The position numbers and the translations under genes are program-made. DNA of 64,000 bases, from NCBI RefSeq assembly GCF_020171525.1, contig NZ_JAIVAI010000006.1:62001-126000 (forward strand). Direction: 5' to 3'. Within the stretch, counting starts at the first letter, position 1. Every line of letters starts with the position of its first letter. This document shows, one piece after another, positions 1 through 64,000 of this stretch. This stretch comes from Halobacillus yeomjeoni. Its GTDB lineage: Bacteria; Bacillota; Bacilli; Bacillales; Halobacillaceae. The notes under the pieces are model-generated. The model ran no database searches and was not told where the DNA came from. It saw only the letters and a program-made list of their open reading frames with translations.

Positions 1-510
1 TAATTCATTGGATTTTTTTGAAGCAGCATATAATGATACAGGAGTATCTACAAAATCACTTTCTTCAAACGGGACTTTTTTATTAGCCCCATAAACAGAA
101 CTAGATGATGCATATAGCAAATGATTAACTGAATGGTATCTGCATGCTTCAAGTATGTTATAAAAACCTATTATGTTACTTTTAATATAAGTGTCAGGGT
201 TCTCAATTGAATACCTAACCCCAGCTTGAGCTGCAAGATTAATTACTATATTCGGCTTATATTCCTTAAACGCATTCATTAACATACCCTTGTCAGATAT
301 ATCACCTTTTTTAAAGGTAAATTGGTCATACGGTATAAGCTTCTCCAAGCGAGAATGTTTAAGAGATACATCATAATAATCATTTATATTATCAATGCCA
401 ACCACAATACATCCCTGTTCCAATAATTTTTCAGCTAAGTGATAACCAATGAAGCCAGCTACACCAGTAATTAAATATATTTTACTAGGATCAAGATTTT
501 TGTAATTCAA
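1..510 (-). CDS. UDP-glucuronate 4-epimerase (CapI-like), 3' end missing
   Basis: Short-chain dehydrogenase/reductase that would interconvert UDP-glucuronate and UDP-galacturonate in the cytoplasm for polymer synthesis. The visible 170 residues carry the Rossmann motif TGVAGFIG near residue 15, then GIDNINDYYD and AGVRYSIENPDTY, which are typical of CapI/LpsL epimerases, and the serine-rich SSSSVYG segment before the catalytic Tyr region. The family is usually about 330-350 residues, so roughly half lies beyond the window. The chosen start is TTG at 510, 10 bases after an AAGGAG site that lies inside the end of the preceding dehydrogenase gene; the two genes overlap by 20 bases and look translationally coupled. 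A general UDP-glucose 4-epimerase is the main alternative. Confidence 0.8.
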   Translation of the reverse strand, partial: MNYKNLDPSKIYLITGVAGFIGYHLAEKLLEQGCIVVGIDNINDYYDVSLKHSRLEKLIPYDQFTFKKGDISDKGMLMNAFKEYKPNIVINLAAQAGVRYSIENPDTYIKSNIIGFYNILEACRYHSVNHLLYASSSSVYGANKKVPFEESDFVDTPVSLYAASKKSNEL

Positions 511-1858
511 CGTCTTTAGACTCCTTAACTTTTATTGTTGCAGGCTCTCTTCCTATTGAGTGATATTCTACCCCAACTTCTAACATATCTTCAACTCTGT
601 ATACATTTCTACCATCAAACAATAAAGGGGTTCTCATCAACTGTTTATAAGTTTTAGGAGCTACAGACTTGATTTCTCCCCAATCTGTAAAGATAAAACA
701 TACATTAGCTCCTTTTAAAGCCTGTTCAATAGTGGAAGCATATTTTATACTACCGTTACCATTTTTTCCTTCCGGATATACATTAGAAAAATTTTCGGCA
801 CCTATAGGGTCATAAGCATAAATATCTGCTCCCTGGTCCAATAATAAAGGAATGTTTTCAAGTGATGGAGCCTCTCTTAAGTCGTCAGTTCCAGGTTTAA
901 ACGTTAAGCCTAAAACTGCAACTTTAAGTCCATCAAAAGTAATTAATCTATTATTAGCTTTTTTGTATAACATTGTTTTTTGTACTTTGTTTACGTCAAT
1001 AGCTGCTCTAACTGTGTTTAGGTGATAACCATTTTGTCGAGATAAATACTCTAAGGCTTTTGTATCCTTAGGAAAGCATGAACCTCCAAATCCTATCCCC
1101 GCATTTAAAAATTTACTTCCTATTCGCTCATCATAACTCATTCCTTCAGCTACATCCTCAATATCAGCACCCACTAACTCACAAAGGTTAGCAATGTCAT
1201 TCATATAAGATATTTTAAGTGCTAGAAAGTCATTTGAAGCATATTTAATCATTTCAGCCGATCTTCTATTTACTGAAACAATTGGTAAATTGAATGGCTT
1301 ATATATTTCAGTTAATATTTCTTCCGCCCATTCACTTTCCGTTCCTATAATTATGCGTTGAGCTTTAAAAGTATCATGAACAGCAGATCCTTGTGCTAAA
1401 AATTCAGGGTTTGAAGCTACCTCTACTTTCACATCATTAACTAGGAAATCTTGAATAAATTGTTCAACTTTATCGTTTGTACCAACAGGTACAGTAGACT
1501 TTACAATTACTAAACAATCTTTTTCTACCGACTCAGCAATTTGCCTGGCAACTGTTGCAATGTGTGATAAATTTGCAGAACCATCCGGTTGCTCAGGAGT
1601 ACCAACACCAATAAAGATTGCGTCTGCATCCCTATAAGCCTCTTTATAATTCGTTGTGTAATCTATTTTATTTAAAGAATAATTTTTTTGCATTAATTCT
1701 TCCAAGTCAGTCTCAAAAATTGGTGATATACCATCTTTCATTAATTTTACTTTCTCCTCGTCGATATCAACACAGGTTACTTGATGGCCAATTTCTGCAA
1801 AACATACACCTGCTACTAAGCCTACATAACCTGTACCTGCTACTGCTATCTTATACAT
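491..1858 (-). CDS. ugd: UDP-glucose 6-dehydrogenase
   Basis: Oxidises UDP-glucose to UDP-glucuronate with NAD, giving the acidic sugar precursor for the polymer. The protein begins MYKIAVAGTGYVGL, with the GxGYVG nucleotide-binding motif, and has the catalytic cysteine motif GFGGSCFPKD near residue 255 and the C-terminal domain segment GLTFKPGTDDLREAPS. A longer frame reaches 1939, but the ATG at 1858 is preceded by AGAAGGA with 8-base spacing and starts exactly at the conserved N terminus. The next gene is a UDP-glucuronate 4-epimerase, so the pair supplies GlcA and/or GalA. The motifs fit the UDP-glucose rather than the UDP-ManNAc enzyme; substrate is inferred from family resemblance. Confidence 0.93.
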   Translation of the reverse strand: MYKIAVAGTGYVGLVAGVCFAEIGHQVTCVDIDEEKVKLMKDGISPIFETDLEELMQKNYSLNKIDYTTNYKEAYRDADAIFIGVGTPEQPDGSANLSHIATVARQIAESVEKDCLVIVKSTVPVGTNDKVEQFIQDFLVNDVKVEVASNPEFLAQGSAVHDTFKAQRIIIGTESEWAEEILTEIYKPFNLPIVSVNRRSAEMIKYASNDFLALKISYMNDIANLCELVGADIEDVAEGMSYDERIGSKFLNAGIGFGGSCFPKDTKALEYLSRQNGYHLNTVRAAIDVNKVQKTMLYKKANNRLITFDGLKVAVLGLTFKPGTDDLREAPSLENIPLLLDQGADIYAYDPIGAENFSNVYPEGKNGNGSIKYASTIEQALKGANVCFIFTDWGEIKSVAPKTYKQLMRTPLLFDGRNVYRVEDMLEVGVEYHSIGREPATIKVKESKDVELQKS

Positions 1859-2037
1859 TCTAACCATCCTTCTAATTTTATTTAAGTACCTCATAACTTC
1901 ACTTTTAATTAAATAAAATATGCTCTTTGAACATCTCAAACTAGTTATTTTACTTCATATTAAAATTGTTTATATAATATAGTTGTGTATCGTAGAATAA
2001 AGTGAAGATTGTTAATATTGAATATTAAAGGAACTTC

Positions 2038-2904
2038 TTAATTGAAAGGACAAGAATTTAGTAACCTATCCAAATCAATGTCTATTTTATAATCTGTAAA
2101 ACTATCTATAATATTGTTAATTGTAATATCATTTGTAATTTCTAAAGGTTCCACATCTGCCCTTCCTACAGAATACATATAATCCTTAAATTTAAAATTA
2201 CCTCCTTTTACATTATTGGAAAATTTTATCGATAGTGAGGGAATCTCATAAGCATCAGCTACTATTAAACCATGTAATGAACTTGAGGCTATTAATTCAC
2301 AACTTTTTATTTGATCAATAACTACTTCTATATTGTCTTCAATATCTATTAGCAGCACCTCAGAATCTATATTCTTAATCAAATTACGATAATATTTATT
2401 TTCTTTATCAACATAATGCGGAATTATACCTAATTTATACTTTCTATTTATTTCAGGATTATAAAATTTAGGTAATAATAATGCTGGGTCCCCATAAACC
2501 TCCGGACAATATAATCCTAATTTCACTAAATTATTTCTTGATAGAGGCCCCCTAACTGCATGTATACTTTTAGGAGCTTTTTTTAAAGTACTATTTTCAT
2601 ATTTAAACCCTGACCCCCAAACAATTAACTCATTAATTGGATTATTATCTAATACGCTACCTATTACACTATAAACAGGTTTCCTTTTATAATTAATTAT
2701 GTTTTTAACATTAACTGGTTTTTTCCCAACCAATTTATTAAAGAGCCATGGATTAAGAGCATCACCAAAATTATTAGACGTTTCTTTTGATTCTGACCAA
2801 CTAGCAATTATAGTGTTTGAATCTACTGCAACTTGACGAGATAATTGTATATTGGAAGGTTTAAATTTAGGGGAATTCACTTTGTTATATATTCTTTTTA
2901 GCAT
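2038..2904 (-). CDS. Polysaccharide pyruvyltransferase family protein
   Basis: Probably transfers a pyruvate ketal from phosphoenolpyruvate to a sugar of the exopolysaccharide, or acts as a related glycosyltransferase of this family. Seen in the sequence are the N-terminal motif NNFGDALNPWL near residue 45, which marks PF04230 proteins, and the C-terminal motif SSSLHGLIVADAYEIPSLS that contributes to donor binding. There is no signal peptide or membrane segment, so it should act in the cytoplasm on lipid-linked units. The ATG at 2904 is chosen over a GTG three codons upstream because AAAGGG lies about 10 bases before it. It belongs to the capsule transcription unit between the flippase and ugd and is a distant relative of CsaB at 43 kb. 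Confidence 0.78.
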   Translation of the reverse strand: MLKRIYNKVNSPKFKPSNIQLSRQVAVDSNTIIASWSESKETSNNFGDALNPWLFNKLVGKKPVNVKNIINYKRKPVYSVIGSVLDNNPINELIVWGSGFKYENSTLKKAPKSIHAVRGPLSRNNLVKLGLYCPEVYGDPALLLPKFYNPEINRKYKLGIIPHYVDKENKYYRNLIKNIDSEVLLIDIEDNIEVVIDQIKSCELIASSSLHGLIVADAYEIPSLSIKFSNNVKGGNFKFKDYMYSVGRADVEPLEITNDITINNIIDSFTDYKIDIDLDRLLNSCPFN

Positions 2905-3010
2905 AATAACCACGCCCTTTGTCTTATTGATGAATATTAAGTATTTTTATCACTTTTGTATATTAATGCCTTTATTATGGAAACTTGATGCTTTTTAATA
3001 GTGTAACTCT

Positions 3011-4441
3011 TCATTTTAAAGTTTTGTTACTACCATTCATCCTTATTTTAGTTAAAAAGAATAAAAATATTCTCTTTAAAGGTTTTTTATTTATAATTAC
3101 AACTAATGAAAATAACAACAAATGTAATAAACTAGAAAAGAAGGAATGCATATTAACAAATAGAAGTAAACTTTGTATAATTAGTATAGTTAAAGATGAT
3201 ATAAAAGAAAGCCATTCTATTCTAATATAAAAGAATTTTTTTGTCTGCCTCATCCTAAACAACCACATAACCAAAAAACCAATCATAGTCGAAAGGGATG
3301 CTCCGAATAAACCAAGGTAAGGTATAATTAATATTCCAACAACAATATTAATTATACCGCCATATAAAGAAGTGGTAAAAGCCCCTCCAGTTTTTTTAGA
3401 TATTATATACCCGGTTCCGTAGAATTTTGAAAAAGCTGAAAACATTGTTGCAAATAGTAATATCGGAATATATTTCCAGGAATCATAAAATTCTTTAGAG
3501 CCTAATATTGTAATAAAACTCTTTAAGAAAGGTAGTAGTAAACTTATGGAAATAATAAAAAATATCCGGTTATATAGAAATATAGTAGCATAGGATTCAT
3601 TTTTATCAGCTGCCTCAGACTCTTCTATAGCAAATATCTGCCATGCATATGCAAACACTCCATACATTAAAACTAATAATGATGGAAGTTTATATGAAAT
3701 GGCGTATATTCCGGTACTTTCAAATCCTAAAAAGTATGAAATAATATAACGATCAGAAGCATTCATTACCCACCACATTAAAGTGTTAGGAATTAGCGGA
3801 ATAGAATACAGCAACATTTTTTTTATAAGAGCTTCATCAATATATTTAAATTCTATATAATTAAATATATTACATTTTATTACAAGAAAGACTAAAGCTA
3901 CTATTTTTGATAAAGCTAATGCTAAAAAATAGCCTTCTATTGACATACTAAGTATTACTAAAAATACTAAATTAAACAATAGAAACATTATAACTTGAAT
4001 AATATCTGTAATAACAAATGTATAAATTTGTCCGATGGCCCTTATAAAATGTTTAAACTGGATTAACAACATCTCACCAATAATAATAGATATCACTAAA
4101 TAAAATGACACATTAAATAACACCAGACTCTTATTTATTATTAATATTATAATCAATAATAAAATTAACCCAAAGTTATAAATTAATGCATTAGTGAGAA
4201 CACTTTTCCTATCACCATTTTTATCCATTGTAAACCTAAATATTGCTTCCCCTAATTGTAATGTTATTAGAGGGATTAATAAATTTATCGAAGTTTGAAT
4301 TATGTCAAGTTGTCCATACTGATATGAATTAAAAATACGTGTGTAAAAAGGAATTAACAAGAAGTGTATTCCTTTTGATCCTATTGTTCCAATAGCAAAT
4401 ATTAAAGTGTTTTTTCCTAATTTACTATATTTATTACCCAT
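3011..4441 (-). CDS. Wzx-type oligosaccharide flippase
   Basis: Integral membrane protein of 476 residues with about 12-14 predicted hydrophobic helices. It begins GKNTLIFAIGTIGSKGIHFLLIPFYTRIF, the pattern of polysaccharide-synthesis (PF01943) MOP-superfamily exporters. It should move undecaprenyl-linked repeat units of the capsule across the membrane. The start ATG follows AAAGGA by 7 bases. It lies in the variable part of the locus next to a GT2 and a candidate polymerase, which is the usual place for Wzx. Base composition is very AT-rich, as in its neighbours. Two other MOP-family proteins lie at 39.8 and 50.4 kb; location makes this one the capsule exporter. Confidence 0.85.
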   Translation of the reverse strand: MGNKYSKLGKNTLIFAIGTIGSKGIHFLLIPFYTRIFNSYQYGQLDIIQTSINLLIPLITLQLGEAIFRFTMDKNGDRKSVLTNALIYNFGLILLLIIILIINKSLVLFNVSFYLVISIIIGEMLLIQFKHFIRAIGQIYTFVITDIIQVIMFLLFNLVFLVILSMSIEGYFLALALSKIVALVFLVIKCNIFNYIEFKYIDEALIKKMLLYSIPLIPNTLMWWVMNASDRYIISYFLGFESTGIYAISYKLPSLLVLMYGVFAYAWQIFAIEESEAADKNESYATIFLYNRIFFIISISLLLPFLKSFITILGSKEFYDSWKYIPILLFATMFSAFSKFYGTGYIISKKTGGAFTTSLYGGIINIVVGILIIPYLGLFGASLSTMIGFLVMWLFRMRQTKKFFYIRIEWLSFISSLTILIIQSLLLFVNMHSFFSSLLHLLLFSLVVIINKKPLKRIFLFFLTKIRMNGSNKTLK

Positions 4442-4548
4442 TTTTGATTCCTTTACTTGAAATTTATTATTAACAACCCATTAATTAAAATTAATAAAAA
4501 TAATCAGATTGGGTTCATTACTTGACTAATATAGTGCTTGATATCTTA

Positions 4549-5541
4549 CTATTTAATATCATAAGAACCATTAATTTCAACTACATCATAATCTATACTA
4601 GAAGCATCTCTTATCATTATGCCTTTTAAAAAGAAAAAAAGATTAAAAGTTTGCATCTTTTCCTTCAGTAGAAAGGCAAAAAAAGCCAACATTATAATTA
4701 ATAATGTAATCCATGATTTATAAATTGTACTGACAAGAGAACTAATAAGCAACAAAGCAGGTAAAAAAATGTAATATGATAAATATTTCGAATAGTTTTT
4801 AAGTAAACTTAAAACTCCATATTCATTTATGTGTCTCTTGAAAGCAATAACATAAGAGAAATTAACATCTTTGATCATTTCTAATTTTTTTCGAAAACCT
4901 CTTTCACTATGTTTATAATTTAAGTGTAAGTACATATTATCCTCTATGTATTTAATTTGTTTACCTTTTGCTAACAATTTCTTTGCAAATGCTTCTTCCT
5001 CTCGTGATTTTTGTTCTATATTATATGAAGTTGAATCAGTATTATTAAGATTTAAGAATAATCCTCCTCCAGGGTGGGTAGTAGAATAATCTTTCTTAAT
5101 ATTTCTTTTGAATTCTTTTAACTTCACTATATTACTTTGTTTATAATATGCATCAATTCTATTTCCTACAACTCCAGCAACGTTGTTCTCAAACATTTGC
5201 ATATTATTAAAAATATTCTTCAGGAAACTGGTATATAGAACCATATCACCATCTAAAAACAATATATTTTTACCATGTGCATGGTTCCTCCCTATTTCTC
5301 TTCCCAATGCAGCTGTATGCTTATTAGATCTATATTTTATGATAGTCCAATACTTTATCTCAGCAACTTTAAGAATTTCTCTTGAAATATCAACTGTTTT
5401 ATCAGTGGACATTGAGTCAACCAAAATGATTTCATAATCTTCTACATTAAAAAGTTTTTTACAAGCATTTAGTATTGACTTAATACACTTATCAATTACT
5501 AGTTCTTCATTTTTTGAAATTACCACTATAGATAAGTCCAA
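4549..5541 (-). CDS. Family 2 glycosyltransferase with C-terminal membrane segment
   Basis: Adds one sugar to the growing lipid-linked repeat unit. The N terminus MDLSIVVISKNEELVIDKCIKSIL and the segments EIILVDSMSTDKTVDISRE and ILFLDGDMVLY (DxD-type motif near residue 97) show a GT-A family 2 fold. A hydrophobic stretch near residues 250-290 (YYIFLPALLLISSLVS onward) should anchor it to the inner face of the membrane. The start is TTG at 5541, 9 bases after AAGGAAG; it lies 17 bases after the stop of the upstream membrane protein gene, so the two are cotranscribed. The sugar donor cannot be told from sequence. Confidence 0.85.
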   Translation of the reverse strand: MDLSIVVISKNEELVIDKCIKSILNACKKLFNVEDYEIILVDSMSTDKTVDISREILKVAEIKYWTIIKYRSNKHTAALGREIGRNHAHGKNILFLDGDMVLYTSFLKNIFNNMQMFENNVAGVVGNRIDAYYKQSNIVKLKEFKRNIKKDYSTTHPGGGLFLNLNNTDSTSYNIEQKSREEEAFAKKLLAKGKQIKYIEDNMYLHLNYKHSERGFRKKLEMIKDVNFSYVIAFKRHINEYGVLSLLKNYSKYLSYYIFLPALLLISSLVSTIYKSWITLLIIMLAFFAFLLKEKMQTFNLFFFLKGIMIRDASSIDYDVVEINGSYDIK

Positions 5542-5558
5542 TGTTTTGCACTTCCTTA

Positions 5559-6689
5559 CTAAATTTTTTTGCAGTTGTGCTTTAAATTCTTCTTTTCACA
5601 TAATAGATGAAAGGAAGAGTAAGTAAAATAGATAGTAAAAGGTATCATTATCGTATTAACATATCTAAAGTTTGAATGAGTGAAAATAAGTAATAGTAAC
5701 GTAATGATAAACATGTAATACAAATAATCTTTTTTAGGTCTTATGAAAAAAATTATCCATACTAAACTAATAACATTTAAGAATACAATTAGTTTTAACC
5801 AAATTCCTTTCTGAATAAAAGGATTATATGACCTAGCAATGTTATTCCAAACCATCTCTATAAATATATTGGATGTAATAAACTTTAATGATCCCAAATT
5901 ATTAAAAGCAAACGTTATTTCTTGCTTTAATTCGTGTTTAGTTACAGAAATATTGTACTTTAAATCTGTATATCTAATTGCAGCATATGTGTTCATTAAA
6001 TCAAGGAAATATTGGGAGAAAAAAATCATTATGCTAACTACACATATAAATAAGAGAGTTATGTTAAAAATTTTTTTTGAGTAATTACGAATTTTTTGTA
6101 AAAGAATTAAGGTTATAAAAATTAAAAAGTAATGTGGTCTAGCGATAATCAAAAATATACTCCCTACAGAAATTGGAATCCTTTTATTTTTCATTAAACC
6201 CCAAAAGATGATACATAAACTAGACACAGTTAGAGCTTCTTTTAACAGGAAGAAAGCCCAATAACTCCCCACTACAGACAATCCTATTAATAATAATATG
6301 CTGATATTATTTACTAGCTTCAAATTATAATTTCTTGATGTTAATTTAAATATCTCATTGAATAATAAGGAGATTGATAGTATATATAATGAAAAATTCA
6401 ATCCTCTTGTAAAAGAAAACCCACCAAATTCAATTAATAATTGTATCAGTTGATCAAATACTCCCCTATTATAATCACCGTAAACATAAACACTCTCATC
6501 AGGAAATAGTAATTTAGTTATATCTCCATTGAAAACACCCAAATAAAAATAACTTATCATTACACCTATATAGAATAATGCGATAAAAATGAAATTAAAT
6601 ATAGTTATTTTTGACATTTTTTTATTTAGCAGAAAAAGTGTCAAAAACACTATTATTACATTAGTTATTATAATAAAAATAAATCCCAT
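5559..6689 (-). CDS. Candidate O-antigen/capsule polymerase (Wzy-like membrane protein)
   Basis: Polytopic membrane protein of 376 residues with about 10 hydrophobic helices and little recognisable sequence motif, which is typical of Wzy polymerases. A large loop near residues 205-260 (around KYNISVTKHELKQEITF) could be the external catalytic loop. The ATG is preceded by AAAGGA. The locus has initiating transferase, flippase, glycosyltransferases and kinase, and lacks any other polymerase, so this is the best Wzy candidate by elimination (inference). An EpsG-like or acyltransferase-like role cannot be excluded. Confidence 0.55.
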   Translation of the reverse strand: MGFIFIIITNVIIVFLTLFLLNKKMSKITIFNFIFIALFYIGVMISYFYLGVFNGDITKLLFPDESVYVYGDYNRGVFDQLIQLLIEFGGFSFTRGLNFSLYILSISLLFNEIFKLTSRNYNLKLVNNISILLLIGLSVVGSYWAFFLLKEALTVSSLCIIFWGLMKNKRIPISVGSIFLIIARPHYFLIFITLILLQKIRNYSKKIFNITLLFICVVSIMIFFSQYFLDLMNTYAAIRYTDLKYNISVTKHELKQEITFAFNNLGSLKFITSNIFIEMVWNNIARSYNPFIQKGIWLKLIVFLNVISLVWIIFFIRPKKDYLYYMFIITLLLLIFTHSNFRYVNTIMIPFTIYFTYSSFHLLCEKKNLKHNCKKI

Positions 6690-6774
6690 TAAAACAGTCC
6701 TTTAACAGCTGATGGTAAAAATGCACTCTACTTTATAAATCAATAAAAATTATAAAGCTTTATCAACACCCAGA

Positions 6775-7986
6775 CTAATTTAAAGTGTTTTCTTCTAGAG
6801 TTAATTTTTTTAATCTTTTGTAGAATTTTTTTCTTTTGGCGTTTAATTTTTCCTCAGTGAAGTTACCAGCTACTTCTATATTACGTTCGCTAGCCTCCTC
6901 TAACCGTTCAGTATCCTGAATTAATTCGATTATCTTATTTGCGTAGCCTTCATGATCTTTATGATCTACTAAATATTCTGATGGTAAAATTTCTGGTATG
7001 CCAGTTACTGGTGATGAAATGCAAGGAAGCCCCACTGACATAGCTTCTAGTACTACTCTTGGCAATCCTTCAGCCATTGAGGGAAAAACAAATAAATCAG
7101 AGTTACTAATTAGCTCCCTTACAGCATCACCATCTGGCAATCTACCAGTAAACGTTACATATTTATCAATACCAAAACTTTTAGACATTTTTATGAACTC
7201 ACTCTTTAACGGCCCATCTCCAATAAACACAATATCTACATCATACCCTTTATTTCGAACTATTTTTAAAGCATTCATTAATGTTACATGCCCTTTACCA
7301 TAGCTTACAAAAGCATTGGCAACATGCGATATTGTAAATTTAGACTTACCATGATACTTTTTAGGCTCACCAAAACTATTTGCATTGAGTGATACAGATG
7401 AATAATTACTATCAAAATAATAATTACTTTCTCCATTTATTATAGAATAGGATGGGTATTTTTTTTGCAAGTAATTTTTAGTAACATAAGAAACACCATT
7501 AGCCTTTTTACAAATTCTTTTTAGAAAATTTGTCCAAATACGTCTCACTAAAGGTCTTGTTATGCTTTGAACGGAGCCCTTAGAGAAATATTCCCAAGGA
7601 TCAACAACCACTTCTACAGCAAATGGTTTTTTAGTAAGCGCAAATTCCTTACACATTATATTCGCAGTTGCTCCAGGTACTCTAAAAATTGCGCAATTAA
7701 ATCTCTTAGAATAATCCTTAGCCAAATTTCTTATCTTCCAATAGTTTTTCACGTACCCCCAAGGCCCTTTATAGGCAGGTAGTTCTAAAAATTCTACATT
7801 ATTGCCGCTTGCTAACTTCATATTGTTTGGTATAGATTGTAAAGAGGTTATTCTGCCTACCACATACACCTTATTATATACTGATAAATATCTTTTGAAA
7901 AAATCATAGTTATAAACAGATTCGACATATACACTTCCATTAGGGTCTCTATAATAATGACCATCCGGAACCACCATTATTTCCAT
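6775..7986 (-). CDS. Family 4 glycosyltransferase
   Basis: Retaining GT-B glycosyltransferase that adds a sugar of the repeat unit. The C-terminal domain is clear: SYGKGHVTLMNAL, the VFIGDGPLKSEF motif, TFTGRLPDGDAV, and the donor-binding EX7E-type segment PSMAEGLPRVVLEAMSVGLPCISSPVTGIPEIL near residues 305-340. The N terminus MEIMVVPDGHYYRDPNGSVYVES is less standard. The start ATG follows AAGGTG. It lies in the variable half of the capsule locus, 53 bases after the UDP-FucNAc synthesis genes, so it probably adds the third or later sugar of the unit (inference). Confidence 0.88.
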   Translation of the reverse strand: MEIMVVPDGHYYRDPNGSVYVESVYNYDFFKRYLSVYNKVYVVGRITSLQSIPNNMKLASGNNVEFLELPAYKGPWGYVKNYWKIRNLAKDYSKRFNCAIFRVPGATANIMCKEFALTKKPFAVEVVVDPWEYFSKGSVQSITRPLVRRIWTNFLKRICKKANGVSYVTKNYLQKKYPSYSIINGESNYYFDSNYSSVSLNANSFGEPKKYHGKSKFTISHVANAFVSYGKGHVTLMNALKIVRNKGYDVDIVFIGDGPLKSEFIKMSKSFGIDKYVTFTGRLPDGDAVRELISNSDLFVFPSMAEGLPRVVLEAMSVGLPCISSPVTGIPEILPSEYLVDHKDHEGYANKIIELIQDTERLEEASERNIEVAGNFTEEKLNAKRKKFYKRLKKLTLEENTLN

Positions 7987-8039
7987 GAACTCACCTTCTA
8001 TAATAATTTATCTTTTAAAACAACTAAACATTCTTTAAG

Positions 8040-9167
8040 TTAGGATTTCCCCCATACAACTCTATTGACATAGTCCGTATATGAAATAATCAATCGTACT
8101 ACTTTTTCTGAAACATTAGGCATACAATAATCTTCAACAGGCCTTACCACATTATTATCTTGTGCTTCTAAGATAGTCAAACCTTGTAATACTCTTTCTT
8201 TTTTCAGTCCTACCATCATGACTGATGCTTCTTCCATCGCTTCAGGTCTTTCATGAGACTGCCTGATGTTTAATGCTTTAAATCCTAAAATAGAAGCCTC
8301 TTCACTTATTGTTCCACTATCGCTCAGTACTGTTTTCGCGTTAGTTTGGAGTTTTATATAATCATTAAACCCTAAAGGTTTTGAGATTTTTATTAATGAA
8401 TTAAATTCGACTTTTTTAGCATTAATCATATTCCTGGTTCTAGGGTGTGTACTTAGAATTACAGGTAGTTTATATTTTTCTGCAATTGCATTTAAACTAT
8501 CTACTAAATCCATGAAATTAGTATCTAAACTTATATTTTCTTCCCTATGTGCTGATACTACAAAAAATTCATTCTTCCTAAGGTTGTATTTTTCTAATAC
8601 GCTTGATTTCTCAATATCATATTTCTTTGAATTAAGAACTTCAAACATCGGACTTCCGGTTTTGATAATTCTGTCTGCAGGTAAACCTTCTTTTAATAGA
8701 TATTCTCTAGCAATATCACTATAGGTTAAATTGATATCAGCTGTGTGGTCTACAATTTTTCTATTTGTTTCCTCTGGTACTCTTTGATCATAGCACCTAT
8801 TACCTGCTTCCATATGGAATATGGGAATTTGTCTCCTTTTTGCAGCAATTGCACATAAACAGCTATTAGTATCACCCAATACTAAAAATGCATCTGGTTG
8901 AACTTTTCCCAAAATTGAATCAACTTTAATAAGGATATTTCCTACAGTTTCTACAGCTGTCCCGTTAGCTGCATTAAGAAAATAGTCTGGTTTCTTTAAA
9001 CTAAAATCTTTAAAAAAAACTTCATTTAGTTCATAGTCATAATTTTGACCAGTATGTACAAGTGTATGGTCTATTGAATCAGTCTCTTCTAACTTATTAA
9101 TTACAGATGAGAGCCTAATAATTTCTGGGCGAGTACCAACAACTGTCATGACTTTTAACTTATTCAT
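8040..9167 (-). CDS. capG: CapG/WbjD-type UDP-sugar 2-epimerase (UDP-L-FucNAc synthesis)
   Basis: Non-hydrolysing 2-epimerase of 375 residues. It resembles UDP-GlcNAc 2-epimerases (VVGTRPEIIRLSSVI at the N terminus, HMEAGNRCYDQRVPEETNRKIVDH near residue 120, SDSGTISEEAS near 285). Together with the CapE and CapF homologues just upstream it should perform the last step of UDP-N-acetyl-L-fucosamine synthesis, as CapG does in S. aureus. The start ATG follows GGAGG by 9 bases and only 3 bases separate it from the capF stop. The stand-alone WecB/MnaA activity (UDP-ManNAc) is the alternative; operon context favours CapG. If it were also MnaA-like it would feed TagA and the ManNAcA operon at 44-46 kb. 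Confidence 0.9.
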   Translation of the reverse strand: MNKLKVMTVVGTRPEIIRLSSVINKLEETDSIDHTLVHTGQNYDYELNEVFFKDFSLKKPDYFLNAANGTAVETVGNILIKVDSILGKVQPDAFLVLGDTNSCLCAIAAKRRQIPIFHMEAGNRCYDQRVPEETNRKIVDHTADINLTYSDIAREYLLKEGLPADRIIKTGSPMFEVLNSKKYDIEKSSVLEKYNLRKNEFFVVSAHREENISLDTNFMDLVDSLNAIAEKYKLPVILSTHPRTRNMINAKKVEFNSLIKISKPLGFNDYIKLQTNAKTVLSDSGTISEEASILGFKALNIRQSHERPEAMEEASVMMVGLKKERVLQGLTILEAQDNNVVRPVEDYCMPNVSEKVVRLIISYTDYVNRVVWGKS

Positions 9168-9170
9168 ATC

Positions 9171-10280
9171 TTAAACCTCCAAGTAGTGAGTATCAGGTTT
9201 TTCTGGGTTAAATAGCTCATTCGCCCACATTAAAGTAACCATTTCTGTATTACCAAGATTTTCTATATTATGTGTGTAGCCAGTAGGGATATCTATAACT
9301 TCCAATTTATTACCACTAACAAAGTATTCAATAACTTTCTCAGAATTATATCTTCGAAATCGGATAACTCCATGTCCACTTACTACTAAAAACTTTTCAT
9401 TTTTAGTATGATGCCAATGATTACCTTTGGTAACACCAGGTTTAGATATGTTAACTGAAACTTGGCCTCTATCTGGTGTTTTAATAAACTCAGTAAATGA
9501 TCCTCTATCATCTTCATTCATTTTAAGATTGTAATTAAATTTATCCTCTGGTAAATAACTTAAATAGGTGCTATAAAGTTTATTAGTAAATGTATTAGAC
9601 GTATCAGGAACTAATAGTTCTTCTCGACTTTTTTTGAATGAGTAAATCAAGTCGACAATATCTCCTAACCTACTATTGTGAACTATTGGAACTTCGCAAA
9701 AGTCGCCCCTCTTATTTTCATTACTCTTCAAAGCATTAATAAATTCTTCAACAACATCATCAATATATACTAAACTCATCTTTGTATCAGCATCGTTGAC
9801 CGTGACAGGTATATTATTAGCAATATTGTGACAAAAAGTAGCTACTGCACTATTATAATTCGGCTTACACCACTTACCAAAAACATTAGGTAAGCGATAC
9901 ACTAATGCTTTTGCTCCTGTTTGTTTACTGTATTCAAAAAGTAGATCTTCTCCAGCTCTTTTACTAATACCATACGGATTATCTAGTTGGGCTTGAATAG
10001 AGGAAGAAATTAATACTGGGCAATTATTTTTGTACACTTTTAGTTTTTTTAACAGTGTTGATGTAAAACCATAATTTCCATCCATAAACTCTGACTTATC
10101 CTTTGGACGATTAACACCAGCTAGATGAAACACAAAGTCTGCTTCACTACAATATTTATCAAGTGTAGAAATATCATTGTCCCTATTGTATTCTAGAATT
10201 TCATAATGATTTTGGCTTTTTAATTCTGCCACAAGATTCTTACCTATAAAGCCTTTTGCTCCTGTAACTAAAACCTTCAT
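9171..10280 (-). CDS. capF: CapF-type bifunctional reductase/epimerase with cupin domain
   Basis: Second enzyme of UDP-L-FucNAc synthesis. The N-terminal SDR domain (residues 1 to about 245) has TGAKGFIGKN, HLAGVNRPK and the active-site segment SSSIQAQLDNPYGISKRAGE. The C-terminal cupin domain has the metal-binding motif GNHWHHTKNEKF near residue 295. This two-domain layout is diagnostic of CapF/WbjC/FnlB, where the cupin performs C3 epimerisation and the SDR reduces the 4-keto group with NADPH. The start ATG overlaps the capE stop by four bases. The length of 369 matches the family. Confidence 0.93.
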   Translation of the reverse strand: MKVLVTGAKGFIGKNLVAELKSQNHYEILEYNRDNDISTLDKYCSEADFVFHLAGVNRPKDKSEFMDGNYGFTSTLLKKLKVYKNNCPVLISSSIQAQLDNPYGISKRAGEDLLFEYSKQTGAKALVYRLPNVFGKWCKPNYNSAVATFCHNIANNIPVTVNDADTKMSLVYIDDVVEEFINALKSNENKRGDFCEVPIVHNSRLGDIVDLIYSFKKSREELLVPDTSNTFTNKLYSTYLSYLPEDKFNYNLKMNEDDRGSFTEFIKTPDRGQVSVNISKPGVTKGNHWHHTKNEKFLVVSGHGVIRFRRYNSEKVIEYFVSGNKLEVIDIPTGYTHNIENLGNTEMVTLMWANELFNPEKPDTHYLEV

Positions 10281-11299
10281 ACTTCAACCAACCTTTTCAA
10301 TTCTTCTTGAACATAATCAAGCTTCAATAATTTCTCTTTTATTTCTTCAATTTTTAACCTTTGTGTATTATGAGAATTATACTCTTTCTCATATGTTAAT
10401 TTTTGGTCACCTTCTACAAAGTATTTATCATAATTGAGGTCTCTTACATCAGCGGGTACTCTATAAAAACCACCTAAGTCTTCAGAGACCACATGCTCTT
10501 CTCTTGTAAGTAATGTTTCGTATAACTTCTCTCCATGACGAGTACCAATAACTTTCATTTCATTTTCAACATTAAATAGCTCCTTTAGAGCTTGAGCAAG
10601 ATCACCGATAGTAGAAGCAGGTGATTTTTGCACCATAATATCCCCAGCTTCTGCATTTTCAAATGCAAAAACCACAAGTTCAACTGCTTCTTCTAAACTC
10701 ATTAAAAATCTTGTCATATTAGGCTCAGTTACAGTTAATGGCTTACCGTTTTTTATCTGATCGATAAATAAGGGAATTACTGAACCTCTAGAAGCCATCA
10801 CATTTCCATATCGAGTTCCACAAATTAATGTCTTCTCCGGATCAACTGTCTTTGCTTTTGAAACAAATACTTTTTCCATCATCGCTTTTGAAATTCCCAT
10901 TGCATTAATGGGATACGCTGCTTTATCCGTTGAAAGACATATTACTTTCTTAACTCCTCTCTCAATAGCAGCGTTAAGAACATTCTCTGTTCCTATAACG
11001 TTAGTTTTGACAGCTTCCAATGGGAAGAATTCACAAGATGGTACTTGCTTCAACGCAGCTGCATGAAAAATGTAATCTACACCGTGCATTGAATTTTTCA
11101 AACTTGCTTCATCTCTAACATCTCCAATGTAAAACTTGAGTTTTTCACTGTTATATTGTTTTCTCATGTCATCTTGTTTCTTTTCATCTCGAGAGAAAAT
11201 TCTAATCTCTTTAATGTCAGTATGTAAGAACCTTTTCATAACAGCATTTCCAAATGATCCTGTCCCGCCAATAATTAGTAGTGTCTTATTTTTAAACAA
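10277..11299 (-). CDS. capE: CapE-type UDP-GlcNAc 4,6-dehydratase/5-epimerase
   Basis: First enzyme of the UDP-L-FucNAc branch, an SDR that dehydrates UDP-GlcNAc and inverts C5. Seen are LIIGGTGSFGNAVMKRFL, AAALKQVPSCEFFPLEAVKTNVIGT and STDKAAYPINAMGISKAMMEK near residue 125, in which Met occupies the usual catalytic Tyr position as in CapE/FlaA1 enzymes. It differs from the membrane-bound CapD homologue at 14.4 kb in lacking transmembrane helices. The start is TTG at 11299, 9 bases after GGAGG and 8 bases inside the end of the preceding glycosyltransferase gene, so translation is likely coupled. Confidence 0.93.
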   Translation of the reverse strand: MFKNKTLLIIGGTGSFGNAVMKRFLHTDIKEIRIFSRDEKKQDDMRKQYNSEKLKFYIGDVRDEASLKNSMHGVDYIFHAAALKQVPSCEFFPLEAVKTNVIGTENVLNAAIERGVKKVICLSTDKAAYPINAMGISKAMMEKVFVSKAKTVDPEKTLICGTRYGNVMASRGSVIPLFIDQIKNGKPLTVTEPNMTRFLMSLEEAVELVVFAFENAEAGDIMVQKSPASTIGDLAQALKELFNVENEMKVIGTRHGEKLYETLLTREEHVVSEDLGGFYRVPADVRDLNYDKYFVEGDQKLTYEKEYNSHNTQRLKIEEIKEKLLKLDYVQEELKRLVEV

Positions 11300-12536
11300 A
11301 TTTTTTCTCCTCCGATTTTAAATTGTTGTTAAAATATAAGTCCATTTTATTTAACAAGTCTTCTTTATTAAAGTTATCTTCATAATAGTTCCTGGAATTT
11401 ATGCCTAATTGCTTTAATTCTTCACTTGATTTATATATTATTTCTATAATATTTTTTGATAATGCCTTTGCATCACCAGGAGGACTAAATAAACCTGCTC
11501 TTGATTCTTTAATGATATGGGATGTTTCTCCCTCAGCAGATGCAATAATTGGAACTCCACATGCCATGTAAGATTGTAATTTTGCAGGTATGGTCATAGA
11601 AAAAAGAGGGTCACTTGTAAGACTTAGAAATGCTGCATCACTAGAAGCCAGTAATTCCGGAACTTTATTTGCAGGTTGTTTATCTATAAAATTAAACATA
11701 TCCGATACTTTATATGAATTTACAATGGAAACTAATGTTTCTTTGTACCTCCCATCTCCAACTATATTAAACCGAACCTTAGCATTCACTTTCTTTTCTT
11801 TAATTAACAATGCTGCTTTTGGTAATATTTCTAAACCTTGAGCATTTCCGATATTACCAGCAAAAGTAATGTTGAAAGTATCATCACTTGGAATTTCATT
11901 AATTTTTTTTCTCTCTAGAGGTTTATAAAATTCTTCTGCATATTGAGGCCAATATTCTACTTTTTCCTTCGGTACATTTCTTTTGATAATTGAATCCACA
12001 AAACTATTAGAAGTAGTAAAGATTTTTGTGCAACGCTTGTAAATATAATCTACCATTTTGCCTATAGAGCCAATTATTTGCTTATTTTTAATCCCTGTAA
12101 TGATCTCTACATTTTCAGGCCAAAGGTCTTGAACATATAAGTAACATGGTATCTGTCTTTTCTTAGCATACCATACACCTGGTAATGCTTGAGTCATCGG
12201 AGATACTTCAAATATGAATACATAATCCGCCTTCACTTTTGTGAATATATTCCAAAAAAACCCCGAAACTACAAATGATAAATAATTTAAAACGAGCATA
12301 AAAGAGGTATTTCCTCTTGGTATCAGTGGAATTCTAACAACATTAACTCCTTTGAATGTTTCTTTTCTTCTCTTAAAGAGCCCATATCCATCATAATATT
12401 TACCTTGTGGATAATTCGGTATGCCAGTAATTACTGTTACTTTATATCCTTTTTCAACCCATTCAGCACAAATGTCATTTATGCGAAACTGCTCAGGGTA
12501 AAAATATTGTGCGATAACCAAGATATGTTTTTTCAA
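11292..12536 (-). CDS. capL: WbuB/CapL-type family 4 glycosyltransferase (probable L-FucNAc transferase)
   Basis: GT-B transferase that in CapL/WbuB relatives attaches L-FucNAc to the first sugar on undecaprenyl diphosphate. It begins KKHILVIAQYFYPEQFRINDICAEW and has GIPNYPQGKYYDGYG, LYVQDLWPENVE and the C-terminal donor motif around YMACGVPIIASAEGETSHII, all close to the WbuB family. The start is TTG at 12536 because GGAGGG lies 7-8 bases upstream; an upstream TTG at 12551 precedes that site and is rejected. Its position between capN and capE, the genes for initiating and second sugar, supports L-FucNAc as donor (inference). Confidence 0.86.
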   Translation of the reverse strand: MKKHILVIAQYFYPEQFRINDICAEWVEKGYKVTVITGIPNYPQGKYYDGYGLFKRRKETFKGVNVVRIPLIPRGNTSFMLVLNYLSFVVSGFFWNIFTKVKADYVFIFEVSPMTQALPGVWYAKKRQIPCYLYVQDLWPENVEIITGIKNKQIIGSIGKMVDYIYKRCTKIFTTSNSFVDSIIKRNVPKEKVEYWPQYAEEFYKPLERKKINEIPSDDTFNITFAGNIGNAQGLEILPKAALLIKEKKVNAKVRFNIVGDGRYKETLVSIVNSYKVSDMFNFIDKQPANKVPELLASSDAAFLSLTSDPLFSMTIPAKLQSYMACGVPIIASAEGETSHIIKESRAGLFSPPGDAKALSKNIIEIIYKSSEELKQLGINSRNYYEDNFNKEDLLNKMDLYFNNNLKSEEKKFV

Positions 12537-12553
12537 TATTCTGCCCTCCAATT

Positions 12554-13411
12554 TTATTTTTCAGTCAGTTCAATTGTTTTCTGAAGATTTCTTATTTGAT
12601 AATTCACTTTATATTCACTCATACTTTTTTCATAAATCAAATTTCCAAAAACTTTATTAATTATTTCAACTTTCAACCCCAAAATCTTCAATACAGGATT
12701 AAAAACTTTTGTAAGTCTAATTCTCTTTCCATGAGCTTCTGCAATTAGTCTCACCATTTCACTAGTATTAACATATTCTTCATTTTGTGGAAAGAACATC
12801 CCACAATCCTCTCTGTCTATTAAAATTCTAATTAACTCAGTAAGATTATCAATATGTAGCATACTGCGTTTATTTTCTACATTTGGAAATAATGGTACTT
12901 TTCGAGCTACACTTGCTAGCTTAGGGTAATTACCTTTTGAACCCTTACCGTATATCATTGGGGGCCTTATAATCACAATATTATAATCTTTATCCTCTAA
13001 CGATTTTATCCCCTCTTCAGCTTGAAGTTTACTTTTACCATAATAGTTACTAGGGTTAGGTACTGTATTATGGTCAATAACCATTTCATTAAAGCTACTA
13101 TCACCATAAACAATAATGCTACTCATAAAAATAAATTGGGCAACACCATCATCTTTAGCTTTTTTAGCAACATTAATAGTAAGGTCACGATTTACCCGAT
13201 AATACTCCTCTTCCATCCTGGGATCACTAGATACATGTGCTATTCCTGCTACGTGAAAAACAACATCATATATAGAGAAATCTTCCTCTTTCCAAGATTC
13301 ACACCTTAAACTTAAGGTGTGAATCTCATATCTATTAGAATGGTTAATGAGCCATTTTTTCAGGCTGTTACCAACATAGCTGTTTTTTCCGGTAATTAGA
13401 ATTTTCTTCAT
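12554..13411 (-). CDS. capN: CapN/WbpV-type nucleotide-sugar 4-ketoreductase
   Basis: SDR protein of 285 residues (TGKNSYVGNSLKKWL at the N terminus; VFHVAGIAHVS; FIFMSSIIVYGDSSF; catalytic Tyr-Lys in NPSNYYGKSKLQAEE near residue 145; IIRPPMIYGKGSKGNY). In S. aureus CapN reduces the 4-keto product of CapD to UDP-D-FucNAc; WbpV/WreQ relatives make UDP-D-QuiNAc or D-FucNAc. The gene overlaps the initiating transferase by four bases, and this reductase/initiating-transferase pairing recurs in such loci. Which C4 configuration it makes cannot be read from sequence. Confidence 0.82.
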   Translation of the reverse strand: MKKILITGKNSYVGNSLKKWLINHSNRYEIHTLSLRCESWKEEDFSIYDVVFHVAGIAHVSSDPRMEEEYYRVNRDLTINVAKKAKDDGVAQFIFMSSIIVYGDSSFNEMVIDHNTVPNPSNYYGKSKLQAEEGIKSLEDKDYNIVIIRPPMIYGKGSKGNYPKLASVARKVPLFPNVENKRSMLHIDNLTELIRILIDREDCGMFFPQNEEYVNTSEMVRLIAEAHGKRIRLTKVFNPVLKILGLKVEIINKVFGNLIYEKSMSEYKVNYQIRNLQKTIELTEK

Positions 13412-14037
13412 TCAGAAATACTCTCCTTAGACTTAGAAACTTCTTTTTTCATGTCGTAACTACCTTCAAGAACTCCATCCTTTTTCATAACACTTACAAA
13501 GGTTAAAATAAAACACTTTACATCCATGCACAAACTAATCTCTTTTGCATAATCTCCATCTAATTTTGCTTTTATATCAATTGGAAGTTCATCTCTTCCA
13601 TTTATCTGGGCCCACCCCGTTAAACCCGGGGGAAGGTCATTAGCACCATATTTGTCTCGCTCAGCTATTAAATCATATTGATTCCATAGTGCAGGCCTAG
13701 GTCCTATTACACTCATTTCACCTTTGAATATATTCCATATCTGAGGTAATTCATCCAAGGAAGTCTTTCTTAAGATTTTTCCTATGCCAGTAATATAAAG
13801 ATTAGGGTTATCTAAGAGATGAGTTGGAGTATCCTTTGGCGTATCGATTTTCATTGTACGAAACTTCAGTATATAAAAGTGCTTCTTATATATTCCTACA
13901 CGTTTTTGTTTGAAAAAAACAGGTCCTGGAGACTCTATTTTAATTGCAATGATCAGTATTAAAAAAAATGGTGTTAATAAAATCAGGCCAATTACTGAAA
14001 GTATTAAATCAATTAATCTTTTTACATTCATATACAT
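13408..14037 (-). CDS. capM: Initiating sugar-1-phosphate transferase (CapM/WcaJ family)
   Basis: Phosphoglycosyl transferase that loads the first sugar phosphate, probably D-FucNAc or D-QuiNAc, on undecaprenyl phosphate. It has one N-terminal re-entrant hydrophobic helix (LIDLILSVIGLILLTPFFLILIIAI), then the PF02397 hallmarks ESPGPVFFKQKRVG, FRTMKIDT, KTSLDELPQIWN (catalytic Asp-Glu), MSVIGPRP and PPGLTGWAQINGRDEL. There is no long N-terminal polytopic region, so it is the short monotopic form. ATG at 14037 is preceded by AAAGGG at 11 bases; GTG at 14049 and ATG at 14031 are also possible starts. Confidence 0.92.
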   Translation of the reverse strand: MYMNVKRLIDLILSVIGLILLTPFFLILIIAIKIESPGPVFFKQKRVGIYKKHFYILKFRTMKIDTPKDTPTHLLDNPNLYITGIGKILRKTSLDELPQIWNIFKGEMSVIGPRPALWNQYDLIAERDKYGANDLPPGLTGWAQINGRDELPIDIKAKLDGDYAKEISLCMDVKCFILTFVSVMKKDGVLEGSYDMKKEVSKSKESISE

Positions 14038-14398
14038 TCTGCCATACACCCTTTGAAATTTTTATTAGACTAACTCTTAATAAAAGTGTGGATTGTCAAA
14101 TTTTTCTTTCTTATGATTCCCTTTATATCAAATCTTGTTATAATTTTCATCCTATCAACAAATATTCCAGAAATTTCACAACTAGCATACTTTAATTATT
14201 TGATACAGCACTTGAAAAGCTATTTTTAACTTCACTCTCTATTTCTGGTGTTATCTTTTCATCTCTTAATTTCGAAGAAAAATCTAATATTATGAATTCT
14301 GTATTTAGGTTATTAATGAAGAAATTATATTACATAAGGAGAAGGCTAGTTCTTTTGAACAGCCTTCTTTATTATGTTCTGCATAGATTATGTTAAAT
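14038..14398. other. AT-rich intergenic stretch of about 360 bases in the capsule locus
   Basis: No convincing gene in either strand; a short plus-strand open frame here has no ribosome binding site or family resemblance. The stretch ends with the transcription terminator of the CapD-like gene at 14341-14368. It marks the boundary between the CapA/B/C/D-like block and the AT-rich variable cassette, so a promoter for the distal genes would be expected here. I could not assign one with good hexamers. Confidence 0.5.
14341..14368 (-). terminator. Rho-independent terminator after capD-like gene
   Basis: Inverted repeat with arms GAAGGCT and AGCCTTC plus an inner GTTC/GAAC pair, followed on the minus strand by a short mixed pyrimidine tract. 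It lies about 30 bases after the capD-like stop and could partly uncouple the distal genes. Confidence 0.55.
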
Positions 14399-16252
14399 TT
14401 AATTCACCACTTCACCTACGTCCAGGCGTTCATTCGCTAAATCTACAGCAAAATCTCTAACGTTATCCGTACTGGACGACTCAAATTCATTTATAATTGA
14501 ATAAACTCCACGCTCATTAATCTCAGTAGTTTTCCCAATAAATATCTTAGGAAAAACTGGTTCAGTATAAACCTCTTTATCTCCCAGTAACTCTTCATAC
14601 ATTTTCTCACCTGGGCGGATACCAGTGAAATGAATTGGTATCTCTTTTTCAGTAAACCCAGATAAATGAATCAAGTTCTTAGCAAGATCCACAATTTTCA
14701 CTGGTTCACCCATGTCTAGAACGAAAATTTCTCCACCTCGTGCCAATGCTCCTGCCTGCAACACAAGACGTGATGCTTCAGGAATAGTCATAAAATACCT
14801 TGTCATATCTGGGTGGGTCACGGTAACTGGTCCACCATTGGCAATCTGCTTCTTAAACATCGGAATCACACTTCCACGACTTCCTAAAACATTCCCGAAA
14901 CGGACGGCTACAAATTCGGTTTTGCTGTTTTTATTCAATAGTTGTATAACCATTTCAGCTATCCTTTTCGTAGCGCCCATTACATTGGTAGGGTTAACAG
15001 CTTTATCTGTAGAGACTAATACAAATTTTCCAACACCATATGTATCCGCAGCTTCTGCAACATTTTTGGTCCCGATGACATTGTTTTTAACAGCTTCTTT
15101 CGGGTTCGCTTCCATTAATGGGACGTGCTTATGAGCAGCAGCATGATAAATATAAGAAGGTTCGTATTTTTCTACAATTTCGAAAATCCTCTCCCGATCC
15201 TGGACATCAGCTATTACCGTCACCAGTTCAGTATCTATACCTAATTGAGACAGCTCCATATGTATCGTATAAATACTGTTCTCTCCATGACCTAATAGAA
15301 GTAATTGTTTAGGATTAAATTTGACTAACTGGCGACATATTTCTGAACCTATCGATCCGCCTGCCCCCGTAACCATAATAGTTTTTCCATTAATCTCAGA
15401 GTCGATGGAATTTATGTCAAGCTCTACAGGTTCACGTCCAAGCAAATCTTCAATTTGTACGTCACGTATTTGACTGACGGATACATTTCCTAATGCAATG
15501 TCTTCAATCATCGGTAAAGTCTGCACGTCTTTTACAACTTTCTTAGAATTTTTTATGATTGCTTTTACTTTTGATTGTTCAACTGAAGGCATTGCTATGA
15601 CTATATGATTAACCTCATATTTCCCAACAACGGGGTCAATATCTGTTGTACTTCCTAAAACAGGTAATCCACCAACAGTCAGGTGATGAATCGTCAAGTC
15701 GTCATCTAGAAAGCCAACTATTTTAGCCTTGAATTCCTGGGAATTAATGATTTGCCTAGCAAGCATTCGCCCGGCGGATCCTGCTCCGATAATCAACGTT
15801 TTCTTTTTATATGAGTCATTATCTTTTGGAGACGGCAAAGTGAACATAGGCTTGATAGACAGACCATAGTTCCGGTAATACTGCCAAGCCAATCTTACAC
15901 CACCGAGCAATAGTATATGTAACATCCATGTAATAGTAAGGGCTCGTTCGTAAATCATACCAAAAAATAACATCTTGATAAGTGCAGTGGCTATGATTGA
16001 TAAAGTCACGACTGAGATAATACCAAACAACTCTTCAGTGCTTGCATAGCGCCATTTTTTCTTATACATTCCAAACACACCTGAAAACAGGTGATGAGTA
16101 ACCAGCAAAGCAAAGGACGACACAATCATAATTTGATCAAATACGGCTACATAAGGGTTCAAAAAGAAATGCGACATGTAGATAGAAAAAGAGACAATAA
16201 ATGAGTCAATCGCAATCAATAAGAGCAACCTCTGTTTGTACACTGTGGTCAT
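14399..16252 (-). CDS. capD: Membrane-bound nucleotide-sugar 4,6-dehydratase (CapD/PglF/EpsC type)
   Basis: Converts UDP-GlcNAc to the UDP-4-keto-6-deoxy sugar that the CapN-like reductase uses. Four N-terminal membrane helices (residues 1 to about 130) precede a CoA-binding-like Rossmann domain with IIGAGSAGR near 156, then the catalytic SDR domain with MVTGAGGSIGSE near 295, AAAHKHVPLME near 372 and STDKAVNPTNVMGATK near 414, where Met replaces the usual SDR Tyr as in WbpM. The C terminus has the HFTGIRPGEKMYEEL segment. Length 617 matches the full-length family. The gene lies between the phosphoregulatory genes and the variable cassette. Confidence 0.93.
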   Translation of the reverse strand: MTTVYKQRLLLLIAIDSFIVSFSIYMSHFFLNPYVAVFDQIMIVSSFALLVTHHLFSGVFGMYKKKWRYASTEELFGIISVVTLSIIATALIKMLFFGMIYERALTITWMLHILLLGGVRLAWQYYRNYGLSIKPMFTLPSPKDNDSYKKKTLIIGAGSAGRMLARQIINSQEFKAKIVGFLDDDLTIHHLTVGGLPVLGSTTDIDPVVGKYEVNHIVIAMPSVEQSKVKAIIKNSKKVVKDVQTLPMIEDIALGNVSVSQIRDVQIEDLLGREPVELDINSIDSEINGKTIMVTGAGGSIGSEICRQLVKFNPKQLLLLGHGENSIYTIHMELSQLGIDTELVTVIADVQDRERIFEIVEKYEPSYIYHAAAHKHVPLMEANPKEAVKNNVIGTKNVAEAADTYGVGKFVLVSTDKAVNPTNVMGATKRIAEMVIQLLNKNSKTEFVAVRFGNVLGSRGSVIPMFKKQIANGGPVTVTHPDMTRYFMTIPEASRLVLQAGALARGGEIFVLDMGEPVKIVDLAKNLIHLSGFTEKEIPIHFTGIRPGEKMYEELLGDKEVYTEPVFPKIFIGKTTEINERGVYSIINEFESSSTDNVRDFAVDLANERLDVGEVVN

Positions 16253-16546
16253 TTTTAAATAGTTTCCCCTTTCAAAAGTGTTCAGTTAAGGTCGGTTGAA
16301 TTAACAATACTTTAACACTCTTATCATTTATATTTTAAAACTTAGAAATATGTAATAACCCAGACTTTTTTGACACCTGTCATTATTTTGTAACTTTTTA
16401 AAGTATAGCAGGTTTATTGTGTCATATAAAGAGGAATTGTAAAACATTTTAAAAGATTAAACCATTTTTTTAATCTTTTATAAGAATGCGCTTTCAATTA
16501 ATAATAATAAGTAGGTGCAAGTATATAAACCCGCACCTACTTATTA
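16253..16546. other. Intergenic stretch between PHP phosphatase and capD-like gene
   Basis: About 290 AT-rich bases without a supported gene. Its left part is the probable leader of the capD-like gene, and its right edge holds the long inverted repeat that ends the phosphatase gene (16501-16550). No promoter could be fixed with confidence. Confidence 0.45.
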
Positions 16547-16550
16547 TTAT
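16501..16550 (-). terminator. Long inverted repeat overlapping the stop of the capC-like gene
   Basis: Two perfect 18-base arms (16501-16518 and 16533-16550; cores AAGTAGGTGC and GCACCTACTT) enclose a 14-base loop. The left arm includes the stop codon region of the phosphatase gene. AT-rich stem ends make a built-in U tract. Probably a terminator or attenuator between the regulatory genes and the polymer genes. Confidence 0.65.
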
Positions 16551-17320
16551 TTTCTGAAAATATCAAACAATTTTCTTGTCTTTATATGTTCTGGCGGCTC
16601 AGCTGCCAGTACTTTATCTTCAATAATATCTTGAGCATTTTCTGATAGCATGTACACCATATCCAATCCGTAAGACTGCCTCACTTCTTGATATGCCTCT
16701 GTCATACAGAAACCGCGGGATGTTGTGTTATGAGCATCACTAGCAATCAGATGCGCAAGGTTATGTTCAATCAATTGATGGGAGAACTTCATAATTTTCT
16801 TACCGAAATTCCCACATACACTACCAGCCGTTACTTGGGCATAGGCCCCATCCTTCACTAGGGAATAAAGGACATCAGGGTTTTCTATAATCTTTTTATT
16901 CCGCTCTGGATGTGCAATAATTGGTCGAATACCTGACATCTGAAGATCATAAAACAATTGACTGGCATACCTCGGTACAGTGTTTGAGGGGAATTCTACG
17001 AGTAGGTAATTTGATTCCATATTAATTGGCAGTACTTCTTCACTGTGAATCCCTTCAATTAATTCCCCGTAAAGGCGGACTTCTTGTCCAGGTACGACAT
17101 TCAAAGGTATATTCCTAGTTTCAATATGTCGGTTCAACTCTGCCACTTGAAGAAGGATATCATTTCTATAGTTGTTATATACACCATTTTTGTGATGAGG
17201 GGAGGCTACGATCGTATCAATTCCATCACGCACCGCCGCTTCTGCCATTTGTATACTTTCCTCGATAGATTGTGCTCCATCATCGACTCCAGGTAAGATA
17301 TGACTATGTATATCTATCAC
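16547..17320 (-). CDS. capC: CapC/YwqE-type PHP tyrosine-protein phosphatase
   Basis: Manganese-dependent phosphatase that removes phosphate from the partner tyrosine kinase and so controls capsule length or output. The protein begins MIDIHSHILPGVDDGAQSIEES, the metal-binding HxH and PHP motifs, and later has ASPHHKNGVY, EVRLYGELI, PIIAHPERN and ASDAHNT, which supply the remaining metal ligands. The GTG at 17320 is preferred: AAAGGAG lies 8 bases before it and is inside the longer frame that begins at TTG 17338. Order capA-capB-capC is conserved with other Firmicute capsule loci. Confidence 0.93.
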   Translation of the reverse strand: MIDIHSHILPGVDDGAQSIEESIQMAEAAVRDGIDTIVASPHHKNGVYNNYRNDILLQVAELNRHIETRNIPLNVVPGQEVRLYGELIEGIHSEEVLPINMESNYLLVEFPSNTVPRYASQLFYDLQMSGIRPIIAHPERNKKIIENPDVLYSLVKDGAYAQVTAGSVCGNFGKKIMKFSHQLIEHNLAHLIASDAHNTTSRGFCMTEAYQEVRQSYGLDMVYMLSENAQDIIEDKVLAAEPPEHIKTRKLFDIFRK

Positions 17321-17409
17321 TTCCAAATCTCCTTTCAAAATCTAATTTCACTTATAAATTTATATGAATTATATCACAGATTACTACAAGCAAGACCTTT
17401 TATATCCAA

Positions 17410-17440
17410 TCACTAAAAAAAGAGAGGAGTTATTCACCCC
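17410..17440 (-). terminator. Possible terminator between kinase and phosphatase genes
   Basis: On the minus strand a GGAG/CTCC stem with a loop of about 11 bases is followed by CTCTTTTTTT. The stem is short, so read-through into the phosphatase gene is likely. Confidence 0.4.
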
Positions 17441-17452
17441 CCTCCACAAACT

Positions 17453-18157
17453 TTATTGTCCATAATAATAATAGTAATTGCTGTACTTGACTTCCCTATC
17501 ATTCAAGACAGCACCCAAGATATTCGCCTTCGCTTGTACCAGTTGTTCTTTTGCTTTAATAGCAGCTTCCTGTTCCGTTTGTTTACTTCGTAAAACTAGA
17601 AGGACACCATCAACAAAATTAGATAAAATTTGCGAGTCTGCCACAGCAAGTACAGGCGGGGTATCAAAAATAATCATGTCGTAATGATTTTTTGCTTCCT
17701 GGATAAACCGCTGCATCTTCATCGATCCCAATAATTCTGAAGGATTCGGTGGAATCGGCCCACATGTTACGACATCCAAATTTTCAACATGAGTTTCATT
17801 AATAATATCGTTGATTGCATAATCATTGACAAGGTAGTTACTCAAACCCATTGTATTGTTCAAACGGAAAGTATAATGAATAGTAGGTTTACGTAAGTCG
17901 GCATCCACCAATAACACTTTCTTTCCTTGCTGAGCGAATACGACTGCTGTATTTCCTGTGGTAATCGACTTTCCTTCAGAAGGACTCGCTGATGTAACCA
18001 GCATTGTTTCCAACTTAGAGTCTACTGAGGAAAATTCGAGATTCGTACGGATGGTACGGAACTGCTCGGCAATCGGTGATTTAGGGTCGTCATTTGCTAT
18101 TAATCTACGAGCGCGATTTTGTACGATGTTGTTTTTCTTACGTGCCAACAGACTCAC
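17453..18157 (-). CDS. capB: CapB/YwqD-type bacterial tyrosine kinase
   Basis: Autophosphorylating BY-kinase that acts with the membrane CapA-like protein to control polymerisation and export. Seen are the Walker A segment TSASPSEGKSITTGN near residue 55, Walker A' VLLVDADLRKP near 80, Walker B-type MIIFDTPPVLAVADS near 160, and a C-terminal cluster of five adjacent tyrosines (YSNYYYYYGQ), the usual autophosphorylation site. Length 234 suits the cytoplasmic-only form of Gram-positive bacteria. Its start lies 20 bases inside the capA-like gene, so the two are translationally coupled. Confidence 0.95.
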   Translation of the reverse strand: MSLLARKKNNIVQNRARRLIANDDPKSPIAEQFRTIRTNLEFSSVDSKLETMLVTSASPSEGKSITTGNTAVVFAQQGKKVLLVDADLRKPTIHYTFRLNNTMGLSNYLVNDYAINDIINETHVENLDVVTCGPIPPNPSELLGSMKMQRFIQEAKNHYDMIIFDTPPVLAVADSQILSNFVDGVLLVLRSKQTEQEAAIKAKEQLVQAKANILGAVLNDREVKYSNYYYYYGQ

Positions 18158-18899
18158 CTCTCATACTTGAAACATTAGACTTTTTTTCTGATCGACCGCG
18201 TGTCGGTTTGATGTCCTCCGTAGAAATCGTGGATACGACACCCATAATCGGAAGACCAAGGGATTTTTCAATATCTTCTTCAGTTTTGATGGTGTTATCC
18301 AGATACTCCAGTAAGAATGCCAAACCTACTCCTACCATCAATCCTACGACAAGCGCAATAGCGATATTCAATGCCGGCTTGGGACTTACCGGTGATGGGT
18401 CAGCTGCAACAACAGCTTCGGTCAGGATGTTGACATTATCCACATTCATCAACTGCGGGATTTCTTCTTTGAATACTTTAACGGTTCTGTTTGCGATTGC
18501 AACCGCTTGTGTCGGGTCTTCATCAGTTACGACAACGTTAACGACCTGTGATTGATTCGCATTGGAAACTTGGATTTTATTGGCGAGACTCGTTGCGGTC
18601 ATGTTCAACTCCAAGTCTTCAATGACTTGATCTAAAATGCGAGGACTTTTTATAATAATGTTATATGTATTGATCAATTCGACGTTCGTTCGGATGTCGT
18701 TGATATCATAAGGCGTATTCTGCGACTGACTCTCTGACTGGTTGACTATGAATTGTGAAGAAGTTTGATACGTTGGCGTCAGGACAAAAAATGTAATGAG
18801 TGCACTAAGTACGGCTGCCCCTGCTGCCAAACTGATAATCAAGAGGATACGTTTTTTCAGCACCTCAAAAATTTCCTTCAATGAAATTGTTTCTTCCAT
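18138..18899 (-). CDS. capA: CapA/YveK-type chain-length regulator and kinase activator
   Basis: Membrane protein with two helices (LILLIISLAAGAAVLSALITFFVL-type near residues 18-42, and one near 175-200, PALNIAIALVVGLMVGVGLAFLLEYLD) around an extracellular Wzz domain. The cytoplasmic tail after the second helix (residues 200-253) should activate the CapB-like kinase. The N-terminal segment EETISLKEIFEVLKKR is typical. It is the first gene of the minus-strand capsule locus; TTGGAGG precedes the ATG and an extended -10 promoter lies about 40 bases upstream. Confidence 0.93.
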   Translation of the reverse strand: MEETISLKEIFEVLKKRILLIISLAAGAAVLSALITFFVLTPTYQTSSQFIVNQSESQSQNTPYDINDIRTNVELINTYNIIIKSPRILDQVIEDLELNMTATSLANKIQVSNANQSQVVNVVVTDEDPTQAVAIANRTVKVFKEEIPQLMNVDNVNILTEAVVAADPSPVSPKPALNIAIALVVGLMVGVGLAFLLEYLDNTIKTEEDIEKSLGLPIMGVVSTISTEDIKPTRGRSEKKSNVSSMRGESVGT

Positions 18900-18941
18900 T
18901 CGTGAACCTCCAATGTTAGTAGAAATAAAACAGACGTTAGT

Positions 18942-18950
18942 AGTATATCA
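18942..18950 (-). promoter_or_regulatory. Extended -10 promoter element of the capsule operon
   Basis: On the minus strand TGATATACT fits an extended -10 (TGn plus TATACT) of a vegetative promoter; the -35 region is poor, which fits the extended form. Transcription would begin near 18935, leaving a leader of about 35 bases with the TTGGAGG site. Inferred from position and motif only. Confidence 0.5.
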
Positions 18951-19016
18951 TACAATAGTCGTTTATTAGTGTTAAAATTTGAAAAATATCACATTTACAA
19001 CAAAAATTAATATTTT

Positions 19017-19023
19017 TTCGACA
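19017..19023 (-). promoter_or_regulatory. Possible Spo0A box between capsule operon and divergent gene
   Basis: TTCGACA on the plus strand is the complement of the 0A-box core TGTCGAA. It sits about 80 bases upstream of the inferred capsule transcription start and 30 bases upstream of a TATAAT for the divergent gene. A 7-base match occurs often by chance, so only the location makes it notable. Confidence 0.3.
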
Positions 19024-19049
19024 GGAACTTACTTTTTTTGATTAACTTT

Positions 19050-19071
19050 CATGTATAATTTGATATACATG
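19050..19071 (+). promoter_or_regulatory. 22-bp palindrome covering a TATAAT hexamer
   Basis: CATGTATA, six bases, then TATACATG: perfect 8-base arms. The left arm contains most of a perfect TATAAT at 19054-19059, 42 bases before the start of the InlB-repeat gene. Another possible pairing is TTGATT at 19038 with GATATA at 19062. Either way a dimeric regulator bound here would cover the promoter of the divergent surface-protein gene. Confidence 0.45.
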
Positions 19072-19100
19072 AAATAAATTATTAGAAAGGATTTGTTCCT

Positions 19101-20993
19101 ATGAGAAAAAAGTCCTTATGGATTGTGATTGGTATATTAGCTTTCAGCATAGGTATTACTGCATTCTTCATAGTTGAAACGAAAGCATTTGCGGATGACT
19201 TGGAAAAAGCCCGAACTGCCTATGAAAAGGAAAACTATGAAACAAGTATACAACTATTAGAAAGTGTGGTAGAAAAAGAGCCGAAAAACACCGAAGCACG
19301 CCTGCTGTTGGCAGACTCCTACCTTAAAACTCAAAAGTTCGATCGTGCGGAAACACTATTAGAAGACGGCATCAAACTCACCCCAGAAGAACCGAAGTTT
19401 TATACATACCTCGCAGACCTCTACCTACATAATAAACAGGTTACAGATGCATTAGAAATACTCGACAAAGGAAAAACGTTCAACAACCATAAGTCGATAC
19501 AGAAAGCGTATAATCGATTGATTTCACAAATTACGATACACACCCCTCGCACACTCGTCCAAAAAGGTTTTACAAGAACTGTCGAGCTTCAATGGAAAGG
19601 AGAAGAAGATGCAGTTATATCCTTGGACGCCGAGTGGTCCTCCCACAACACTGAAGTTGGTAAGGTTAAGGCGTCTTCAAATCAGGTTGCTGTCTTCAAA
19701 GCGATTGAACCCGGAACTGCAACCATTCAAGCAGATTGGCAATCGTTGACTTGGGATTTTGAAATGAAAGTAGACGAGCAAGTGTTAAAAGAAATGACCC
19801 TGGAGCAAGAAGAAATTGACACCTTGCCGGTTGGAGAAATCTTAGAACTATCGGTGACAGGGGTTGATGAAGCAGGAGAACCTTTTGACTTCTCTCCTGT
19901 CTGGTCCTCTGAAAAAGAACGGATTGAATTTGATGAAGACAAAGGAAAATCTGTGACCATTGAAGGAATAAAGGAAGGAAAAGAGACTATAAAAGTAAAA
20001 TATAAAGATCAGGAATTATCGATTCCTATAAACATCGTCGTAGAAGCATCTACTTTCTCTATAGACTCAAGCCATGAAGGTGAAGGGGCGGTTTGGATTA
20101 ACCCAAATGAAGAGGAGTATTCAGAAGGTGATACTGTTACTATAGAAGCTAAATCTTCTGAAGGATGGGAATTCATCCATTGGGAAGGCGACCTGTCTGG
20201 TGCACCGAACCCTGCTACAGTAACCATAGAAGAGGACTTAGCTTTCAAAGCAATCTTTGAGCAGAAATCCTACAAACTCCGGTTATCGACACGAGGGAAT
20301 GGCCGAATCATTCGCGACTCCCTAGCCAGCACCTATCCATATAATGAAAAAGTAAGCTTAAGAGCACGCCCGGATGATGGATGGAAATTTGCAGGATGGA
20401 AAGGATCAGTTACAAGCAGGTCTTCCGAAGTGACTGTAATCATGGATGAAGATCAAACGTTACAAGCCGTTTTTGAAAAAGTAGAGCGGGATTCGAATGA
20501 AGGCGATGAAGAAAACGAGGAACCAGTTCCTCCCGAGCCTGAATCCTACTCCCTGAATGTAAATGTATCCGGCGAAGGTTCCGTCCAAAAATCAAAATCC
20601 GGCAGCCGCTTCTCTGAAGGAAGTAAAGTACAGCTGACAGCCTCTCCAAAAGAAGGCTGGGTCTTCACCGGGTGGTCTGGGAGTTCAAGCAGTTCTTCCA
20701 GTTCCATCACTCTGACAATGAATGCAAATAAGAATGTCACCGCCAATTTTAAGAAAGAACCTGAACCAGAAAAACGCTACTCCTTGTCGACATCTGTCAT
20801 AGGTCAGGGGTACATCAACACTTCAGCTACCACAGTCGTAGAAGGTGAAGCCATCGTCGTTACGGCATTACCGGCAGATGGATGGGAATTTGTAGAGTGG
20901 CGCGGTGCATTGTCAGGAAGTTCGGCATTATCTTCTGTCAACATGAATGAAAACAAATCCATCGTTGCTGTCTTTGAACAGATCCCTGAATAA
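19101..20993 (+). CDS. Secreted or anchored protein with TPR, Ig-like and four InlB-type repeats
   Basis: Surface protein of 630 residues, probably for binding or wall/matrix interaction; exact function unknown. Residues 1-30 are a signal peptide or membrane anchor (KKSLWIVIGILAFSIGITAFFIVETKAFA). Residues 33-140 form TPR units (AYEKENYETSIQLLESVVEKEPKNTEARLLLADSYL). About 150-320 look like Ig-like/bacterial Big domains. About 320-628 contain four repeats of roughly 70-80 residues with the signature of divergent InlB B-repeats (EGxxVxLxAxPxxGWxFxxWxG ... NKxVTAxF). No LPXTG, SLH or choline-binding anchor was seen. The ATG follows AGAAAGGA by 9 bases. The gene is divergent from the capsule operon and convergent with an LCP gene. 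Confidence 0.82.
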   Translation: MRKKSLWIVIGILAFSIGITAFFIVETKAFADDLEKARTAYEKENYETSIQLLESVVEKEPKNTEARLLLADSYLKTQKFDRAETLLEDGIKLTPEEPKFYTYLADLYLHNKQVTDALEILDKGKTFNNHKSIQKAYNRLISQITIHTPRTLVQKGFTRTVELQWKGEEDAVISLDAEWSSHNTEVGKVKASSNQVAVFKAIEPGTATIQADWQSLTWDFEMKVDEQVLKEMTLEQEEIDTLPVGEILELSVTGVDEAGEPFDFSPVWSSEKERIEFDEDKGKSVTIEGIKEGKETIKVKYKDQELSIPINIVVEASTFSIDSSHEGEGAVWINPNEEEYSEGDTVTIEAKSSEGWEFIHWEGDLSGAPNPATVTIEEDLAFKAIFEQKSYKLRLSTRGNGRIIRDSLASTYPYNEKVSLRARPDDGWKFAGWKGSVTSRSSEVTVIMDEDQTLQAVFEKVERDSNEGDEENEEPVPPEPESYSLNVNVSGEGSVQKSKSGSRFSEGSKVQLTASPKEGWVFTGWSGSSSSSSSSITLTMNANKNVTANFKKEPEPEKRYSLSTSVIGQGYINTSATTVVEGEAIVVTALPADGWEFVEWRGALSGSSALSSVNMNENKSIVAVFEQIPE

Positions 20994-21003
20994 TTAAGAT
21001 GAC

Positions 21004-21036
21004 AAAATCCCTCCTGAGTCAGGAGGGATTTTATTT
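21004..21036. terminator. Bidirectional terminator between InlB-repeat gene and LCP gene
   Basis: Perfect 14-base arms (AAAATCCCTCCTGA and its complement) around one base at 21004-21032, with A and T runs on both sides, so it can end both convergent transcripts. Confidence 0.92.
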
Positions 21037-21971
21037 TAGGATTGATATTCTTTTATCTTCGATTGTACCTTTTGAACTTCCTGTTCAGGGACTTGTAGAT
21101 AGTAGATTCCGTCAATTTTGGTTCCTCTACCTGTCATTTGATAGGTCGTCATGTTTTTTCGTGCATCACGATAATTCATCAATAAATCTTTCATTACCAT
21201 GAAGTCCATATTTGTACTCACGTTGTTTCCTAGCGCATCCATGACATCCCCGATTTTATTTACTGCCCCTACTTGTGCTCCAGAATCGATCACTCCTTGA
21301 ATGACCAATCGCTGACGTTCATTTCTCCCTAAATCCCCTCTTGGATCCTGATATCTCATCCGTACATAACCAAGGGCTTTTTCTCCATCCATTTGTAATG
21401 ATCCTTTAGGGAAGGTATAACTTCCATCCCGCCAGGAAATAGGGTTGTTAATGGAAATTCCACCGACTGCATCGACCAGATCGGCTAATCCCTGCATGTT
21501 GACTTTCACATAATAATCCAACTCAATATCAAGGAAATTTTCCACTGTATTGATAGTCATATCCGCTCCGCCAAAAGCATAAGAGTGATTGATTTTATCC
21601 ATGATCCCTGATTCAGGAGCATCGCCGACTAATTTAGTACGGGTATCACGTGGGATACTGACTATCTGGCTGCGGTTATCGCCTGGGTCGAGCGTCATGA
21701 CCATCAAGGCATCAGAGCGTCCGGAGTCGTATGTCCTTTCGTCCACGCCCATCAATAAGATGTTCAAAGGTTCTTGTTCTTTCACTTTCTTCTTCGTCAC
21801 TTCATGATCTATCGAAGCGACTTCTTCATGCATTTCTTTATCTACTGTATTTTTGGCACCACTGTAAACCGTATATGCATATGCACCGGTTCCTAAAGCA
21901 AGAAGCGCTATGATAATCAGTGGAATCTTCCACCATTTCTTTTTCTTTATATGTTGATTGGATCGGTTCAT
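21036..21971 (-). CDS. LytR-CpsA-Psr (LCP) family wall glycopolymer ligase
   Basis: Membrane enzyme that moves undecaprenyl-linked teichoic acid or capsule chains to peptidoglycan on the outer face. A short cytoplasmic N terminus rich in Lys precedes one helix (WWKIPLIIIALLALGTGAYAYTVY) and the extracellular LCP domain. Motifs seen are NILLMGVDERTYDSGRSDALMVMTL, SIPRDTRTKL, HSYAFGGADMTINTVENFL, VDAVGGI and DPRGDLGRNERQRLVI, which hold the Asp and Arg residues that bind the polyprenyl diphosphate. The ATG at 21971 is chosen since TTGGAG lies 8 bases before it. Next to capsule, CsaB and TagO systems, it may attach any of these polymers. Confidence 0.93.
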   Translation of the reverse strand: MNRSNQHIKKKKWWKIPLIIIALLALGTGAYAYTVYSGAKNTVDKEMHEEVASIDHEVTKKKVKEQEPLNILLMGVDERTYDSGRSDALMVMTLDPGDNRSQIVSIPRDTRTKLVGDAPESGIMDKINHSYAFGGADMTINTVENFLDIELDYYVKVNMQGLADLVDAVGGISINNPISWRDGSYTFPKGSLQMDGEKALGYVRMRYQDPRGDLGRNERQRLVIQGVIDSGAQVGAVNKIGDVMDALGNNVSTNMDFMVMKDLLMNYRDARKNMTTYQMTGRGTKIDGIYYLQVPEQEVQKVQSKIKEYQS

Positions 21972-22074
21972 TGATTTCACTCCAAGTTAACTATAAAATT
22001 AACAAACTTTTATTATTATAACTTTAAAAGTTGAATAGAACAATGTCGTACTTTCATAGGTGTTGTGCGCAAAG

Positions 22075-22103
22075 TTGATACCAAGCGGAAACCATGACAA
22101 AAT
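22075..22103 (+). promoter_or_regulatory. Candidate SigA promoter of the cyclase-family gene
   Basis: TTGATA (22075-22080), 17-base spacer, CAAAAT (22098-22103), about 50 bases before the start codon. Five of six and four of six consensus bases with ideal spacing. Confidence 0.4.
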
Positions 22104-22154
22104 AAAAGAGGACATACGAACAATAAAATCCATGAAAGATAGGTGAATGACTAC

Positions 22155-22769
22155 ATGAAAATGATTGATGTAACTGCACCGGTATACGAAGGTATGCCTG
22201 TATACAAAAACAAGCCAGAAAAACAGCCGAAAGTACAAACCAACACCAACGGTCACGTAACGGAGTCCCGTCTGGAGATGGATGTTCATACCGGAACTCA
22301 TATCGATTCTCCGCTTCATATGATCAATGATGGAGAAACATTCGAAACAATCTCGATGGACCGTTTGGTTGGAGATGCGAAAGTATTTGACCTGACTCAC
22401 GTTAAAGACGGAATCGGTAAAGACGACCTTGAAGACTTGAACATTGATGAAGGGGACTTCGTACTCTTCAAAACGAAAAACTCCTTTGATGATGAATTCA
22501 ACTTTGAATTCATCTTCCTGAAAGAAGATGGAGCTGAGTACCTGGCAGAGAAGAAAATCCGTGGCGTGGGCATCGACGCTCTTGGGATCGAGCGCAGCCA
22601 GCCGAACCACCCGACTCATAAGACGTTGTTTGGAGCAGATATCATCGTCATCGAAGGTCTGCGCCTGAAAGATGTGGAGTCGAAAAGCTATCATATGGTC
22701 GCTGCTCCATTGAAGCTGATGGGCACAGATGCTTCGCCTGCACGTGTCCTGCTTTTTGAAAATTCATAA
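22155..22769 (+). CDS. Cyclase-family metal-dependent hydrolase (kynurenine formamidase-like)
   Basis: Member of the PF04199 fold, whose best known activity is hydrolysis of N-formylkynurenine; the true substrate here is unknown. The signature HTGTHIDSPLHMI near residue 50 provides His and Asp metal ligands, and IDVTAPVYEGMPVY at the N terminus and VGIDALGIERSQ...HKTLFGADIIVIEGL later are typical. No tryptophan catabolic gene lies nearby, so kynurenine use is not supported by context. The ATG at 22155 is preferred over GTG 22143: AGGTGA lies 8 bases before it. Confidence 0.88.
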   Translation: MKMIDVTAPVYEGMPVYKNKPEKQPKVQTNTNGHVTESRLEMDVHTGTHIDSPLHMINDGETFETISMDRLVGDAKVFDLTHVKDGIGKDDLEDLNIDEGDFVLFKTKNSFDDEFNFEFIFLKEDGAEYLAEKKIRGVGIDALGIERSQPNHPTHKTLFGADIIVIEGLRLKDVESKSYHMVAAPLKLMGTDASPARVLLFENS

Positions 22770-22773
22770 ATAG

Positions 22774-22812
22774 AAAAAAGCTACTGACTTTAAAGTCAGT
22801 AGCTTTTTTTTA
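22774..22812. terminator. Bidirectional terminator between cyclase-family gene and zwf
   Basis: A 24-base perfect palindrome at 22780-22803 flanked by A and T runs, serving both convergent genes. Confidence 0.94.
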
Positions 22813-24327
22813 TTATACGTACCACCATTTATGACCGTCTTCCTTCAACAGCTGATGAGCTGCTTCCGGTCCGTCCGAGCCTGCGGGATATTTGTAAAGC
22901 GGCAAGCCGTCTTTTTCAAATTCATCCAACAATGGCTGCACCCATTTCCAGGAAAGCTCGACTTCTTTCCAGTGGGCAAAGAAAGTTTCATTTCCCTGCA
23001 TCGCATCATGAAGAAGTAATTCATACGCTTCCGGCTGGGTCGCGGAAACATTGGAAAATGTGATGTATTCCGGTTCGAATTTCTCTTCGGATTGGTTCTT
23101 GATGTTGATTTTCAAAGTCATGCTTTCATTCGGATTGATTTCGATGATTAGAAGGTTCGGTTCGATGCCATCGTCTTTCAATGCTTCCTCATCTCCATCA
23201 CACTTGAACTCAACCACGATTCGCGTGGACTTCTTCTTCATCCTCTTTCCGGTACGGATATAGAATGGAATACCTTTCCAGTTTTCATTATCGATTTCAA
23301 GACGAGCAGCGAAGAAAGTATCGTTGTTGGAGTCTTCTGCGACACCAGCTTCCTCAAGATATGCAGGTACTGCCTGCCCTTCAATTTGGCCGGCCGCATA
23401 TTGCCCGCGGACGACATTCTCTTCCATATTCTCTTTCGTAATCGGCTTGAGTGATTCCATAATGCCGCGTTTTTCTGCTTCAATTTCAGCCGTGCTCATT
23501 TTGTCCGGGTTATAGAGGGCCGTCATCATCACTAGCTGAAGCAGGTGGTTCTGCACCATATCACGGATTGCTCCTGCTTGATCGTAATAAGCGGCGCGTG
23601 TACCGACTCCGACCGTTTCGCTTGCTGTAATTTGGACGTTTGAAATCTGATCATGATCAAGCAAAGCTTTCAACATCGGGTTGGCGTGGACAAGGGATTC
23701 CAATTTTTGAACCATCGGTTTACCCAGGTAGTGATCGATTCGGAAAATTTCATCCTCTGTGAACACTTCTTTCAGCTTCTTGTTCAAATCCTGCGCTGTC
23801 TCCAAGTCACTTCCGAATGGTTTTTCAACCATCAGACGCTTCCAACCTGCATTGCTGCTGATTCCACTCTCATGAAGTCCTTCTGTAATGGTTTTGATCA
23901 AGGTTGGAGCCACAGATAAATAGAAGAGACGGTTGTCCGGTATGTCCAGTTCATTTTCCCGGTCCTTTATGAATTGGTGAAGCTTATCATAGGATTCCGG
24001 CTTCGTCGCATCAAAGATGCAGTAGCGGAATTTTTCCAGAAATTCCTCTAAACCAGAAGGTTCAACTTCTCGACGTGAAAAGGATTCCAGAGCCTCTTTG
24101 ATGACCGATTGAAGTTTAGAGTCTGTGTATTCTCTTCTCCCTAATCCTACGACAGATATTTTTTCAGGCATTCTTCCTTCTCTATATAGGTTGTAAAGAG
24201 CAGGGTAGATTTTACGCTTGGCCAAATCCCCTGTCGCTCCAAACAACACGAACGTCATATTGTCCATGACGTTTTCGTCATTCGTCAAAGGATCATTGAC
24301 ATTGATATCCTTTTCATTACTATCCAT
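22813..24327 (-). CDS. zwf: Glucose-6-phosphate 1-dehydrogenase
   Basis: Oxidises glucose 6-phosphate with NADP, the first step of the oxidative pentose phosphate pathway, in the cytoplasm. Seen are the nucleotide-binding motif VLFGATGDLAKRKIYPALY near residue 28, the active-site motif RIDHYLGKPMVQ near residue 196, and AIRDMVQNHLLQLVMM typical of bacterial enzymes. Length 504 is normal, with an acidic N-terminal extension of about 25 residues. AGGAGG lies 11 bases before the ATG. It stands alone between two terminators or promoters and is a housekeeping gene inside a surface-oriented region. Confidence 0.97.
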   Translation of the reverse strand: MDSNEKDINVNDPLTNDENVMDNMTFVLFGATGDLAKRKIYPALYNLYREGRMPEKISVVGLGRREYTDSKLQSVIKEALESFSRREVEPSGLEEFLEKFRYCIFDATKPESYDKLHQFIKDRENELDIPDNRLFYLSVAPTLIKTITEGLHESGISSNAGWKRLMVEKPFGSDLETAQDLNKKLKEVFTEDEIFRIDHYLGKPMVQKLESLVHANPMLKALLDHDQISNVQITASETVGVGTRAAYYDQAGAIRDMVQNHLLQLVMMTALYNPDKMSTAEIEAEKRGIMESLKPITKENMEENVVRGQYAAGQIEGQAVPAYLEEAGVAEDSNNDTFFAARLEIDNENWKGIPFYIRTGKRMKKKSTRIVVEFKCDGDEEALKDDGIEPNLLIIEINPNESMTLKINIKNQSEEKFEPEYITFSNVSATQPEAYELLLHDAMQGNETFFAHWKEVELSWKWVQPLLDEFEKDGLPLYKYPAGSDGPEAAHQLLKEDGHKWWYV

Positions 24328-24703
24328 GTTTATATGTTCCTCCTGTTAGTTAACGATTACACCACTATCCAGTATAAGTGAATAATGATGGATATGTAAG
24401 TAAACATACTTTCCATTGTTCAAGTATTATGCCGATCTTAAACATGCACGAAAAGTCCAATTAAACTGAATTTTGTATGTACATTACATTAGTATAAGGG
24501 TTTCTCTTATGGTTGTAAAAAAAATCACAATGTGATAACGCTTTCTTTTTCCGTTATTCCACAAAGATTCTTTATACCCTTTCTAGCAATTGGTAAAACC
24601 TATGAAACTTAAATGTTACACAACTGTAAAATCATGACGAACTTTGTTGTGGTATTCTTGAACAAGGTTAAAAACGAAACATAAACAACAGGGGGATATT
24701 ACA
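24328..24703. other. Divergent regulatory region between zwf and NlpC/SLH gene
   Basis: No gene in these 376 bases. On the minus strand a TATACT (24371-24376) with CTTACA at 18 bases is a possible zwf promoter. On the plus strand the last 100 bases before the TTG start of the SLH gene are AT-rich without a clear promoter pair; a GGGGG ribosome site lies just before the start. Confidence 0.4.
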
Positions 24704-25711
24704 TTGTTAAAAAAAGTGACGACGGTTTTGGTTGCGTTTTCTATGGTTTTTGCGTTCTTTGCTCCTAAGTCCTTTGCAGCACAAAGCACGGCAGACAGAG
24801 TAATAGAATTGGCGTTCAAGTATTCGGATTCACCTTATGTTTACGGAGGAACTTCACCAAGCGGTTTTGACTGCTCAGGATATACACAATACATATTCAA
24901 TAAAGTAGGTATCGATTTACATCGTACATCCAGAGCACAATACAGCAACGGTCATGCTGTAAGTCGCTCTGAATTGCAAAAAGGAGATCTTTTGTTCTTC
25001 AACTATTATGATGGCGGATCCATCAGTCATGTTGGGATCTACATTGGAAATAACAAAATGATTTCTGCAGAAAATGAAAGAGACGACGTTACCGTGGCTT
25101 CTATTGCTCCTAACCGTTACTGGGGCGAACGTATGGTAGGTGCACGCCGTGTCATTAAAGAAGATGTACAAGCAGAATCCAAAGACGACTCTTTACCAGC
25201 AGGGCATTATCACGATGTTTCGAACGACTACTGGGCACAAAGTGAAATCGAATATATGAGTAAGCAAGGAATCATTAATGGTTATGATGGAGACTACTTC
25301 AAGCCATCAAACGACGTTACCCGTGGTGAAGTCGCTAAGATGATGACAGCTGCATTGGATCTTTCTCCATCTTCCAACAATCATTTCTCTGATGATAACG
25401 GCCACTGGGCTGAGAAATACATCAACGCTGTAGCAGACGCTGGATACATCACAGGTTACGAAAACGGCACATTCAAACCTGACCAGGCCATTACACGTGC
25501 AGAAATTTCAGCTTTATTCAAACGTTCATTCAACTTGCAGGGAGCAGAAGGAAACTTCAATGATGTTCCTCAAAACCACTGGGCGTACGATGAAGTCAGA
25601 GCACTTGTAGCGAACGATATCTCTACCGGCTATGACGGTAACGTCTTCAAGCCTTCTAAAGATACGACTCGTGCTGAGTTCACTGTATTCTTATACCGCG
25701 CAATCAACTAA
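24704..25711 (+). CDS. NlpC/P60 cell-wall endopeptidase with three SLH domains
   Basis: Exported peptidoglycan hydrolase likely to cut D-Glu-meso-DAP bonds in stem peptides while held on the wall polymer. Residues 1-25 are a signal peptide ending AKSFAA-like (PKSFAAQS). Residues 28-155 are NlpC/P60 with catalytic Cys57 in FDCSGY and His near 109 in SHVGIYIG. Residues about 165-335 contain three SLH repeats (FKPSNDVTRGEVAKMM, FKPDQAITRAEISALF, FKPSKDTTRAEFTVFLYRA). TTG at 24704 is the start; GGGGG lies 8 bases upstream. The first of six SLH genes here. Confidence 0.93.
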   Translation: MLKKVTTVLVAFSMVFAFFAPKSFAAQSTADRVIELAFKYSDSPYVYGGTSPSGFDCSGYTQYIFNKVGIDLHRTSRAQYSNGHAVSRSELQKGDLLFFNYYDGGSISHVGIYIGNNKMISAENERDDVTVASIAPNRYWGERMVGARRVIKEDVQAESKDDSLPAGHYHDVSNDYWAQSEIEYMSKQGIINGYDGDYFKPSNDVTRGEVAKMMTAALDLSPSSNNHFSDDNGHWAEKYINAVADAGYITGYENGTFKPDQAITRAEISALFKRSFNLQGAEGNFNDVPQNHWAYDEVRALVANDISTGYDGNVFKPSKDTTRAEFTVFLYRAIN

Positions 25712-25721
25712 ATGAATGATA

Positions 25722-25752
25722 AAGCCACTCTCATCTGAGAGTGGCTTTTTTG
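25722..25752 (+). terminator. Terminator of NlpC/SLH gene
   Basis: Stem with arms GCCACTCTCA and TGAGAGTGGC at 25724-25745 followed by TTTTTTGTTT. Confidence 0.93.
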
Positions 25753-25883
25753 TTTAATGACGCTATTATAATGAAGGAAAAATTTCAATGAGACAGCATT
25801 TATCTCCCAAGATGCTCCTTTAGGCGTGACACCCTCACCTCTTAGTAAACGAAAATATAGTCCAATACAAATTCAAATAAATT

Positions 25884-25918
25884 AAAAGCAGGTTCCAATT
25901 AGATTGGAACCTGCTTTT
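25884..25918 (-). terminator. Terminator of S8/SLH protease gene
   Basis: Perfect 16-base arms (starting AAAAGCAGG) around a three-base loop; it ends the minus-strand gene that stops at 25930 and could also act from the other side. Confidence 0.92.
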
Positions 25919-25929
25919 CTTCTATTCTA

Positions 25930-27588
25930 TTATCTTAATGAACCATTCAGCGTTTTCGCCAGGATACTGGAGAATTCAGCCCTGGTAATTGCCTTCATCG
26001 GTTTGAATTCTGTTTCACTGTAACCAGTGATGATCTCTTCATTCGCTAGAGAGTGAATGGCTTCATAGTAATATTTATCGGGATCGACATCTTCAAAAAC
26101 CGGTTCATTCGATACCGGGATGTTGAATGCACGGTATACCATGACAGCAACATCCGCTCTAGTAATGTTCGCATTCGGCTTGAATGTTTGATCAGGATAT
26201 CCGGTGACGATTTCACGGGAAGTAGCTGATGCGATATATCCGGAGCCGTAATGGTTTTTCGTTACGTCAGTATACATCGTATCGCGTTTTTCGCCATTCA
26301 GCTCAAGCGCTCTTCCGATGAGAGTGATGACTTCCTGGCGGGTGATATCCCCCTGTGGCTTGAACGTGTAGTCAGGATAGCCTTTGATCATCTGAGATTT
26401 ACTGAGCTCATTGACAAAAGGTGTGAACCAATCGCTTGCTTTCAAATCGATGAACAAGCTGATCGGAGCTTGAATCAAACCTTGGCCATATGTCTTGTCT
26501 TTCCCTTTTACTCCTAAATCTTTCACGTGCTTGTTTAAGAGATTACTAATTTCCATATAGGTTAATTCAGGAAACTGGCTTTTGTATAAAGCGATGATTC
26601 CAGATACATAAGGAGCTGCCATAGAGGTGCCGCTCATATGGGCGTAATTCCCTTCAGGCGTATCCATATAAGTGCTGTAAATTTGTGTTCCTGGAGCCAC
26701 AAAATCCAAAGATTCACCTTGGTAAGAATACTCCGCAATGGTTTCATCTTCATCAATAGCACCGACACTGATGACACTGTTATAACGAGCTGGATACATG
26801 ACGTCTTTCGTCAACTGTCCATTGCCGGATTTATCATTCCCAGAAGCAGCAATGACGAATATTCCTTGATCACGTGCTTTTTTAATGATTTTTTCAAGAC
26901 CTGTGGAGGACTGAGGTGAAGTCAAACTGAGATTGATAATATCCATCCCGTTCTGAATCGCCCAATCGATTCCGGCAATGACATCCGCTTCATTACCGAT
27001 TCCGTCACTATCCAGTGCTTTGACGGCGTACATACTGGCTGCCGGTGCAACCCCGAGGGTTCCCATATCATTGTCTTGCGCATTGATGACTCCTGCGACA
27101 TGACTTCCATGTCCATTATCGTCTTCATAACTGTTTACGTCATCAACGAAATTTTTCCCACCGGAGACTTTCAAGTCCGGATGACCACGGTTGATTCCTG
27201 TATCAATGACAGCGACTTTGACGCCGTTTCCATTTACTTTCAACTTTTTCGTCGTGTCAGCTCCGACAGAGCTGAAACCCCAGTTCCGAACTTGACGGTC
27301 TGCGGTCACTTTTTGATCTTCTTCTATCCATGCAATACGCGGATCATTTTGAAGCGTATGTACAGCTGTTCTATCTAAAGAGGCTGAAATAGCTTGGATT
27401 CCTTCATATTCATGGTGTAATGTATACTCGGTTTTTTCCAATACGTTCAAATCAATGGACTCTTCAAACCCGATGATATACCGGTCTGCCTTTTCTACAT
27501 TCACTGATTCCTCCGCTGACACGCTTAAAGGAAGCAGTGTGAACAAGAACAGAACGGACAACAATAGATGCAAAGGGAAGTTTTTCAT
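25930..27588 (-). CDS. SLH-anchored subtilisin-like serine protease (552 aa)
   Basis: Secreted S8 protease held at the wall. Residues 1-25 are a signal peptide, about 35-95 an I9-type propeptide (DRYIIGFEESID ... DPRIAWIEEDQKV), and 110-375 the catalytic domain with Asp129 (VIDTGI), His160 (NGHGSHVAG), Asn in AASGN and Ser322 (SGTSMAAP). Residues about 380-548 hold three SLH repeats (FKPQGDITRQEVITLIGRAL, FKPNANITRADVAVMVYRAF, FKPMKAITRAEFSSIL). The ATG follows TAGGAG. All catalytic residues are present. One of three such proteases within 11 kb, all minus strand. Confidence 0.95.
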   Translation of the reverse strand: MKNFPLHLLLSVLFLFTLLPLSVSAEESVNVEKADRYIIGFEESIDLNVLEKTEYTLHHEYEGIQAISASLDRTAVHTLQNDPRIAWIEEDQKVTADRQVRNWGFSSVGADTTKKLKVNGNGVKVAVIDTGINRGHPDLKVSGGKNFVDDVNSYEDDNGHGSHVAGVINAQDNDMGTLGVAPAASMYAVKALDSDGIGNEADVIAGIDWAIQNGMDIINLSLTSPQSSTGLEKIIKKARDQGIFVIAASGNDKSGNGQLTKDVMYPARYNSVISVGAIDEDETIAEYSYQGESLDFVAPGTQIYSTYMDTPEGNYAHMSGTSMAAPYVSGIIALYKSQFPELTYMEISNLLNKHVKDLGVKGKDKTYGQGLIQAPISLFIDLKASDWFTPFVNELSKSQMIKGYPDYTFKPQGDITRQEVITLIGRALELNGEKRDTMYTDVTKNHYGSGYIASATSREIVTGYPDQTFKPNANITRADVAVMVYRAFNIPVSNEPVFEDVDPDKYYYEAIHSLANEEIITGYSETEFKPMKAITRAEFSSILAKTLNGSLR

Positions 27589-27613
27589 TTCTTCAGCTCC
27601 TAAAGATAAAATA

Positions 27614-27642
27614 AAAAGCGGACAAAGTTGTCCGCTCTTTTT
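27614..27642 (-). terminator. Terminator of SLH amidase gene
   Basis: Arms AGCGGACAA and TTGTCCGCT at 27617-27636, with T runs on both strands. It lies between the amidase stop and the start of the next minus-strand gene. Confidence 0.9.
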
Positions 27643-29037
27643 TTATTTGTCTATCCAATTATAGTAATCTATCACGCCTAAGTAAATAGCTTTGGAGGCT
27701 TTCTCCTGCCAATAAGTGGATCCAAGCTTGGAAGCATCCGAACTATTGGTGAGAAATCCTAATTCTACCAATGCAGATGGCAGTGGAGTGGCATGAATGA
27801 CTCGATACGGTACATCTTTGACACCGCGGCTCTTCATTTCCATCGCTTCAACGAGACGGTCGTGTATGAAAGACGCCAGCTTGTAACTCTTGTAAGCACG
27901 ATCATTCAAAGCGGCGGATGAATAAAACGTTTCTATACCGCTGACCGATTCATTGTTAGGGAACGCATTGGAATGGATGCTGACAAACGTATCCGCTCCA
28001 TTATCGACGGCATGTTTGACACGGCCATCAAGCGAGATATACGTATCATCTTCTCTTGTCATGATGACTTCGATCCCTGATTTTTCCAAAAGATCTCTTA
28101 CTTTTTTCGATACGGCTAAGTTGACTTCTTTTTCAAGGACGCTGTTGGCGCTTGCTCCACCATCATAACCGCCGTGGCCGGCGTCGATCGCAATGACTCG
28201 CTTCTCTTTCAATTTATCCAGCAAGTATGCCCCGTGGACATAAGCGCGGGTTCCATTATAAGAGATTTGGCACCAGTCACCGACTTCTTTATAAATCGTG
28301 ACTTTTGTACCCAATGAGAGCTTCCCTACTTTTTCATATGAGACTCCAGGACCTGTTCGGACATTCAAAATGGACGTTGATACGTATTTCTCAGCCATCG
28401 GTTGATCGGGCTTCGTATTCGTGCCGTCGACTTTGAATTTCGGATTCAGTCCCCGAGCGATCAGCAACGAGAACTCTTCACGTGTGATAGACTTCCCTGG
28501 TTTGTAAGTGCCGTCCGGGTAACCATTGGCAATACCTGCTGTCGATACTCGATCGATGGCTGTTGTCAAAGCCCCGTCGGTTGGTATATCGCTATATTTT
28601 TCACCACTAGTGGATGTGAGTGAGAAAGCTTTAGAAATGAGAAAAGCCATTTCTCCTCGTGTTATATAGTTTTGCGGCTTATAGGTCCCATCGGGATAAC
28701 CTGTAATGATTTTTTCATCGTAAGCGGATTGTATGTAACCGGATGCGTAGGAGGCTTTTGGAACATCAGGGAAATTCGTTGATCGCTTTTCCCCGTTGAG
28801 TTCAAGTGCACGCCCTACAAGTGTGGCTGCTTCTTGTCGAGTGACTGGATCTTTAGGTTTGAGTGTCCCGTCTGGGAAGCCTAAAATGACTCCTCGTTGA
28901 ATCAAATAGTTGATTTCCTCTGAAGATCGATCCGGGATGTCACTCAATGGATTGGCCGAAACTGATTGGACAGGAAGGAAAGATGTCAACACCAAAACGA
29001 AAGCAATAAACGACAAACTCCAAATTTTCCTTACCAT
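27643..29037 (-). CDS. N-acetylmuramoyl-L-alanine amidase with SLH and SH3 domains
   Basis: Exported autolysin that cuts the bond between muramic acid and the stem peptide. Order: signal peptide (1-29), three SLH repeats (about 33-200; LGFPDGTLKPKDPVTRQEAATLVGRAL and so on), a bacterial SH3 domain (about 215-272; STSILNVRTGPGVSYEKVG) and an Amidase_3 domain (about 282-460) with zinc and catalytic motifs VIAIDAGHGGYDGGA, VLEKEVNLAV, SIHSNAF and SALVELGFLTN. All expected residues are present. GGGAG lies 13 bases before the ATG. Confidence 0.95.
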   Translation of the reverse strand: MVRKIWSLSFIAFVLVLTSFLPVQSVSANPLSDIPDRSSEEINYLIQRGVILGFPDGTLKPKDPVTRQEAATLVGRALELNGEKRSTNFPDVPKASYASGYIQSAYDEKIITGYPDGTYKPQNYITRGEMAFLISKAFSLTSTSGEKYSDIPTDGALTTAIDRVSTAGIANGYPDGTYKPGKSITREEFSLLIARGLNPKFKVDGTNTKPDQPMAEKYVSTSILNVRTGPGVSYEKVGKLSLGTKVTIYKEVGDWCQISYNGTRAYVHGAYLLDKLKEKRVIAIDAGHGGYDGGASANSVLEKEVNLAVSKKVRDLLEKSGIEVIMTREDDTYISLDGRVKHAVDNGADTFVSIHSNAFPNNESVSGIETFYSSAALNDRAYKSYKLASFIHDRLVEAMEMKSRGVKDVPYRVIHATPLPSALVELGFLTNSSDASKLGSTYWQEKASKAIYLGVIDYYNWIDK

Positions 29038-29191
29038 AATTAAATAAATTCTCCCTTTCTCATCTGATATGTGCTTACGTTATATATATCGGCTGAAATA
29101 AGAAGGTTTAAAGTCGATTTATACAGGGAAATGGACTTATTTATCATAATAGGAAAAAAGATGGAAAATAGTGAACAGGAGCGAATTTAAT

Positions 29192-29220
29192 GCCCATAGC
29201 TCTTGACTTCGCCTATGGGA
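29192..29220 (-). terminator. Weak terminator-like hairpin after small membrane protein gene
   Basis: Arms CCCATAG and CTATGGG with a 13-base loop directly after the stop codon. There is no good U tract, so activity is doubtful. Confidence 0.35.
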
Positions 29221-29490
29221 TTAGAACATTGACCATAAAAGTAACATTCCAAACGCGATAGGAATGAGTGCTGCGATGATGAGCATTGTTTTTGCAATCC
29301 AATAAGACTTGCTCATAAGCCCGTATAATATCAAGTTTTCATAATTATAGTAGTCTTCCTTCATCCATTTGTTTTTCTTCATTTCTTTTTTATGGGCTTC
29401 TTCTGTGTACTTTGTTATGACCAAGAAAAGAAAAATGAATCCTCCTGCGAGGAAAAGGAATATGGGTGTGTAATCTTTGATGTAATGCAT
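29221..29490 (-). CDS. Small two-helix membrane protein of unknown function
   Basis: Predicted 89-residue protein with two hydrophobic helices (near residues 10-25, IFLFLAGGFIFLFLVI, and 67-88, MLIIAALIPIAFGMLLLW) joined by a strongly charged stretch with EEAHKKEMKKNKWMKEDYYNYENL. I do not recognise the family. The ATG at 29490 is chosen because AAAGGTG lies 8 bases before it; the longer frame from 29523 contains that site. It is a single gene between the amidase and the large protease. Confidence 0.7.
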   Translation of the reverse strand: MHYIKDYTPIFLFLAGGFIFLFLVITKYTEEAHKKEMKKNKWMKEDYYNYENLILYGLMSKSYWIAKTMLIIAALIPIAFGMLLLWSMF

Positions 29491-29706
29491 ATTGAAATCA
29501 CCTTTAAATACGTTTCTTACCATTTTATAATATCTATTCTTCTATCTAAAGGGTGTCTTGGTTAGATTTAATTGGAGAAAACGTTGAGAGCAGGTTCGTA
29601 GGTAGTCCCTTCCCCGATGACCCTTGCCTTATTTAAATCTCTTAATCATTAAAAAAAGATGGAAAGAGGATATGTCATTATAATAATGTTTATACAAAAA
29701 ATTGAA

Positions 29707-29876
29707 GTTTCGATAGCATAAAAACGTAAGGTGGCTTTTGAAAACGGGGAGACTCCTGTGGGAGGTACATGATCGGTGAGATCCCGGAAGGCGAAACGCC
29801 TGAGGAAGCTCACCACATGCTCACGGAAAGCGACTCGTTTTCGATAGCCACCTGCCTCTCTCAAAAGCATCGAAAC
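29707..29876. repeat. Structured interspersed repeat-like element (about 170 bases)
   Basis: A nested inverted repeat. The outer pair is GTTTCGAT/ATCGAAAC. Next comes AGGTGGCTTTTGAAAACG with a partner that differs only by two bases. Inside are GGTGAG/CTCACC and a hairpin AGGCG-AAA-CGCCT. The phrases GGAGACTCCTGTGGGA and GAGGAAGCTCACC resemble a GC-rich repeat scattered between genes in many Bacillaceae chromosomes (from memory, not checked). It is more GC-rich than its surroundings. Confidence 0.6.
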
Positions 29877-29931
29877 AAGTCCCCTCATACTTAACTTTAA
29901 AAACCATTAATAAAGCTTGTCGTACGAAATC

Positions 29932-29971
29932 AAAAAAACCCGCCCAAAGATTGTACCCTTGGGCGGGTTTC
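29932..29971 (-). terminator. Terminator of the 1447-residue protease gene
   Basis: Arms AAACCCGCCCAA and TTGGGCGGGTTT with an 11-base loop, followed on the minus strand by a T run. Confidence 0.93.
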
Positions 29972-29978
29972 AACTTAC

Positions 29979-32900
29979 TTAGTTCGTTTTGAAACGTTCA
30001 TCTTCCGCACGAGCTAAGAACATTACGAATTCTGTACGTGTCGTCTTGTTGCCCAGTTTGAATTCGCCATTCGGATAACCCTCGGAAATGCCGTTTGCAG
30101 CCAGAGTGTTGATGTAATCGAATGCCCAGTGTTTCAGAGGAACATCAGGGAAACGATCTTGTGTGCTGCCGGATAGGTTGTAGGCTTCTACAACGACTTT
30201 CGCCATTTCAGCACGTGTCAACAATCCATCAGGCTTGAAGAAACCATCAGGGTTACCGACCATGATGCCGCTTGCCGCGATGGCAGCGATCTCTTTGTAT
30301 GCCGGGTCATTCTTATCGACATCTTCCAAACCAGGATCTTTCACATTAGTCGTATCCAGTTTAAGAGCACGGACGATCATACGAGCTGCGTCACGACGTG
30401 TGATTTCATCATTGATTCCGAAATCACCGTTCGTGTAACCATTGATTACACCAGCGACGTTCAGCTTTTCAATCGCTCCTTTACCCCAGAAGTTATTGGA
30501 TACGTCATCGAAGTTTTTCGGACCGTCATTGGATTGGTAAACGGTAACTTTTTGAACCGTTTCGTTTCCACCAAGATCGACCAGCTTGACTTCGAATGTG
30601 TTCTGTCCTTCTTCAAGTGTTACAGAGTGTGTATACGTTTCTTCAGCCGCTCTCTTTTCGAATGGCTCTTCAAACGCATGCTTGAACACTTCACTACCAT
30701 CGATGAACAAACGAAGATCATCGAAGTTGTCTTTCATCGTGAACGTAAGATCCACTTGTTTTTCCTTGGATGTGTGTGGTCCTTCGACCGCAAGTTCTGG
30801 GCTTGTAGAATCAAGCATGAACATTCTCTTGAAGGAGATTTCATTTCCGCTTTCATCGACCGCATGGAACTTGAGTTCTTTCACGCCATCCGTCTTGAAC
30901 GTCAGAGTTTCACTGAAGTCATAGCGTTGTTCTTTCGCATTCCAGGACAATTTCGCTTCATTGCCGTTGATTGTAAGAGAAGAAACTTTCGAATCATCTT
31001 TCACGTAACCTGTCACGGCAACTTCTTTGTCATTCGTCGTGCTCAACGCTTCAGGAGTGAGGACGTGCAGGCCAGGAACAGCATCGTCAGTATCTTCATT
31101 CGTGCTTTCAGTTGTTGTGTTTCCAGCGTAGTCAGTCGCTGCGACTTTCACGCCTTCAATTCCTTTCATTTCTTTGAATGTGTAAGAATCAACATCCGCA
31201 GCCAGCGGCTTCTCTAGAACACTTTCGCCATTCACGATGATATCGAAGAATGCAAGGCCGGAAAGTTCATCGAATGCATCCCAGTTAACCTCACCAGTCT
31301 CCTTATTGAATGTGACTTCTAAAGAAGGTGCTTGTGTATCCACCGTGACTGGAATTGTCTGAGACTGCCATTCCGCATCCGGGAAGTCAACGACAGATTT
31401 CACTTCATAGAAGTATTGACCATCTTCTACGACTTTTCCTTTCACTTTTCCATCCCATGCAGCTTCACCATAAATCTTGCTCATCGGTGCAGCTCCACCA
31501 TCATAGTAGTTCTTTCTCACTTCATCCAATGTACGGATCGTACGTAATTGATTACCGCCTTCATCCAATACGTTGAATGCCACCTGCTTTGCATTACGCA
31601 GGAAGGAAAGAGAAGGAAGAGCGAGTTCATGCGTGCCGTCACCGTTCGGTGAGAAACTGATGCGATCTTCATCTCCAACAAGCTCGTCGTCTTCACCCAA
31701 TAGTGGGTCGACACCAAGTGGCAGAAGACCTGCATCACGATCCAGAGTCAACAAAGCTGTTTCACCGTAGAAAGAAGGATCCTCTTTATCGTAAATCGTT
31801 GCATCCACGACTGGAGCATCATCCCACTCTCCGTGGAATCCTACGTATGGAACATTCAATGTAGGGTTGGTATCGTTCGGGTCAACAAATTTGATGAAAC
31901 CTTCAACAAAATGACCATTTTCAAAGATCTCATTCAAAGGCTGGTTGTAAACCCAGTCGACTGTGTTTTCCAAATCAATATTTACATTCACTTCAACAGT
32001 AGAGTTTGCTGGAACGATGACCTGATAGTCGTCTTTCACTTTACTACCATTTGGTGAAGTGATATCAATAGGAAATTCTCCAAGCCATGGGGCATCTGCA
32101 CTTGTTGTCCCTGCTTTGAAAATCCCTTGAGTTTCGCCACTGTACATACTTCCACCAATGACCATGTCTGTTTGGACAGAACCCTGTACATTGTACACTT
32201 GATTTTCATCCGTTACGTTTTCCAATTCAAGTGTGAAGGACTCTTTTGTTTCCATTTCTTTCAAGGCTACTTTTCCAAGGCCTGAATTCTTCTCTGTCGC
32301 AACGACCGGCGTGCTCATCGCTGCATGAAGATCCATCAGACCCGCACCTTGACGACGAGGAGAATAATCCATGCCTGTATTCCAGCCACCATTGATGGCA
32401 CCTTTATCGGTCTGTGGAACGGATGTATTCATAAGAATATTCTTCGCCATAACGACACGATCCGATCCACTAAGACCGAACTCTTCATCGACGCGCTGCA
32501 TCATAAGAGCTGATCCACCGGAAACGTGTGGAGCCGCCATGGACGTACCACTCATCATTCCGTATTGGTCGTCTTGCAGTGTAGATAGAATGTTTCCACC
32601 CGGTGCTGTGATTTCAGGTTTGAAATCAAGGTTCGGTGTCACACCCCAGGATGTGAATCCGGACATTTTTCCGTTTTCAGGGTTCAAGGATTTGACTTCT
32701 TCGCCCTTGAATGCAATTTCTACATTTTTACCGTCTTTGATCTGTTCTCTCATCAAATCTCCAGCTGTTTTCAAAATGAACAGTTGAGGAATATTAATAG
32801 AAGAATCAGATGCCATGCTTACATAACCAGCGCTGTGGTTGAAAATGATGACTCCAGCCGCGCCTCTTTCCTGTGCGTTCAACGTCTTCTTGACGAACGT

Positions 32901-34322
32901 CATTTCGCCACGTTGAATCAGTGCGATCTTTCCTTCTAAATCGACGCCTTCAAAATCGTTGGCATCTGGATTGTCTTCAGAATCGCCAGGCAGTCTTCCA
33001 AGTCCTGCATACTCGACTTCAATGAATCCTTCACCAAGAGATGTAGGATCTACGTCACTTGCAGAAAGGAAAGCCACGGACTCACCAGCTTCTCCGTCCA
33101 CTTTTTTGTTGAAACCATCAAGCATCAAATATTGGTTTTCAAAAGAAGCGACTTGAAGAGAATCCGTTGATAGACCTGGAGCACCGACAACACCGATATC
33201 CGGGTTGGATGCAAATGGATCTGCGAATCCTTCACCGAAATCAGCAGAGTTACCAGCGGAAATGGACATCATGACGCCATTTTCTACTGCTCTTGCAACA
33301 GCCTGCTGCTCTGGGTCTGCTTCATCTACGAAACTAGCAGTGGATCCAAGACTCATATTGATGACATCTGCGCCTAATAGAATCGCGTCATCAATCGCCT
33401 TGATGTAAATGTCTCCCCAAGTGGATGGCATTTCAGGGTCGTTACCGAAAACTTTCAATCCAAGGATTTGAGCTTCTGGTGCCACACCCATGATGCCGCC
33501 TTTTTCTTCATCGCCATTCGCGCCTACTGTACCTGATACGTGCATGCCGTGCATGCTTGCTCCAGGACCAAGGTCAAGGACCGTATCATTTTCATCAGCA
33601 TAGTTGTAGCCGAATGGTACTTTATCTGTGAAGAACTTACCATCTAAAGAGCCGCCCGTTTTCAAGGTGTCGACCTGCTCTTTCGTGATGGCTGTTTCTG
33701 TTCCATCACTCAGGACCATGTCTTTATGATCCGGATCAATCCCGGTATCAATGACACCTACAACCATTCCTTCCCCTTTATAGCCGTAGTCCTGCCAAGT
33801 CTGCTGTGCTTTGACAAGCTCTTTACTATAAAGCATTTCTGGTTCTTCTGCCGGACGCTCATATTCGTTCGCAATATGTACTTTACCGACATTAGGTAGT
33901 TTTTCAATCAGCTGGATGGATTTGTAATCCACTGTACCACTGAAGCCGTTGAAAACTGTCGTAAAGCTTTGTTTATAATCCATCGGAATCGATTGTTTCT
34001 TGATAGATTGTTTAACAAGGCTTTGGGCTTCTAGGGCCGCCGCTTGGAGCTTCTTCTTGTTTTTATCAGAGAGTTCACTGAAACTCTTTCCTAAGCTCTG
34101 CGCGGAATAAATCGTTGGTTCATCTTCCAATTCAACTATGATACGGACTTCATCATCAGGACCATACTCTTTTTCTTTATTCTTCTCTTCAAAAACATTC
34201 CCCGTCTGCTTTTGAGGCTTGGCTGCTTCTTTCAGCGCACTCTGAGGTACAGCTGCAAAAGCGGCGTTTGAAAATGCCATCATGAAGATCAAGAATAAAA
34301 CGATGCTCTTTTTCAAATTCAA
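29979..34322 (-). CDS. Large cell-envelope subtilase with PA and SLH domains (1447 aa)
   Basis: Multi-domain S8 protease anchored to the wall, likely for extracellular protein breakdown or processing of surface proteins. Order: signal peptide (1-23), I9-type propeptide (about 60-158), catalytic domain with Asp192 (VIDTGID), His near 258 (MHGMHVSG), Asn in SAGNSADFG and Ser near 594 (SGTSMAAPHVSG). A PA insert lies at about 440-540 (IALIQRGEMTFVKK). Fn3/C5a-peptidase-like domains follow from about 670, then a FlgD-like segment (RISFSPNGDGTHEL) and Ig-like modules, and three SLH repeats from about 1255 to 1440. The start is TTG at 34322 after GGAGGAG. It resembles Vpr/lactocepin-type enzymes with an SLH tail replacing a sortase anchor. 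Confidence 0.94.
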   Translation of the reverse strand: MNLKKSIVLFLIFMMAFSNAAFAAVPQSALKEAAKPQKQTGNVFEEKNKEKEYGPDDEVRIIVELEDEPTIYSAQSLGKSFSELSDKNKKKLQAAALEAQSLVKQSIKKQSIPMDYKQSFTTVFNGFSGTVDYKSIQLIEKLPNVGKVHIANEYERPAEEPEMLYSKELVKAQQTWQDYGYKGEGMVVGVIDTGIDPDHKDMVLSDGTETAITKEQVDTLKTGGSLDGKFFTDKVPFGYNYADENDTVLDLGPGASMHGMHVSGTVGANGDEEKGGIMGVAPEAQILGLKVFGNDPEMPSTWGDIYIKAIDDAILLGADVINMSLGSTASFVDEADPEQQAVARAVENGVMMSISAGNSADFGEGFADPFASNPDIGVVGAPGLSTDSLQVASFENQYLMLDGFNKKVDGEAGESVAFLSASDVDPTSLGEGFIEVEYAGLGRLPGDSEDNPDANDFEGVDLEGKIALIQRGEMTFVKKTLNAQERGAAGVIIFNHSAGYVSMASDSSINIPQLFILKTAGDLMREQIKDGKNVEIAFKGEEVKSLNPENGKMSGFTSWGVTPNLDFKPEITAPGGNILSTLQDDQYGMMSGTSMAAPHVSGGSALMMQRVDEEFGLSGSDRVVMAKNILMNTSVPQTDKGAINGGWNTGMDYSPRRQGAGLMDLHAAMSTPVVATEKNSGLGKVALKEMETKESFTLELENVTDENQVYNVQGSVQTDMVIGGSMYSGETQGIFKAGTTSADAPWLGEFPIDITSPNGSKVKDDYQVIVPANSTVEVNVNIDLENTVDWVYNQPLNEIFENGHFVEGFIKFVDPNDTNPTLNVPYVGFHGEWDDAPVVDATIYDKEDPSFYGETALLTLDRDAGLLPLGVDPLLGEDDELVGDEDRISFSPNGDGTHELALPSLSFLRNAKQVAFNVLDEGGNQLRTIRTLDEVRKNYYDGGAAPMSKIYGEAAWDGKVKGKVVEDGQYFYEVKSVVDFPDAEWQSQTIPVTVDTQAPSLEVTFNKETGEVNWDAFDELSGLAFFDIIVNGESVLEKPLAADVDSYTFKEMKGIEGVKVAATDYAGNTTTESTNEDTDDAVPGLHVLTPEALSTTNDKEVAVTGYVKDDSKVSSLTINGNEAKLSWNAKEQRYDFSETLTFKTDGVKELKFHAVDESGNEISFKRMFMLDSTSPELAVEGPHTSKEKQVDLTFTMKDNFDDLRLFIDGSEVFKHAFEEPFEKRAAEETYTHSVTLEEGQNTFEVKLVDLGGNETVQKVTVYQSNDGPKNFDDVSNNFWGKGAIEKLNVAGVINGYTNGDFGINDEITRRDAARMIVRALKLDTTNVKDPGLEDVDKNDPAYKEIAAIAASGIMVGNPDGFFKPDGLLTRAEMAKVVVEAYNLSGSTQDRFPDVPLKHWAFDYINTLAANGISEGYPNGEFKLGNKTTRTEFVMFLARAEDERFKTN

Positions 34323-34587
34323 CCGTTTCTCCTCCTTGTTTTCTCTTTTTCCAAAAAATCCTACTCCTTTCTAAATTCTTACAAAAACCATTATATTTTT
34401 ATTTTTCTGAAAAATCAATGGAATGAATGAATGTTCATTTATAAAAAATATGAAGAAAGTCCAGTGTTTATAAGGATTCTTGTCTATCATTTTTTTCCGA
34501 AAAAATATTTGCTAGGTTCATAGGATCAGAAAGACGAAAGCACCCCGGGATATCCAGGGTGCTCTTTTTTATAGCTTATGCTGTTGG
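34323..34587. other. Intergenic stretch between the two large SLH proteases
   Basis: About 265 AT-rich bases. The right end holds the hairpin that ends the upstream protease gene; the left end holds the ribosome site of the large protease. No promoter pair was convincing. Confidence 0.4.
34539..34563 (-). terminator. Terminator after the 739-residue SLH protease gene
   Basis: Arms AGCACCC and GGGTGCT with a loop of 11 bases. The T run is better on the plus strand than on the minus strand, where the tract is TTTCGTCTTT. Confidence 0.65.
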
Positions 34588-36807
34588 TTAAAACTTGTCA
34601 CTTAACAGGCGAGCCATCAGCGTTGCGAATTCAGAGCGCTTGATATCAAGTCCCGGGCGGAACGTTCCATCCGGGTAACCGCTGACGATTCCGTTTGCTA
34701 CGAGTGTCGAAATATACTTATACGACCATGAGTCAGGATCGACATCTGAGAAGCGTACATTCGAACTTCCCGTCAGTTCATACGCCCGGACGATTACGGC
34801 GGCCATCTCTTCACGAGTCATCGGTTGATCCGGGCGGAATGTGCCGTCTTTATAACCGGTCAGAATTCCCGCTTTTTCCATCGCTCCGATGTAACCGGAG
34901 GCCCAGTGATTTTTCGGTACATCTTTGAAGCTTCCGTGCTGTTGCGGTAGTCCCAATTCCCGCCCTATGACCGTCGCTGCCGCTGCTCGGGTGATCGGTT
35001 TACTGAAGCCGAACGTACCGTCTGGATAACCGATCATCAACCCTTCATCGACGAGGTATTCGATAAAAGGTTCCGCCCATTTACCGACGACATCCGGGAA
35101 GTCCTGGGTCCCATCATCCATCCGCAGTTCATACGGTGTTTCCGACCAGTGACCATAGTAATCCATGACGACCAATTGATAGATTCCTTCGGGCAGATTC
35201 AGAGTCGCCTCTTCCCCTTCGCCCTGGAAATTCCCGTCGATCAGCCAGCCATTTTCTAGCGTTTCATCGAACACATACATGACCATATCCATCGATTCTG
35301 TCGGAGATGTCACACTCAATTTTACCTTCGGGTGCTCCCGGTCGACTTTAAACTCATAAACATCGTAATCGAGTGGAAGGTCGATTTTTTCATACGTGCT
35401 GTAACCACTCCCGATTCTACGTCCTTCGAAGAGTTCGTCCGGAACATCCTTGGTGAGGTCGACTTTCGAAGATTTGATCATTTTATACCCATCAGGAATC
35501 CCGTATCCATCGAACGTGTCCCACTCTTTTTTGTTCCATGTTTTTGCGTTCGCTTCCATCGCCCACTGGATTTCCGCAGGGGTCCAGTTTTTATGCTTGC
35601 CTTTGATGAGCGCTGCAAGCCCCGAGACGATCGGTGCTGAGAATGACGTTCCACTCCCCGATTGATAGCCGTTCAAGTAATAAGTACTCAAAAGATCCTT
35701 CCCTGGAGAAGTCAAATTGATAAACGGACCATAGTTGGAGAAATCTGTGATGAAATCATCCTGTGCGGTAGCCGCTACACTGATGACCTGGTAATAGGAA
35801 GCTGGGAAAGCCGGCTCCCATGTCCCTTCATTTCCTGCCGATGCGACTAACACGATTCCGTTATAATAAGCTTCCCATAATGCGTCATCGATTTCCCATG
35901 AATATTGATAACCTCCGAAACTCATGTTGATGATATCCACTTGTTGATCGATGGAGTAGTAAATTCCCTGCAGAATATCTACCAGCGTAAGCATCCCTTC
36001 ACTGTCTGCCACTTTGACAGGAAGGATCTTCGTTTTCGGATTGACCCCGATGATTCCCGTCTGGTCCGCATGAGCCCCGATCAGTCCGGCTACATGGGTC
36101 CCGTGCCCATGGTCATCCATCGGATTGGAGTCTTCGTTGACAAAATCATACCCCCGGAGGATTTTTCCGTTAAGGTCCGGATGGTTCGGGTAAATCCCGG
36201 TGTCAAGAACAGCAACGACGGTATCGGTCGAACCACGACTCACATCCCAGGCTTTTTCCATATTCAAGGGGCGGTACTGCCATTGATACGAATAGTAGCC
36301 ATCGGAAGGTACGTAAGAGATTTTATGAATATAATCCGGTTCCGCATTGTGGATGCTTTGATCTTTGTTCATCTGTTTCAAAGTAGATTGGTAATCCACA
36401 TCTTTCGGTACGCGCACAAGACGATACCCACGCTTAGAGAGGGTCTTTGATAGAGGGAGTTCTTCCACCCCGTATGTAGCCGCATCAAATCCCTCTTTCG
36501 CACTGACGAGAATTCGACGATTTTCGACTTTCTTCATATTAATAGAGTTCAAATTCTGTGCTTTGAAATTCGTATCTTTCCTGTAATTTTTTCGTAGATC
36601 ATTCAATTCTTTCAACTGATTGGCTTTCATAGGAAAGATTTTATCGACTTTTTCCAAAGGGATGACTTTCGGAGTATCCTCTGCCTTATCCTTCAATGAG
36701 TCCAGGTGTTCCTGGTAATGATTCTCTTTGGAGAAAGCAGCAGCAGGAATCAGCAATTGGAAGAGCAGCACGACAATAGCAAGGACAACGAAGGGGCGTC
36801 TTTTCAT
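34588..36807 (-). CDS. SLH-anchored subtilisin-like serine protease (739 aa)
   Basis: Third wall-anchored S8 protease. A signal peptide (1-25) and a long propeptide region (to about 165) precede the catalytic domain with Asp202 (VLDTGI), His235 (HGHGTHVAG), Asn in VASAGNEG and Ser near 388 (GSGTSFSAP). A PPC-like beta domain follows (about 470-555), then three SLH repeats (about 560-735; IGYPDGTFGFSKPITRAAAA, YKDGTFRPDQPMTREEMA, GYPDGTFRPGLDIKRSEFA). The ATG at 36807 has AGGAGG 6 bases upstream, and this site lies inside the longer frame from GTG 36831, which is rejected. All catalytic residues are intact. Confidence 0.95.
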   Translation of the reverse strand: MKRRPFVVLAIVVLLFQLLIPAAAFSKENHYQEHLDSLKDKAEDTPKVIPLEKVDKIFPMKANQLKELNDLRKNYRKDTNFKAQNLNSINMKKVENRRILVSAKEGFDAATYGVEELPLSKTLSKRGYRLVRVPKDVDYQSTLKQMNKDQSIHNAEPDYIHKISYVPSDGYYSYQWQYRPLNMEKAWDVSRGSTDTVVAVLDTGIYPNHPDLNGKILRGYDFVNEDSNPMDDHGHGTHVAGLIGAHADQTGIIGVNPKTKILPVKVADSEGMLTLVDILQGIYYSIDQQVDIINMSFGGYQYSWEIDDALWEAYYNGIVLVASAGNEGTWEPAFPASYYQVISVAATAQDDFITDFSNYGPFINLTSPGKDLLSTYYLNGYQSGSGTSFSAPIVSGLAALIKGKHKNWTPAEIQWAMEANAKTWNKKEWDTFDGYGIPDGYKMIKSSKVDLTKDVPDELFEGRRIGSGYSTYEKIDLPLDYDVYEFKVDREHPKVKLSVTSPTESMDMVMYVFDETLENGWLIDGNFQGEGEEATLNLPEGIYQLVVMDYYGHWSETPYELRMDDGTQDFPDVVGKWAEPFIEYLVDEGLMIGYPDGTFGFSKPITRAAAATVIGRELGLPQQHGSFKDVPKNHWASGYIGAMEKAGILTGYKDGTFRPDQPMTREEMAAVIVRAYELTGSSNVRFSDVDPDSWSYKYISTLVANGIVSGYPDGTFRPGLDIKRSEFATLMARLLSDKF

Positions 36808-36992
36808 AAAGTTCCTCCTAATTAGAGGCACATGCAGGCAGATCCGCCTGCATGTGCCTTCTTCAATATAGTCCTATCCTATTCTCATAGTTTTCCAATA
36901 ATAACCACATTATGAATATTATATTAATTTTTCTATTATTGTTAATATTCCCTTCAAACTATGTTAATAGTCCTCTAGGTACATAGATATAT

Positions 36993-37022
36993 TTGCACTT
37001 TATGGCGAAAATTAACTACTAT
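36993..37022 (+). promoter_or_regulatory. Candidate SigA promoter of the SLH glucosaminidase gene
   Basis: TTGCAC (36993-36998), 18-base spacer, TACTAT (37017-37022), about 58 bases upstream of the start codon. The surrounding divergent region (36808-37080) holds no gene. Confidence 0.4.
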
Positions 37023-37080
37023 TCGTCATTTTTTTCTGATACATTATTAATAGATTATTAATAAGGGGGAATTGCGACGC

Positions 37081-39018
37081 ATGAGACGTTTTTTGTTTCT
37101 CGGTGTCTTGCTGGCGATGGTTCTTTCGTTGGTCACACCGAGTGTTGCTAAAGCCGAGGACGATATCACCGGTCACTTTTTTGAGGAAGATATGAGGACA
37201 TTGATTGAAAAAGGCATTTTGAAAGGGTACGGGGATAATACATACAAACCTGAAGAATCTGTAAACCGTGCTGAATTCACTGCCTTTTTAGTACGTTCGT
37301 TGGAAATTGAACTGCAGGCTTCCGGAGATTATTCAGTAGCTGGAGTCTCTGAATCTCCCAGTTACTCAGATGTAGACCCTGAGAATGACTGGTTCTACTC
37401 TGCAGTCACTGCAGCAAGCAACCAGGGGCTGGTCAACGGATATCCGAATGGAGAATTCAAGCCGAATAAAGAAATCAGCCGTCAGGAAATGGCAGTCATG
37501 ATTGTGAGAGCGACAGATTTGAAAGGTGTCGTTTCTGAGAAAGATCCATTGAACTTCACCGACAAAGAGGACATCCACGATGACTACATAGAATCTGTAC
37601 AGCGCTTGACGAATCTTGGAATCATCAACGGTAAAGTGAAAGATGGGAAGTCTTACTTCGACCCGATGGCGAGTACGACTCGTGGACAGACGTCCGGTGT
37701 CATCAACCGTATGCTGAAGATCATCGAACCGCCTGCACCGACGAAGTACGAAGTTGCTACTCTTGAACAAGGTAAAGAGCCTGCCGTATCCGGAGAGTAT
37801 GATACGTTTGAGCAGGCGAAAAGCAAAACGACTGGCAGCCAAGTCGTGATGAAAGGGAACAAAATCCTTTGGATCAAAGACGGTGCAGTCGTTTCCAACA
37901 AATTCACGAACATCTACACCAGTGATGCATTGACGACAGCTGCTACGTATGTCACTTCAGGCATCGAAATGAAATACCTGGGCGCAACCGAAGAGTATGT
38001 CAAAGTTCAAATTGCAGATACCATCGGTTATGTCAAAGCGGATTCCGTAAACTTGAAGCCGACGCACATGGTGAAAGACAAGTCTTACTACCTTTCAAAA
38101 AACGGCTTGCTTTATCACAAAGTCTATAACGCAATTACAGAAAGAAATTACAGCTATGTGTACGGTCCTGCACCAGATTTCATGACGGAAGGGTCCAAAT
38201 ACTACAGCTGGAACGGCAGCACTTTTTATGATGCAAACGGCAAAGAAGCTGGAACAGCTCACCAATATTTCAACCGCATGCCGTTGTACACAGAGACTCA
38301 GTACACAGCTGAACAACTGGATGCATTCATTGAATCAGCGCGTCCTGGAAGCCCACTAATCGGACAAGGCGTATCATTCAAGAAGGCTGAAGAAGAATTC
38401 GGCGTCAACGCGATGTACTTCCTTTCCCACGCGATTCTTGAAAGTTACTGGGGAGAAAGTAAAATCGCAAAAGATAAGAACAACCTGTTCGGAATCAATG
38501 CGACAGATGATAATCCTTATGAAAATGCACGCTCCTATGAAAGCTATGAAGCTGGTATTCTCGAAGCTGCAGAATCCTTCATCGTCCCTGGTTACTTCGA
38601 CGATGAAAACTGGAAGTTCGCCGGTGCCCACCTTGGGAACAAGAGCACGGGAATGAATATCCGTTACGCATCCGATCCTTACTGGGGTCAGAAGATTGCA
38701 AGCTTCATGTATTCCATGGATACGTACTTGAGCAAAGAGTTCAATATGGAACCGGAATACGGAAAACATGATTTAGCGAAAACGCTGGTTGATAAGATCA
38801 ATGTCCGTTCCGAAGCGAAAGTTTCCAAAGGAAACGATTTGTACAAGCTTTCCAAAAAAGGCATCACAGTACAAGTCCTTGAAAAAGTAGAAGCGGATGG
38901 AACGTGGTACAAGATTGCACCGAAGAACATTTTGACTCGTGACGTTCAAGACGCTTATGTCTATAGTCACGGCGGTTCATACGGTACGCTGCTTGAAACA
39001 TTGAACATCGCAAAGTAA
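37081..39018 (+). CDS. SLH-domain endo-beta-N-acetylglucosaminidase
   Basis: Exported glycan-strand autolysin. The signal peptide (1-26, ending VAKAED) is followed by three SLH repeats (about 30-220; LKGYGDNTYKPEESVNRAEFTAFLVRSL and so on), two SH3-like segments (about 235-330), a glucosaminidase domain of the LytG/FlgJ type (about 410-560; VNAMYFLSHAILESYWGESKIAKDKNNLFGI, with the catalytic Glu in ILESYWG) and a C-terminal SH3 domain (KINVRSEAKVSKGNDLY). The ATG at 37081 is chosen because GGGGG lies 11 bases upstream; TTG at 37072 is too close to it. SLH domains are N-terminal here, unlike in the proteases. Confidence 0.93.
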   Translation: MRRFLFLGVLLAMVLSLVTPSVAKAEDDITGHFFEEDMRTLIEKGILKGYGDNTYKPEESVNRAEFTAFLVRSLEIELQASGDYSVAGVSESPSYSDVDPENDWFYSAVTAASNQGLVNGYPNGEFKPNKEISRQEMAVMIVRATDLKGVVSEKDPLNFTDKEDIHDDYIESVQRLTNLGIINGKVKDGKSYFDPMASTTRGQTSGVINRMLKIIEPPAPTKYEVATLEQGKEPAVSGEYDTFEQAKSKTTGSQVVMKGNKILWIKDGAVVSNKFTNIYTSDALTTAATYVTSGIEMKYLGATEEYVKVQIADTIGYVKADSVNLKPTHMVKDKSYYLSKNGLLYHKVYNAITERNYSYVYGPAPDFMTEGSKYYSWNGSTFYDANGKEAGTAHQYFNRMPLYTETQYTAEQLDAFIESARPGSPLIGQGVSFKKAEEEFGVNAMYFLSHAILESYWGESKIAKDKNNLFGINATDDNPYENARSYESYEAGILEAAESFIVPGYFDDENWKFAGAHLGNKSTGMNIRYASDPYWGQKIASFMYSMDTYLSKEFNMEPEYGKHDLAKTLVDKINVRSEAKVSKGNDLYKLSKKGITVQVLEKVEADGTWYKIAPKNILTRDVQDAYVYSHGGSYGTLLETLNIAK

Positions 39019-39039
39019 ATAACAATGGTATTACAAAAG

Positions 39040-39068
39040 GGACAAACGTATTCGTTTGTCCTTTTTTT
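39040..39068 (+). terminator. Terminator of the SLH glucosaminidase gene
   Basis: Arms GGACAAACG and CGTTTGTCC with a four-base loop and a seven-T tract. Confidence 0.93.
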
Positions 39069-39121
39069 ATGTTATATTACTAGAGTAAGAATGTGTAAAA
39101 CTCAAAGGGGCCACATCATAT

Positions 39122-39850
39122 ATGAAGCACGTCAAAATAATGGGAATCCCATTCACACATATCGACCACCGTACACTGGTCCAGAAACTGGAAACACACA
39201 TTGAACAAAAAGAAAAGTCATTCGTCATTACAGCGAATCCTGAAATCGTTATGCGTGCAAATGAAGATCACAATTATATGCGAGCCATACATAAAGCCGA
39301 CTATATCACCGCGGATGGGATAGGAATAATAAAAGCTGCTGAATTATTCAACCATCCCTTACCTGGAAGAGTGACAGGTTATGATGTGATGATGGATTTA
39401 CTTCAGATTTCCAGCCAAAAAAAGTATCGAATTTATTTACTTGGAGCACATCGAGATACTCTCGAAGCAGCTAAGCGGAATATCAAGCTTCAATATCCGC
39501 ACCTGGACATAGTCGGAGCACATGAAGGCTATTTCGACTGGGATTCCAATTCAATATCAGAGGAAATCTTACAAACCCGACCTGATATCATATTCGTCGC
39601 TCTCGGTGCTCCAAAACAAGAAAAATGGATCGCTGAAAACATCCACAAATTCAACCATGGAATTTTTCTATGTGTAGGAGGCAGTTTGGATGTATGGGGT
39701 GGAAAAGCTGAGCGAGCTCCAATCAGTTGGCAGAACAGGAATTTAGAATGGTTGTATCGCCTTTTGAAACAACCAAGACGTTGGAGAAGGATGCTAGCAC
39801 TTCCCCGTTTTGCTTACTGCGTGCTCAGGCAAAAGGTGAAAAAGACATGA
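39122..39850 (+). CDS. tagA: TagA/WecG/CpsF-family glycosyltransferase
   Basis: Transfers ManNAc from UDP-ManNAc to GlcNAc-diphospho-undecaprenol, the second step of wall polymer linkage-unit synthesis, in the cytoplasm. The 242-residue protein shows the GT26 hallmarks FVITANPEIVMRANE, YITADGIGIIKAA, LPGRVTGYDVM, IYLLGAH, IIFVALGAPKQEKWI and GVGGSLDVWGGKAERAP. AAAGGGG lies 9-10 bases before the ATG. The gene begins an operon with a flippase, a DUF5693-like protein and csaB, so it should serve the pyruvylated SLH-binding polymer. First committed sugar is provided by TagO (58.5 kb). Confidence 0.92.
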   Translation: MKHVKIMGIPFTHIDHRTLVQKLETHIEQKEKSFVITANPEIVMRANEDHNYMRAIHKADYITADGIGIIKAAELFNHPLPGRVTGYDVMMDLLQISSQKKYRIYLLGAHRDTLEAAKRNIKLQYPHLDIVGAHEGYFDWDSNSISEEILQTRPDIIFVALGAPKQEKWIAENIHKFNHGIFLCVGGSLDVWGGKAERAPISWQNRNLEWLYRLLKQPRRWRRMLALPRFAYCVLRQKVKKT

Positions 39851-41406
39851 AAACAACCACTTTCTTGAAAAGTACAATGATACTCACTATAGCTACACTA
39901 TTATCCAAAGTATTGGGAAGTTTGTTCCGTATTCCTTTACAAAATATCGCTGGAGATGAAGTTCTGGGGATATTCACTTTGGTTTATCCTGTTTATATGG
40001 TCATCCTTATTTTATCCGTCGCAGGAATCCCCTTAGCTATTTCAAAATTGATCGCTGAAGAACGTGCATCGAATCAAATGATGAATATCAGAAGAATTTA
40101 TGTGACAGCAAGTCTACTTGGCTTGCTGTTTGGTTTGGTAAGTTTTGGTTCTATCGTTGTTTTTTCAGAGCCGATCAGTTTGTTATTAGGCGGAAAAGAT
40201 ACTTACCCTGCCTTGGTCCTCGTATCTGTAAGTTTGATTTTCGCACCATATATGGCCGTGTACCGAGGATATTTTCAAGGCTTCAGCGACATGAACCCTA
40301 CAGCGTACTCTCAAGTCATCGAACAATTAGTCCGGGCCGTCTTCGTCATAGCTCTTGCCTATGTACTGAGCAGTCAAGGCTTTTCAAATTCATGGACCGC
40401 TGGAGGAGTGATGGCAGGGTCCATATGCGGTGTACTTGCATCACTTTTGTATCTTAGAGTGATTTATGTCCGGTCTCCATACACCATAAGACAAAATATT
40501 TCCTACTCATTCTCTACATTTATCATTTGGAGCAGGAGTATTCTGAGGATCTCTATACCTATTGCCATAGGAACCTTATCCATGGCTCTATTGAACTTCG
40601 TCGATTCTCTCACTGTACCGTCCAGTTTAAACCATAAGCTTACAGATCCGGATCTTTCCATCCCATATTTGTACGGGATTTATGGAAGAGGTCTCTCTTT
40701 AGTTCAAATTGCCACTGTTTTCGCTACGTCTATCATTCTTCCTCTTATCCCACTATTGACATCTAAAATGAAAGAAAACGATAGAAGAGGAATGCTTGAA
40801 ACGATTGAACAAACCAGTAAAATGACACATCTTATCGCATGGCCGGCAGCGATGGGATTGGTCTTTTTAGCTGTTCCGATGAATGTAGCTTTATTTACAG
40901 ACGCAGAGGGAAGTTTTATCATAGCCATTTTAGGAGCGAGCTCCATTTTCACTTCTTTTACTATTGTAGGAACCGGGATCTTACAAGGAATCGATCGAGT
41001 AAGACAAGCAGCGTGGATTATTATTACCGGAGTCCTATTGAAAATCCTATTGAACGTGTGGTTAGTGAATTGGATAGGCATCGAAGGAGCAGCATTTTCT
41101 ACTTTGATCGTATACATCTACCTGACTTTAGGAAATGGTATTTTCATCTTCCGTCAAATCCCTTTTACAGTTTTAGACCGATCTCATATTAAGATAATCT
41201 CCGCTTCTTTACTAATGGGAGCTGTTATCGGATTCCCTCCATTCATTTACTCTATGGAATATTGGGGACGCCCATTTTCTTTTGTCTACGTCGTCTCAGC
41301 GATTATTGTGGGTGCTCTTATTTATGGTGCTGCACTTTATTTCACCAAAGCTGTAGACCGGCAACTTTTACAACAACTACCGTTTGCAGGGAAATATATC
41401 AAATGA
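39847..41406 (+). CDS. Polysaccharide flippase of the SpoVB/MurJ-like MOP family
   Basis: Polytopic membrane protein of 519 residues with about 14 helices, probably the exporter of the lipid-linked secondary wall polymer. It begins KTTTFLKSTMILTIATLLSKVLGSLFRIPLQNIAGDEVLGIF, the pattern of SpoVB/YabM-type proteins. The ATG at 39847 overlaps the tagA stop in ATGA and follows AGGTG; the frame extends upstream within tagA but this is not real. Position directly before csaB genes gives it a likely role in SCWP export; lipid II flipping is the alternative. Confidence 0.88.
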   Translation: MKTTTFLKSTMILTIATLLSKVLGSLFRIPLQNIAGDEVLGIFTLVYPVYMVILILSVAGIPLAISKLIAEERASNQMMNIRRIYVTASLLGLLFGLVSFGSIVVFSEPISLLLGGKDTYPALVLVSVSLIFAPYMAVYRGYFQGFSDMNPTAYSQVIEQLVRAVFVIALAYVLSSQGFSNSWTAGGVMAGSICGVLASLLYLRVIYVRSPYTIRQNISYSFSTFIIWSRSILRISIPIAIGTLSMALLNFVDSLTVPSSLNHKLTDPDLSIPYLYGIYGRGLSLVQIATVFATSIILPLIPLLTSKMKENDRRGMLETIEQTSKMTHLIAWPAAMGLVFLAVPMNVALFTDAEGSFIIAILGASSIFTSFTIVGTGILQGIDRVRQAAWIIITGVLLKILLNVWLVNWIGIEGAAFSTLIVYIYLTLGNGIFIFRQIPFTVLDRSHIKIISASLLMGAVIGFPPFIYSMEYWGRPFSFVYVVSAIIVGALIYGAALYFTKAVDRQLLQQLPFAGKYIK

Positions 41407-41427
41407 CGTATAGAAAGTAGGGTTATT

Positions 41428-43014
41428 TTGAAAACGCACCATTGGCTTTGGATTTTCCTGATAGGACTATTACTTGCCACTATCCCAAGTTTATATGAGC
41501 GCTGGAACATAGAAGTCGAACAAAACGACTATGAATTGGCTTTGCCATACAGACATATTGAAGAAATGGCAGACGACATCCCTTTCATAGAGAAGCTGAG
41601 CCTGCTGAAAGAAGCCGGTCTGACTACCGTAATGGTGACCGCTGATGACGGCACCTATCCAAAGAGAAAAATCAATGATATCCGCTCAGCAGAACTGGAT
41701 ATTATTCTATCCTTCGATCTGAAAAATTCCGACAAATCCTTTAATTACAGCCGTGCAATCGAAAGCTACAAGGAGGACGGAGGAGATTATATCCATTTCA
41801 GCGGGGATGCTGTACCTGGATACCCTGAAGAAGTGAAAATGATTGCCTATGCGGAATTACTGAATGATTATAGTATGGGGGTGTATGTCACAGAATTCCA
41901 AGCTTTAAAAGGGATGAAAAAATTCGCCGAATACATACACTATGACCTCATCCGTCTGCACGATATGGATACCTTGCATGGCCATCAATCCGTAGAAGCT
42001 AAAGTGGATCGAACCCTACGAGCGATTAAAGTTCGAAATCAACGTTCCATTTTATTATCATCCATGAACGCCGACTCTTTCCCCCATACGATCCGTTACT
42101 TAGAAAATGTAACGGCTGAAATCCCTGAACAATTTCAGAGAAGTGAAGCACGTGGGTATCCCTTTTATAAACCGTCTATAGGCATCACAACAGCTTCTTT
42201 ACTTGCTGGCTTATTGTTTATCACATTATTTTTAATGAATTTTTCTAATCGGCGCTTTGTATACGTTTTGCTGGTACCGATCAGTCTCGCTTTATTGTAT
42301 TTCATCACTGATCGACTCTTACTCTTGCAGACCTACACTTTATTGATTGCTTTAATCACTCCAATTTTCGCTATAAAATCGACAGCTGATAAAGCCCCAT
42401 CCATAAAAATAGTGACTTGGACGTTTTTAAAGGCTCTAGGCATTTGTTTCATAGGGATATCAATCATTATCACTCTCCTTAATGGAACGATGTTTTATAC
42501 TGGTATCGAATTGTTCAGAGGCGTCAAACTCTTATACATCGTTCCATTAATTTTCTTCATCATTTATGCATTCAAAGGAATTTCGATAAGGGATGTAAAG
42601 AATAACCTTAATTGGTTACATTGGGCCGGCCTCTTCCTGGCGGGGTTAGGAGTCTCCTATTATGTGTTGCGGAGTGGAAACAGTGGGATGGTGAGTGAAT
42701 GGGAACTATTCCTGCGAACTAAATTAGAAGAAATCCTTTATGTAAGACCTCGTACAAAAGAGTTCTTGCTGGGCTTTCCGGCTTATATCCTTGCCTTGTA
42801 TGTCATGAACTACAATAAGCGTTTAGGTATGCTGTTACTCATCCCTGGCGTGATCGGGTTCTTGTCGATCGTCAATACGTTCACACACCTCCATATTCCC
42901 TTGTACGTATCGACTCTAAGGTCAGTTTACAGTATTCTTTTCGGCTATCTTATTGGGATTTTCTTCATAGCTGCTTTTAAACTTCTTATGAAATGGAAAA
43001 GGAAGGGATCATGA
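41428..43014 (+). CDS. DUF5693-like membrane protein of the csaB operon
   Basis: A 528-residue protein with an N-terminal helix (LWIFLIGLLLATIPSLY), an external soluble domain to about residue 255 with a TIM-barrel-like feel (FIEKLSLLKEAGLTTVMVTADDGTYP; YIHFSGDAVPGYPEEVKMIAY) and 8-10 C-terminal helices. Such proteins occur next to csaB in Bacilli (recollection of family context), where they are thought to be involved in SCWP synthesis or export; function unknown. Start TTG at 41428 is supported by AGTAGGG. The stop overlaps csaB, indicating coupled translation. Confidence 0.75.
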   Translation: MKTHHWLWIFLIGLLLATIPSLYERWNIEVEQNDYELALPYRHIEEMADDIPFIEKLSLLKEAGLTTVMVTADDGTYPKRKINDIRSAELDIILSFDLKNSDKSFNYSRAIESYKEDGGDYIHFSGDAVPGYPEEVKMIAYAELLNDYSMGVYVTEFQALKGMKKFAEYIHYDLIRLHDMDTLHGHQSVEAKVDRTLRAIKVRNQRSILLSSMNADSFPHTIRYLENVTAEIPEQFQRSEARGYPFYKPSIGITTASLLAGLLFITLFLMNFSNRRFVYVLLVPISLALLYFITDRLLLLQTYTLLIALITPIFAIKSTADKAPSIKIVTWTFLKALGICFIGISIIITLLNGTMFYTGIELFRGVKLLYIVPLIFFIIYAFKGISIRDVKNNLNWLHWAGLFLAGLGVSYYVLRSGNSGMVSEWELFLRTKLEEILYVRPRTKEFLLGFPAYILALYVMNYNKRLGMLLLIPGVIGFLSIVNTFTHLHIPLYVSTLRSVYSILFGYLIGIFFIAAFKLLMKWKRKGS

Positions 43015-44087
43015 TGCATATCGTTTTATCCGGTTATTTCGGTTTTCATAATACAGGTGATGAAGCAATACTCTATTCGATGATTGAACAATTAAAAAGA
43101 ATTCAGCCAAATATAAGAATTACAGCTTTATCGAATGATCCTTTGCACACTTCGACAACCTACGATATCGAGTCCGTCAACCGCTGGAGCCTTCCTGCCA
43201 TCTTTCGTGTCATCAAGTCAGCAGACGGTGTAATCAGCGGTGGTGGAAGTTTACTGCAGGACGCAACTGGTCCCCGCTCGATCATTTATTATACATCTGT
43301 AATAAACATTGCAAGGTTATTGAAGAAGCCGGTCTTCGTATATTCCCAAGGAATGGGACCTATAGAGAAACGGTTCGGAAAATTGTTGACTACATTCACG
43401 TTGAATCACGTAGATCGCCTCACCGTACGTGATGAGGACTCTAAGAAGCTGTTGGAATCCATGAACATCCGTCATGATATTGATATCGTCCCAGACCCTG
43501 TATTAGGGATGAAGGTTCCCGAAGAACCAAGCAAATGGCTTTTGGAACAACAGATCGATGAACCAATCGTCGCTATTAGCGTCCGTCCATGGAAGACAGA
43601 AAAGTATTTAGATAAGATAGCTGATGCGGCTGATCGATTAAGAACTGATGGGTACACCATCCTCTTCGTTCCTATGCATGGGGAAGGAGATGAAAAAAGT
43701 TCTAAAGAAGTTTTAAAAAGAATGCGGGAAGAAGCTTTTATTTTACCGGCAGATTGTACGATTCAAGAGAAATTGAAAGTCGTCAGCGAATCAGAATTGT
43801 TGATAGGAATGAGGCTGCATTCCCTCATTTTCGCTGCTGTAAGCGCAGTGCCTTTCATTCCTTTATCTTATGATCCCAAAATTGCCTCTTTCGCTGCCCT
43901 TTATGACGTCGGTCCCATCTTTCATGTTGAACATGATACGTGGGACGGAGATCTGCTTTACCAAGAAGTGAAAAATATTGAAGAGAATAGAGAGCGGATT
44001 ATGAAAAATTCACAACAACTGACTGAAACGTATCAATCGCAAACAGAGAGGACGGCTGCGGAAGCCTTGGAAGCTTTCTCCTCGTAA
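43014..44087 (+). CDS. csaB: Polysaccharide pyruvyltransferase CsaB
   Basis: Adds a pyruvate ketal to ManNAc of the peptidoglycan-linked secondary polymer, creating the ligand of SLH domains. It has the CsaB N terminus HIVLSGYFGFHNTGDEAILYSMI, the glycine-rich DGVISGGGSLLQDATGPRSIIYY, QGMGPI, ISVRPWK and the C-terminal GMRLHSLIFAAVSAVPFIPLSYDPK. The ATG at 43014 overlaps the previous stop codon; AAGGAAGGG lies 7 bases before it. ATG 43011 is a close alternative. The six SLH proteins at 24.7-39 kb are the expected users. Confidence 0.96.
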   Translation: MHIVLSGYFGFHNTGDEAILYSMIEQLKRIQPNIRITALSNDPLHTSTTYDIESVNRWSLPAIFRVIKSADGVISGGGSLLQDATGPRSIIYYTSVINIARLLKKPVFVYSQGMGPIEKRFGKLLTTFTLNHVDRLTVRDEDSKKLLESMNIRHDIDIVPDPVLGMKVPEEPSKWLLEQQIDEPIVAISVRPWKTEKYLDKIADAADRLRTDGYTILFVPMHGEGDEKSSKEVLKRMREEAFILPADCTIQEKLKVVSESELLIGMRLHSLIFAAVSAVPFIPLSYDPKIASFAALYDVGPIFHVEHDTWDGDLLYQEVKNIEENRERIMKNSQQLTETYQSQTERTAAEALEAFSS

Positions 44088-44090
44088 AAA

Positions 44091-44122
44091 AAGTACTCGT
44101 GTATGGACACGAGTACTTCTTT
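44091..44122. terminator. Bidirectional terminator between csaB and tagA-like gene
   Basis: Arms AAGTACTCGTG and CACGAGTACTT with a six-base loop at 44091-44118, A run on the left and T run on the right. Confidence 0.93.
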
Positions 44123-44836
44123 TTATTTGCGGTTTTTCCATACTTTATATATGAATGTGGGCAATTTGATCTGGCGTTTGATCCGCCATGGCTCTACAAT
44201 CAAGCGATAAAGCCACTCCAGCCCTAGTCGTTGAAAAGCAACCGGGGCACGTTTGATCCTTCCAGAAATAACATCAAATGAACCACCGACACCCTGGAAT
44301 ATACTTACATCCAACTCTTTCATATGATCCACGATCCAATGTTCCTGCTTCGGGCTTCCTAATGCTACAAACAAGATATCAGGCTTCGCTTCATTAATCG
44401 AACGTTTGATATAGTCCTGATCTTTTTCATACCCATCAATGACTCCGGCAATCGATAAATTCGGATACTTTTCAAGTAAGCTGTCCTTGGCTTTATCTGC
44501 GACACCGGGTTTGGCCCCGTATAAGAAAACCGATTTATCATTTTTCGAAGCCAGCTCACATAAAGTAAGCAGCATATCAATCCCAGTGACGCGCTGGGAT
44601 ATCTTCCCGCCACTTAATTTTGAGGCGATCAATACTCCCACACCATCTGGTATTTGATACGTAGCTTTATTCAACAACATTAACAAACCAGCATCTTTTT
44701 GCGCTTGAAGAATCTTTTCAGGATTAATTGCTACGATAAAGGATTGTTTTTTTTGCTCGATATCGTCTGAAATATTTTGTTTAAGTTCTTCGTAAGAGTA
44801 GCTGCTTACATCGACTCCTAAAAACTTTTCCTTCAT
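44123..44836 (-). CDS. Second TagA/WecG/CpsF-family glycosyltransferase
   Basis: GT26 protein of 237 residues (FIVAINPEKILQAQKDAG, TYQIPDGVGVLIASKL, KISQRVTGIDMLL, VFLYGAKPG, ILFVALGSPKQEHWI, GVGGSFDVISGRIKRAP). It lies 10 bases after the UDP-ManNAc dehydrogenase-like gene, so its likely donor is UDP-ManNAcA rather than UDP-ManNAc (inference, by analogy with WecG). The ATG at 44836 is preceded by AGGGG; the extended frame overlaps the previous gene and is rejected. It is clearly diverged from the copy at 39.1 kb, so the two are paralogues for different polymers, not a recent duplication. Confidence 0.9.
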   Translation of the reverse strand: MKEKFLGVDVSSYSYEELKQNISDDIEQKKQSFIVAINPEKILQAQKDAGLLMLLNKATYQIPDGVGVLIASKLSGGKISQRVTGIDMLLTLCELASKNDKSVFLYGAKPGVADKAKDSLLEKYPNLSIAGVIDGYEKDQDYIKRSINEAKPDILFVALGSPKQEHWIVDHMKELDVSIFQGVGGSFDVISGRIKRAPVAFQRLGLEWLYRLIVEPWRIKRQIKLPTFIYKVWKNRK

Positions 44837-44846
44837 GTTTAAACCC

Positions 44847-46124
44847 CTAACCGTTTTTGGAATCTCCCAAGCGTGTTGCAATGAATCCTGCTTCTTTCCA
44901 CTGGTCGAGAGACAACGCATTTTTCGTATCGAATACGAGCTTATTTCTCATTTTACCTTGTAACTCATTCGGGTCAAGGTTTTTGAATTCATCATGCCCT
45001 GTCAGAATGACGACTATGTCAGCACCATCGAGCGCTTCGTCCATGTCCTGTGTCTGATTGGATGCGACGTTTTCTTTGATGTGTGGATCGAACGTCGTGA
45101 AGCTGATTCCTTTTTCCACCAAATTGGTGATGACTTTGAGGGACGGGCTTTCTCGCTGATCATCAATATTCGCTTTGAATGAAAGTCCGAAAAGCGCGAC
45201 CTTCGGATCATCGATGCCATTCTCTTTGAGCATCATTTCAATCTGATCGGCCGTATATTGCGGCATATGGTCGTTGGTGTTACGGGACAACTGAATGATT
45301 TTGGATAGATCCGGCTGGATTTCTGCCAGGAACCACGGGTCGACCGCGATGCAGTGACCGCCTACTCCCGGTCCAGGCGTATGAATGTTCACGCGTGGAT
45401 GATAGTTTGCAAGCTCGATTGCTTCCCAGGCATTCACACCGATCCGGTCGCTGATGAGAGCAAGCTCGTTGGCAAAAGCGATGTTCACATCTCGATACGT
45501 ATTCTCAATTACTTTCGCCATCTCTGCTGTCGTCGCATCGGTCAAATGAATATTTCCTTTTACGAAAGACTGGTAAAGTTCCTTCGTCATTTCTGAAGAT
45601 TTCTCGTTGATACCGCCGACGATCCGATCGTTATCGACCAGCTCCTGAAAGACTTTGCCCGGAATGACACGTTCAGGAGAATGGGAAACGAACAGCTCTT
45701 CTCCGATTTCAAAGCCGGTCTCCTTCAACACCGGAAGCATGACGTCTTCGACCGTACGAGGAGGTACTGTCGATTCCAGAATGACAAGGTTGCCTTTTTT
45801 CACAAACGGAACGATTGATTCCGTAGCCTTCCTGACATATTCCAAGTTGGCCGTTTTGTCTTCCCTGATCGGGGTCGGTACAGCGATGACGAATACATCC
45901 GCTTCTGTCGGCTCAAGGGAAGCCTTGAACATTCCGCTGTCCACAGCCTCTTCCAAGCGCTCCTGCAGACCGTTTTCCTCGATATGCAGTTGTTTATTAT
46001 TGATCATCTCCACAGCTTTTCGGTTGATATCGACGCCGTGGACTTTATGTCCGTGTATCGCAAACATGACCGATGTCGGCAGACCGATATAGCCTAAACC
46101 GACAACGCATAATGACTTTTTCAT
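44847..46124 (-). CDS. Nucleotide-sugar dehydrogenase, probably UDP-ManNAc to UDP-ManNAcA
   Basis: NAD-dependent dehydrogenase of 425 residues that makes an acidic sugar nucleotide. It begins KKSLCVVGLGYIGLPTSVMFA and has ESTVPPRTVEDVMLPVL, SHSPERVIPG, the catalytic Cys in GVGGHCIAVDPWFLA near residue 260 and GLSFKANIDDQRESPS. GVGGHCIxVDP with SPERVIPG is the WecC/CapO-type pattern, different from the Ugd at 0.5 kb (GFGGSCFPKD). ATG 46124 follows AAAGGA at 9 bases; a 48-codon upward extension has no site. Neighbouring TagA fits UDP-ManNAcA. UDP-GlcNAc dehydrogenation cannot be excluded. Confidence 0.88.
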   Translation of the reverse strand: MKKSLCVVGLGYIGLPTSVMFAIHGHKVHGVDINRKAVEMINNKQLHIEENGLQERLEEAVDSGMFKASLEPTEADVFVIAVPTPIREDKTANLEYVRKATESIVPFVKKGNLVILESTVPPRTVEDVMLPVLKETGFEIGEELFVSHSPERVIPGKVFQELVDNDRIVGGINEKSSEMTKELYQSFVKGNIHLTDATTAEMAKVIENTYRDVNIAFANELALISDRIGVNAWEAIELANYHPRVNIHTPGPGVGGHCIAVDPWFLAEIQPDLSKIIQLSRNTNDHMPQYTADQIEMMLKENGIDDPKVALFGLSFKANIDDQRESPSLKVITNLVEKGISFTTFDPHIKENVASNQTQDMDEALDGADIVVILTGHDEFKNLDPNELQGKMRNKLVFDTKNALSLDQWKEAGFIATRLGDSKNG

Positions 46125-46155
46125 CCTAATACATCCTTTCTCGTGCTCTCTACCT

Positions 46156-47493
46156 TCAGCTTTGTTCCTCAACATGATTGATGACGAATTTATGTTTACC
46201 ACCTTTGGTTTTTTCAAATTGATCGGTGATGGTGATTTCAACTTCATCCAAATCGGCCTGGCTGGCAATCGTCTGTTTGATTTTATCCAGCTGGGATTTG
46301 AACTTTTGATCTGATAACTTCAATTTTATCTGAACCGCACCTGGTTTGTCTTGTACAACTTGAAATTGTTCGACTTCGTCGTACTGACGAAATGTGGTGG
46401 AAAAGAATCCGCCGTGGACTTTACGTCCGCCTTTGGCATAAACGAATTCCTGTTTTCTTCCTTTTATATGTGTGAATCGGATCAAGCCGCGCCCGCATGC
46501 GCATGGCTCCCGATTGATGGCTCCGTAATCCCCGACTTCATAACGGATGAAAGGCATCGCCTCGTTTGTAAGGTCGGTCAGAAGGATGCGCCCCTCTTCC
46601 CCGTCCGGGACAGGGTTACCTTCCTCATCGACGATTTCGACAAAGCAGCGTTCCATGCCGATATGCATCCCTTCATGCTGATCGCATTCGAAAGCAGTCA
46701 CGCCGCCGTCATTGGCTCCGTATTGATCGAAGACTTTACAACTGAACGCCTTTTCTATCGCTTCCCTATAATGAGGAAGTAAAACTTCTGATGTCGTGAT
46801 GACACCATTCAAAGGTACGCGCAGCCCTTTTTTCAAAATATGATTCGCTAACTCGTATGTCGAGGACGAGTAGCCGTAGAGATAGTCAACTTGGTCTTTC
46901 TGAAGTTCTTTGATATAGTTTTCCATCGTTTCTTCTGACATATCATACGAAGAAAATGGAATCCAATTGTTCAAATAGTAATAGATTTGGCGTTTGTAAT
47001 CGAAGCTTGAGAGGAGTGAACCTCCTGCCAATACAGCGATCTTATCCCCTGGTTGATAGCCGGTGACGTTCCAGCCGCGCCAAATGTTGGCCCACATGAT
47101 GGAGTGGGACAGTTTCGGGACATAATACTTCAGAGGCTCACCGGTCGACCCGCCGGTCCGCTTCTCTTCAGCACCGAGTTCATCTATATTATTCGCAAGC
47201 ATTTTTTGTTTATGACGTTTCATCGTTTCTTTTCCTACAATCGGCAGCTGTTGAATCGATTCTAAAGATTCAAAGGATTGTGGAGTGAGCCCGTGCTCTT
47301 TCATATAGTCCTGATAAAAAGGCACTTGATCATATATGTGATGGATCAACTTTTGAAACGCCTGCCGTTGTTCTTCGACAAGTGTTTCTCTATCTTTCCA
47401 CTGATTTTCTTTGTACTCCTCATAATAGTGAAGAGCATTCGTCTTTCTCATTTTCTCCATCAGCTTGATATTCAAGCGATCCGTCAAACCCAT
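46156..47493 (-). CDS. PaaK/CapK-family adenylate-forming protein
   Basis: Phenylacetate-CoA-ligase-like protein of 445 residues found in polysaccharide loci as CapK. Seen are the phosphate-binding KRTGGSTGEPLKYYVPK near residue 112, the SYGYSSSTYELAN-like segment near 190, DQYGANDGG near 255, and GEEGRILLTDLTNEAMPFIRYEVGD near 300, all AMP-binding enzyme motifs. In relatives it is supposed to activate an acyl group for modification of the polymer; the substrate is unknown here. It opens the operon capK-like, dehydrogenase, tagA-like, suggesting an acylated ManNAcA-containing polymer (inference). Confidence 0.85.
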   Translation of the reverse strand: MGLTDRLNIKLMEKMRKTNALHYYEEYKENQWKDRETLVEEQRQAFQKLIHHIYDQVPFYQDYMKEHGLTPQSFESLESIQQLPIVGKETMKRHKQKMLANNIDELGAEEKRTGGSTGEPLKYYVPKLSHSIMWANIWRGWNVTGYQPGDKIAVLAGGSLLSSFDYKRQIYYYLNNWIPFSSYDMSEETMENYIKELQKDQVDYLYGYSSSTYELANHILKKGLRVPLNGVITTSEVLLPHYREAIEKAFSCKVFDQYGANDGGVTAFECDQHEGMHIGMERCFVEIVDEEGNPVPDGEEGRILLTDLTNEAMPFIRYEVGDYGAINREPCACGRGLIRFTHIKGRKQEFVYAKGGRKVHGGFFSTTFRQYDEVEQFQVVQDKPGAVQIKLKLSDQKFKSQLDKIKQTIASQADLDEVEITITDQFEKTKGGKHKFVINHVEEQS

Positions 47494-47700
47494 CTTATTC
47501 TCTCCTTCATTTTCCTACCATCTATCTGACTATATTTGATCATCTATTCACATGGATTCATTATACTTCTATTGAATCAGAGGATTCAACAAAATCATCG
47601 CTTTTTAAACAGGTTGTAACATTCTTTTAGATGGATAGACAGTTATTAGGGAATGGTTTATACTTCAATGTGTCTAAATCAATCGTTGAGGTGTTCACCT

Positions 47701-49134
47701 ATGAATAAATTAATGGATAAAGAATTTTATACAAAGCTCTTGCTTTTGTTTGTCATATTGCAGCCTGTCCTGGATATCCTTACATACGTATCCATCAAGG
47801 CGCTGGATTCCAGTTTGACGATCGGAATCATCGTGCGCGTCTTGTTCATGGGGCTGTCCTTATGGTTCATCGTGTTCGGCAATAATAGCTGGTTGAAAAA
47901 ATATGTGCTCTATTATTTAGCAGCGATCGCCATCGTTTATGGAATAGGCCTCGGGTACAACTTCTTCGCAAAACCCGTCTTCAATCCGTTCCTTGAACTG
48001 CAATTCCTTGCTAAGACTGTCTATTTTTCAATTATGCTTTGTGCCTATCTCTTATTGTTTACCACAATCGACAAAGTCTCATTCGTCCGATTGCGTGTAT
48101 TGAAAACCATCTATATAGCGATGTTGATTGTTTCGATCACCCTTGTCATAGCCATCATCACCGGTACATCTTCTGCCACGTATGACTGGAACAAGTTCGG
48201 TTTCAAAGGCTGGTTCTATTCCGGTAACGAATTAGGATCGATCGTAGCCATCAGCTTTCCGCTTACTTATCTGTTCGCCCTTTATAAAGCACAGGATAAG
48301 AAGAAAATCATATACTTCCTGCCCGTCTTCCTATTGGCAACTATTTCAATCTTGATCGGGACGAAGGTTCCTTATTTCGCCGTACTCGGGGCAGCGATCA
48401 TCGTATTCGGCAGTTATGTGGTTTATTGGATTGTCCAAAAGTTGAAAAAACAAAAAGAATCCCTGCTCAACATGAAACTGATCATTTCATTTATCTTCCT
48501 CGTGCTTTTCCTGGCAGCGACACCATTCTCGCCAACGTTCTCAAATGTCTCCGGCGATATGGGAGCCATTGAGGAGCAGAAGAAAGAACAGAAAAAGCAG
48601 TCAGAAGATGAAGCAGAAACCGGGCAAGGTGGAAGTCAAGATGATCCGGAAGTAACCAAGGAAAAAACGAACTTAATGGATTCTAAAATCTTAGTCATCA
48701 TCTTAAGCTCACGGAACTTGTACTTCAGTGAGCTCTATGAAGATTACACCGAAGCGGATGTGGTCCAGAAACTTTTCGGTATGGGATATGCGGGTAATTA
48801 CCATTCCTATGAAGATCCGAAATTGATTGAAATGGACTTTTTCGATCTCTTTTTCTCTTTTGGAATTTTAGGTATGATTTTGATCCTGCTTCCTTTCCTA
48901 TTCATTATCGGTATGTGCATCAAACTTCTGTTCCTGGTCCCAGGCAAGCTGCTGCACCCTGAAAATATGCTCATCCTCTTGTCCATCGGCTTCGGAACAG
49001 GCATTGCATTCTTAGCTGGACATGTCCTTTATGCGCCAGCTGTCAGCATTTACCTTGCAATCTCGATCGTTCTGCTGACTATAAACATTTTGAAGATGAA
49101 TAAAGACTATCGTGAAGCGAAAGCTTTAAAATAA
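47701..49134 (+). CDS. O-antigen ligase/polymerase-like membrane protein
   Basis: Polytopic membrane protein of 477 residues with about 11 helices (LLLLFVILQPVLDILTYVSI onward). It has the PF04932-type core near residues 165-225 (FKGWFYSGNELGSIVAISFPLTYLFAL) and a large charged external loop near 300-345 (EEQKKEQKKQSEDEAETGQG), which then leads to NLYFSELYEDY. It would polymerise or ligate lipid-linked glycans on the outer face. ATG at 47701 follows GAGGTG by 7 bases. Divergent from the capK-like operon and 16 bases before a GT4 gene, so probably part of the same polymer pathway. Confidence 0.82.
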   Translation: MNKLMDKEFYTKLLLLFVILQPVLDILTYVSIKALDSSLTIGIIVRVLFMGLSLWFIVFGNNSWLKKYVLYYLAAIAIVYGIGLGYNFFAKPVFNPFLELQFLAKTVYFSIMLCAYLLLFTTIDKVSFVRLRVLKTIYIAMLIVSITLVIAIITGTSSATYDWNKFGFKGWFYSGNELGSIVAISFPLTYLFALYKAQDKKKIIYFLPVFLLATISILIGTKVPYFAVLGAAIIVFGSYVVYWIVQKLKKQKESLLNMKLIISFIFLVLFLAATPFSPTFSNVSGDMGAIEEQKKEQKKQSEDEAETGQGGSQDDPEVTKEKTNLMDSKILVIILSSRNLYFSELYEDYTEADVVQKLFGMGYAGNYHSYEDPKLIEMDFFDLFFSFGILGMILILLPFLFIIGMCIKLLFLVPGKLLHPENMLILLSIGFGTGIAFLAGHVLYAPAVSIYLAISIVLLTINILKMNKDYREAKALK

Positions 49135-49150
49135 GTCAGGAGTCAAAACT

Positions 49151-50209
49151 ATGAAAAAGAATGTATTACAAGTCGGACCTCTGCCTCCCCCCATCGGAGG
49201 CATGTCCGTTTTTTTACAACAATTGAAGAACTTCAGAAGTGAAAAGTATTCCCTTGATTTCTTCAACATCTTTCCGAAAAAAGACACGCGCGTGAACAAG
49301 GCGGTTCATAATGGATTGATACTGGGAAAGTTCTATTATGCTTTGAAGAAAAAACAACCGGACCTTGTCCACGTCCATACCGCCGCCTACCGCGCCTTTA
49401 CAAAAAGCCGATATTTGATTGCAATGGCTAAATGGATGGGGTTTCCGGTCGTTCTTCACATCCATAGCGGCAAATTCATTGAATTCTACCGTGAATCATC
49501 CTCAGCTCATCAAAAGAAAATGGTGGAGACATTAAAGAAATGTGATCGTATCGTCTGTTTATCTCCAATATGGAAACAGCAATTCATAAAGACATTTCAA
49601 ATTGAACCAGAGCGATTTCATATCGTTCCCAATGCCATATTCGTAGATCAGTTCAAGGATGTGAGGCCTCTTCCACCTGAACAAGGGAAGGTGGTCCTTT
49701 TTGTCGGGAAAGTAGGAGAAAACAAAGGGATTCTGGATATCATCGAAATGGCGAAAATATTGAAAAATCATTCAGATGTGAAATTTCTAGTAATGGGAAA
49801 TGGTCCCCTCGACCATCATTTGGAAATGGAAATCAGGAAACATGACTTGAATATCGAACAGTTGGGAACGTTGCATGGCACAAAAAAGGCTGAGCAATTC
49901 AACCGTGCGAATATGTTCATCCTCCCTTCTTATTTCGAAGCGCTCGGTTTATCAAATTTAGAAGGGATGGCAGCTGGCCATGTCGTCCTTTCGACTCGTG
50001 TCGGAGCTGTCCCGGATATCATCCAAGACAGCAAAGAAGGTTATTTATTCAAGCCTGGGGATGTCGATGCATTTGTTAAGAAAATATTAGAACTGGAACC
50101 TGAAACCATGCACCGGATTTCCGAACACAATAAGGAGCAAGCGTGGAAGTATGACTTTTCTATGTTGAATAGGAACCTGGAATATCTATATGAGGATATG
50201 CTGGAATAG
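49151..50209 (+). CDS. Family 4 glycosyltransferase
   Basis: GT-B transferase of 352 residues beginning KKNVLQVGPLPPPIGGMSVFLQQL. It has VHVHTAAYRAFTKS, VVLHIHSGKF, VPNAIFVDQFK, VVLFVGKVGENKGILDIIEM, FLVMGNGPLDHHLE and the donor-binding PSYFEALGLSNLEGMAAGHVVLSTRVGAVPDI. CAGGAG precedes the ATG. It is 16 bases downstream of the ligase-like gene and ends with a strong terminator, forming a two-gene operon. Donor and acceptor unknown. Confidence 0.9.
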   Translation: MKKNVLQVGPLPPPIGGMSVFLQQLKNFRSEKYSLDFFNIFPKKDTRVNKAVHNGLILGKFYYALKKKQPDLVHVHTAAYRAFTKSRYLIAMAKWMGFPVVLHIHSGKFIEFYRESSSAHQKKMVETLKKCDRIVCLSPIWKQQFIKTFQIEPERFHIVPNAIFVDQFKDVRPLPPEQGKVVLFVGKVGENKGILDIIEMAKILKNHSDVKFLVMGNGPLDHHLEMEIRKHDLNIEQLGTLHGTKKAEQFNRANMFILPSYFEALGLSNLEGMAAGHVVLSTRVGAVPDIIQDSKEGYLFKPGDVDAFVKKILELEPETMHRISEHNKEQAWKYDFSMLNRNLEYLYEDMLE

Positions 50210-50210
50210 A

Positions 50211-50238
50211 AAGCAGGCTGTTGAAGCCTGCTTTTTTG
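50211..50238 (+). terminator. Terminator after GT4 gene
   Basis: Arms AAGCAGGCT and AGCCTGCTT at 50211-50233 with a T run. Confidence 0.93.
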
Positions 50239-50312
50239 TTGCTACCTTTATCGGTGATTTTTCAAATTATCAGGGGCGGGAACCGATAAATAAGCGAAAG
50301 GATTTTTCTCGA

Positions 50313-50346
50313 CCAAAAAAAAGAGCTGGTCAAGGACCAACTCTTT
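50313..50346 (-). terminator. Terminator of MurJ-like gene
   Basis: On the minus strand a stem of about 11 pairs (AAGAG-TGGTC / GACCA-CTCTT with one mismatch, 50321-50346) is followed by eight T and GG. Confidence 0.88.
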
Positions 50347-50349
50347 CAA

Positions 50350-51870
50350 TCATGCTTTCTTCGCTTTTCGACGGACAAATTCCACCACTCTGTTGAATCC
50401 TTCACGATAGAAAAGATATAGGCCGATGACATAAGCGACTGCTCCTACCGGGATGAGAATCATCATCTGGAACAAGGAATACAACTCATGTATCGGGGTG
50501 AAAAATTCTATCAATAGAATCGGGACTGCCATGATCGCCGTAGGTATCGTAACCTGCACGATCAGCTTCAGCAGACGAGGCATTTCACCTGCAGGCATCT
50601 CTTTATAAATCGAAATACTTACAAAGGTGATGTAATAAAATGAAACGACAGTACTGGAAAGGGCCAAGCCAGGATATCCTATCCACTCGACAAAGAGGAA
50701 GTTCAATATGACATTTGCAATGATCGTCGTCGAACTGATTTTCAACAATTGTTTCGTTTCGCCAAGTGCATACATCGCTTTGATTGGAATCAATAACAAC
50801 CCTTGCGTTACAACTAGAGGGATATAGTAATACAGGACAGTCACAGTATTTTGAGCATCAACCGCTGAATAAGCACCACGTTCGAAGATGAATGAAATCG
50901 CCTGATCAGCGAGCAGCAGCAATCCTGCAGCAATCGGCATCAATGTGAGCAGGCCGATTTGATAGCCCATGTGGAGTGTGTCCTTGAACTTATCTTTTTG
51001 TTCATTTTGTTCCGAAAGCAACGTGAATATGATAGCGACTACTGTGGATTGAAAAATCGCACTCGGAATACTCATCAACAAAGAAGCATTGTTCAAGTAT
51101 GTGACCGCACCACTGACTGTACTGGATGCGAATGTCTTATCGATGAATACATTGATGTGCCCCACCGAAGCATGGAGGATGGATGGAACGAATAATACGA
51201 TGAAAGTTTTGGCAAACGTTTTGTTGATGTTGAACGTCAGCGTCCATCGATACCCATACTTGTATAAATAGTAGACTTGCAGGGCTAAACCGATCGCAAG
51301 ACCTGTAATAAATCCATAGGCGATGCTATAGATCCCCCAAAGATCTGAGAACAGGACGATGAAAACAGTCGCCATACCTGTTCCAAGCAAGTTTACGATC
51401 TGGTTCGGAACAAAGCTTCTGACCGCCTGTAAATAGGACTCGAGTACACTCGTCAATCCGATAATCACTGTAAACAGGAAGAAGAAGCGCGTGATACGAA
51501 TCGCAACCATTTCCGTGGTCTCAGCCATACTTCCATAAATCAATATGATGTAAGGCGTAAAGACATAAGCGAGTCCGCCTAGAACGACAAACAAGACAAC
51601 CGTATAATTCAACATGCTGTTTGCATTCCGTTCTGCTTCTTCAGGGTCTTTCCTTTGATTTTTCTTATATTGTGGGAGGAAAACCGAATTGAATCCATTT
51701 TTTATCAAGGTTTTCATAAGGGTTACAAAAGTAAAAGCCAGTATGAATCCATCGGTATAATCGGTTGCACCGAATTCCTTCGCGATGAATACTTCCCGGA
51801 CAAACCCGATCACCTTCAGGACTAAAGCGAGCAAAGTAGTCCATATGGCAGCTTTCTTCAACTTTGACAT
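50350..51870 (-). CDS. MurJ/MviN-family lipid flippase
   Basis: Polytopic MOP-superfamily protein of 506 residues with about 14 helices. SKLKKAAIWTTLLALVLKVIGFVREVFIAKEFGATDYTDGFILAF matches the MviN/MurJ pattern (KxxGFxRExxIAxxFGAsxxtDAF). It would translocate lipid II or another undecaprenyl-linked precursor. ATG at 51870 follows GAGGT by 8 bases. It is a single-gene unit convergent with the GT4 operon. Because other flippases are present, it may serve the polymer of the 44-50 kb module. Confidence 0.9.
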   Translation of the reverse strand: MSKLKKAAIWTTLLALVLKVIGFVREVFIAKEFGATDYTDGFILAFTFVTLMKTLIKNGFNSVFLPQYKKNQRKDPEEAERNANSMLNYTVVLFVVLGGLAYVFTPYIILIYGSMAETTEMVAIRITRFFFLFTVIIGLTSVLESYLQAVRSFVPNQIVNLLGTGMATVFIVLFSDLWGIYSIAYGFITGLAIGLALQVYYLYKYGYRWTLTFNINKTFAKTFIVLFVPSILHASVGHINVFIDKTFASSTVSGAVTYLNNASLLMSIPSAIFQSTVVAIIFTLLSEQNEQKDKFKDTLHMGYQIGLLTLMPIAAGLLLLADQAISFIFERGAYSAVDAQNTVTVLYYYIPLVVTQGLLLIPIKAMYALGETKQLLKISSTTIIANVILNFLFVEWIGYPGLALSSTVVSFYYITFVSISIYKEMPAGEMPRLLKLIVQVTIPTAIMAVPILLIEFFTPIHELYSLFQMMILIPVGAVAYVIGLYLFYREGFNRVVEFVRRKAKKA

Positions 51871-52453
51871 GCACACATACCTCAAATTTCTATGATGATT
51901 TCATATCTGAAAAAACTATCAAATAGCTTAGCACGTTTCCTGTAAATTGTATAGCTTGTTTTGCTAGATGAAAATCCACCAGATTTGTCAGTAATCACAT
52001 CAAGCACGTCTCATTGAGGTTACACTTTTGTATGCCACGTTCAAAAATCCGAAGCTTAAAGAGAAGGTTTATGGGAGTGGAGGAGTTAGGAGTTTACATC
52101 GAACTCCTCAATACCATTATTGGATAAGGACTAGAGAAGAATCCTGCTTTTTCTTCTTTAACACAGGGGTGAATCATAAAGATAGATTTTCTGCCACATT
52201 CAATAAAAATATCTAAAACTTCCCCTTCCAAAATCCTATCTGTTTTTTGAATTAAGCCATATGAAGATAATGAAAAATCCCCGAATGATTTCTCCTATGA
52301 ATGCCCTCGATATTTTTTCCGTCTTCCCCTCAAATAAGTCAGTCAATCATAGATAAATAGAGCGTTTTCCTGCAAATCATGGTATAGTTAAATAAATTTA
52401 TTCATAAAACTTTACGAACATTCGGTCGTTAATCTTTGAAAGAGGTGGTATGG
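51871..52453. other. Long intergenic stretch of about 580 bases before the TetR gene
   Basis: No gene is well supported. A 31-codon plus-strand frame (52032-52127; MPRSKIRSLKRRFMGVEELG...) has a GAGGT 11 bases upstream but no family match known to me. A hairpin with arms GAGGAGTT/AACTCCTC (about 52080-52110) lies inside it. The right end has TATAGT (52383-52388), a possible -10 for the TetR gene, and the first of three 16-bp operator-like sites. Confidence 0.4.
52414..52429 (+). promoter_or_regulatory. Operator-like site 1 upstream of the TetR gene
   Basis: ACGAACATTCGGTCGT, an imperfect palindrome (ACGA-C....G-TCGT). It lies 25-40 bases before the TetR start codon and downstream of a TATAGT at 52383. 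It matches site 2 at 14 of 16 positions (reverse orientation) and site 3 at 13 of 16, as expected for autoregulation. Confidence 0.65.
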
Positions 52454-53080
52454 ATGGAAACAAAACGCAGGATTATAGAATCTGCTTTAGCAGAGTTCGG
52501 GTATGAGGGATTCCAAGGGGCATCGATAGCTAAAATCGCTAAACAATCCGGCATAGCTAAATCCTCAGTTTACAGCCACTTTTCAAGTAAAGAAGAAATT
52601 TACGTAGCCGTCCTGGATGGAATTGTATCTTTCTGCCGAAGATTAGTGGATCAATTTGAAGAAGATACACATGAGTTCCATGCGCGGGAACGCCTGCATC
52701 ACGCTTTAAATAATATCTACTACACTGCCTCTCAACAAAGGTATATGATTCTCTTCTGGCATAAGTGCCTGATGTCACCTCCTGAAGTCATCGAGCATAA
52801 AGTGCGGGAAAAAACAGATACCATCAACCAGTTGTTCAAATCCTATTATCAATCGATTATAGAGGCAGGGATACAAAAAGGAGAAATCAATTCACCTTTT
52901 ACATCAAATCAGTTGTCGAGCATGTTTCAAGGATTGGTCCAATCCGTGTTACTTGGTCAGGTGATGGACAAAGAAACACCAGCGGATGAAATGTTGAACC
53001 ACCTGTTTACCTACTACTGGAATGGCATCCACCCTTCGTTTGTTGCCTGGACATCCACCAACTTAGTTAAGGAACTATAA
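52454..53080 (+). CDS. TetR/AcrR-family transcriptional regulator
   Basis: Dimeric repressor of 208 residues with an N-terminal helix-turn-helix (RRIIESALAEFGYEGFQGASIAKIAKQSGIAKSSVYSHFSSKEEIYVAVL), where the recognition helix is SGIAKSSVYSHF, and an all-helical ligand domain of unknown specificity (residues 60-208). ATG at 52454 has AGAGGTGG upstream. Three similar 16-bp sites near this and the next genes suggest it controls itself, the 57-residue protein and the GGDEF gene. The C-terminal sequence resembles YfiR/FadR-like TetRs only generally; the ligand cannot be inferred. Confidence 0.92.
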   Translation: METKRRIIESALAEFGYEGFQGASIAKIAKQSGIAKSSVYSHFSSKEEIYVAVLDGIVSFCRRLVDQFEEDTHEFHARERLHHALNNIYYTASQQRYMILFWHKCLMSPPEVIEHKVREKTDTINQLFKSYYQSIIEAGIQKGEINSPFTSNQLSSMFQGLVQSVLLGQVMDKETPADEMLNHLFTYYWNGIHPSFVAWTSTNLVKEL

Positions 53081-53094
53081 AATGTAAGAGGGAT

Positions 53095-53133
53095 AAGAAC
53101 TTGATGAATAATCCATCAATGTTCTTTTTTTTT
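53095..53133 (+). terminator. Terminator of the TetR gene
   Basis: Stem AAGAAC-TTGATG / CATCAA-GTTCTT with one bulge, then nine or more T. Confidence 0.88.
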
Positions 53134-53295
53134 TGCTTTGTTCATGTTTTTTAAGTGAGTTTCATAAATGGAAAATTTCAAAAAAAAGGTGAACATATCT
53201 ACCAAACACATTAATAGGTCTTTTGGCACTGTTCACTATAATAGACGTAGTGGTAAGTTACTTACAAATAATGTCGGATTTTTCCGATTATATTT

Positions 53296-53321
53296 TTGAC
53301 AATAAACGTCCGAATGGTCGT
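53296..53321 (+). promoter_or_regulatory. Promoter -35 with operator-like site 2
   Basis: A perfect TTGACA (53296-53301) is followed after four bases by ACGTCCGAATGGTCGT (53306-53321), which in reverse matches site 1 at 14 of 16 bases. The site would occupy the spacer of the promoter; the -10 is unclear (TATGTA at 53321 with long spacing). A leader of about 160 bases follows before the 57-residue gene. Confidence 0.65.
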
Positions 53322-53488
53322 ATGTATATACACCGGTAAAAACAGGAGTGGAGGTATAAAAAAAGCTGAGCTTTGGATATTGCACCGCGTGTAATCAGTA
53401 GAAAAAATTAGGGAAGTTCCACAACTTATATATGATCATCTCACCTATTCGGACTTTATTATCAGTTGACTCATTAGGAGGGAAATGA

Positions 53489-53662
53489 ATGAAGGAGGAT
53501 GCAAACAAAGTAGAACTTACAGGGGACTGGGAGGAAATAGCCGTGTATGCTTCCGAGAACCACTGTAGCAAAGAATTGTTCAAGCAATGGCTGGATAACA
53601 AAAAATACACTAAAAAAAATTCTCCGCACTTAAAAATTGTGAAAACAATTCATTCCGAATGA
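53489..53662 (+). CDS. Small 57-residue protein of unknown function
   Basis: A strong site (AGGAGGG, 7-8 bases before ATG) begins a 57-codon frame: charged, helical-looking, with DWEEIAVYASENHCSKELFKQWLDNKKY and a basic C-terminal half (KKNSPHLKIVKTIHSE). No signal peptide or membrane segment; one cysteine. I do not recognise a family. It has its own promoter-like TTGACA with an operator-like site and lies between the TetR and GGDEF genes. The codon pattern and strong site make it a convincing gene. It might be a small regulator or partner of the GGDEF proteins (inference). Confidence 0.72.
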   Translation: MKEDANKVELTGDWEEIAVYASENHCSKELFKQWLDNKKYTKKNSPHLKIVKTIHSE

Positions 53663-53712
53663 ACACTCCTTTTACAGTTATGTTCCTACTCAATACAGGA
53701 TACGAAAATTTC

Positions 53713-53820
53713 TTAATCATCAATAAGCTCCACGCCTCTCTGAATTCGAGTCACCTTTTCGTGGTCTTCTGACTCAAAATTAATATCGCCGTTACACACT
53801 AGCAGCGCTTTATCATCCAT
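53713..53820 (-). CDS. Possible 35-residue small protein
   Basis: Minus-strand frame ATG to TAA encoding MDDKALLVCNGDINFESEDH and a further 15 residues (EKVTRIQRGVELIDD). It is acidic and compact, but the only ribosome-site candidate is a weak AAGTGAG very close to the ATG. No family known. Its upstream region overlaps operator-like site 3, so it would be divergent from the GGDEF gene. Chance is possible. Confidence 0.3.
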   Translation of the reverse strand: MDDKALLVCNGDINFESEDHEKVTRIQRGVELIDD

Positions 53821-53830
53821 GCTCACTTAA

Positions 53831-53846
53831 ACAACCGACCGTTCGT
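53831..53846 (+). promoter_or_regulatory. Operator-like site 3 upstream of the GGDEF gene
   Basis: ACAACCGACCGTTCGT matches the reverse of site 1 at 13 of 16 positions. It lies just upstream of TACTAT (53857-53862), a possible -10, and 45 bases before the GTG start of the GGDEF gene, so it would cover the -35 region. Confidence 0.55.
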
Positions 53847-53890
53847 TTTTTAAACGTACTATACCTTACTTAGAAAGAGGGGGGAGTCTA

Positions 53891-55009
53891 GTGATTGGAG
53901 ATTTTATCATCAACGCATCCATCCTGGTGACGTTTTTGTTCATCTACTTTCAGCTCCTACAAACGTCATTCATCAAAAAACAGAAAAAAATGACAAAAAC
54001 GATTTTTATAGGGGTAGCTGGCGGCATTCTTACGCTTCTTCTCATGACATTCTCCATTCAAGCCAATGACACCACCATTATCGACTTAAGGCATATTCCT
54101 CTGCTTATCTCCACCATTTTCGGAGGATGGCTGTCTCTTTTCATCACTTGGTTCGCAAATATTACTATACGATTTTCAATGGGAATCACCCCCTCTTCAA
54201 TTTCTAATCTCATAGGGATGACTCTTATTTCGCTGGCTTACCTTGCGATTCATTTCAAAGTCCATAATCTGTGGAAAAAAACATTTTTAATGATTCTTAC
54301 TTCCAATACTATTTTTTTGATTTTGACGTATTCCTTGATTCCAGACAAAGTCTATTTCATACAGCTGAACTTGATTTTTTGGCCTACGCTTTTCGGAGCA
54401 GGATTTTTCACTGTTTACCTTTTTGATTTCATGAAGAAAATCCACCACAAATATGATGAGTATGAAAAGTTTGCTGTCAGGGATCCATTAACAGGACTAT
54501 TTAATATTCGTAAATTTGATGAAAAGATGAATGAATTGACTCAAGGGAAAGAAATGATGCCTTTCGCTTTGATGGTCATCGATATCGATTATTTTAAAAA
54601 CATCAATGATACGTATGGTCACCCGAACGGCGACATGGTTCTCGCACAGCTTGGCAGACTGCTTCAGGATTCATGCGGGACCACCAATTTCGTTTTTCGG
54701 AACGGAGGAGAGGAGTTTACCATCATCATGCCGGAATGTCTCCATCACTCGGCTAAAGCGGTGGCGGAGAAATTAAGAAAATCGATTGCGGATCATCGTT
54801 TTGCAATCGATCATGAAAGAAAATACATCACTTTGACCGTTTCGATCGGGGTTGCCCTCTTCCCATATTCATCAAAAAACACAGACGGATTGTACAAACT
54901 TGCTGACCTGGCATTGTATGAAGCCAAAAACAGCGGTAGAAATCAAGTGAAAATCTCCCACCCTGGAGCTGATTCAGTTCCATTGAAAATGCAGGCATCC
55001 AGTAAATAG
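53891..55009 (+). CDS. Membrane diguanylate cyclase (5TM-type sensor plus GGDEF)
   Basis: Makes cyclic di-GMP from two GTP. Residues 1-190 form five to six membrane helices resembling the 5TMR-LYT type of sensor (IIDLRHIPLLISTIFGGWLSLFITWFANITIRFSMG). Residues about 200-365 are a GGDEF domain: DPLTGLFNIRKFDEKM, DIDYFKNINDTYGHPNGDMVL and the catalytic RNGGEEF. The catalytic residues are intact; no RxxD inhibition site is seen before GGEEF, so product feedback may be missing. The start is GTG at 53891 after GAGGGGGGAG. It lies behind operator-like site 3 and 80 bases before a GGDEF-EAL gene. Confidence 0.93.
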   Translation: MIGDFIINASILVTFLFIYFQLLQTSFIKKQKKMTKTIFIGVAGGILTLLLMTFSIQANDTTIIDLRHIPLLISTIFGGWLSLFITWFANITIRFSMGITPSSISNLIGMTLISLAYLAIHFKVHNLWKKTFLMILTSNTIFLILTYSLIPDKVYFIQLNLIFWPTLFGAGFFTVYLFDFMKKIHHKYDEYEKFAVRDPLTGLFNIRKFDEKMNELTQGKEMMPFALMVIDIDYFKNINDTYGHPNGDMVLAQLGRLLQDSCGTTNFVFRNGGEEFTIIMPECLHHSAKAVAEKLRKSIADHRFAIDHERKYITLTVSIGVALFPYSSKNTDGLYKLADLALYEAKNSGRNQVKISHPGADSVPLKMQASSK

Positions 55010-55043
55010 AACTCCAGCTTATGAACGGTTCGCTCTTCGATTG

Positions 55044-55053
55044 TTCGACAAAA
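55044..55053 (-). promoter_or_regulatory. Possible Spo0A box upstream of the GGDEF-EAL gene
   Basis: TTCGACAAAA on the plus strand is the complement of TTTTGTCGAA, matching the Spo0A-box consensus over ten bases. It is 37 bases before the TTG start of the GGDEF-EAL gene in an 80-base gap. A longer match than the one at 19017, but binding is unproven. Confidence 0.4.
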
Positions 55054-55089
55054 CCCCTACCCGATCAGAGGTAGAAAGGAGTGTTGACC

Positions 55090-57549
55090 TTGGAAATGTC
55101 TCTAGCACACAATACGGCCTTACTTTTGCTTTCACTATCGTTAGGTATCTTGACTTCTTATGTATCTCTCTTTTTTGCTAAACGAGCAATTTTCATGGGA
55201 CAGTTGGAACGTGTTGCTTGGTTGATTGGTCGTGCTATCGGTTTCAGCGGTGTCGTCTGGCTGATTCACTTTCTCGTGATGATCGTTTATGGAATGAAGA
55301 TGGCCATCACAGATCGTCCTATTATTTTATTCACAAGCGTAGGTGCTTCTGCACTCTTCAGTTTTTCTGCATTTTACTTGATGAGTTCGAAAAAAAGCTT
55401 CAAAGGCCAAACGATTATATCGACAGCTTTGCTTACATCCAGCATCTATGTCATCAACTTCTTTTGTGAAAAATCTGTAAACCTGCCTGCTCTGTACACG
55501 CTTTTCCCGGAAGTCGCCATTCCACTTTTCTTTTTAACCACAGGGACCATTTATATGGCACTGCGCATCTTTTTCATTTATACCAAGGAAAAAGACAAAC
55601 GAAAATTCGGATGGATGACTGCGTTAATGATCGGTCTGACTATTTTCAGTTTTAATGTCATACGGACTGGGACAGTGAATTATGATATGAATGGTACTCC
55701 TTTTCCGGTTACCGGGGTGATCGCCATCAATGAAAATTCACTGATTTTCTTATTGTTCCTAGGGTTGTTTACCATGATGAGTTTGATGGTTTCCATCCTC
55801 AGCTTCGAAAAAAAACTCGACCATACCAAAGGCAAGTCCAAGTTTGCGAATCAAATGTATCAATCGATTATTCATGCGGCGAACGATGGGGTCTTCACCG
55901 TAAACCCTGAAGGAAAAATCCTTTCTTGGAATCAATCCGCTGAACGAATCTTCGGTTACAAACAATCAGAAATTGTCCACTCTCAAATCAGCAAGATCAT
56001 CAATTCAACGATGGAAGAAGTCTGCCAAATGAGACAAAAGTCAAAGCAGAAAGCATCCGGGGATTTTTCTTCTGCGGGTACCATTGAACTGGTCGGAAAG
56101 CATTCAGTCAATGGTGAATTCCCCATCGAAGTCTCGATTTCAACGATTGAGTCGGAAGAAGGATATGTGTACACCGCAATCATCCGGGACATAACCGAAC
56201 GTGAGATGAACAAACAAAAAATCGAAGCTTTAGTGTATACCGATCCATTAACTGAACTTCCCAACCGCCGTTTGATCCAGGAACACCTGGCTTCATTGAT
56301 CGAAGATACCGAAACACGGGACAGGCAGATTTCCGTCATGTTCATCGACTTGGATAAGTTCAAACACGTCAACGATATTCACGGACATAGAGTTGGAGAC
56401 AAATTGTTAATTGAGATCGCTTCAAGAGTACGGGCATGCTTAAAGGATGAAGGCATGATCGGACGGCTTGGTGGCGACGAGTTTCTTGTCATCCTCCCCA
56501 ACACCACCCCATTTGAATCAAAAAGCATCGCCAAGAAAATCATTGATGCCATTAACCTTCCTGTCGAAATCGAAGGGGCTGAGTTGTTCGTATCCTGTTC
56601 AGTCGGCATCAGTCTTTTCCCGGAAGACGGGTCTACAGCAGGCGAATTGATGAAGCATGCAGATACGGCCATGTATAAATCCAAACAATCCGGCGGGACC
56701 CAGTCCTGTTTTTACACCAACGAAATGGAGCAGAAAATTTCCAGGAAAGTTTTATTGGAATCAGGTCTTCGCAGAGCTTTAGAAAGAAACGAAATGAAGG
56801 TCTATTACCAACCCCAAGTCGACAGAGATGGTAAAGGTATCATCGGAGTTGAAGCCTTATTGAGGTGGACACATCCAGAGCTTGGGAATATACCCCCTTC
56901 GGAATTCATACCAATCGCTGAAGAAACGAAGCTCATCATCCCGATTGGTGAATGGGTGCTGGAACAAACCTGTCTGCAGCTAAAGGAATGGAACGATAAA
57001 GGAATTGTTATCAATCGGATAGCTGTGAACATCTCGACCATACAATTTCATAACACAGGTTTCGTGCAGATGGTCAGGAGAAAAATCCACAGCCACAAGC
57101 TTCCCCCTTCAAGCTTTGAATTGGAAATCACAGAAAGTGTAATCCAAGATTCCTTTACGGCGATCCCGATTATGAAAGAAATTAAAGCGATTGGCTGCAA
57201 GTTATCGCTTGATGACTTCGGTACAGGATATTCTTCTTTGCGGTATTTGAAAGATTTCCCACTGGATACGTTAAAAATTGATAAGTCGTTCATCCAAACC
57301 GTTTTATTCAGTGAAAAAGATCAGGCGATAGTGGATACGATTATCAATATGGCGGCACAGTTAGGTTTGAAAGTCATTGCAGAAGGTGTGGAAACGGAGG
57401 ATCAACTGGAATACTTAAAAAAGAATATCAATATTGGATATCAAGGGTACTTGTTCAGCCCGCCCATGGACGCAGGTAATATTACGACCAGTATGATTTT
57501 TACTGAAGTAAAGGGCAGTCAAAGTATGATTAGAGAAGACCATTCATAA
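55090..57549 (+). CDS. Membrane PAS-GGDEF-EAL protein (c-di-GMP turnover)
   Basis: An 819-residue protein that may make and/or break cyclic di-GMP. Residues 1-250 contain seven helices with a weak likeness to MHYT sensors: WLIHFLVMIVYGM stands where MHYT proteins have a MHF-type motif, so metal binding is doubtful. A PAS domain follows (about 258-375; IIHAANDGVFTVNPEGKILSWNQSAERIFG). Then comes GGDEF (about 380-545) with intact RLGGDEFLVI, and EAL (about 555-805) with VEALLRW, NISTIQF, ELEITESVI, LDDFGTGYSSL, KIDKSFI and AEGVET, all needed for phosphodiesterase activity. TTG at 55090 is chosen, 8 bases after AAGGAG; ATG 55096 is an alternative. Confidence 0.92.
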   Translation: MEMSLAHNTALLLLSLSLGILTSYVSLFFAKRAIFMGQLERVAWLIGRAIGFSGVVWLIHFLVMIVYGMKMAITDRPIILFTSVGASALFSFSAFYLMSSKKSFKGQTIISTALLTSSIYVINFFCEKSVNLPALYTLFPEVAIPLFFLTTGTIYMALRIFFIYTKEKDKRKFGWMTALMIGLTIFSFNVIRTGTVNYDMNGTPFPVTGVIAINENSLIFLLFLGLFTMMSLMVSILSFEKKLDHTKGKSKFANQMYQSIIHAANDGVFTVNPEGKILSWNQSAERIFGYKQSEIVHSQISKIINSTMEEVCQMRQKSKQKASGDFSSAGTIELVGKHSVNGEFPIEVSISTIESEEGYVYTAIIRDITEREMNKQKIEALVYTDPLTELPNRRLIQEHLASLIEDTETRDRQISVMFIDLDKFKHVNDIHGHRVGDKLLIEIASRVRACLKDEGMIGRLGGDEFLVILPNTTPFESKSIAKKIIDAINLPVEIEGAELFVSCSVGISLFPEDGSTAGELMKHADTAMYKSKQSGGTQSCFYTNEMEQKISRKVLLESGLRRALERNEMKVYYQPQVDRDGKGIIGVEALLRWTHPELGNIPPSEFIPIAEETKLIIPIGEWVLEQTCLQLKEWNDKGIVINRIAVNISTIQFHNTGFVQMVRRKIHSHKLPPSSFELEITESVIQDSFTAIPIMKEIKAIGCKLSLDDFGTGYSSLRYLKDFPLDTLKIDKSFIQTVLFSEKDQAIVDTIINMAAQLGLKVIAEGVETEDQLEYLKKNINIGYQGYLFSPPMDAGNITTSMIFTEVKGSQSMIREDHS

Positions 57550-57560
57550 AATAAACTAAC

Positions 57561-57596
57561 AAAAGCGCCTGTAGAACAATCTACAAGCGCTTTTTC
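57561..57596. terminator. Bidirectional terminator after GGDEF-EAL gene
   Basis: Stem AAAGCGC-TGTAGA / TCTACA-GCGCTTT with a four-base loop and flanking A and T runs, between convergent genes. Confidence 0.9.
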
Positions 57597-58333
57597 TATT
57601 TCAACGTCTTTTTCAAACGCCGATTGACTTTGAATAAAAAGTATCGGACACGTTCCCATTGACTCGGTTCAGGAATCCTTCTCCCCAGCCCTTCATCTTT
57701 CGTATACTTGCATGGATTACAAAGACCACATGGTTCGCCACGTTTATTAGGTGTGTGACAGAACCAGGTTTGTTCCATGATATGAGAATACCCACGCTGC
57801 TTAGCGCTTTCTTCCATCTGCAATTTCGTAATTCTCAACAAAGGGAACCTATACTTCTTAAATATCACGAATGCAGGATGAGAAGGTTCATCGACAACTT
57901 TATAATAGAAGTCATCGCCGTCTTCGACTTTAACGACATCATTTTCAATCATGCCCTGGACTTTGTCGTCATGGTGGACAGAGAGTTCCAGCGTATCCAT
58001 ATCGACGGACTCAGCATATCTCCCCAGCCAGTCATATTGATCACCCAGTCGGAATTCCTGTTGCAGTTTTTTATATTCCTCTGTGAATGCTGGATCTCGA
58101 GGTATATCTTCTTTCTTTATCTTTATTGTAGGTAATATCCGCTCTTCTGCTTCTGGAACTTTTTCAATAATCATACTTTTGATTTTTTCCATGGTCTCCC
58201 ATTCCTTCTCCGTGGAAGGGCGCACGGGATCAAAAACATAATACGGCTGGATCGTCTTCTTTTGATCCAACACCAAGTTCAGAACCCGGTACGTCGAGTC
58301 CCAGCCGCCTGTCCAAAGTACATCATTTGCCAT
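57596..58333 (-). CDS. QueC-like PP-loop ATPase protein, orphan
   Basis: A 245-residue cytoplasmic protein starting MANDVLWTGGWDSTYRVLNL. TGGWDST is a PP-loop (SGGxDS-type) motif with Thr in place of the first Ser. A cluster CHTPNKRGEPCGLCNPC near residue 205 resembles the zinc site of QueC (7-cyano-7-deazaguanine synthase). No queD, queE or queF lies nearby, and the middle part does not look like standard QueC, so activity on another substrate is possible. AGGAGG lies 8 bases before ATG 58333. It is convergent with the c-di-GMP genes and follows tagO on the same strand. Confidence 0.7.
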   Translation of the reverse strand: MANDVLWTGGWDSTYRVLNLVLDQKKTIQPYYVFDPVRPSTEKEWETMEKIKSMIIEKVPEAEERILPTIKIKKEDIPRDPAFTEEYKKLQQEFRLGDQYDWLGRYAESVDMDTLELSVHHDDKVQGMIENDVVKVEDGDDFYYKVVDEPSHPAFVIFKKYRFPLLRITKLQMEESAKQRGYSHIMEQTWFCHTPNKRGEPCGLCNPCKYTKDEGLGRRIPEPSQWERVRYFLFKVNRRLKKTLK

Positions 58334-58436
58334 AACCGTGACCTCCTGATATGTATTCTTCTGTTTACTACCATTCCCTATAAGTCTGCCTATAGTCAGA
58401 GTTTTCATAGGTCTTTACCTTCTGAGAGTAACATAA

Positions 58437-58466
58437 AAAAACAGTCAGAAGAAATCTGACTGTTTT
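58437..58466 (-). terminator. Terminator of tagO
   Basis: Perfect arms AAAACAGTCAGA and TCTGACTGTTTT with a five-base loop; the stem starts at the tagO stop codon and a T run follows on the minus strand. Confidence 0.9.
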
Positions 58467-59553
58467 ACGCTTTTTCTTTTTCCTGTGATTTTTTCTCATT
58501 TTTTGAGATCAAATTGATCAACGGTCGTTTGCCTTTGTAAACTACACCTGTCATTTCCGCGAACAAATGGAGCATCAGCAGTAAAATGAAGGTGATGATC
58601 AATGATATTCCAAATGACGTTAGTGAAAAAAGAATCGCAAGCAGGCCGAACAAAGCACTGTAGCCATAAAGAATCAATACTGTCGTGCGATGACTGAACC
58701 CTGCCGCTAAAATTTGATAATGAATGTGCTTGTTATCCGGCATCATGATTTTCTGCTTGTTGATAATTCGACGTAAGATGGAAAACAGCGTATCAAATAC
58801 CGGAACGGCAAGAACAATGATTGGAATGACAAAACTGAACAGCGTCACATTTTTGAAAAGACCGACCATGGAAATGACAGCCATGGAATAACCGAGGAAC
58901 AAGGAACCAGTGTCCCCCATATAAATTTTGGCCGGGTAGAAATTGTGGAACAAGAAACCAAGGTTACTACCGATAAGGACGACGCACAAGTACACGATGG
59001 TCACTTGAGGTTCCAGGGCCAAAGCCATGACGGATATGCTGATCAGGGAGATAGTTGATACCCCTGTAGCGAGTCCGTCCAACCCGTCGATCAGGTTGAT
59101 TGCGTTCGTAATCCCCAGTATCCATAAAAAAGTGAACAGGATACTGATAAAATCATTCAATGGAACCATTCCGATAAAAGGAATACTGATTATATCTATT
59201 TTCAATCCTGAGATGATCAGCACTCCGGCTGCAGTCACTTGACCAGCCAGTTTAAAAATCGGTCGAATTTGATAACGGTCATCGAATAAACCAGTCAGTA
59301 CGATTATGACCGCACCGATGCATATCGGAATGAAATAAGGCATCTCCGGCCGGATATAAATCATACCTGCAACGACACCACCGAAGATGGCTAAGCCCCC
59401 CATACGGGGAGTGATCTCCGTGTGAATCTTTCTCAATTCCGGATAGTCCATCATCTTCCATTTGGCTGCCAGCTTTATTACTGGAAAGACCAGCAAATAG
59501 CTGACGAGCATGGATAATGCGATAGCTATTGCGATATCCAAATATATATTCAT
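58465..59553 (-). CDS. tagO: Undecaprenyl-phosphate GlcNAc-1-phosphate transferase
   Basis: Loads GlcNAc-1-phosphate on undecaprenyl phosphate, starting wall teichoic acid or secondary polymer linkage units, in the membrane. It is polytopic (about 11 helices) with MraY/WecA family motifs: HTEITPRMGGLAIFGG, LTGLFDDR (Mg-binding Asp), NAINLIDGLDGLA, YMGDTGSLFLGY and PDNKHIHYQIL. Length 362 matches TagO/WecA. AGGTAGG precedes the ATG by about 5-8 bases. It supplies the acceptor for the TagA proteins at 39.1 and 44.1 kb. The cytoplasmic C-terminal tail is Lys/Glu-rich. Confidence 0.95.
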   Translation of the reverse strand: MNIYLDIAIAIALSMLVSYLLVFPVIKLAAKWKMMDYPELRKIHTEITPRMGGLAIFGGVVAGMIYIRPEMPYFIPICIGAVIIVLTGLFDDRYQIRPIFKLAGQVTAAGVLIISGLKIDIISIPFIGMVPLNDFISILFTFLWILGITNAINLIDGLDGLATGVSTISLISISVMALALEPQVTIVYLCVVLIGSNLGFLFHNFYPAKIYMGDTGSLFLGYSMAVISMVGLFKNVTLFSFVIPIIVLAVPVFDTLFSILRRIINKQKIMMPDNKHIHYQILAAGFSHRTTVLILYGYSALFGLLAILFSLTSFGISLIITFILLLMLHLFAEMTGVVYKGKRPLINLISKNEKKSQEKEKA

Positions 59554-59598
59554 AGAATCCTACCTTACTTTTTTAAGTCATAACATTTACGCGCATTC

Positions 59599-59607
59599 AT
59601 TATATCA
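59599..59607 (-). promoter_or_regulatory. Extended -10 promoter element of tagO
   Basis: TGATATAAT on the minus strand, a perfect TATAAT with extended TGn, about 45 bases upstream of the tagO start. The -35 is weak, as in the capsule operon promoter. Confidence 0.55.
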
Positions 59608-59928
59608 TACAGAATGAGAGAATAAGTCGTACCTAATCTTTATTTTTCCCTTGTTTTGGTGAACAAAACGTACTACATGAAAAACAAGCAGCAGTACATT
59701 CCATACAAACCATTAACTGGTAATGACTGCTATATGTTGCAAATAACAATGTTTTTAAGTTTGTTATATTTAACACTTTCCAATCAAAAGCATTGAAAGT
59801 ATTCATTCAGTATCTGAAAAGGACTGACAATAAGAGAAACCATAGCAAACGCAATACATAGTTAAAAGAAAAATCCAGGCGACTGATATTCAGTCGCCTG
59901 GATTTATTTATGTCTATTCATGAGGTTA
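59608..59928. other. Intergenic stretch between tagO and a small ORF
   Basis: About 320 AT-rich bases; apart from the terminator at 59871-59905 I see no gene or clear motif. Confidence 0.4.
59871..59905 (-). terminator. Strong terminator after the 36-residue ORF
   Basis: Perfect 15-base arms (AAATCCAGGCGACTG and complement) with a five-base loop, 24 bases past the stop of the small minus-strand gene. Confidence 0.9.
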
Positions 59929-60039
59929 TTATTGTTGGAGTTGTTCAATCAAATGATCTATGACTTCGCGAGAGGACAACAATTCGGAGTTTTCTGTTCG
60001 TTGAATGATATTTTCCAATACTTCTTTTAAGTTTTCCAT
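59929..60039 (-). CDS. 36-residue small protein, perhaps Spo0E-like
   Basis: Minus-strand frame starting MENLKEVLENIIQRTEN and ending SSREVIDHLIEQLQQ. AAAGGTGG lies about 7 bases before the ATG and a strong terminator follows, so it is probably expressed. The helical sequence with SREVIDHLI recalls the SQELDxLI signature of Spo0E-type aspartyl-phosphate phosphatases, but the spacing is off by one and the protein is shorter than usual (about 50-85 residues). No other family suggested itself. It lies near sinR/sinI. Confidence 0.6.
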   Translation of the reverse strand: MENLKEVLENIIQRTENSELLSSREVIDHLIEQLQQ

Positions 60040-60263
60040 TCGCCCCACCTTTTCTGTTTAAATCCTATACTCCCTATTTACTTAAATCTTCGATCCTAAA
60101 CGGCTTTTTCTGACGGTTTTTTTATGTAGACAGAAACAGCTTTGTCCTAATAATATAGTAAAATGTTAACTTTGTATAGAACTTTTTGTCATGTATTATC
60201 ATAATTTGGAATTATCATAGTATATGATTCTTATAAAAAAACGTGAAAATCATAGGCATAATA

Positions 60264-60298
60264 AAAACCCGACTCTGGATTAACCAAAATCAGGCTTT
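60264..60298 (-). terminator. Terminator of the sinR-like operon
   Basis: On the minus strand a G-U-containing stem (AAGCCTGA / TCGGGTT with an inner GG/CC) is followed by TTTTATTATG, just at the stop of the 192-residue gene. Confidence 0.7.
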
Positions 60299-60875
60299 AT
60301 CTTGTAAAATAATTCCCTTTATCCCTCATGGCCCATGTCCGCTCCATATACTTCAGCTGATAGCCTTCATAATCAAAGCGATGTATGTGTTTTTGTATGA
60401 CTTCGATTCCTTCATGATGACACGTAAAGAATATTACGACTGGATGAAGTAAAGAATCATAAAAGAAAATCGGATTCAAACTCCTCCTGACTTCTCCGAA
60501 GTTCCAATACCCGAACAGTTTCAACTTCCTGATCCATTCGTCATCTACAATACTTTCAGGAACCACACTCGCTCCTTCTTCTGAATAAGAACAGAGGTGA
60601 TGATAGCAGACAGCTGCCTGCATGTACGAAAAAGGGGATTCATCCCCTTCAATGGCGCACAACGGTTTTAGTATGGCTCGAGATGGTGATTGTGCATAGA
60701 CTTTCCCTTCGCTGCTGTGGATACTCCACCCTTCTTTGAGCCTGATTTGTGAAAATTGGTCGAGCAGAATTCCTAAGTCGCAGATAATATGAGGCTCACT
60801 ATGGTAAGGGGGGCGGTTCTTTATATAGATATTCTCTTTTGTTGAATCTTTAGTGAACATTACTTTCCCTTCCAT
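60297..60875 (-). CDS. Unknown 192-residue protein cotranscribed with sinR/sinI
   Basis: A cytoplasmic-looking protein without signal peptide, membrane helix or known motif. Features seen: KNRPPYHSEPHIICDLG near residue 20, YMQAAVCYHHLCSYSEE near 85, a tryptophan/aromatic-rich stretch KLKLFGYWNFGEVRRSLNPIFFYDSLLHP near 115-145, and HHEGIEVIQKHIHRFDYEGYQLKYMERTWAM at the end. There are many His and Tyr residues. AGGGGGGAG lies 4-6 bases before the ATG. It is 17 bases after the sinI-like gene, so it belongs to the same operon and may be an accessory regulator or output (inference). Confidence 0.8.
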   Translation of the reverse strand: MEGKVMFTKDSTKENIYIKNRPPYHSEPHIICDLGILLDQFSQIRLKEGWSIHSSEGKVYAQSPSRAILKPLCAIEGDESPFSYMQAAVCYHHLCSYSEEGASVVPESIVDDEWIRKLKLFGYWNFGEVRRSLNPIFFYDSLLHPVVIFFTCHHEGIEVIQKHIHRFDYEGYQLKYMERTWAMRDKGNYFTR

Positions 60876-60892
60876 TCCACTCCCCCCTTAAA

Positions 60893-61009
60893 TTACTTAC
60901 ATTTACTCAATAAAGTCTTAAGCTCCTCAATGCTGTATCCAAGGTTCTTCGCCTCCTTGATCAAAGTCACCCATTCTTCATCCATCTGTTTTGACTCATC
61001 ATGATCCAT
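60893..61009 (-). CDS. sinI: SinI-like anti-repressor (38 residues)
   Basis: A very short protein with the SinI dimerisation helix-turn-helix DEEWVTLIKEAKNLGYSIEELKTLLSK (residues 10-36), which in Bacillus binds SinR and frees it from DNA. The upstream gene encodes a SinR-type DNA-binding protein, with 27 bases between, and GAGAGG precedes the ATG. In B. subtilis SinI lies before SinR; here the order is reversed and both are in one unit. The neighbouring regulator lacks the separate SinI-binding tail of B. subtilis SinR, so how they interact is open. Confidence 0.85.
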   Translation of the reverse strand: MDHDESKQMDEEWVTLIKEAKNLGYSIEELKTLLSKCK

Positions 61010-61036
61010 AGAGATATCCTCTCTTTCTTCAAGGAA

Positions 61037-61264
61037 TCATTTCACATCGCTTTCTTCTTCCATCTTAAAGGAAACCAGATCTTCCAAAGGGACTTCCAGT
61101 GTCTTTGATAATTTGCTCATGATGATGAGAGACGGATTCTTTTGGACCCCTCTTTCAATATTACTGATGTATGACTTAGATACTTTGGATCTTTTAGCTA
61201 ATTCATTGACTGAAAATCCTTTTCCCAACCTCAAAACCCTCAACCTTTGACCTATCGTTGTCAT
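61037..61264 (-). CDS. sinR: SinR-like Xre-family regulator (short form)
   Basis: A 75-residue protein that is almost only a helix-turn-helix: MTTIGQRLRVLRLGKGFSVNELAKRSKVSKSYISNIERGVQKNPSLIIMSKLSKTLEVPLEDL. The pattern SKSYISNIERGxxxNPS is very close to the N-terminal domain of SinR (KSYLSSIERNxQTNPS), the master biofilm repressor. The C-terminal SinI-like dimerisation domain of SinR (about 40 residues) is missing and the protein ends with a short acidic tail; the separate sinI-like gene follows. ATG 61264 has GGCGGTGA upstream; GTG 61279 is an alternative. GTTCTTT boxes lie upstream. Confidence 0.85.
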   Translation of the reverse strand: MTTIGQRLRVLRLGKGFSVNELAKRSKVSKSYISNIERGVQKNPSLIIMSKLSKTLEVPLEDLVSFKMEEESDVK

Positions 61265-61613
61265 CTGCTTCACCGCCACTTTCTATTCAGTGATTGAACG
61301 TTCTTTATCTTGTTGTTCTGTTCTTTATTAAGAATATTATAAGCCGGTTTACTCGTAAAAGAAACCACTGTATTTCAATATAAAGAACAAATATGAATCA
61401 AATGCTCTCAATAACGAACATTATCTTTGTTTTTCTTTCCTTTTTAAAGAACACACTATATAAAAACGCACTTTATAATGAACACTATTAATAAAAACAC
61501 CTATACCAACAACAGTATCGGCTTATCTTCAACAAAGTCATGCATGTTTCGCTATAAGTCTTTCCAACTTGAAGCTGATTTATGATTTCCATTAAATTTT
61601 TTTTAGATTTGTG
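61265..61613. other. AT-rich regulatory stretch upstream of the sinR-like gene
   Basis: About 350 bases without a gene. It contains a minus-strand TATAAT and repeated GTTCTTT/AAAGAAC boxes described separately; the left end has the ribosome site of the sinR-like gene. Confidence 0.5.
61300..61452 (-). promoter_or_regulatory. Cluster of SinR-type boxes around the sinR promoter
   Basis: Four perfect copies of GTTCTTT occur: direct at 61300-61306 and 61320-61326, inverted at 61382-61388 and 61446-61452, with further GAAC half-sites near 61416 and 61480. GTTCTYT is the known B. subtilis SinR box. The -10 candidate TATAAT lies at 61336-61341 (minus), so boxes flank the promoter of the sinR-like operon. 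Confidence 0.6.
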
Positions 61614-61645
61614 CACAAAAAAAAGAGAGAAACACATTCTCTCCT
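61614..61645 (-). terminator. Terminator of the AraC-family gene
   Basis: Arms GAGAGAA and TTCTCTC with a five-base loop (61625-61643), followed on the minus strand by CTTTTTTTT-like tract. Confidence 0.85.
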
Positions 61646-61647
61646 TT

Positions 61648-62856
61648 TCATCCCATGACATGATATTTTTTTCGGAATTCTTTCGGTCCAACTCCTGCAT
61701 GTTTCTTGAAGACCCTTGTAAAATAACTCTGGCTGTTATAACCCAGCAGGATACTGATCTCCATCAAAGAATAATCTGTAATACTCAAAAGCTCTTTTGC
61801 TTCATTGACCCTCTGTTCGTTGATGAATTGTGATATGGAAATTCCGGTTTCCTTCGTGAAGATGCCTGATAAATAATTAGGATGGACATTCAAGTCTGCT
61901 GCAATGTCCTTCAGCGTCAATTCTTCCGTCAAATTATTCAAGATATACCTTTGAGCTTTCTCTACGTGAGGAGAGTAATAGGCGTCTTTTCTAGTCGAGC
62001 CACATCGTTCCATCAAAGTAAGAATGATGTTATTTTCTAATTCTTGAAGTTCCTCCGTACTCTCTTTTGTTTCTCCATAGCGGATGTAAAACTCACATAA
62101 GGATTCTAATTCGTCTCTTGGACCGCCTTCTTCAATACAAATCTGTGTGAGTTCTGTAATCATGCGGATCAATTGATTTTTTTCTGACCTCAATTCATCT
62201 GCTTCAGCAAGTGGATTGCTGTATTCTTCTTTGTATGATTGATAGAGGTGGAGCGCTTTATGATCTTTCATTTTGAAAGAACTTATGAATTGTCGTTTAA
62301 TTTCATCGCCCTGATCCGAAATCAACTCTTTAGATGAGTGATCTTTCTTGTAATACTTCTTACTCATTGCATTCGCTGTCCGGAAATTGTTGTCTGTCCC
62401 GGGGAGGATAATATTCAGCAGCCGTTCAATGGACAGCATATGCATCCGATCGAATACAGGAAGCTGATCAAAATAAGCCATCATCTTCGATTCCAGAGTA
62501 GGGTCCATATCGTTTACCTTCAACATTCGCTGTACTTGTGAGCGACCGATTTCCTGATGCAGGAATGGTCCGATTCCGATCACCATTTCCGTTCCTTGAG
62601 ATGTCTTGAAGGGGTAAAGAAATACATGCTGATTGAATGGGTCAGAGAAGAATTGAAGTTTCAGTAAAAATTTCTTACTTTGATCGATATATTGATCGAT
62701 ATATTTTCTGACGATGGGTGGGGGATTTTTCAAGTGATCCGGGAAGTGATACTTAATTCGATTATTATGATCGATCAACAGCACCGGTGCATTCAGGACT
62801 GCAGAACAGTCTTTCAATAATTGAATCAATTCATAGTTCAAATCTACCACGTCCAT
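61648..62856 (-). CDS. AraC-family transcriptional regulator
   Basis: DNA-binding activator or repressor of 402 residues. The C-terminal 100 residues contain the double helix-turn-helix: VEKAQRYILNNLTEELTLKDIAADLNVHPNYLSGIFTKETGISISQFINEQRVNEAKELLSITDYSLMEISILLGYNSQSYFTRVFKKHAGVGPKEFRKKY. The N-terminal 280 residues begin DVVDLNYELIQLLKDCSAVLNAPVLLIDHNNRI, which recalls a PAS- or GAF-like sensory fold (as in YesN-type regulators) but has no receiver domain. ATG at 62856 lies directly after GGGGGG with GGAGAG 8 bases upstream; GTG 62850 is possible. It sits between two sinI-like genes. Confidence 0.9.
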   Translation of the reverse strand: MDVVDLNYELIQLLKDCSAVLNAPVLLIDHNNRIKYHFPDHLKNPPPIVRKYIDQYIDQSKKFLLKLQFFSDPFNQHVFLYPFKTSQGTEMVIGIGPFLHQEIGRSQVQRMLKVNDMDPTLESKMMAYFDQLPVFDRMHMLSIERLLNIILPGTDNNFRTANAMSKKYYKKDHSSKELISDQGDEIKRQFISSFKMKDHKALHLYQSYKEEYSNPLAEADELRSEKNQLIRMITELTQICIEEGGPRDELESLCEFYIRYGETKESTEELQELENNIILTLMERCGSTRKDAYYSPHVEKAQRYILNNLTEELTLKDIAADLNVHPNYLSGIFTKETGISISQFINEQRVNEAKELLSITDYSLMEISILLGYNSQSYFTRVFKKHAGVGPKEFRKKYHVMG

Positions 62857-62897
62857 CCCCCCTTCTCTCCTCCTACTTACCATACATTATACACTAA

Positions 62898-62939
62898 AAA
62901 AAAGAACACCTTCTATTAGATAAATAGATGGTGTTATAA
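62898..62939 (-). terminator. Terminator of the second sinI-like gene
   Basis: Stem AACACC-CTATT / AATAG-GGTGTT at 62906-62936 with internal mismatches, then CTTTTTTTTAG on the minus strand. Confidence 0.8.
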
Positions 62940-63071
62940 AATTCGTTTTCTTACTATAGTTTGATCGAGGAATTCTTTGACCTCTTCAATATCTATTCCC
63001 ATTTCTTTCGCCTGTTTGATCAATAATACCCATTCAGGATCCATTCTTTTTTCGTCCTTCATCCTTTTCAT
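62934..63071 (-). CDS. Second SinI-like protein (45 residues)
   Basis: Small protein with the SinI helix pair DPEWVLLIKQAKEMGIDIEEVKEFLDQ (residues 11-37), a basic N terminus (MKRMKDEKRM) and a short basic tail. AGGAGGGG lies 5 bases before the ATG and a terminator follows, so it is a single-gene unit. The core shares the xEWVxLIKxAKxxGxxIEExKxxL pattern with the copy at 60.9 kb. No SinR-like gene is adjacent. It may bind the same SinR, a SlrR-type partner elsewhere, or act as a repressor of gene expression by itself (inference). Confidence 0.85.
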   Translation of the reverse strand: MKRMKDEKRMDPEWVLLIKQAKEMGIDIEEVKEFLDQTIVRKRIL

Positions 63072-63270
63072 TCTTTCCCCTCCTATTTTCTGAACGTGTG
63101 TCTATATATAGGTTTGGTTCAGCATTAGACACCCACTAAATTCCAAAAAAGAAGATTATAATGTTATTATACAGGGAAAATTTCAATATTTTTGCACATT
63201 GATCACCTTTTTTTAACTTAACTCATTCAATTTTTGATTTTTTAGATAAAAAATATGTAGTTTTATGCAG
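63072..63270. other. Intergenic stretch of about 200 bases
   Basis: AT-rich, no gene seen. It should hold the promoter of the second sinI-like gene on the minus strand; no clear hexamers or GTTCTTT boxes were found. Confidence 0.35.
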
Positions 63271-63316
63271 AAAAAAAGAAGCAGGTCATTTGTTTCATTC
63301 ATAACCGCTTCTTTTC
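63271..63316 (-). terminator. Terminator of the IDEAL-domain gene
   Basis: Arms AAAAGAAGC and GCTTCTTTT (plus inner GGT/ACC) around a long loop, then T run on the minus strand. Confidence 0.75.
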
Positions 63317-63331
63317 ATTGCCCTAATTGTT

Positions 63332-63790
63332 TCAGCTGTACATCCGATTCCATTCATCACTCAATGTCTGAAACGCATCAGGATCGTTGGTATCGATGGA
63401 ATGATCGATCAGGCGTCTAAGGTTTGCTTTTTCCAGTTCTTTGATGACTCCTTGTACTTCATCGGAGTAAACATCGTCTTCCAAAGAATCTTCCTCCTCA
63501 TAATAAGGTTCAATGATCGTTTTCAGGTGAGTAATGAATTCTGGCGTATGAAGAAGATCAGCTACTGATACATACACCATTTTTTTACCGCGTTGAAAGA
63601 CAAAAATATCGAAGACATTGTGGACACGTTTGCGAGTGCGGTCGATTATGATTTCTCGGGATTCTACAGGGACAAATTGATACAATTCGTTGTCAATGAA
63701 CAGTGAGAAATATTGATAAGCAAGAACGACACGAATGAAACGTTTGTCTTCCTTGACATAATACGGTTTCAACATTTTAATATTTAACAC
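63332..63790 (-). CDS. IDEAL-domain protein
   Basis: A 152-residue cytoplasmic protein. The N-terminal part (KPYYVKEDKRFIRVVLAYQYFSLFIDNELYQFVPVESREIIIDRTRKRVHNVFDIFVFQRGKK) has no function known to me. The C-terminal segment LRRLIDHSIDTNDPDAFQTLSDEWNRMY is an IDEAL domain, a short helical module of Bacillaceae proteins such as YpiB and YhzC. GTG at 63790 is preferred since AAGGGG lies 8 bases before it; GTG 63799 is adjacent to that site. In B. subtilis the IDEAL protein YhzC lies next to comK, which agrees with the possible comK fragment 43 bases upstream. Confidence 0.82.
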   Translation of the reverse strand: MLNIKMLKPYYVKEDKRFIRVVLAYQYFSLFIDNELYQFVPVESREIIIDRTRKRVHNVFDIFVFQRGKKMVYVSVADLLHTPEFITHLKTIIEPYYEEEDSLEDDVYSDEVQGVIKELEKANLRRLIDHSIDTNDPDAFQTLSDEWNRMYS

Positions 63791-63833
63791 TTCGCTCACC
63801 CCTTAAAATCAGAATTTTCTGTATTTTATTCTA

Positions 63834-64000
63834 TTATCGCCGATTTGCCAATAAATTTAAAGCCTTTTCTTTGTCGATGGACGTGACGGCTATAGACGAA
63901 AAAAGGCGGAGTGGCAGTACTTCAACATTTAACATGGGTGTTACAGTTGAAAATTTTATGGAGATCATTCCACATGTATTTCGTTTATGACTCGTTGATC
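63834..64000 (-). CDS. 3' end of a gene, possibly comK
   Basis: An open frame enters from the right edge and ends with TAA at 63834. The visible 54 residues include STSHKRNTCGMISIKF and end KALNLLANRR. The segment S-x-x-x-x-C-G-x-I-S is similar to the ComK motif around SSTRPQCGWISH, and an IDEAL-domain gene follows, as near comK in B. subtilis. Similarity is short and the C terminus does not match ComK well, so the identity is tentative. The start lies outside the window. Confidence 0.4.
   Translation of the reverse strand, partial: STSHKRNTCGMISIKFSTVTPMLNVEVLPLRLFSSIAVTSIDKEKALNLLANRR

Follow-up and report, generated by a model that had tools for sequence, protein, structure and literature searches.

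How a SinR switch can work when its components are scattered is the question raised by a gene cluster of Halobacillus yeomjeoni. SinI/SinR is a textbook case of a bistable switch towards biofilm formation, and most of what is known about it comes from Bacillus subtilis and the B. cereus group. In Halobacillus, the same parts occur in another arrangement, with the putative anti-repressors encoded beside a different type of regulator and away from the repressor, together with a SinR-like protein that is devoid of the domain responsible for oligomer formation and SinI sensitivity. The cluster stands near one end of the window, i.e. the whole stretch of 64,000 nucleotides that was analysed, and the features discussed below are listed in Table 1.

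Table 1. Position of the cluster genes, their promoter elements and neighbouring genes in the window
Feature	Position	Strand	Remarks
PAS-GGDEF-EAL protein	55081-57549		
Glycos_transf_4 protein	58465-59553		
192-aa protein, behind HTH and SinI-a	60297-60875	-	AlphaFold2 mean pLDDT 90
SinI-a, 38 aa	60893-61009	-	PF08671 33.3 bits (cut-off 31.4)
Short SinR-like HTH, 80 aa, GTG start, no C-terminal hook	61037-61279	-	HTH_3 55.1 bits (cut-off 23)
Operator O1, directly downstream of the -10 hexamer	61320-61335	-	One mismatch to GTTCTN6AGAAC
-10 hexamer of the short HTH gene	61336-61341	-	TATAAT on the minus strand, read from the sequence
Weaker operator-like palindrome, upstream	61373-61388	-	Two mismatches, position -109
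Weaker operator-like palindrome, upstream	61437-61452	-	Two mismatches, position -173
AraC-type regulator, 411 aa	61648-62883	-	HTH_18 77.5 bits
SinI-b, 45 aa, first gene of the SinI-b–AraC unit	62934-63071	-	PF08671 49.1 bits (cut-off 31.4)
Conserved -10 hexamer of the SinI-b–AraC unit	63166-63171	-	TATAAT on the minus strand; aligned upstream regions, 18/20 genus clusters
IDEAL-domain protein	63332-63799	-	PF08858 29.5 bits; flanks the cluster in 19/20 genus genomes

Layout and conservation of the cluster

Five genes, all on the minus strand, span positions 60297-63071. The two SinI-type proteins, the AraC-type regulator and the short SinR-like helix-turn-helix (HTH) protein are located where the original prediction had placed them and are supported by Pfam, and the polymer and c-di-GMP genes that it had mentioned in the vicinity are those of a Glycos_transf_4 and of a PAS-GGDEF-EAL protein. 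A survey of relatives, which the prediction had proposed, reveals that the order IDEAL-SinIb-AraC-HTH-(SinIa)-192-aa protein is repeated among them, the cluster with its short HTH being kept in 20 of 22 Halobacillus genomes. The IDEAL-domain gene is a conserved neighbour, perhaps outside the system. SinI-b is encoded upstream of the AraC regulator in all 20 clusters of the genus, a pairing also found in loci L108-L112, L205 and L206. SinI-a is present in 15 of these 20 clusters and was not found in the other five, all of which retain the short HTH; of the two SinI genes, only that of SinI-b is constant.

Pooled pN/pS values amount to 0.10 for the short HTH (11 pairs), 0.18 for the 192-aa protein (11 pairs), 0.23 for SinI-b (8 pairs) and 0.30 for SinI-a (9 pairs), the pairs being hand-chosen close genomes, three of them with members in common. 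By this measure, the small genes of the cluster are under purifying selection and, because the gene order also recurs in relatives, the cluster is neither a product of chance nor an artefact. No description of the arrangement was found among open-licence papers, judged by their titles and the beginnings of their abstracts.

A SinR-like protein limited to the HTH

The SinR-like protein is indeed the DNA-binding half only, as had been predicted. The best solved chains for it are those of SinR (e.g., residues 2-71 of 1B0N chain A, matched with 53.6 bits by residues 9-78 of the protein from the window), so that the N-terminal HTH of SinR (residues 1-69) is recognized. No Pfam match follows this HTH and the frame ends at 80 aa, leaving no C-terminal two-helix hook, the part of SinR that serves tetramer formation and SinI binding. 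In the window, the HTH and SinI-a genes share a reading frame and are separated by a single TGA. A frameshift, which would have meant that the sinR-like frame normally continues into the SinI helix, was not found, and the splitting of one sinR-like gene by frameshift or nonsense mutation is ruled out: the frames of all 31 aligned members are short (65-93 aa) and, by position arithmetic, the two genes share a frame in 15 of the 23 clusters having both and stand in different frames in the other eight.

In a phylogenetic tree, the 15 SinR rows included are on one side of a branch (support 96/97) with the short HTHs outside, the latter not being united as one side of a branch. This tree, based on only 63 columns and given with a long-branch warning, comprises 47 rows, i.e. 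21 short HTHs (19 of the 31 aligned plus L205 and L206), nine short HTHs convergent to sinR, 15 SinR and two others, the intended outgroup rows L038 and L039, which show no recognisable helix, having been removed beforehand. The short HTH is thus no member of the SinR group and, since the SinR rows branch apart, its origin by recent truncation of the SinR encoded in the same genome is ruled out. Nor does it belong to SlrR as modelled by NF046032, which it matches with 66.4 bits over positions 2-62 only, against a cut-off of 250 over 149 positions. In the recognition helix, an Asn occupies the position of SinR Ser33 in all 31 rows, and the DNA site of the short HTH may therefore differ from that of SinR.

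A distant full-length SinR and two SinI proteins

An intact SinR of 109 aa is encoded on another contig of the same genome (C8:108038-108337). It aligns to B. subtilis SinR (1B0N chain A) with 134.7 bits over residues 1-107 and its C-terminal hook matches PF08671 with 58.9 bits, so that HTH, hook and full-length similarity identify it as SinR. No other PF08671 match lies on this contig in a whole-genome search with E up to 10, which means that no sinI stands beside sinR. The SinR hooks of cluster-bearing genomes of the genus score 56-62 bits. Both Halobacillus genomes devoid of the cluster, G015 and G018, have one weak PF08671 match each (28.5 bits; E 2.2e-4; the position of the G018 match is not listed), and the weak hook and the missing cluster may be one evolutionary event.

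The two-helix hook of the SinI family (PF08671) is recognized in SinI-a and SinI-b. As the two score 29.2 and 31.5 bits against NF046031, the Bacillus SinI equivalog with a cut-off of 80, their sequences assign them to the SinI family and, by NCBI's rule, not to the Bacillus-type equivalog. In four relatives (G004, G007, G009 and G021), the only PF08671 matches at E <= 0.001 are the hook of SinR and SinI-b, which is thus the sole free-standing SinI found there. The regions upstream of SinI-b share, besides the conserved TATAAT, spaced TGA elements in the 18 clusters aligned, L048 and L053 having been left out for uncertain starts. Of the suggestion that a SinI-type helix competes for a distant SinR, the setting is therefore present, namely a distant intact SinR and two SinIs, whereas the competition itself belongs to the interpretation given below.

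SinR-type operators

As described in PMC3163267, SinR binds inverted GTTCT repeats and is monomeric when only residues 1-69 are present, whereas SinI and SinR associate as a heterodimer through their hooks. Near-perfect sites of this type, with at most one mismatch, are found in 26 of the 31 short-HTH promoters, compared with a mean of 0.33 and a maximum of 2 in 200 shuffles; L106 and L107 have no site there and three other promoters have two-mismatch sites only. By their sequence and placing, these inverted repeats qualify as putative SinR-type operators, and a TATAAT preceding the operator was recognised by eye in 20 printed short-HTH promoters. A one-mismatch site also occurs in five of the six sinR promoters of the genus that were examined, the sixth being that of G018.

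Exact sites of the form GTTCTYN4RAGAAC number five in this genome, four of them in one 13-kb exopolysaccharide cluster. There is no genome-wide enrichment, with eight sites in this genome versus seven for the reversed control and, for a stricter pattern, forward counts summed over 22 genomes of the genus of 59 operators versus 73 for the control; only the placing of the operator is telling, not its genome-wide number. With a scoring that accepted at most one mismatch within 400 bases, an operator lies upstream of the main Wzz gene in one of 21 genomes (the present one), and second Wzz copies have one at four of nine loci, six of the 15 second-copy matches having no locus and being left unscored. 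Because these operators are inconstant, the polysaccharide link varies by species, and the idea that the operator governs exopolysaccharide genes in general holds only in part. Inverted GTTCT sites also precede a subtilase gene of one relative, and the TasA family (PF12389) has no match in the H. yeomjeoni genome.

A proposed dispersed switch and its alternatives

These elements can be read as a dispersed and rewired sin switch, in which SinI-b and the AraC regulator free SinR-repressed genes including the short-HTH operon, a reading with about an even chance of being right. Full-length SinR, encoded alone, would repress promoters with inverted GTTCT sites, i.e. its own, those of one exopolysaccharide cluster and that of the short-HTH operon. 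The AraC-type regulator probably answers some signal and drives the SinI-b–AraC unit. SinI-b, whose gene lies in this unit and not beside sinR, would be the main anti-repressor, pairing with the SinR hook and removing SinR from DNA as B. subtilis SinI does, a role suggested by its family and conserved hook pattern. Removal of SinR would open the operon of the short HTH, SinI-a and the 192-aa protein, SinI-a adding a positive feedback. The short HTH offers no hook by which SinI could seize it in the manner known for SinR; it would occupy the same kind of operator and determine how strong the response is or when it ends. It would take the place of SlrR in the loop, via competition for DNA sites and not via SinR binding. 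In B. subtilis, SlrR is a SinR paralogue whose gene is under SinR control. If the short HTH does read the same operators, it represents a natural separation of DNA binding from oligomer formation within a switch and offers a test of how such switches get rewired in evolution.

The short HTH could instead be a local autoregulator controlling only its own operon with the 192-aa protein, while the SinIs act on SinR independently and the motif is shared by common ancestry. Autorepression is common among small XRE-type proteins, and this explanation accommodates operators that are frequent at the HTH promoter, inconstant at polysaccharide genes and not enriched genome-wide, as well as a short HTH that persists without SinI-a and that, among the four genes compared, is the one most constrained by purifying selection. 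It is nevertheless rather unlikely, as it does not explain why much of the family keeps SinI-a and SinI-b together in one cluster, and the same motif precedes sinR and occurs in the exopolysaccharide cluster.

Still less probable is the split SinR of the original prediction, in which SinI-a (or SinI-b) would supply the missing hook in trans to form a heteromeric repressor with the short HTH. The genes of HTH and SinI-a lie next to each other at a short distance, they are often in the same frame, and neighbouring genes of split proteins commonly interact. However, SinI-a is missing from a quarter of the genus clusters, 21 of the 22 SinI-a hooks compared resemble B. subtilis SinI more closely than B. 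subtilis SinR, and nine loci from three other families have a gene for a comparable short HTH tail to tail with an intact sinR. Moreover, SinI hooks pair hook to hook according to PMC3163267, whereas the short HTH has none. The absence of SinI-a from five clusters and the position of the short HTHs outside the SinR group speak against SinI as their standing partner. Finally, a SinI-b that acts on the neighbouring AraC protein instead of SinR would agree with the constant pairing of both genes but is very improbable, since 23 of the 24 usable SinI-b hooks resemble B. subtilis SinI more closely than they do the SinR hook, and SinR keeps its own hook, which is weak in the two cluster-less genomes.

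The dispersed switch leads to a wider and more tentative proposal: in Halobacillus and close relatives, the input of SinI–SinR would have moved to an AraC regulator, and a third, hook-less SinR paralogue would read SinR operators while escaping SinI. The comparable hook-less paralogues that three other families encode tail to tail with sinR would then suggest an overlooked third component of sin systems.

Comparison with known systems

The Halobacillus arrangement shares with sinI-sinR of B. subtilis the SinI-type hooks, an intact SinR and the inverted GTTCT sites in an exopolysaccharide cluster and before a relative's subtilase gene. It differs by sinI being present in two copies within an AraC/short-HTH cluster and not beside sinR, by the additional hook-less SinR paralogue, and by the absence of a shared Spo0A-type box before SinI-b in the 18 aligned promoters. 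A SinR paralogue with SinR-type operators in its promoter, accompanied by further SinI paralogues, is reminiscent of SlrR and SlrA as commonly understood, whereas the SlrR model includes a hook that the 80-aa protein does not possess. SlrR furthermore binds SinR (PMC3163267).

The convergent short HTHs of the three other families are 72-87 aa in length, carry a VSKSYIS.(I/V)ERG helix and are linked to genes of SinR and mostly of SinI. Unlike the Halobacillus proteins, they are encoded beside sinR, have Tyr and not Asn at SinR position 33, and form a separate group in the tree (96/86).

The AraC-type regulator and the 192-aa protein

The AraC-type regulator, in which HTH_AraC is also recognized (74.8 bits), belongs to the AraC family. 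It resembles the YSIRK-adjacent AraC proteins (TIGR04094) over the full length, yet with 141.7 bits it stays below the cut-off of 200 and is not assigned to them. Good matches of its model (mean pLDDT 80) to solved structures are confined to the DNA-binding end. The sensor part displays only a PAS-like match (4ew7, E 6.8e-3), too weak to name a domain.

The 192-aa protein, found in 29 of 44 genomes of the family, matches no Pfam or NCBIfam model at E values up to 1, and its fold has no Foldseek match at E <= 0.001; the best VIA-align result is Z 5.1 over 66 residues, a value at which the similarity may reflect no more than a shared arrangement, and the protein is therefore not assigned to any fold. 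Its core is common to the C-terminal part of proteins of about 440 aa in other genera. One of these has a sub-threshold DUF1643 match, which gave no function. In G016, the gene of the 192-aa type stands apart from the cluster, with two operators of its own.

SinI–SinR Parts in a Variant Arrangement

The known parts of the SinI–SinR switch occur in this genome in a new variant form, an arrangement that is real and conserved and apparently undescribed. Gene positions and matches to PF08671 and HTH_3 bear out the original prediction that two SinI-type proteins, an AraC-type regulator, and a SinR-like protein (short HTH) devoid of the C-terminal hook, i.e., the two-helix SinI/SinR interaction domain, are encoded together at 60297-63071. 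The upstream neighbor of this cluster is a gene for an IDEAL-domain protein, and downstream lie a Glycos_transf_4 gene and, on the opposite strand, a PAS-GGDEF-EAL gene.

Features of the cluster in the window
Feature	Position	Strand	Remarks
SinI-b	62934-63071	minus	45 aa; first in transcription order; above the curated cut-off of PF08671
AraC-type regulator	61648-62883	minus	411 aa; second
SinR-type operator GTTCTTTATTAAGAAT (plus-strand reading)	61320-61335		immediately follows the -10 hexamer in the short-HTH promoter
Short SinR-like HTH	61037-61279	minus	80 aa; third; HTH_3 domain with no hook behind
SinI-a	60893-61009	minus	38 aa; fourth; above the curated cut-off of PF08671
Protein of unknown function	60297-60875	minus	192 aa; fifth

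The short HTH is present in 20 of the 22 Halobacillus genomes, the window's included, with 63-79% identity; in the other two, the top match is a SinR. Gene order was compared over 12.5-13-kb regions of these 20 genomes (one region of 7.6 kb). SinI-b precedes the AraC gene in all 20 clusters, the gene of the 192-aa protein is in its place in 17, and SinI-a stands behind the short HTH in 15, the copy of locus L046 being apparently decayed and that of L053 scoring weakly. The AraC gene is intact in 19 clusters and split over two frames in genome G001 (L041:6598-7784), where it looks as if disrupted. Outside the genus, the genes form two units, HTH–(SinI-a)–192-aa protein and SinI-b–AraC, sometimes in another order or apart. 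Purifying selection acts on the four small genes tested, with pooled pN/pS values, from pairs of close genomes picked by the analyst, of 0.10 for the HTH (11 pairs), 0.18 for the 192-aa protein (11), 0.23 for SinI-b (8), and 0.30 for SinI-a (9).

Apart from the short HTH, the product most constantly encoded in the HTH operon is the 192-aa protein, found in 29 of the 44 genomes of the family. Its structure is confidently predicted (mean pLDDT 90), and comparison of the model gave no match good enough to assign a fold. Its core reappears as the last part of functionally uncharacterized ~440-aa proteins from other genera, including Metabacillus and Peribacillus (L090:598-1893, L158:4365-5699).

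Target of the SinI Proteins

The distant full-length SinR envisaged in the original prediction is present in the 3.27-Mb assembly (15 contigs, the window being C6:62001-126000). It is encoded on contig C8 (C8:108038-108337, 109 aa; scoring 134.7 bits against B. subtilis SinR across residues 1-107), where a whole-genome PF08671 search gave no other match. Contig C1 encodes two more free-standing SinI-domain proteins of 70 aa (L004:1393-1605) and 48 aa (L005:1480-1626), with hooks closer to the C-terminal hook of the own-genome SinR than to B. subtilis SinI. The gene for the 70-aa protein adjoins a frame reading like a diguanylate cyclase.

From sequence comparison, it is plausible that SinI acts as a competitor for this distant SinR. 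Of the 46 usable SinI-a and SinI-b hooks, 44 (b_L048, a wrongly cut row, not counted, and SinI-a of L046 outside the set) share more identities with B. subtilis SinI than with B. subtilis SinR. At E <= 0.001, PF08671 matches just two places in each of the genomes G004, G007, G009, and G021, the SinR hook and SinI-b. G015 and G018 (L209, L210), in which the cluster is absent, have no free-standing SinI at E 0.001 and one weak match apiece, one of 28.5 bits at the place of SinR and one with E 2.2e-4 (place not listed); SinR hooks of cluster-bearing Halobacillus genomes reach 56-62 bits. A hook model built for this analysis gives 27.0 bits for the SinR hook of G015 and 23.5 bits for that of G018. 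Such a weak hook where the cluster is absent is expected if the hook of SinR is kept because SinI-b must grip it, and both cases may represent a single event.

The other proposal, a split SinR with SinI as standing partner of the short HTH, is unlikely, as the short HTH has no hook and SinI-a occurs in 15 of 20 clusters. According to the accessible text of PMC3163267, SinI and SinR pair by their hooks, and a SinR fragment of residues 1-69 is monomeric on its own; a hook-less protein is thus without a known way to bind SinI. In B. thuringiensis, a mutant in both sinI and sinR is not equivalent to one in sinR alone, and its authors raise the possibility that SinI has another regulator as a target (PMC3909190), which leaves room for further partners.

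As for a broken sinR, the HTH and SinI-a share a frame at 60893-61279 of the window with a single TGA between them. By arithmetic on positions, the two genes start in a common frame in 15 of the 23 clusters having both and in different frames in 8; the shared frame may reflect inheritance among related genomes or be a trace of gene fission. The HTH frame stops after 65-93 aa in all 31 aligned members. In a tree of 47 HTH domains (63 columns), a branch (96/97) sets 15 SinR rows, own-genome SinR included, apart from the short HTHs, with long branches meeting at this split; the short HTHs of the family are not recovered as one clade in this tree. The uniformly short frame, the out-of-frame SinI-a genes, and the separate SinR rows rule out a frameshift and a recent truncation.

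Operators and Proposed Working of the Switch

The target of SinR is described in the accessible text of PMC3163267 as the inverted repeat 5'-TTTGTTCTCTAAAGAGAACTTA-3'. Elements like the operator of the window are carried by short-HTH promoters of relatives. All 31 promoters of alignment A2 were scored over 320 bases (the later-found L205 and L206 left unscored), and GTTCTN6AGAAC with no more than one mismatch occurs in 26 of them, versus a mean of 0.33 and a maximum of 2 in 200 dinucleotide shuffles. Only two-mismatch sites occur in L048, L051, and L112, and no site was found in the 320 bases scored of L106 and L107. In G016, the gene of the 192-aa protein is relocated away from the HTH and bears two operator sites of its own. 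The sinR promoters carry a one-mismatch site in five of the six Halobacillus genomes examined, G018 being the exception.

The exact pattern GTTCTYN4RAGAAC has five sites in this genome, all on contig C6: four inside a 13-kb exopolysaccharide cluster (CpsB, LytR-CpsA-Psr, Polysacc_synt_2, DegT, flippase, Wzz, and kinase) and the fifth within another gene. Only this clustering is telling, not the number of sites: a looser pattern is not enriched in this genome (8 sites versus 7 for the reversed control), nor does a stricter one exceed its control (5 versus 5 here; 59 versus 73 summed over the 22 Halobacillus genomes). A site precedes second Wzz copies at 4 of 9 loci and the main Wzz at 1 of 21, that of the window's genome. 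The second Wzz gene in the window (18153-18884; 46% identical to the Wzz at C6:11965) lacks a SinR-type operator over the preceding 400 bases. In one relative, a site precedes a subtilase gene.

The SinI-b promoter is likewise conserved (18 aligned sequences) but differs from the HTH promoter, showing TATAAT and spaced TGA elements. These 18 have no shared Spo0A-type box, and 17 of them lack a GTTCT palindrome at up to one mismatch.

In the switch that we propose, AraC, responding to some signal, would drive SinI-b and its own gene. Judging from its family, SinI-b would take SinR off its operators, and this release would open the HTH–SinI-a–192-aa protein operon and, in this species, the exopolysaccharide cluster, both of which carry such operators. 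SinI-a would add reinforcement. The short HTH, beyond the hold of SinI, would then move onto the same kind of operator and limit or end the response. Its DNA specificity may be shifted, since all 31 short HTHs have Asn in place of the Ser of SinR at position 33 in the recognition helix.

Wider Occurrence

Of 299 genomes of the order searched, 161 had matches. Among the matches listed, all nine outside the family with an open frame below 90 aa were taken up. At least nine loci (L196-L204) from three other families encode a hook-less SinR-like HTH (72-87 aa) whose gene is convergent with a full-length sinR; a clear SinI gene precedes sinR in seven of the nine. These convergent short HTHs form their own group in the tree (96/86), with Tyr at position 33. 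No description of such a convergent pair was found in titles and abstract beginnings of the open-licence literature, and this short HTH is possibly a third sin-locus gene that has been overlooked. Genomes G024 and G026 encode another SinI gene (L207:7008-7151, L208:7374-7490) at ~3 kb or less from a WecA-like gene that is 45-47% identical to the WecA-like gene of the window.
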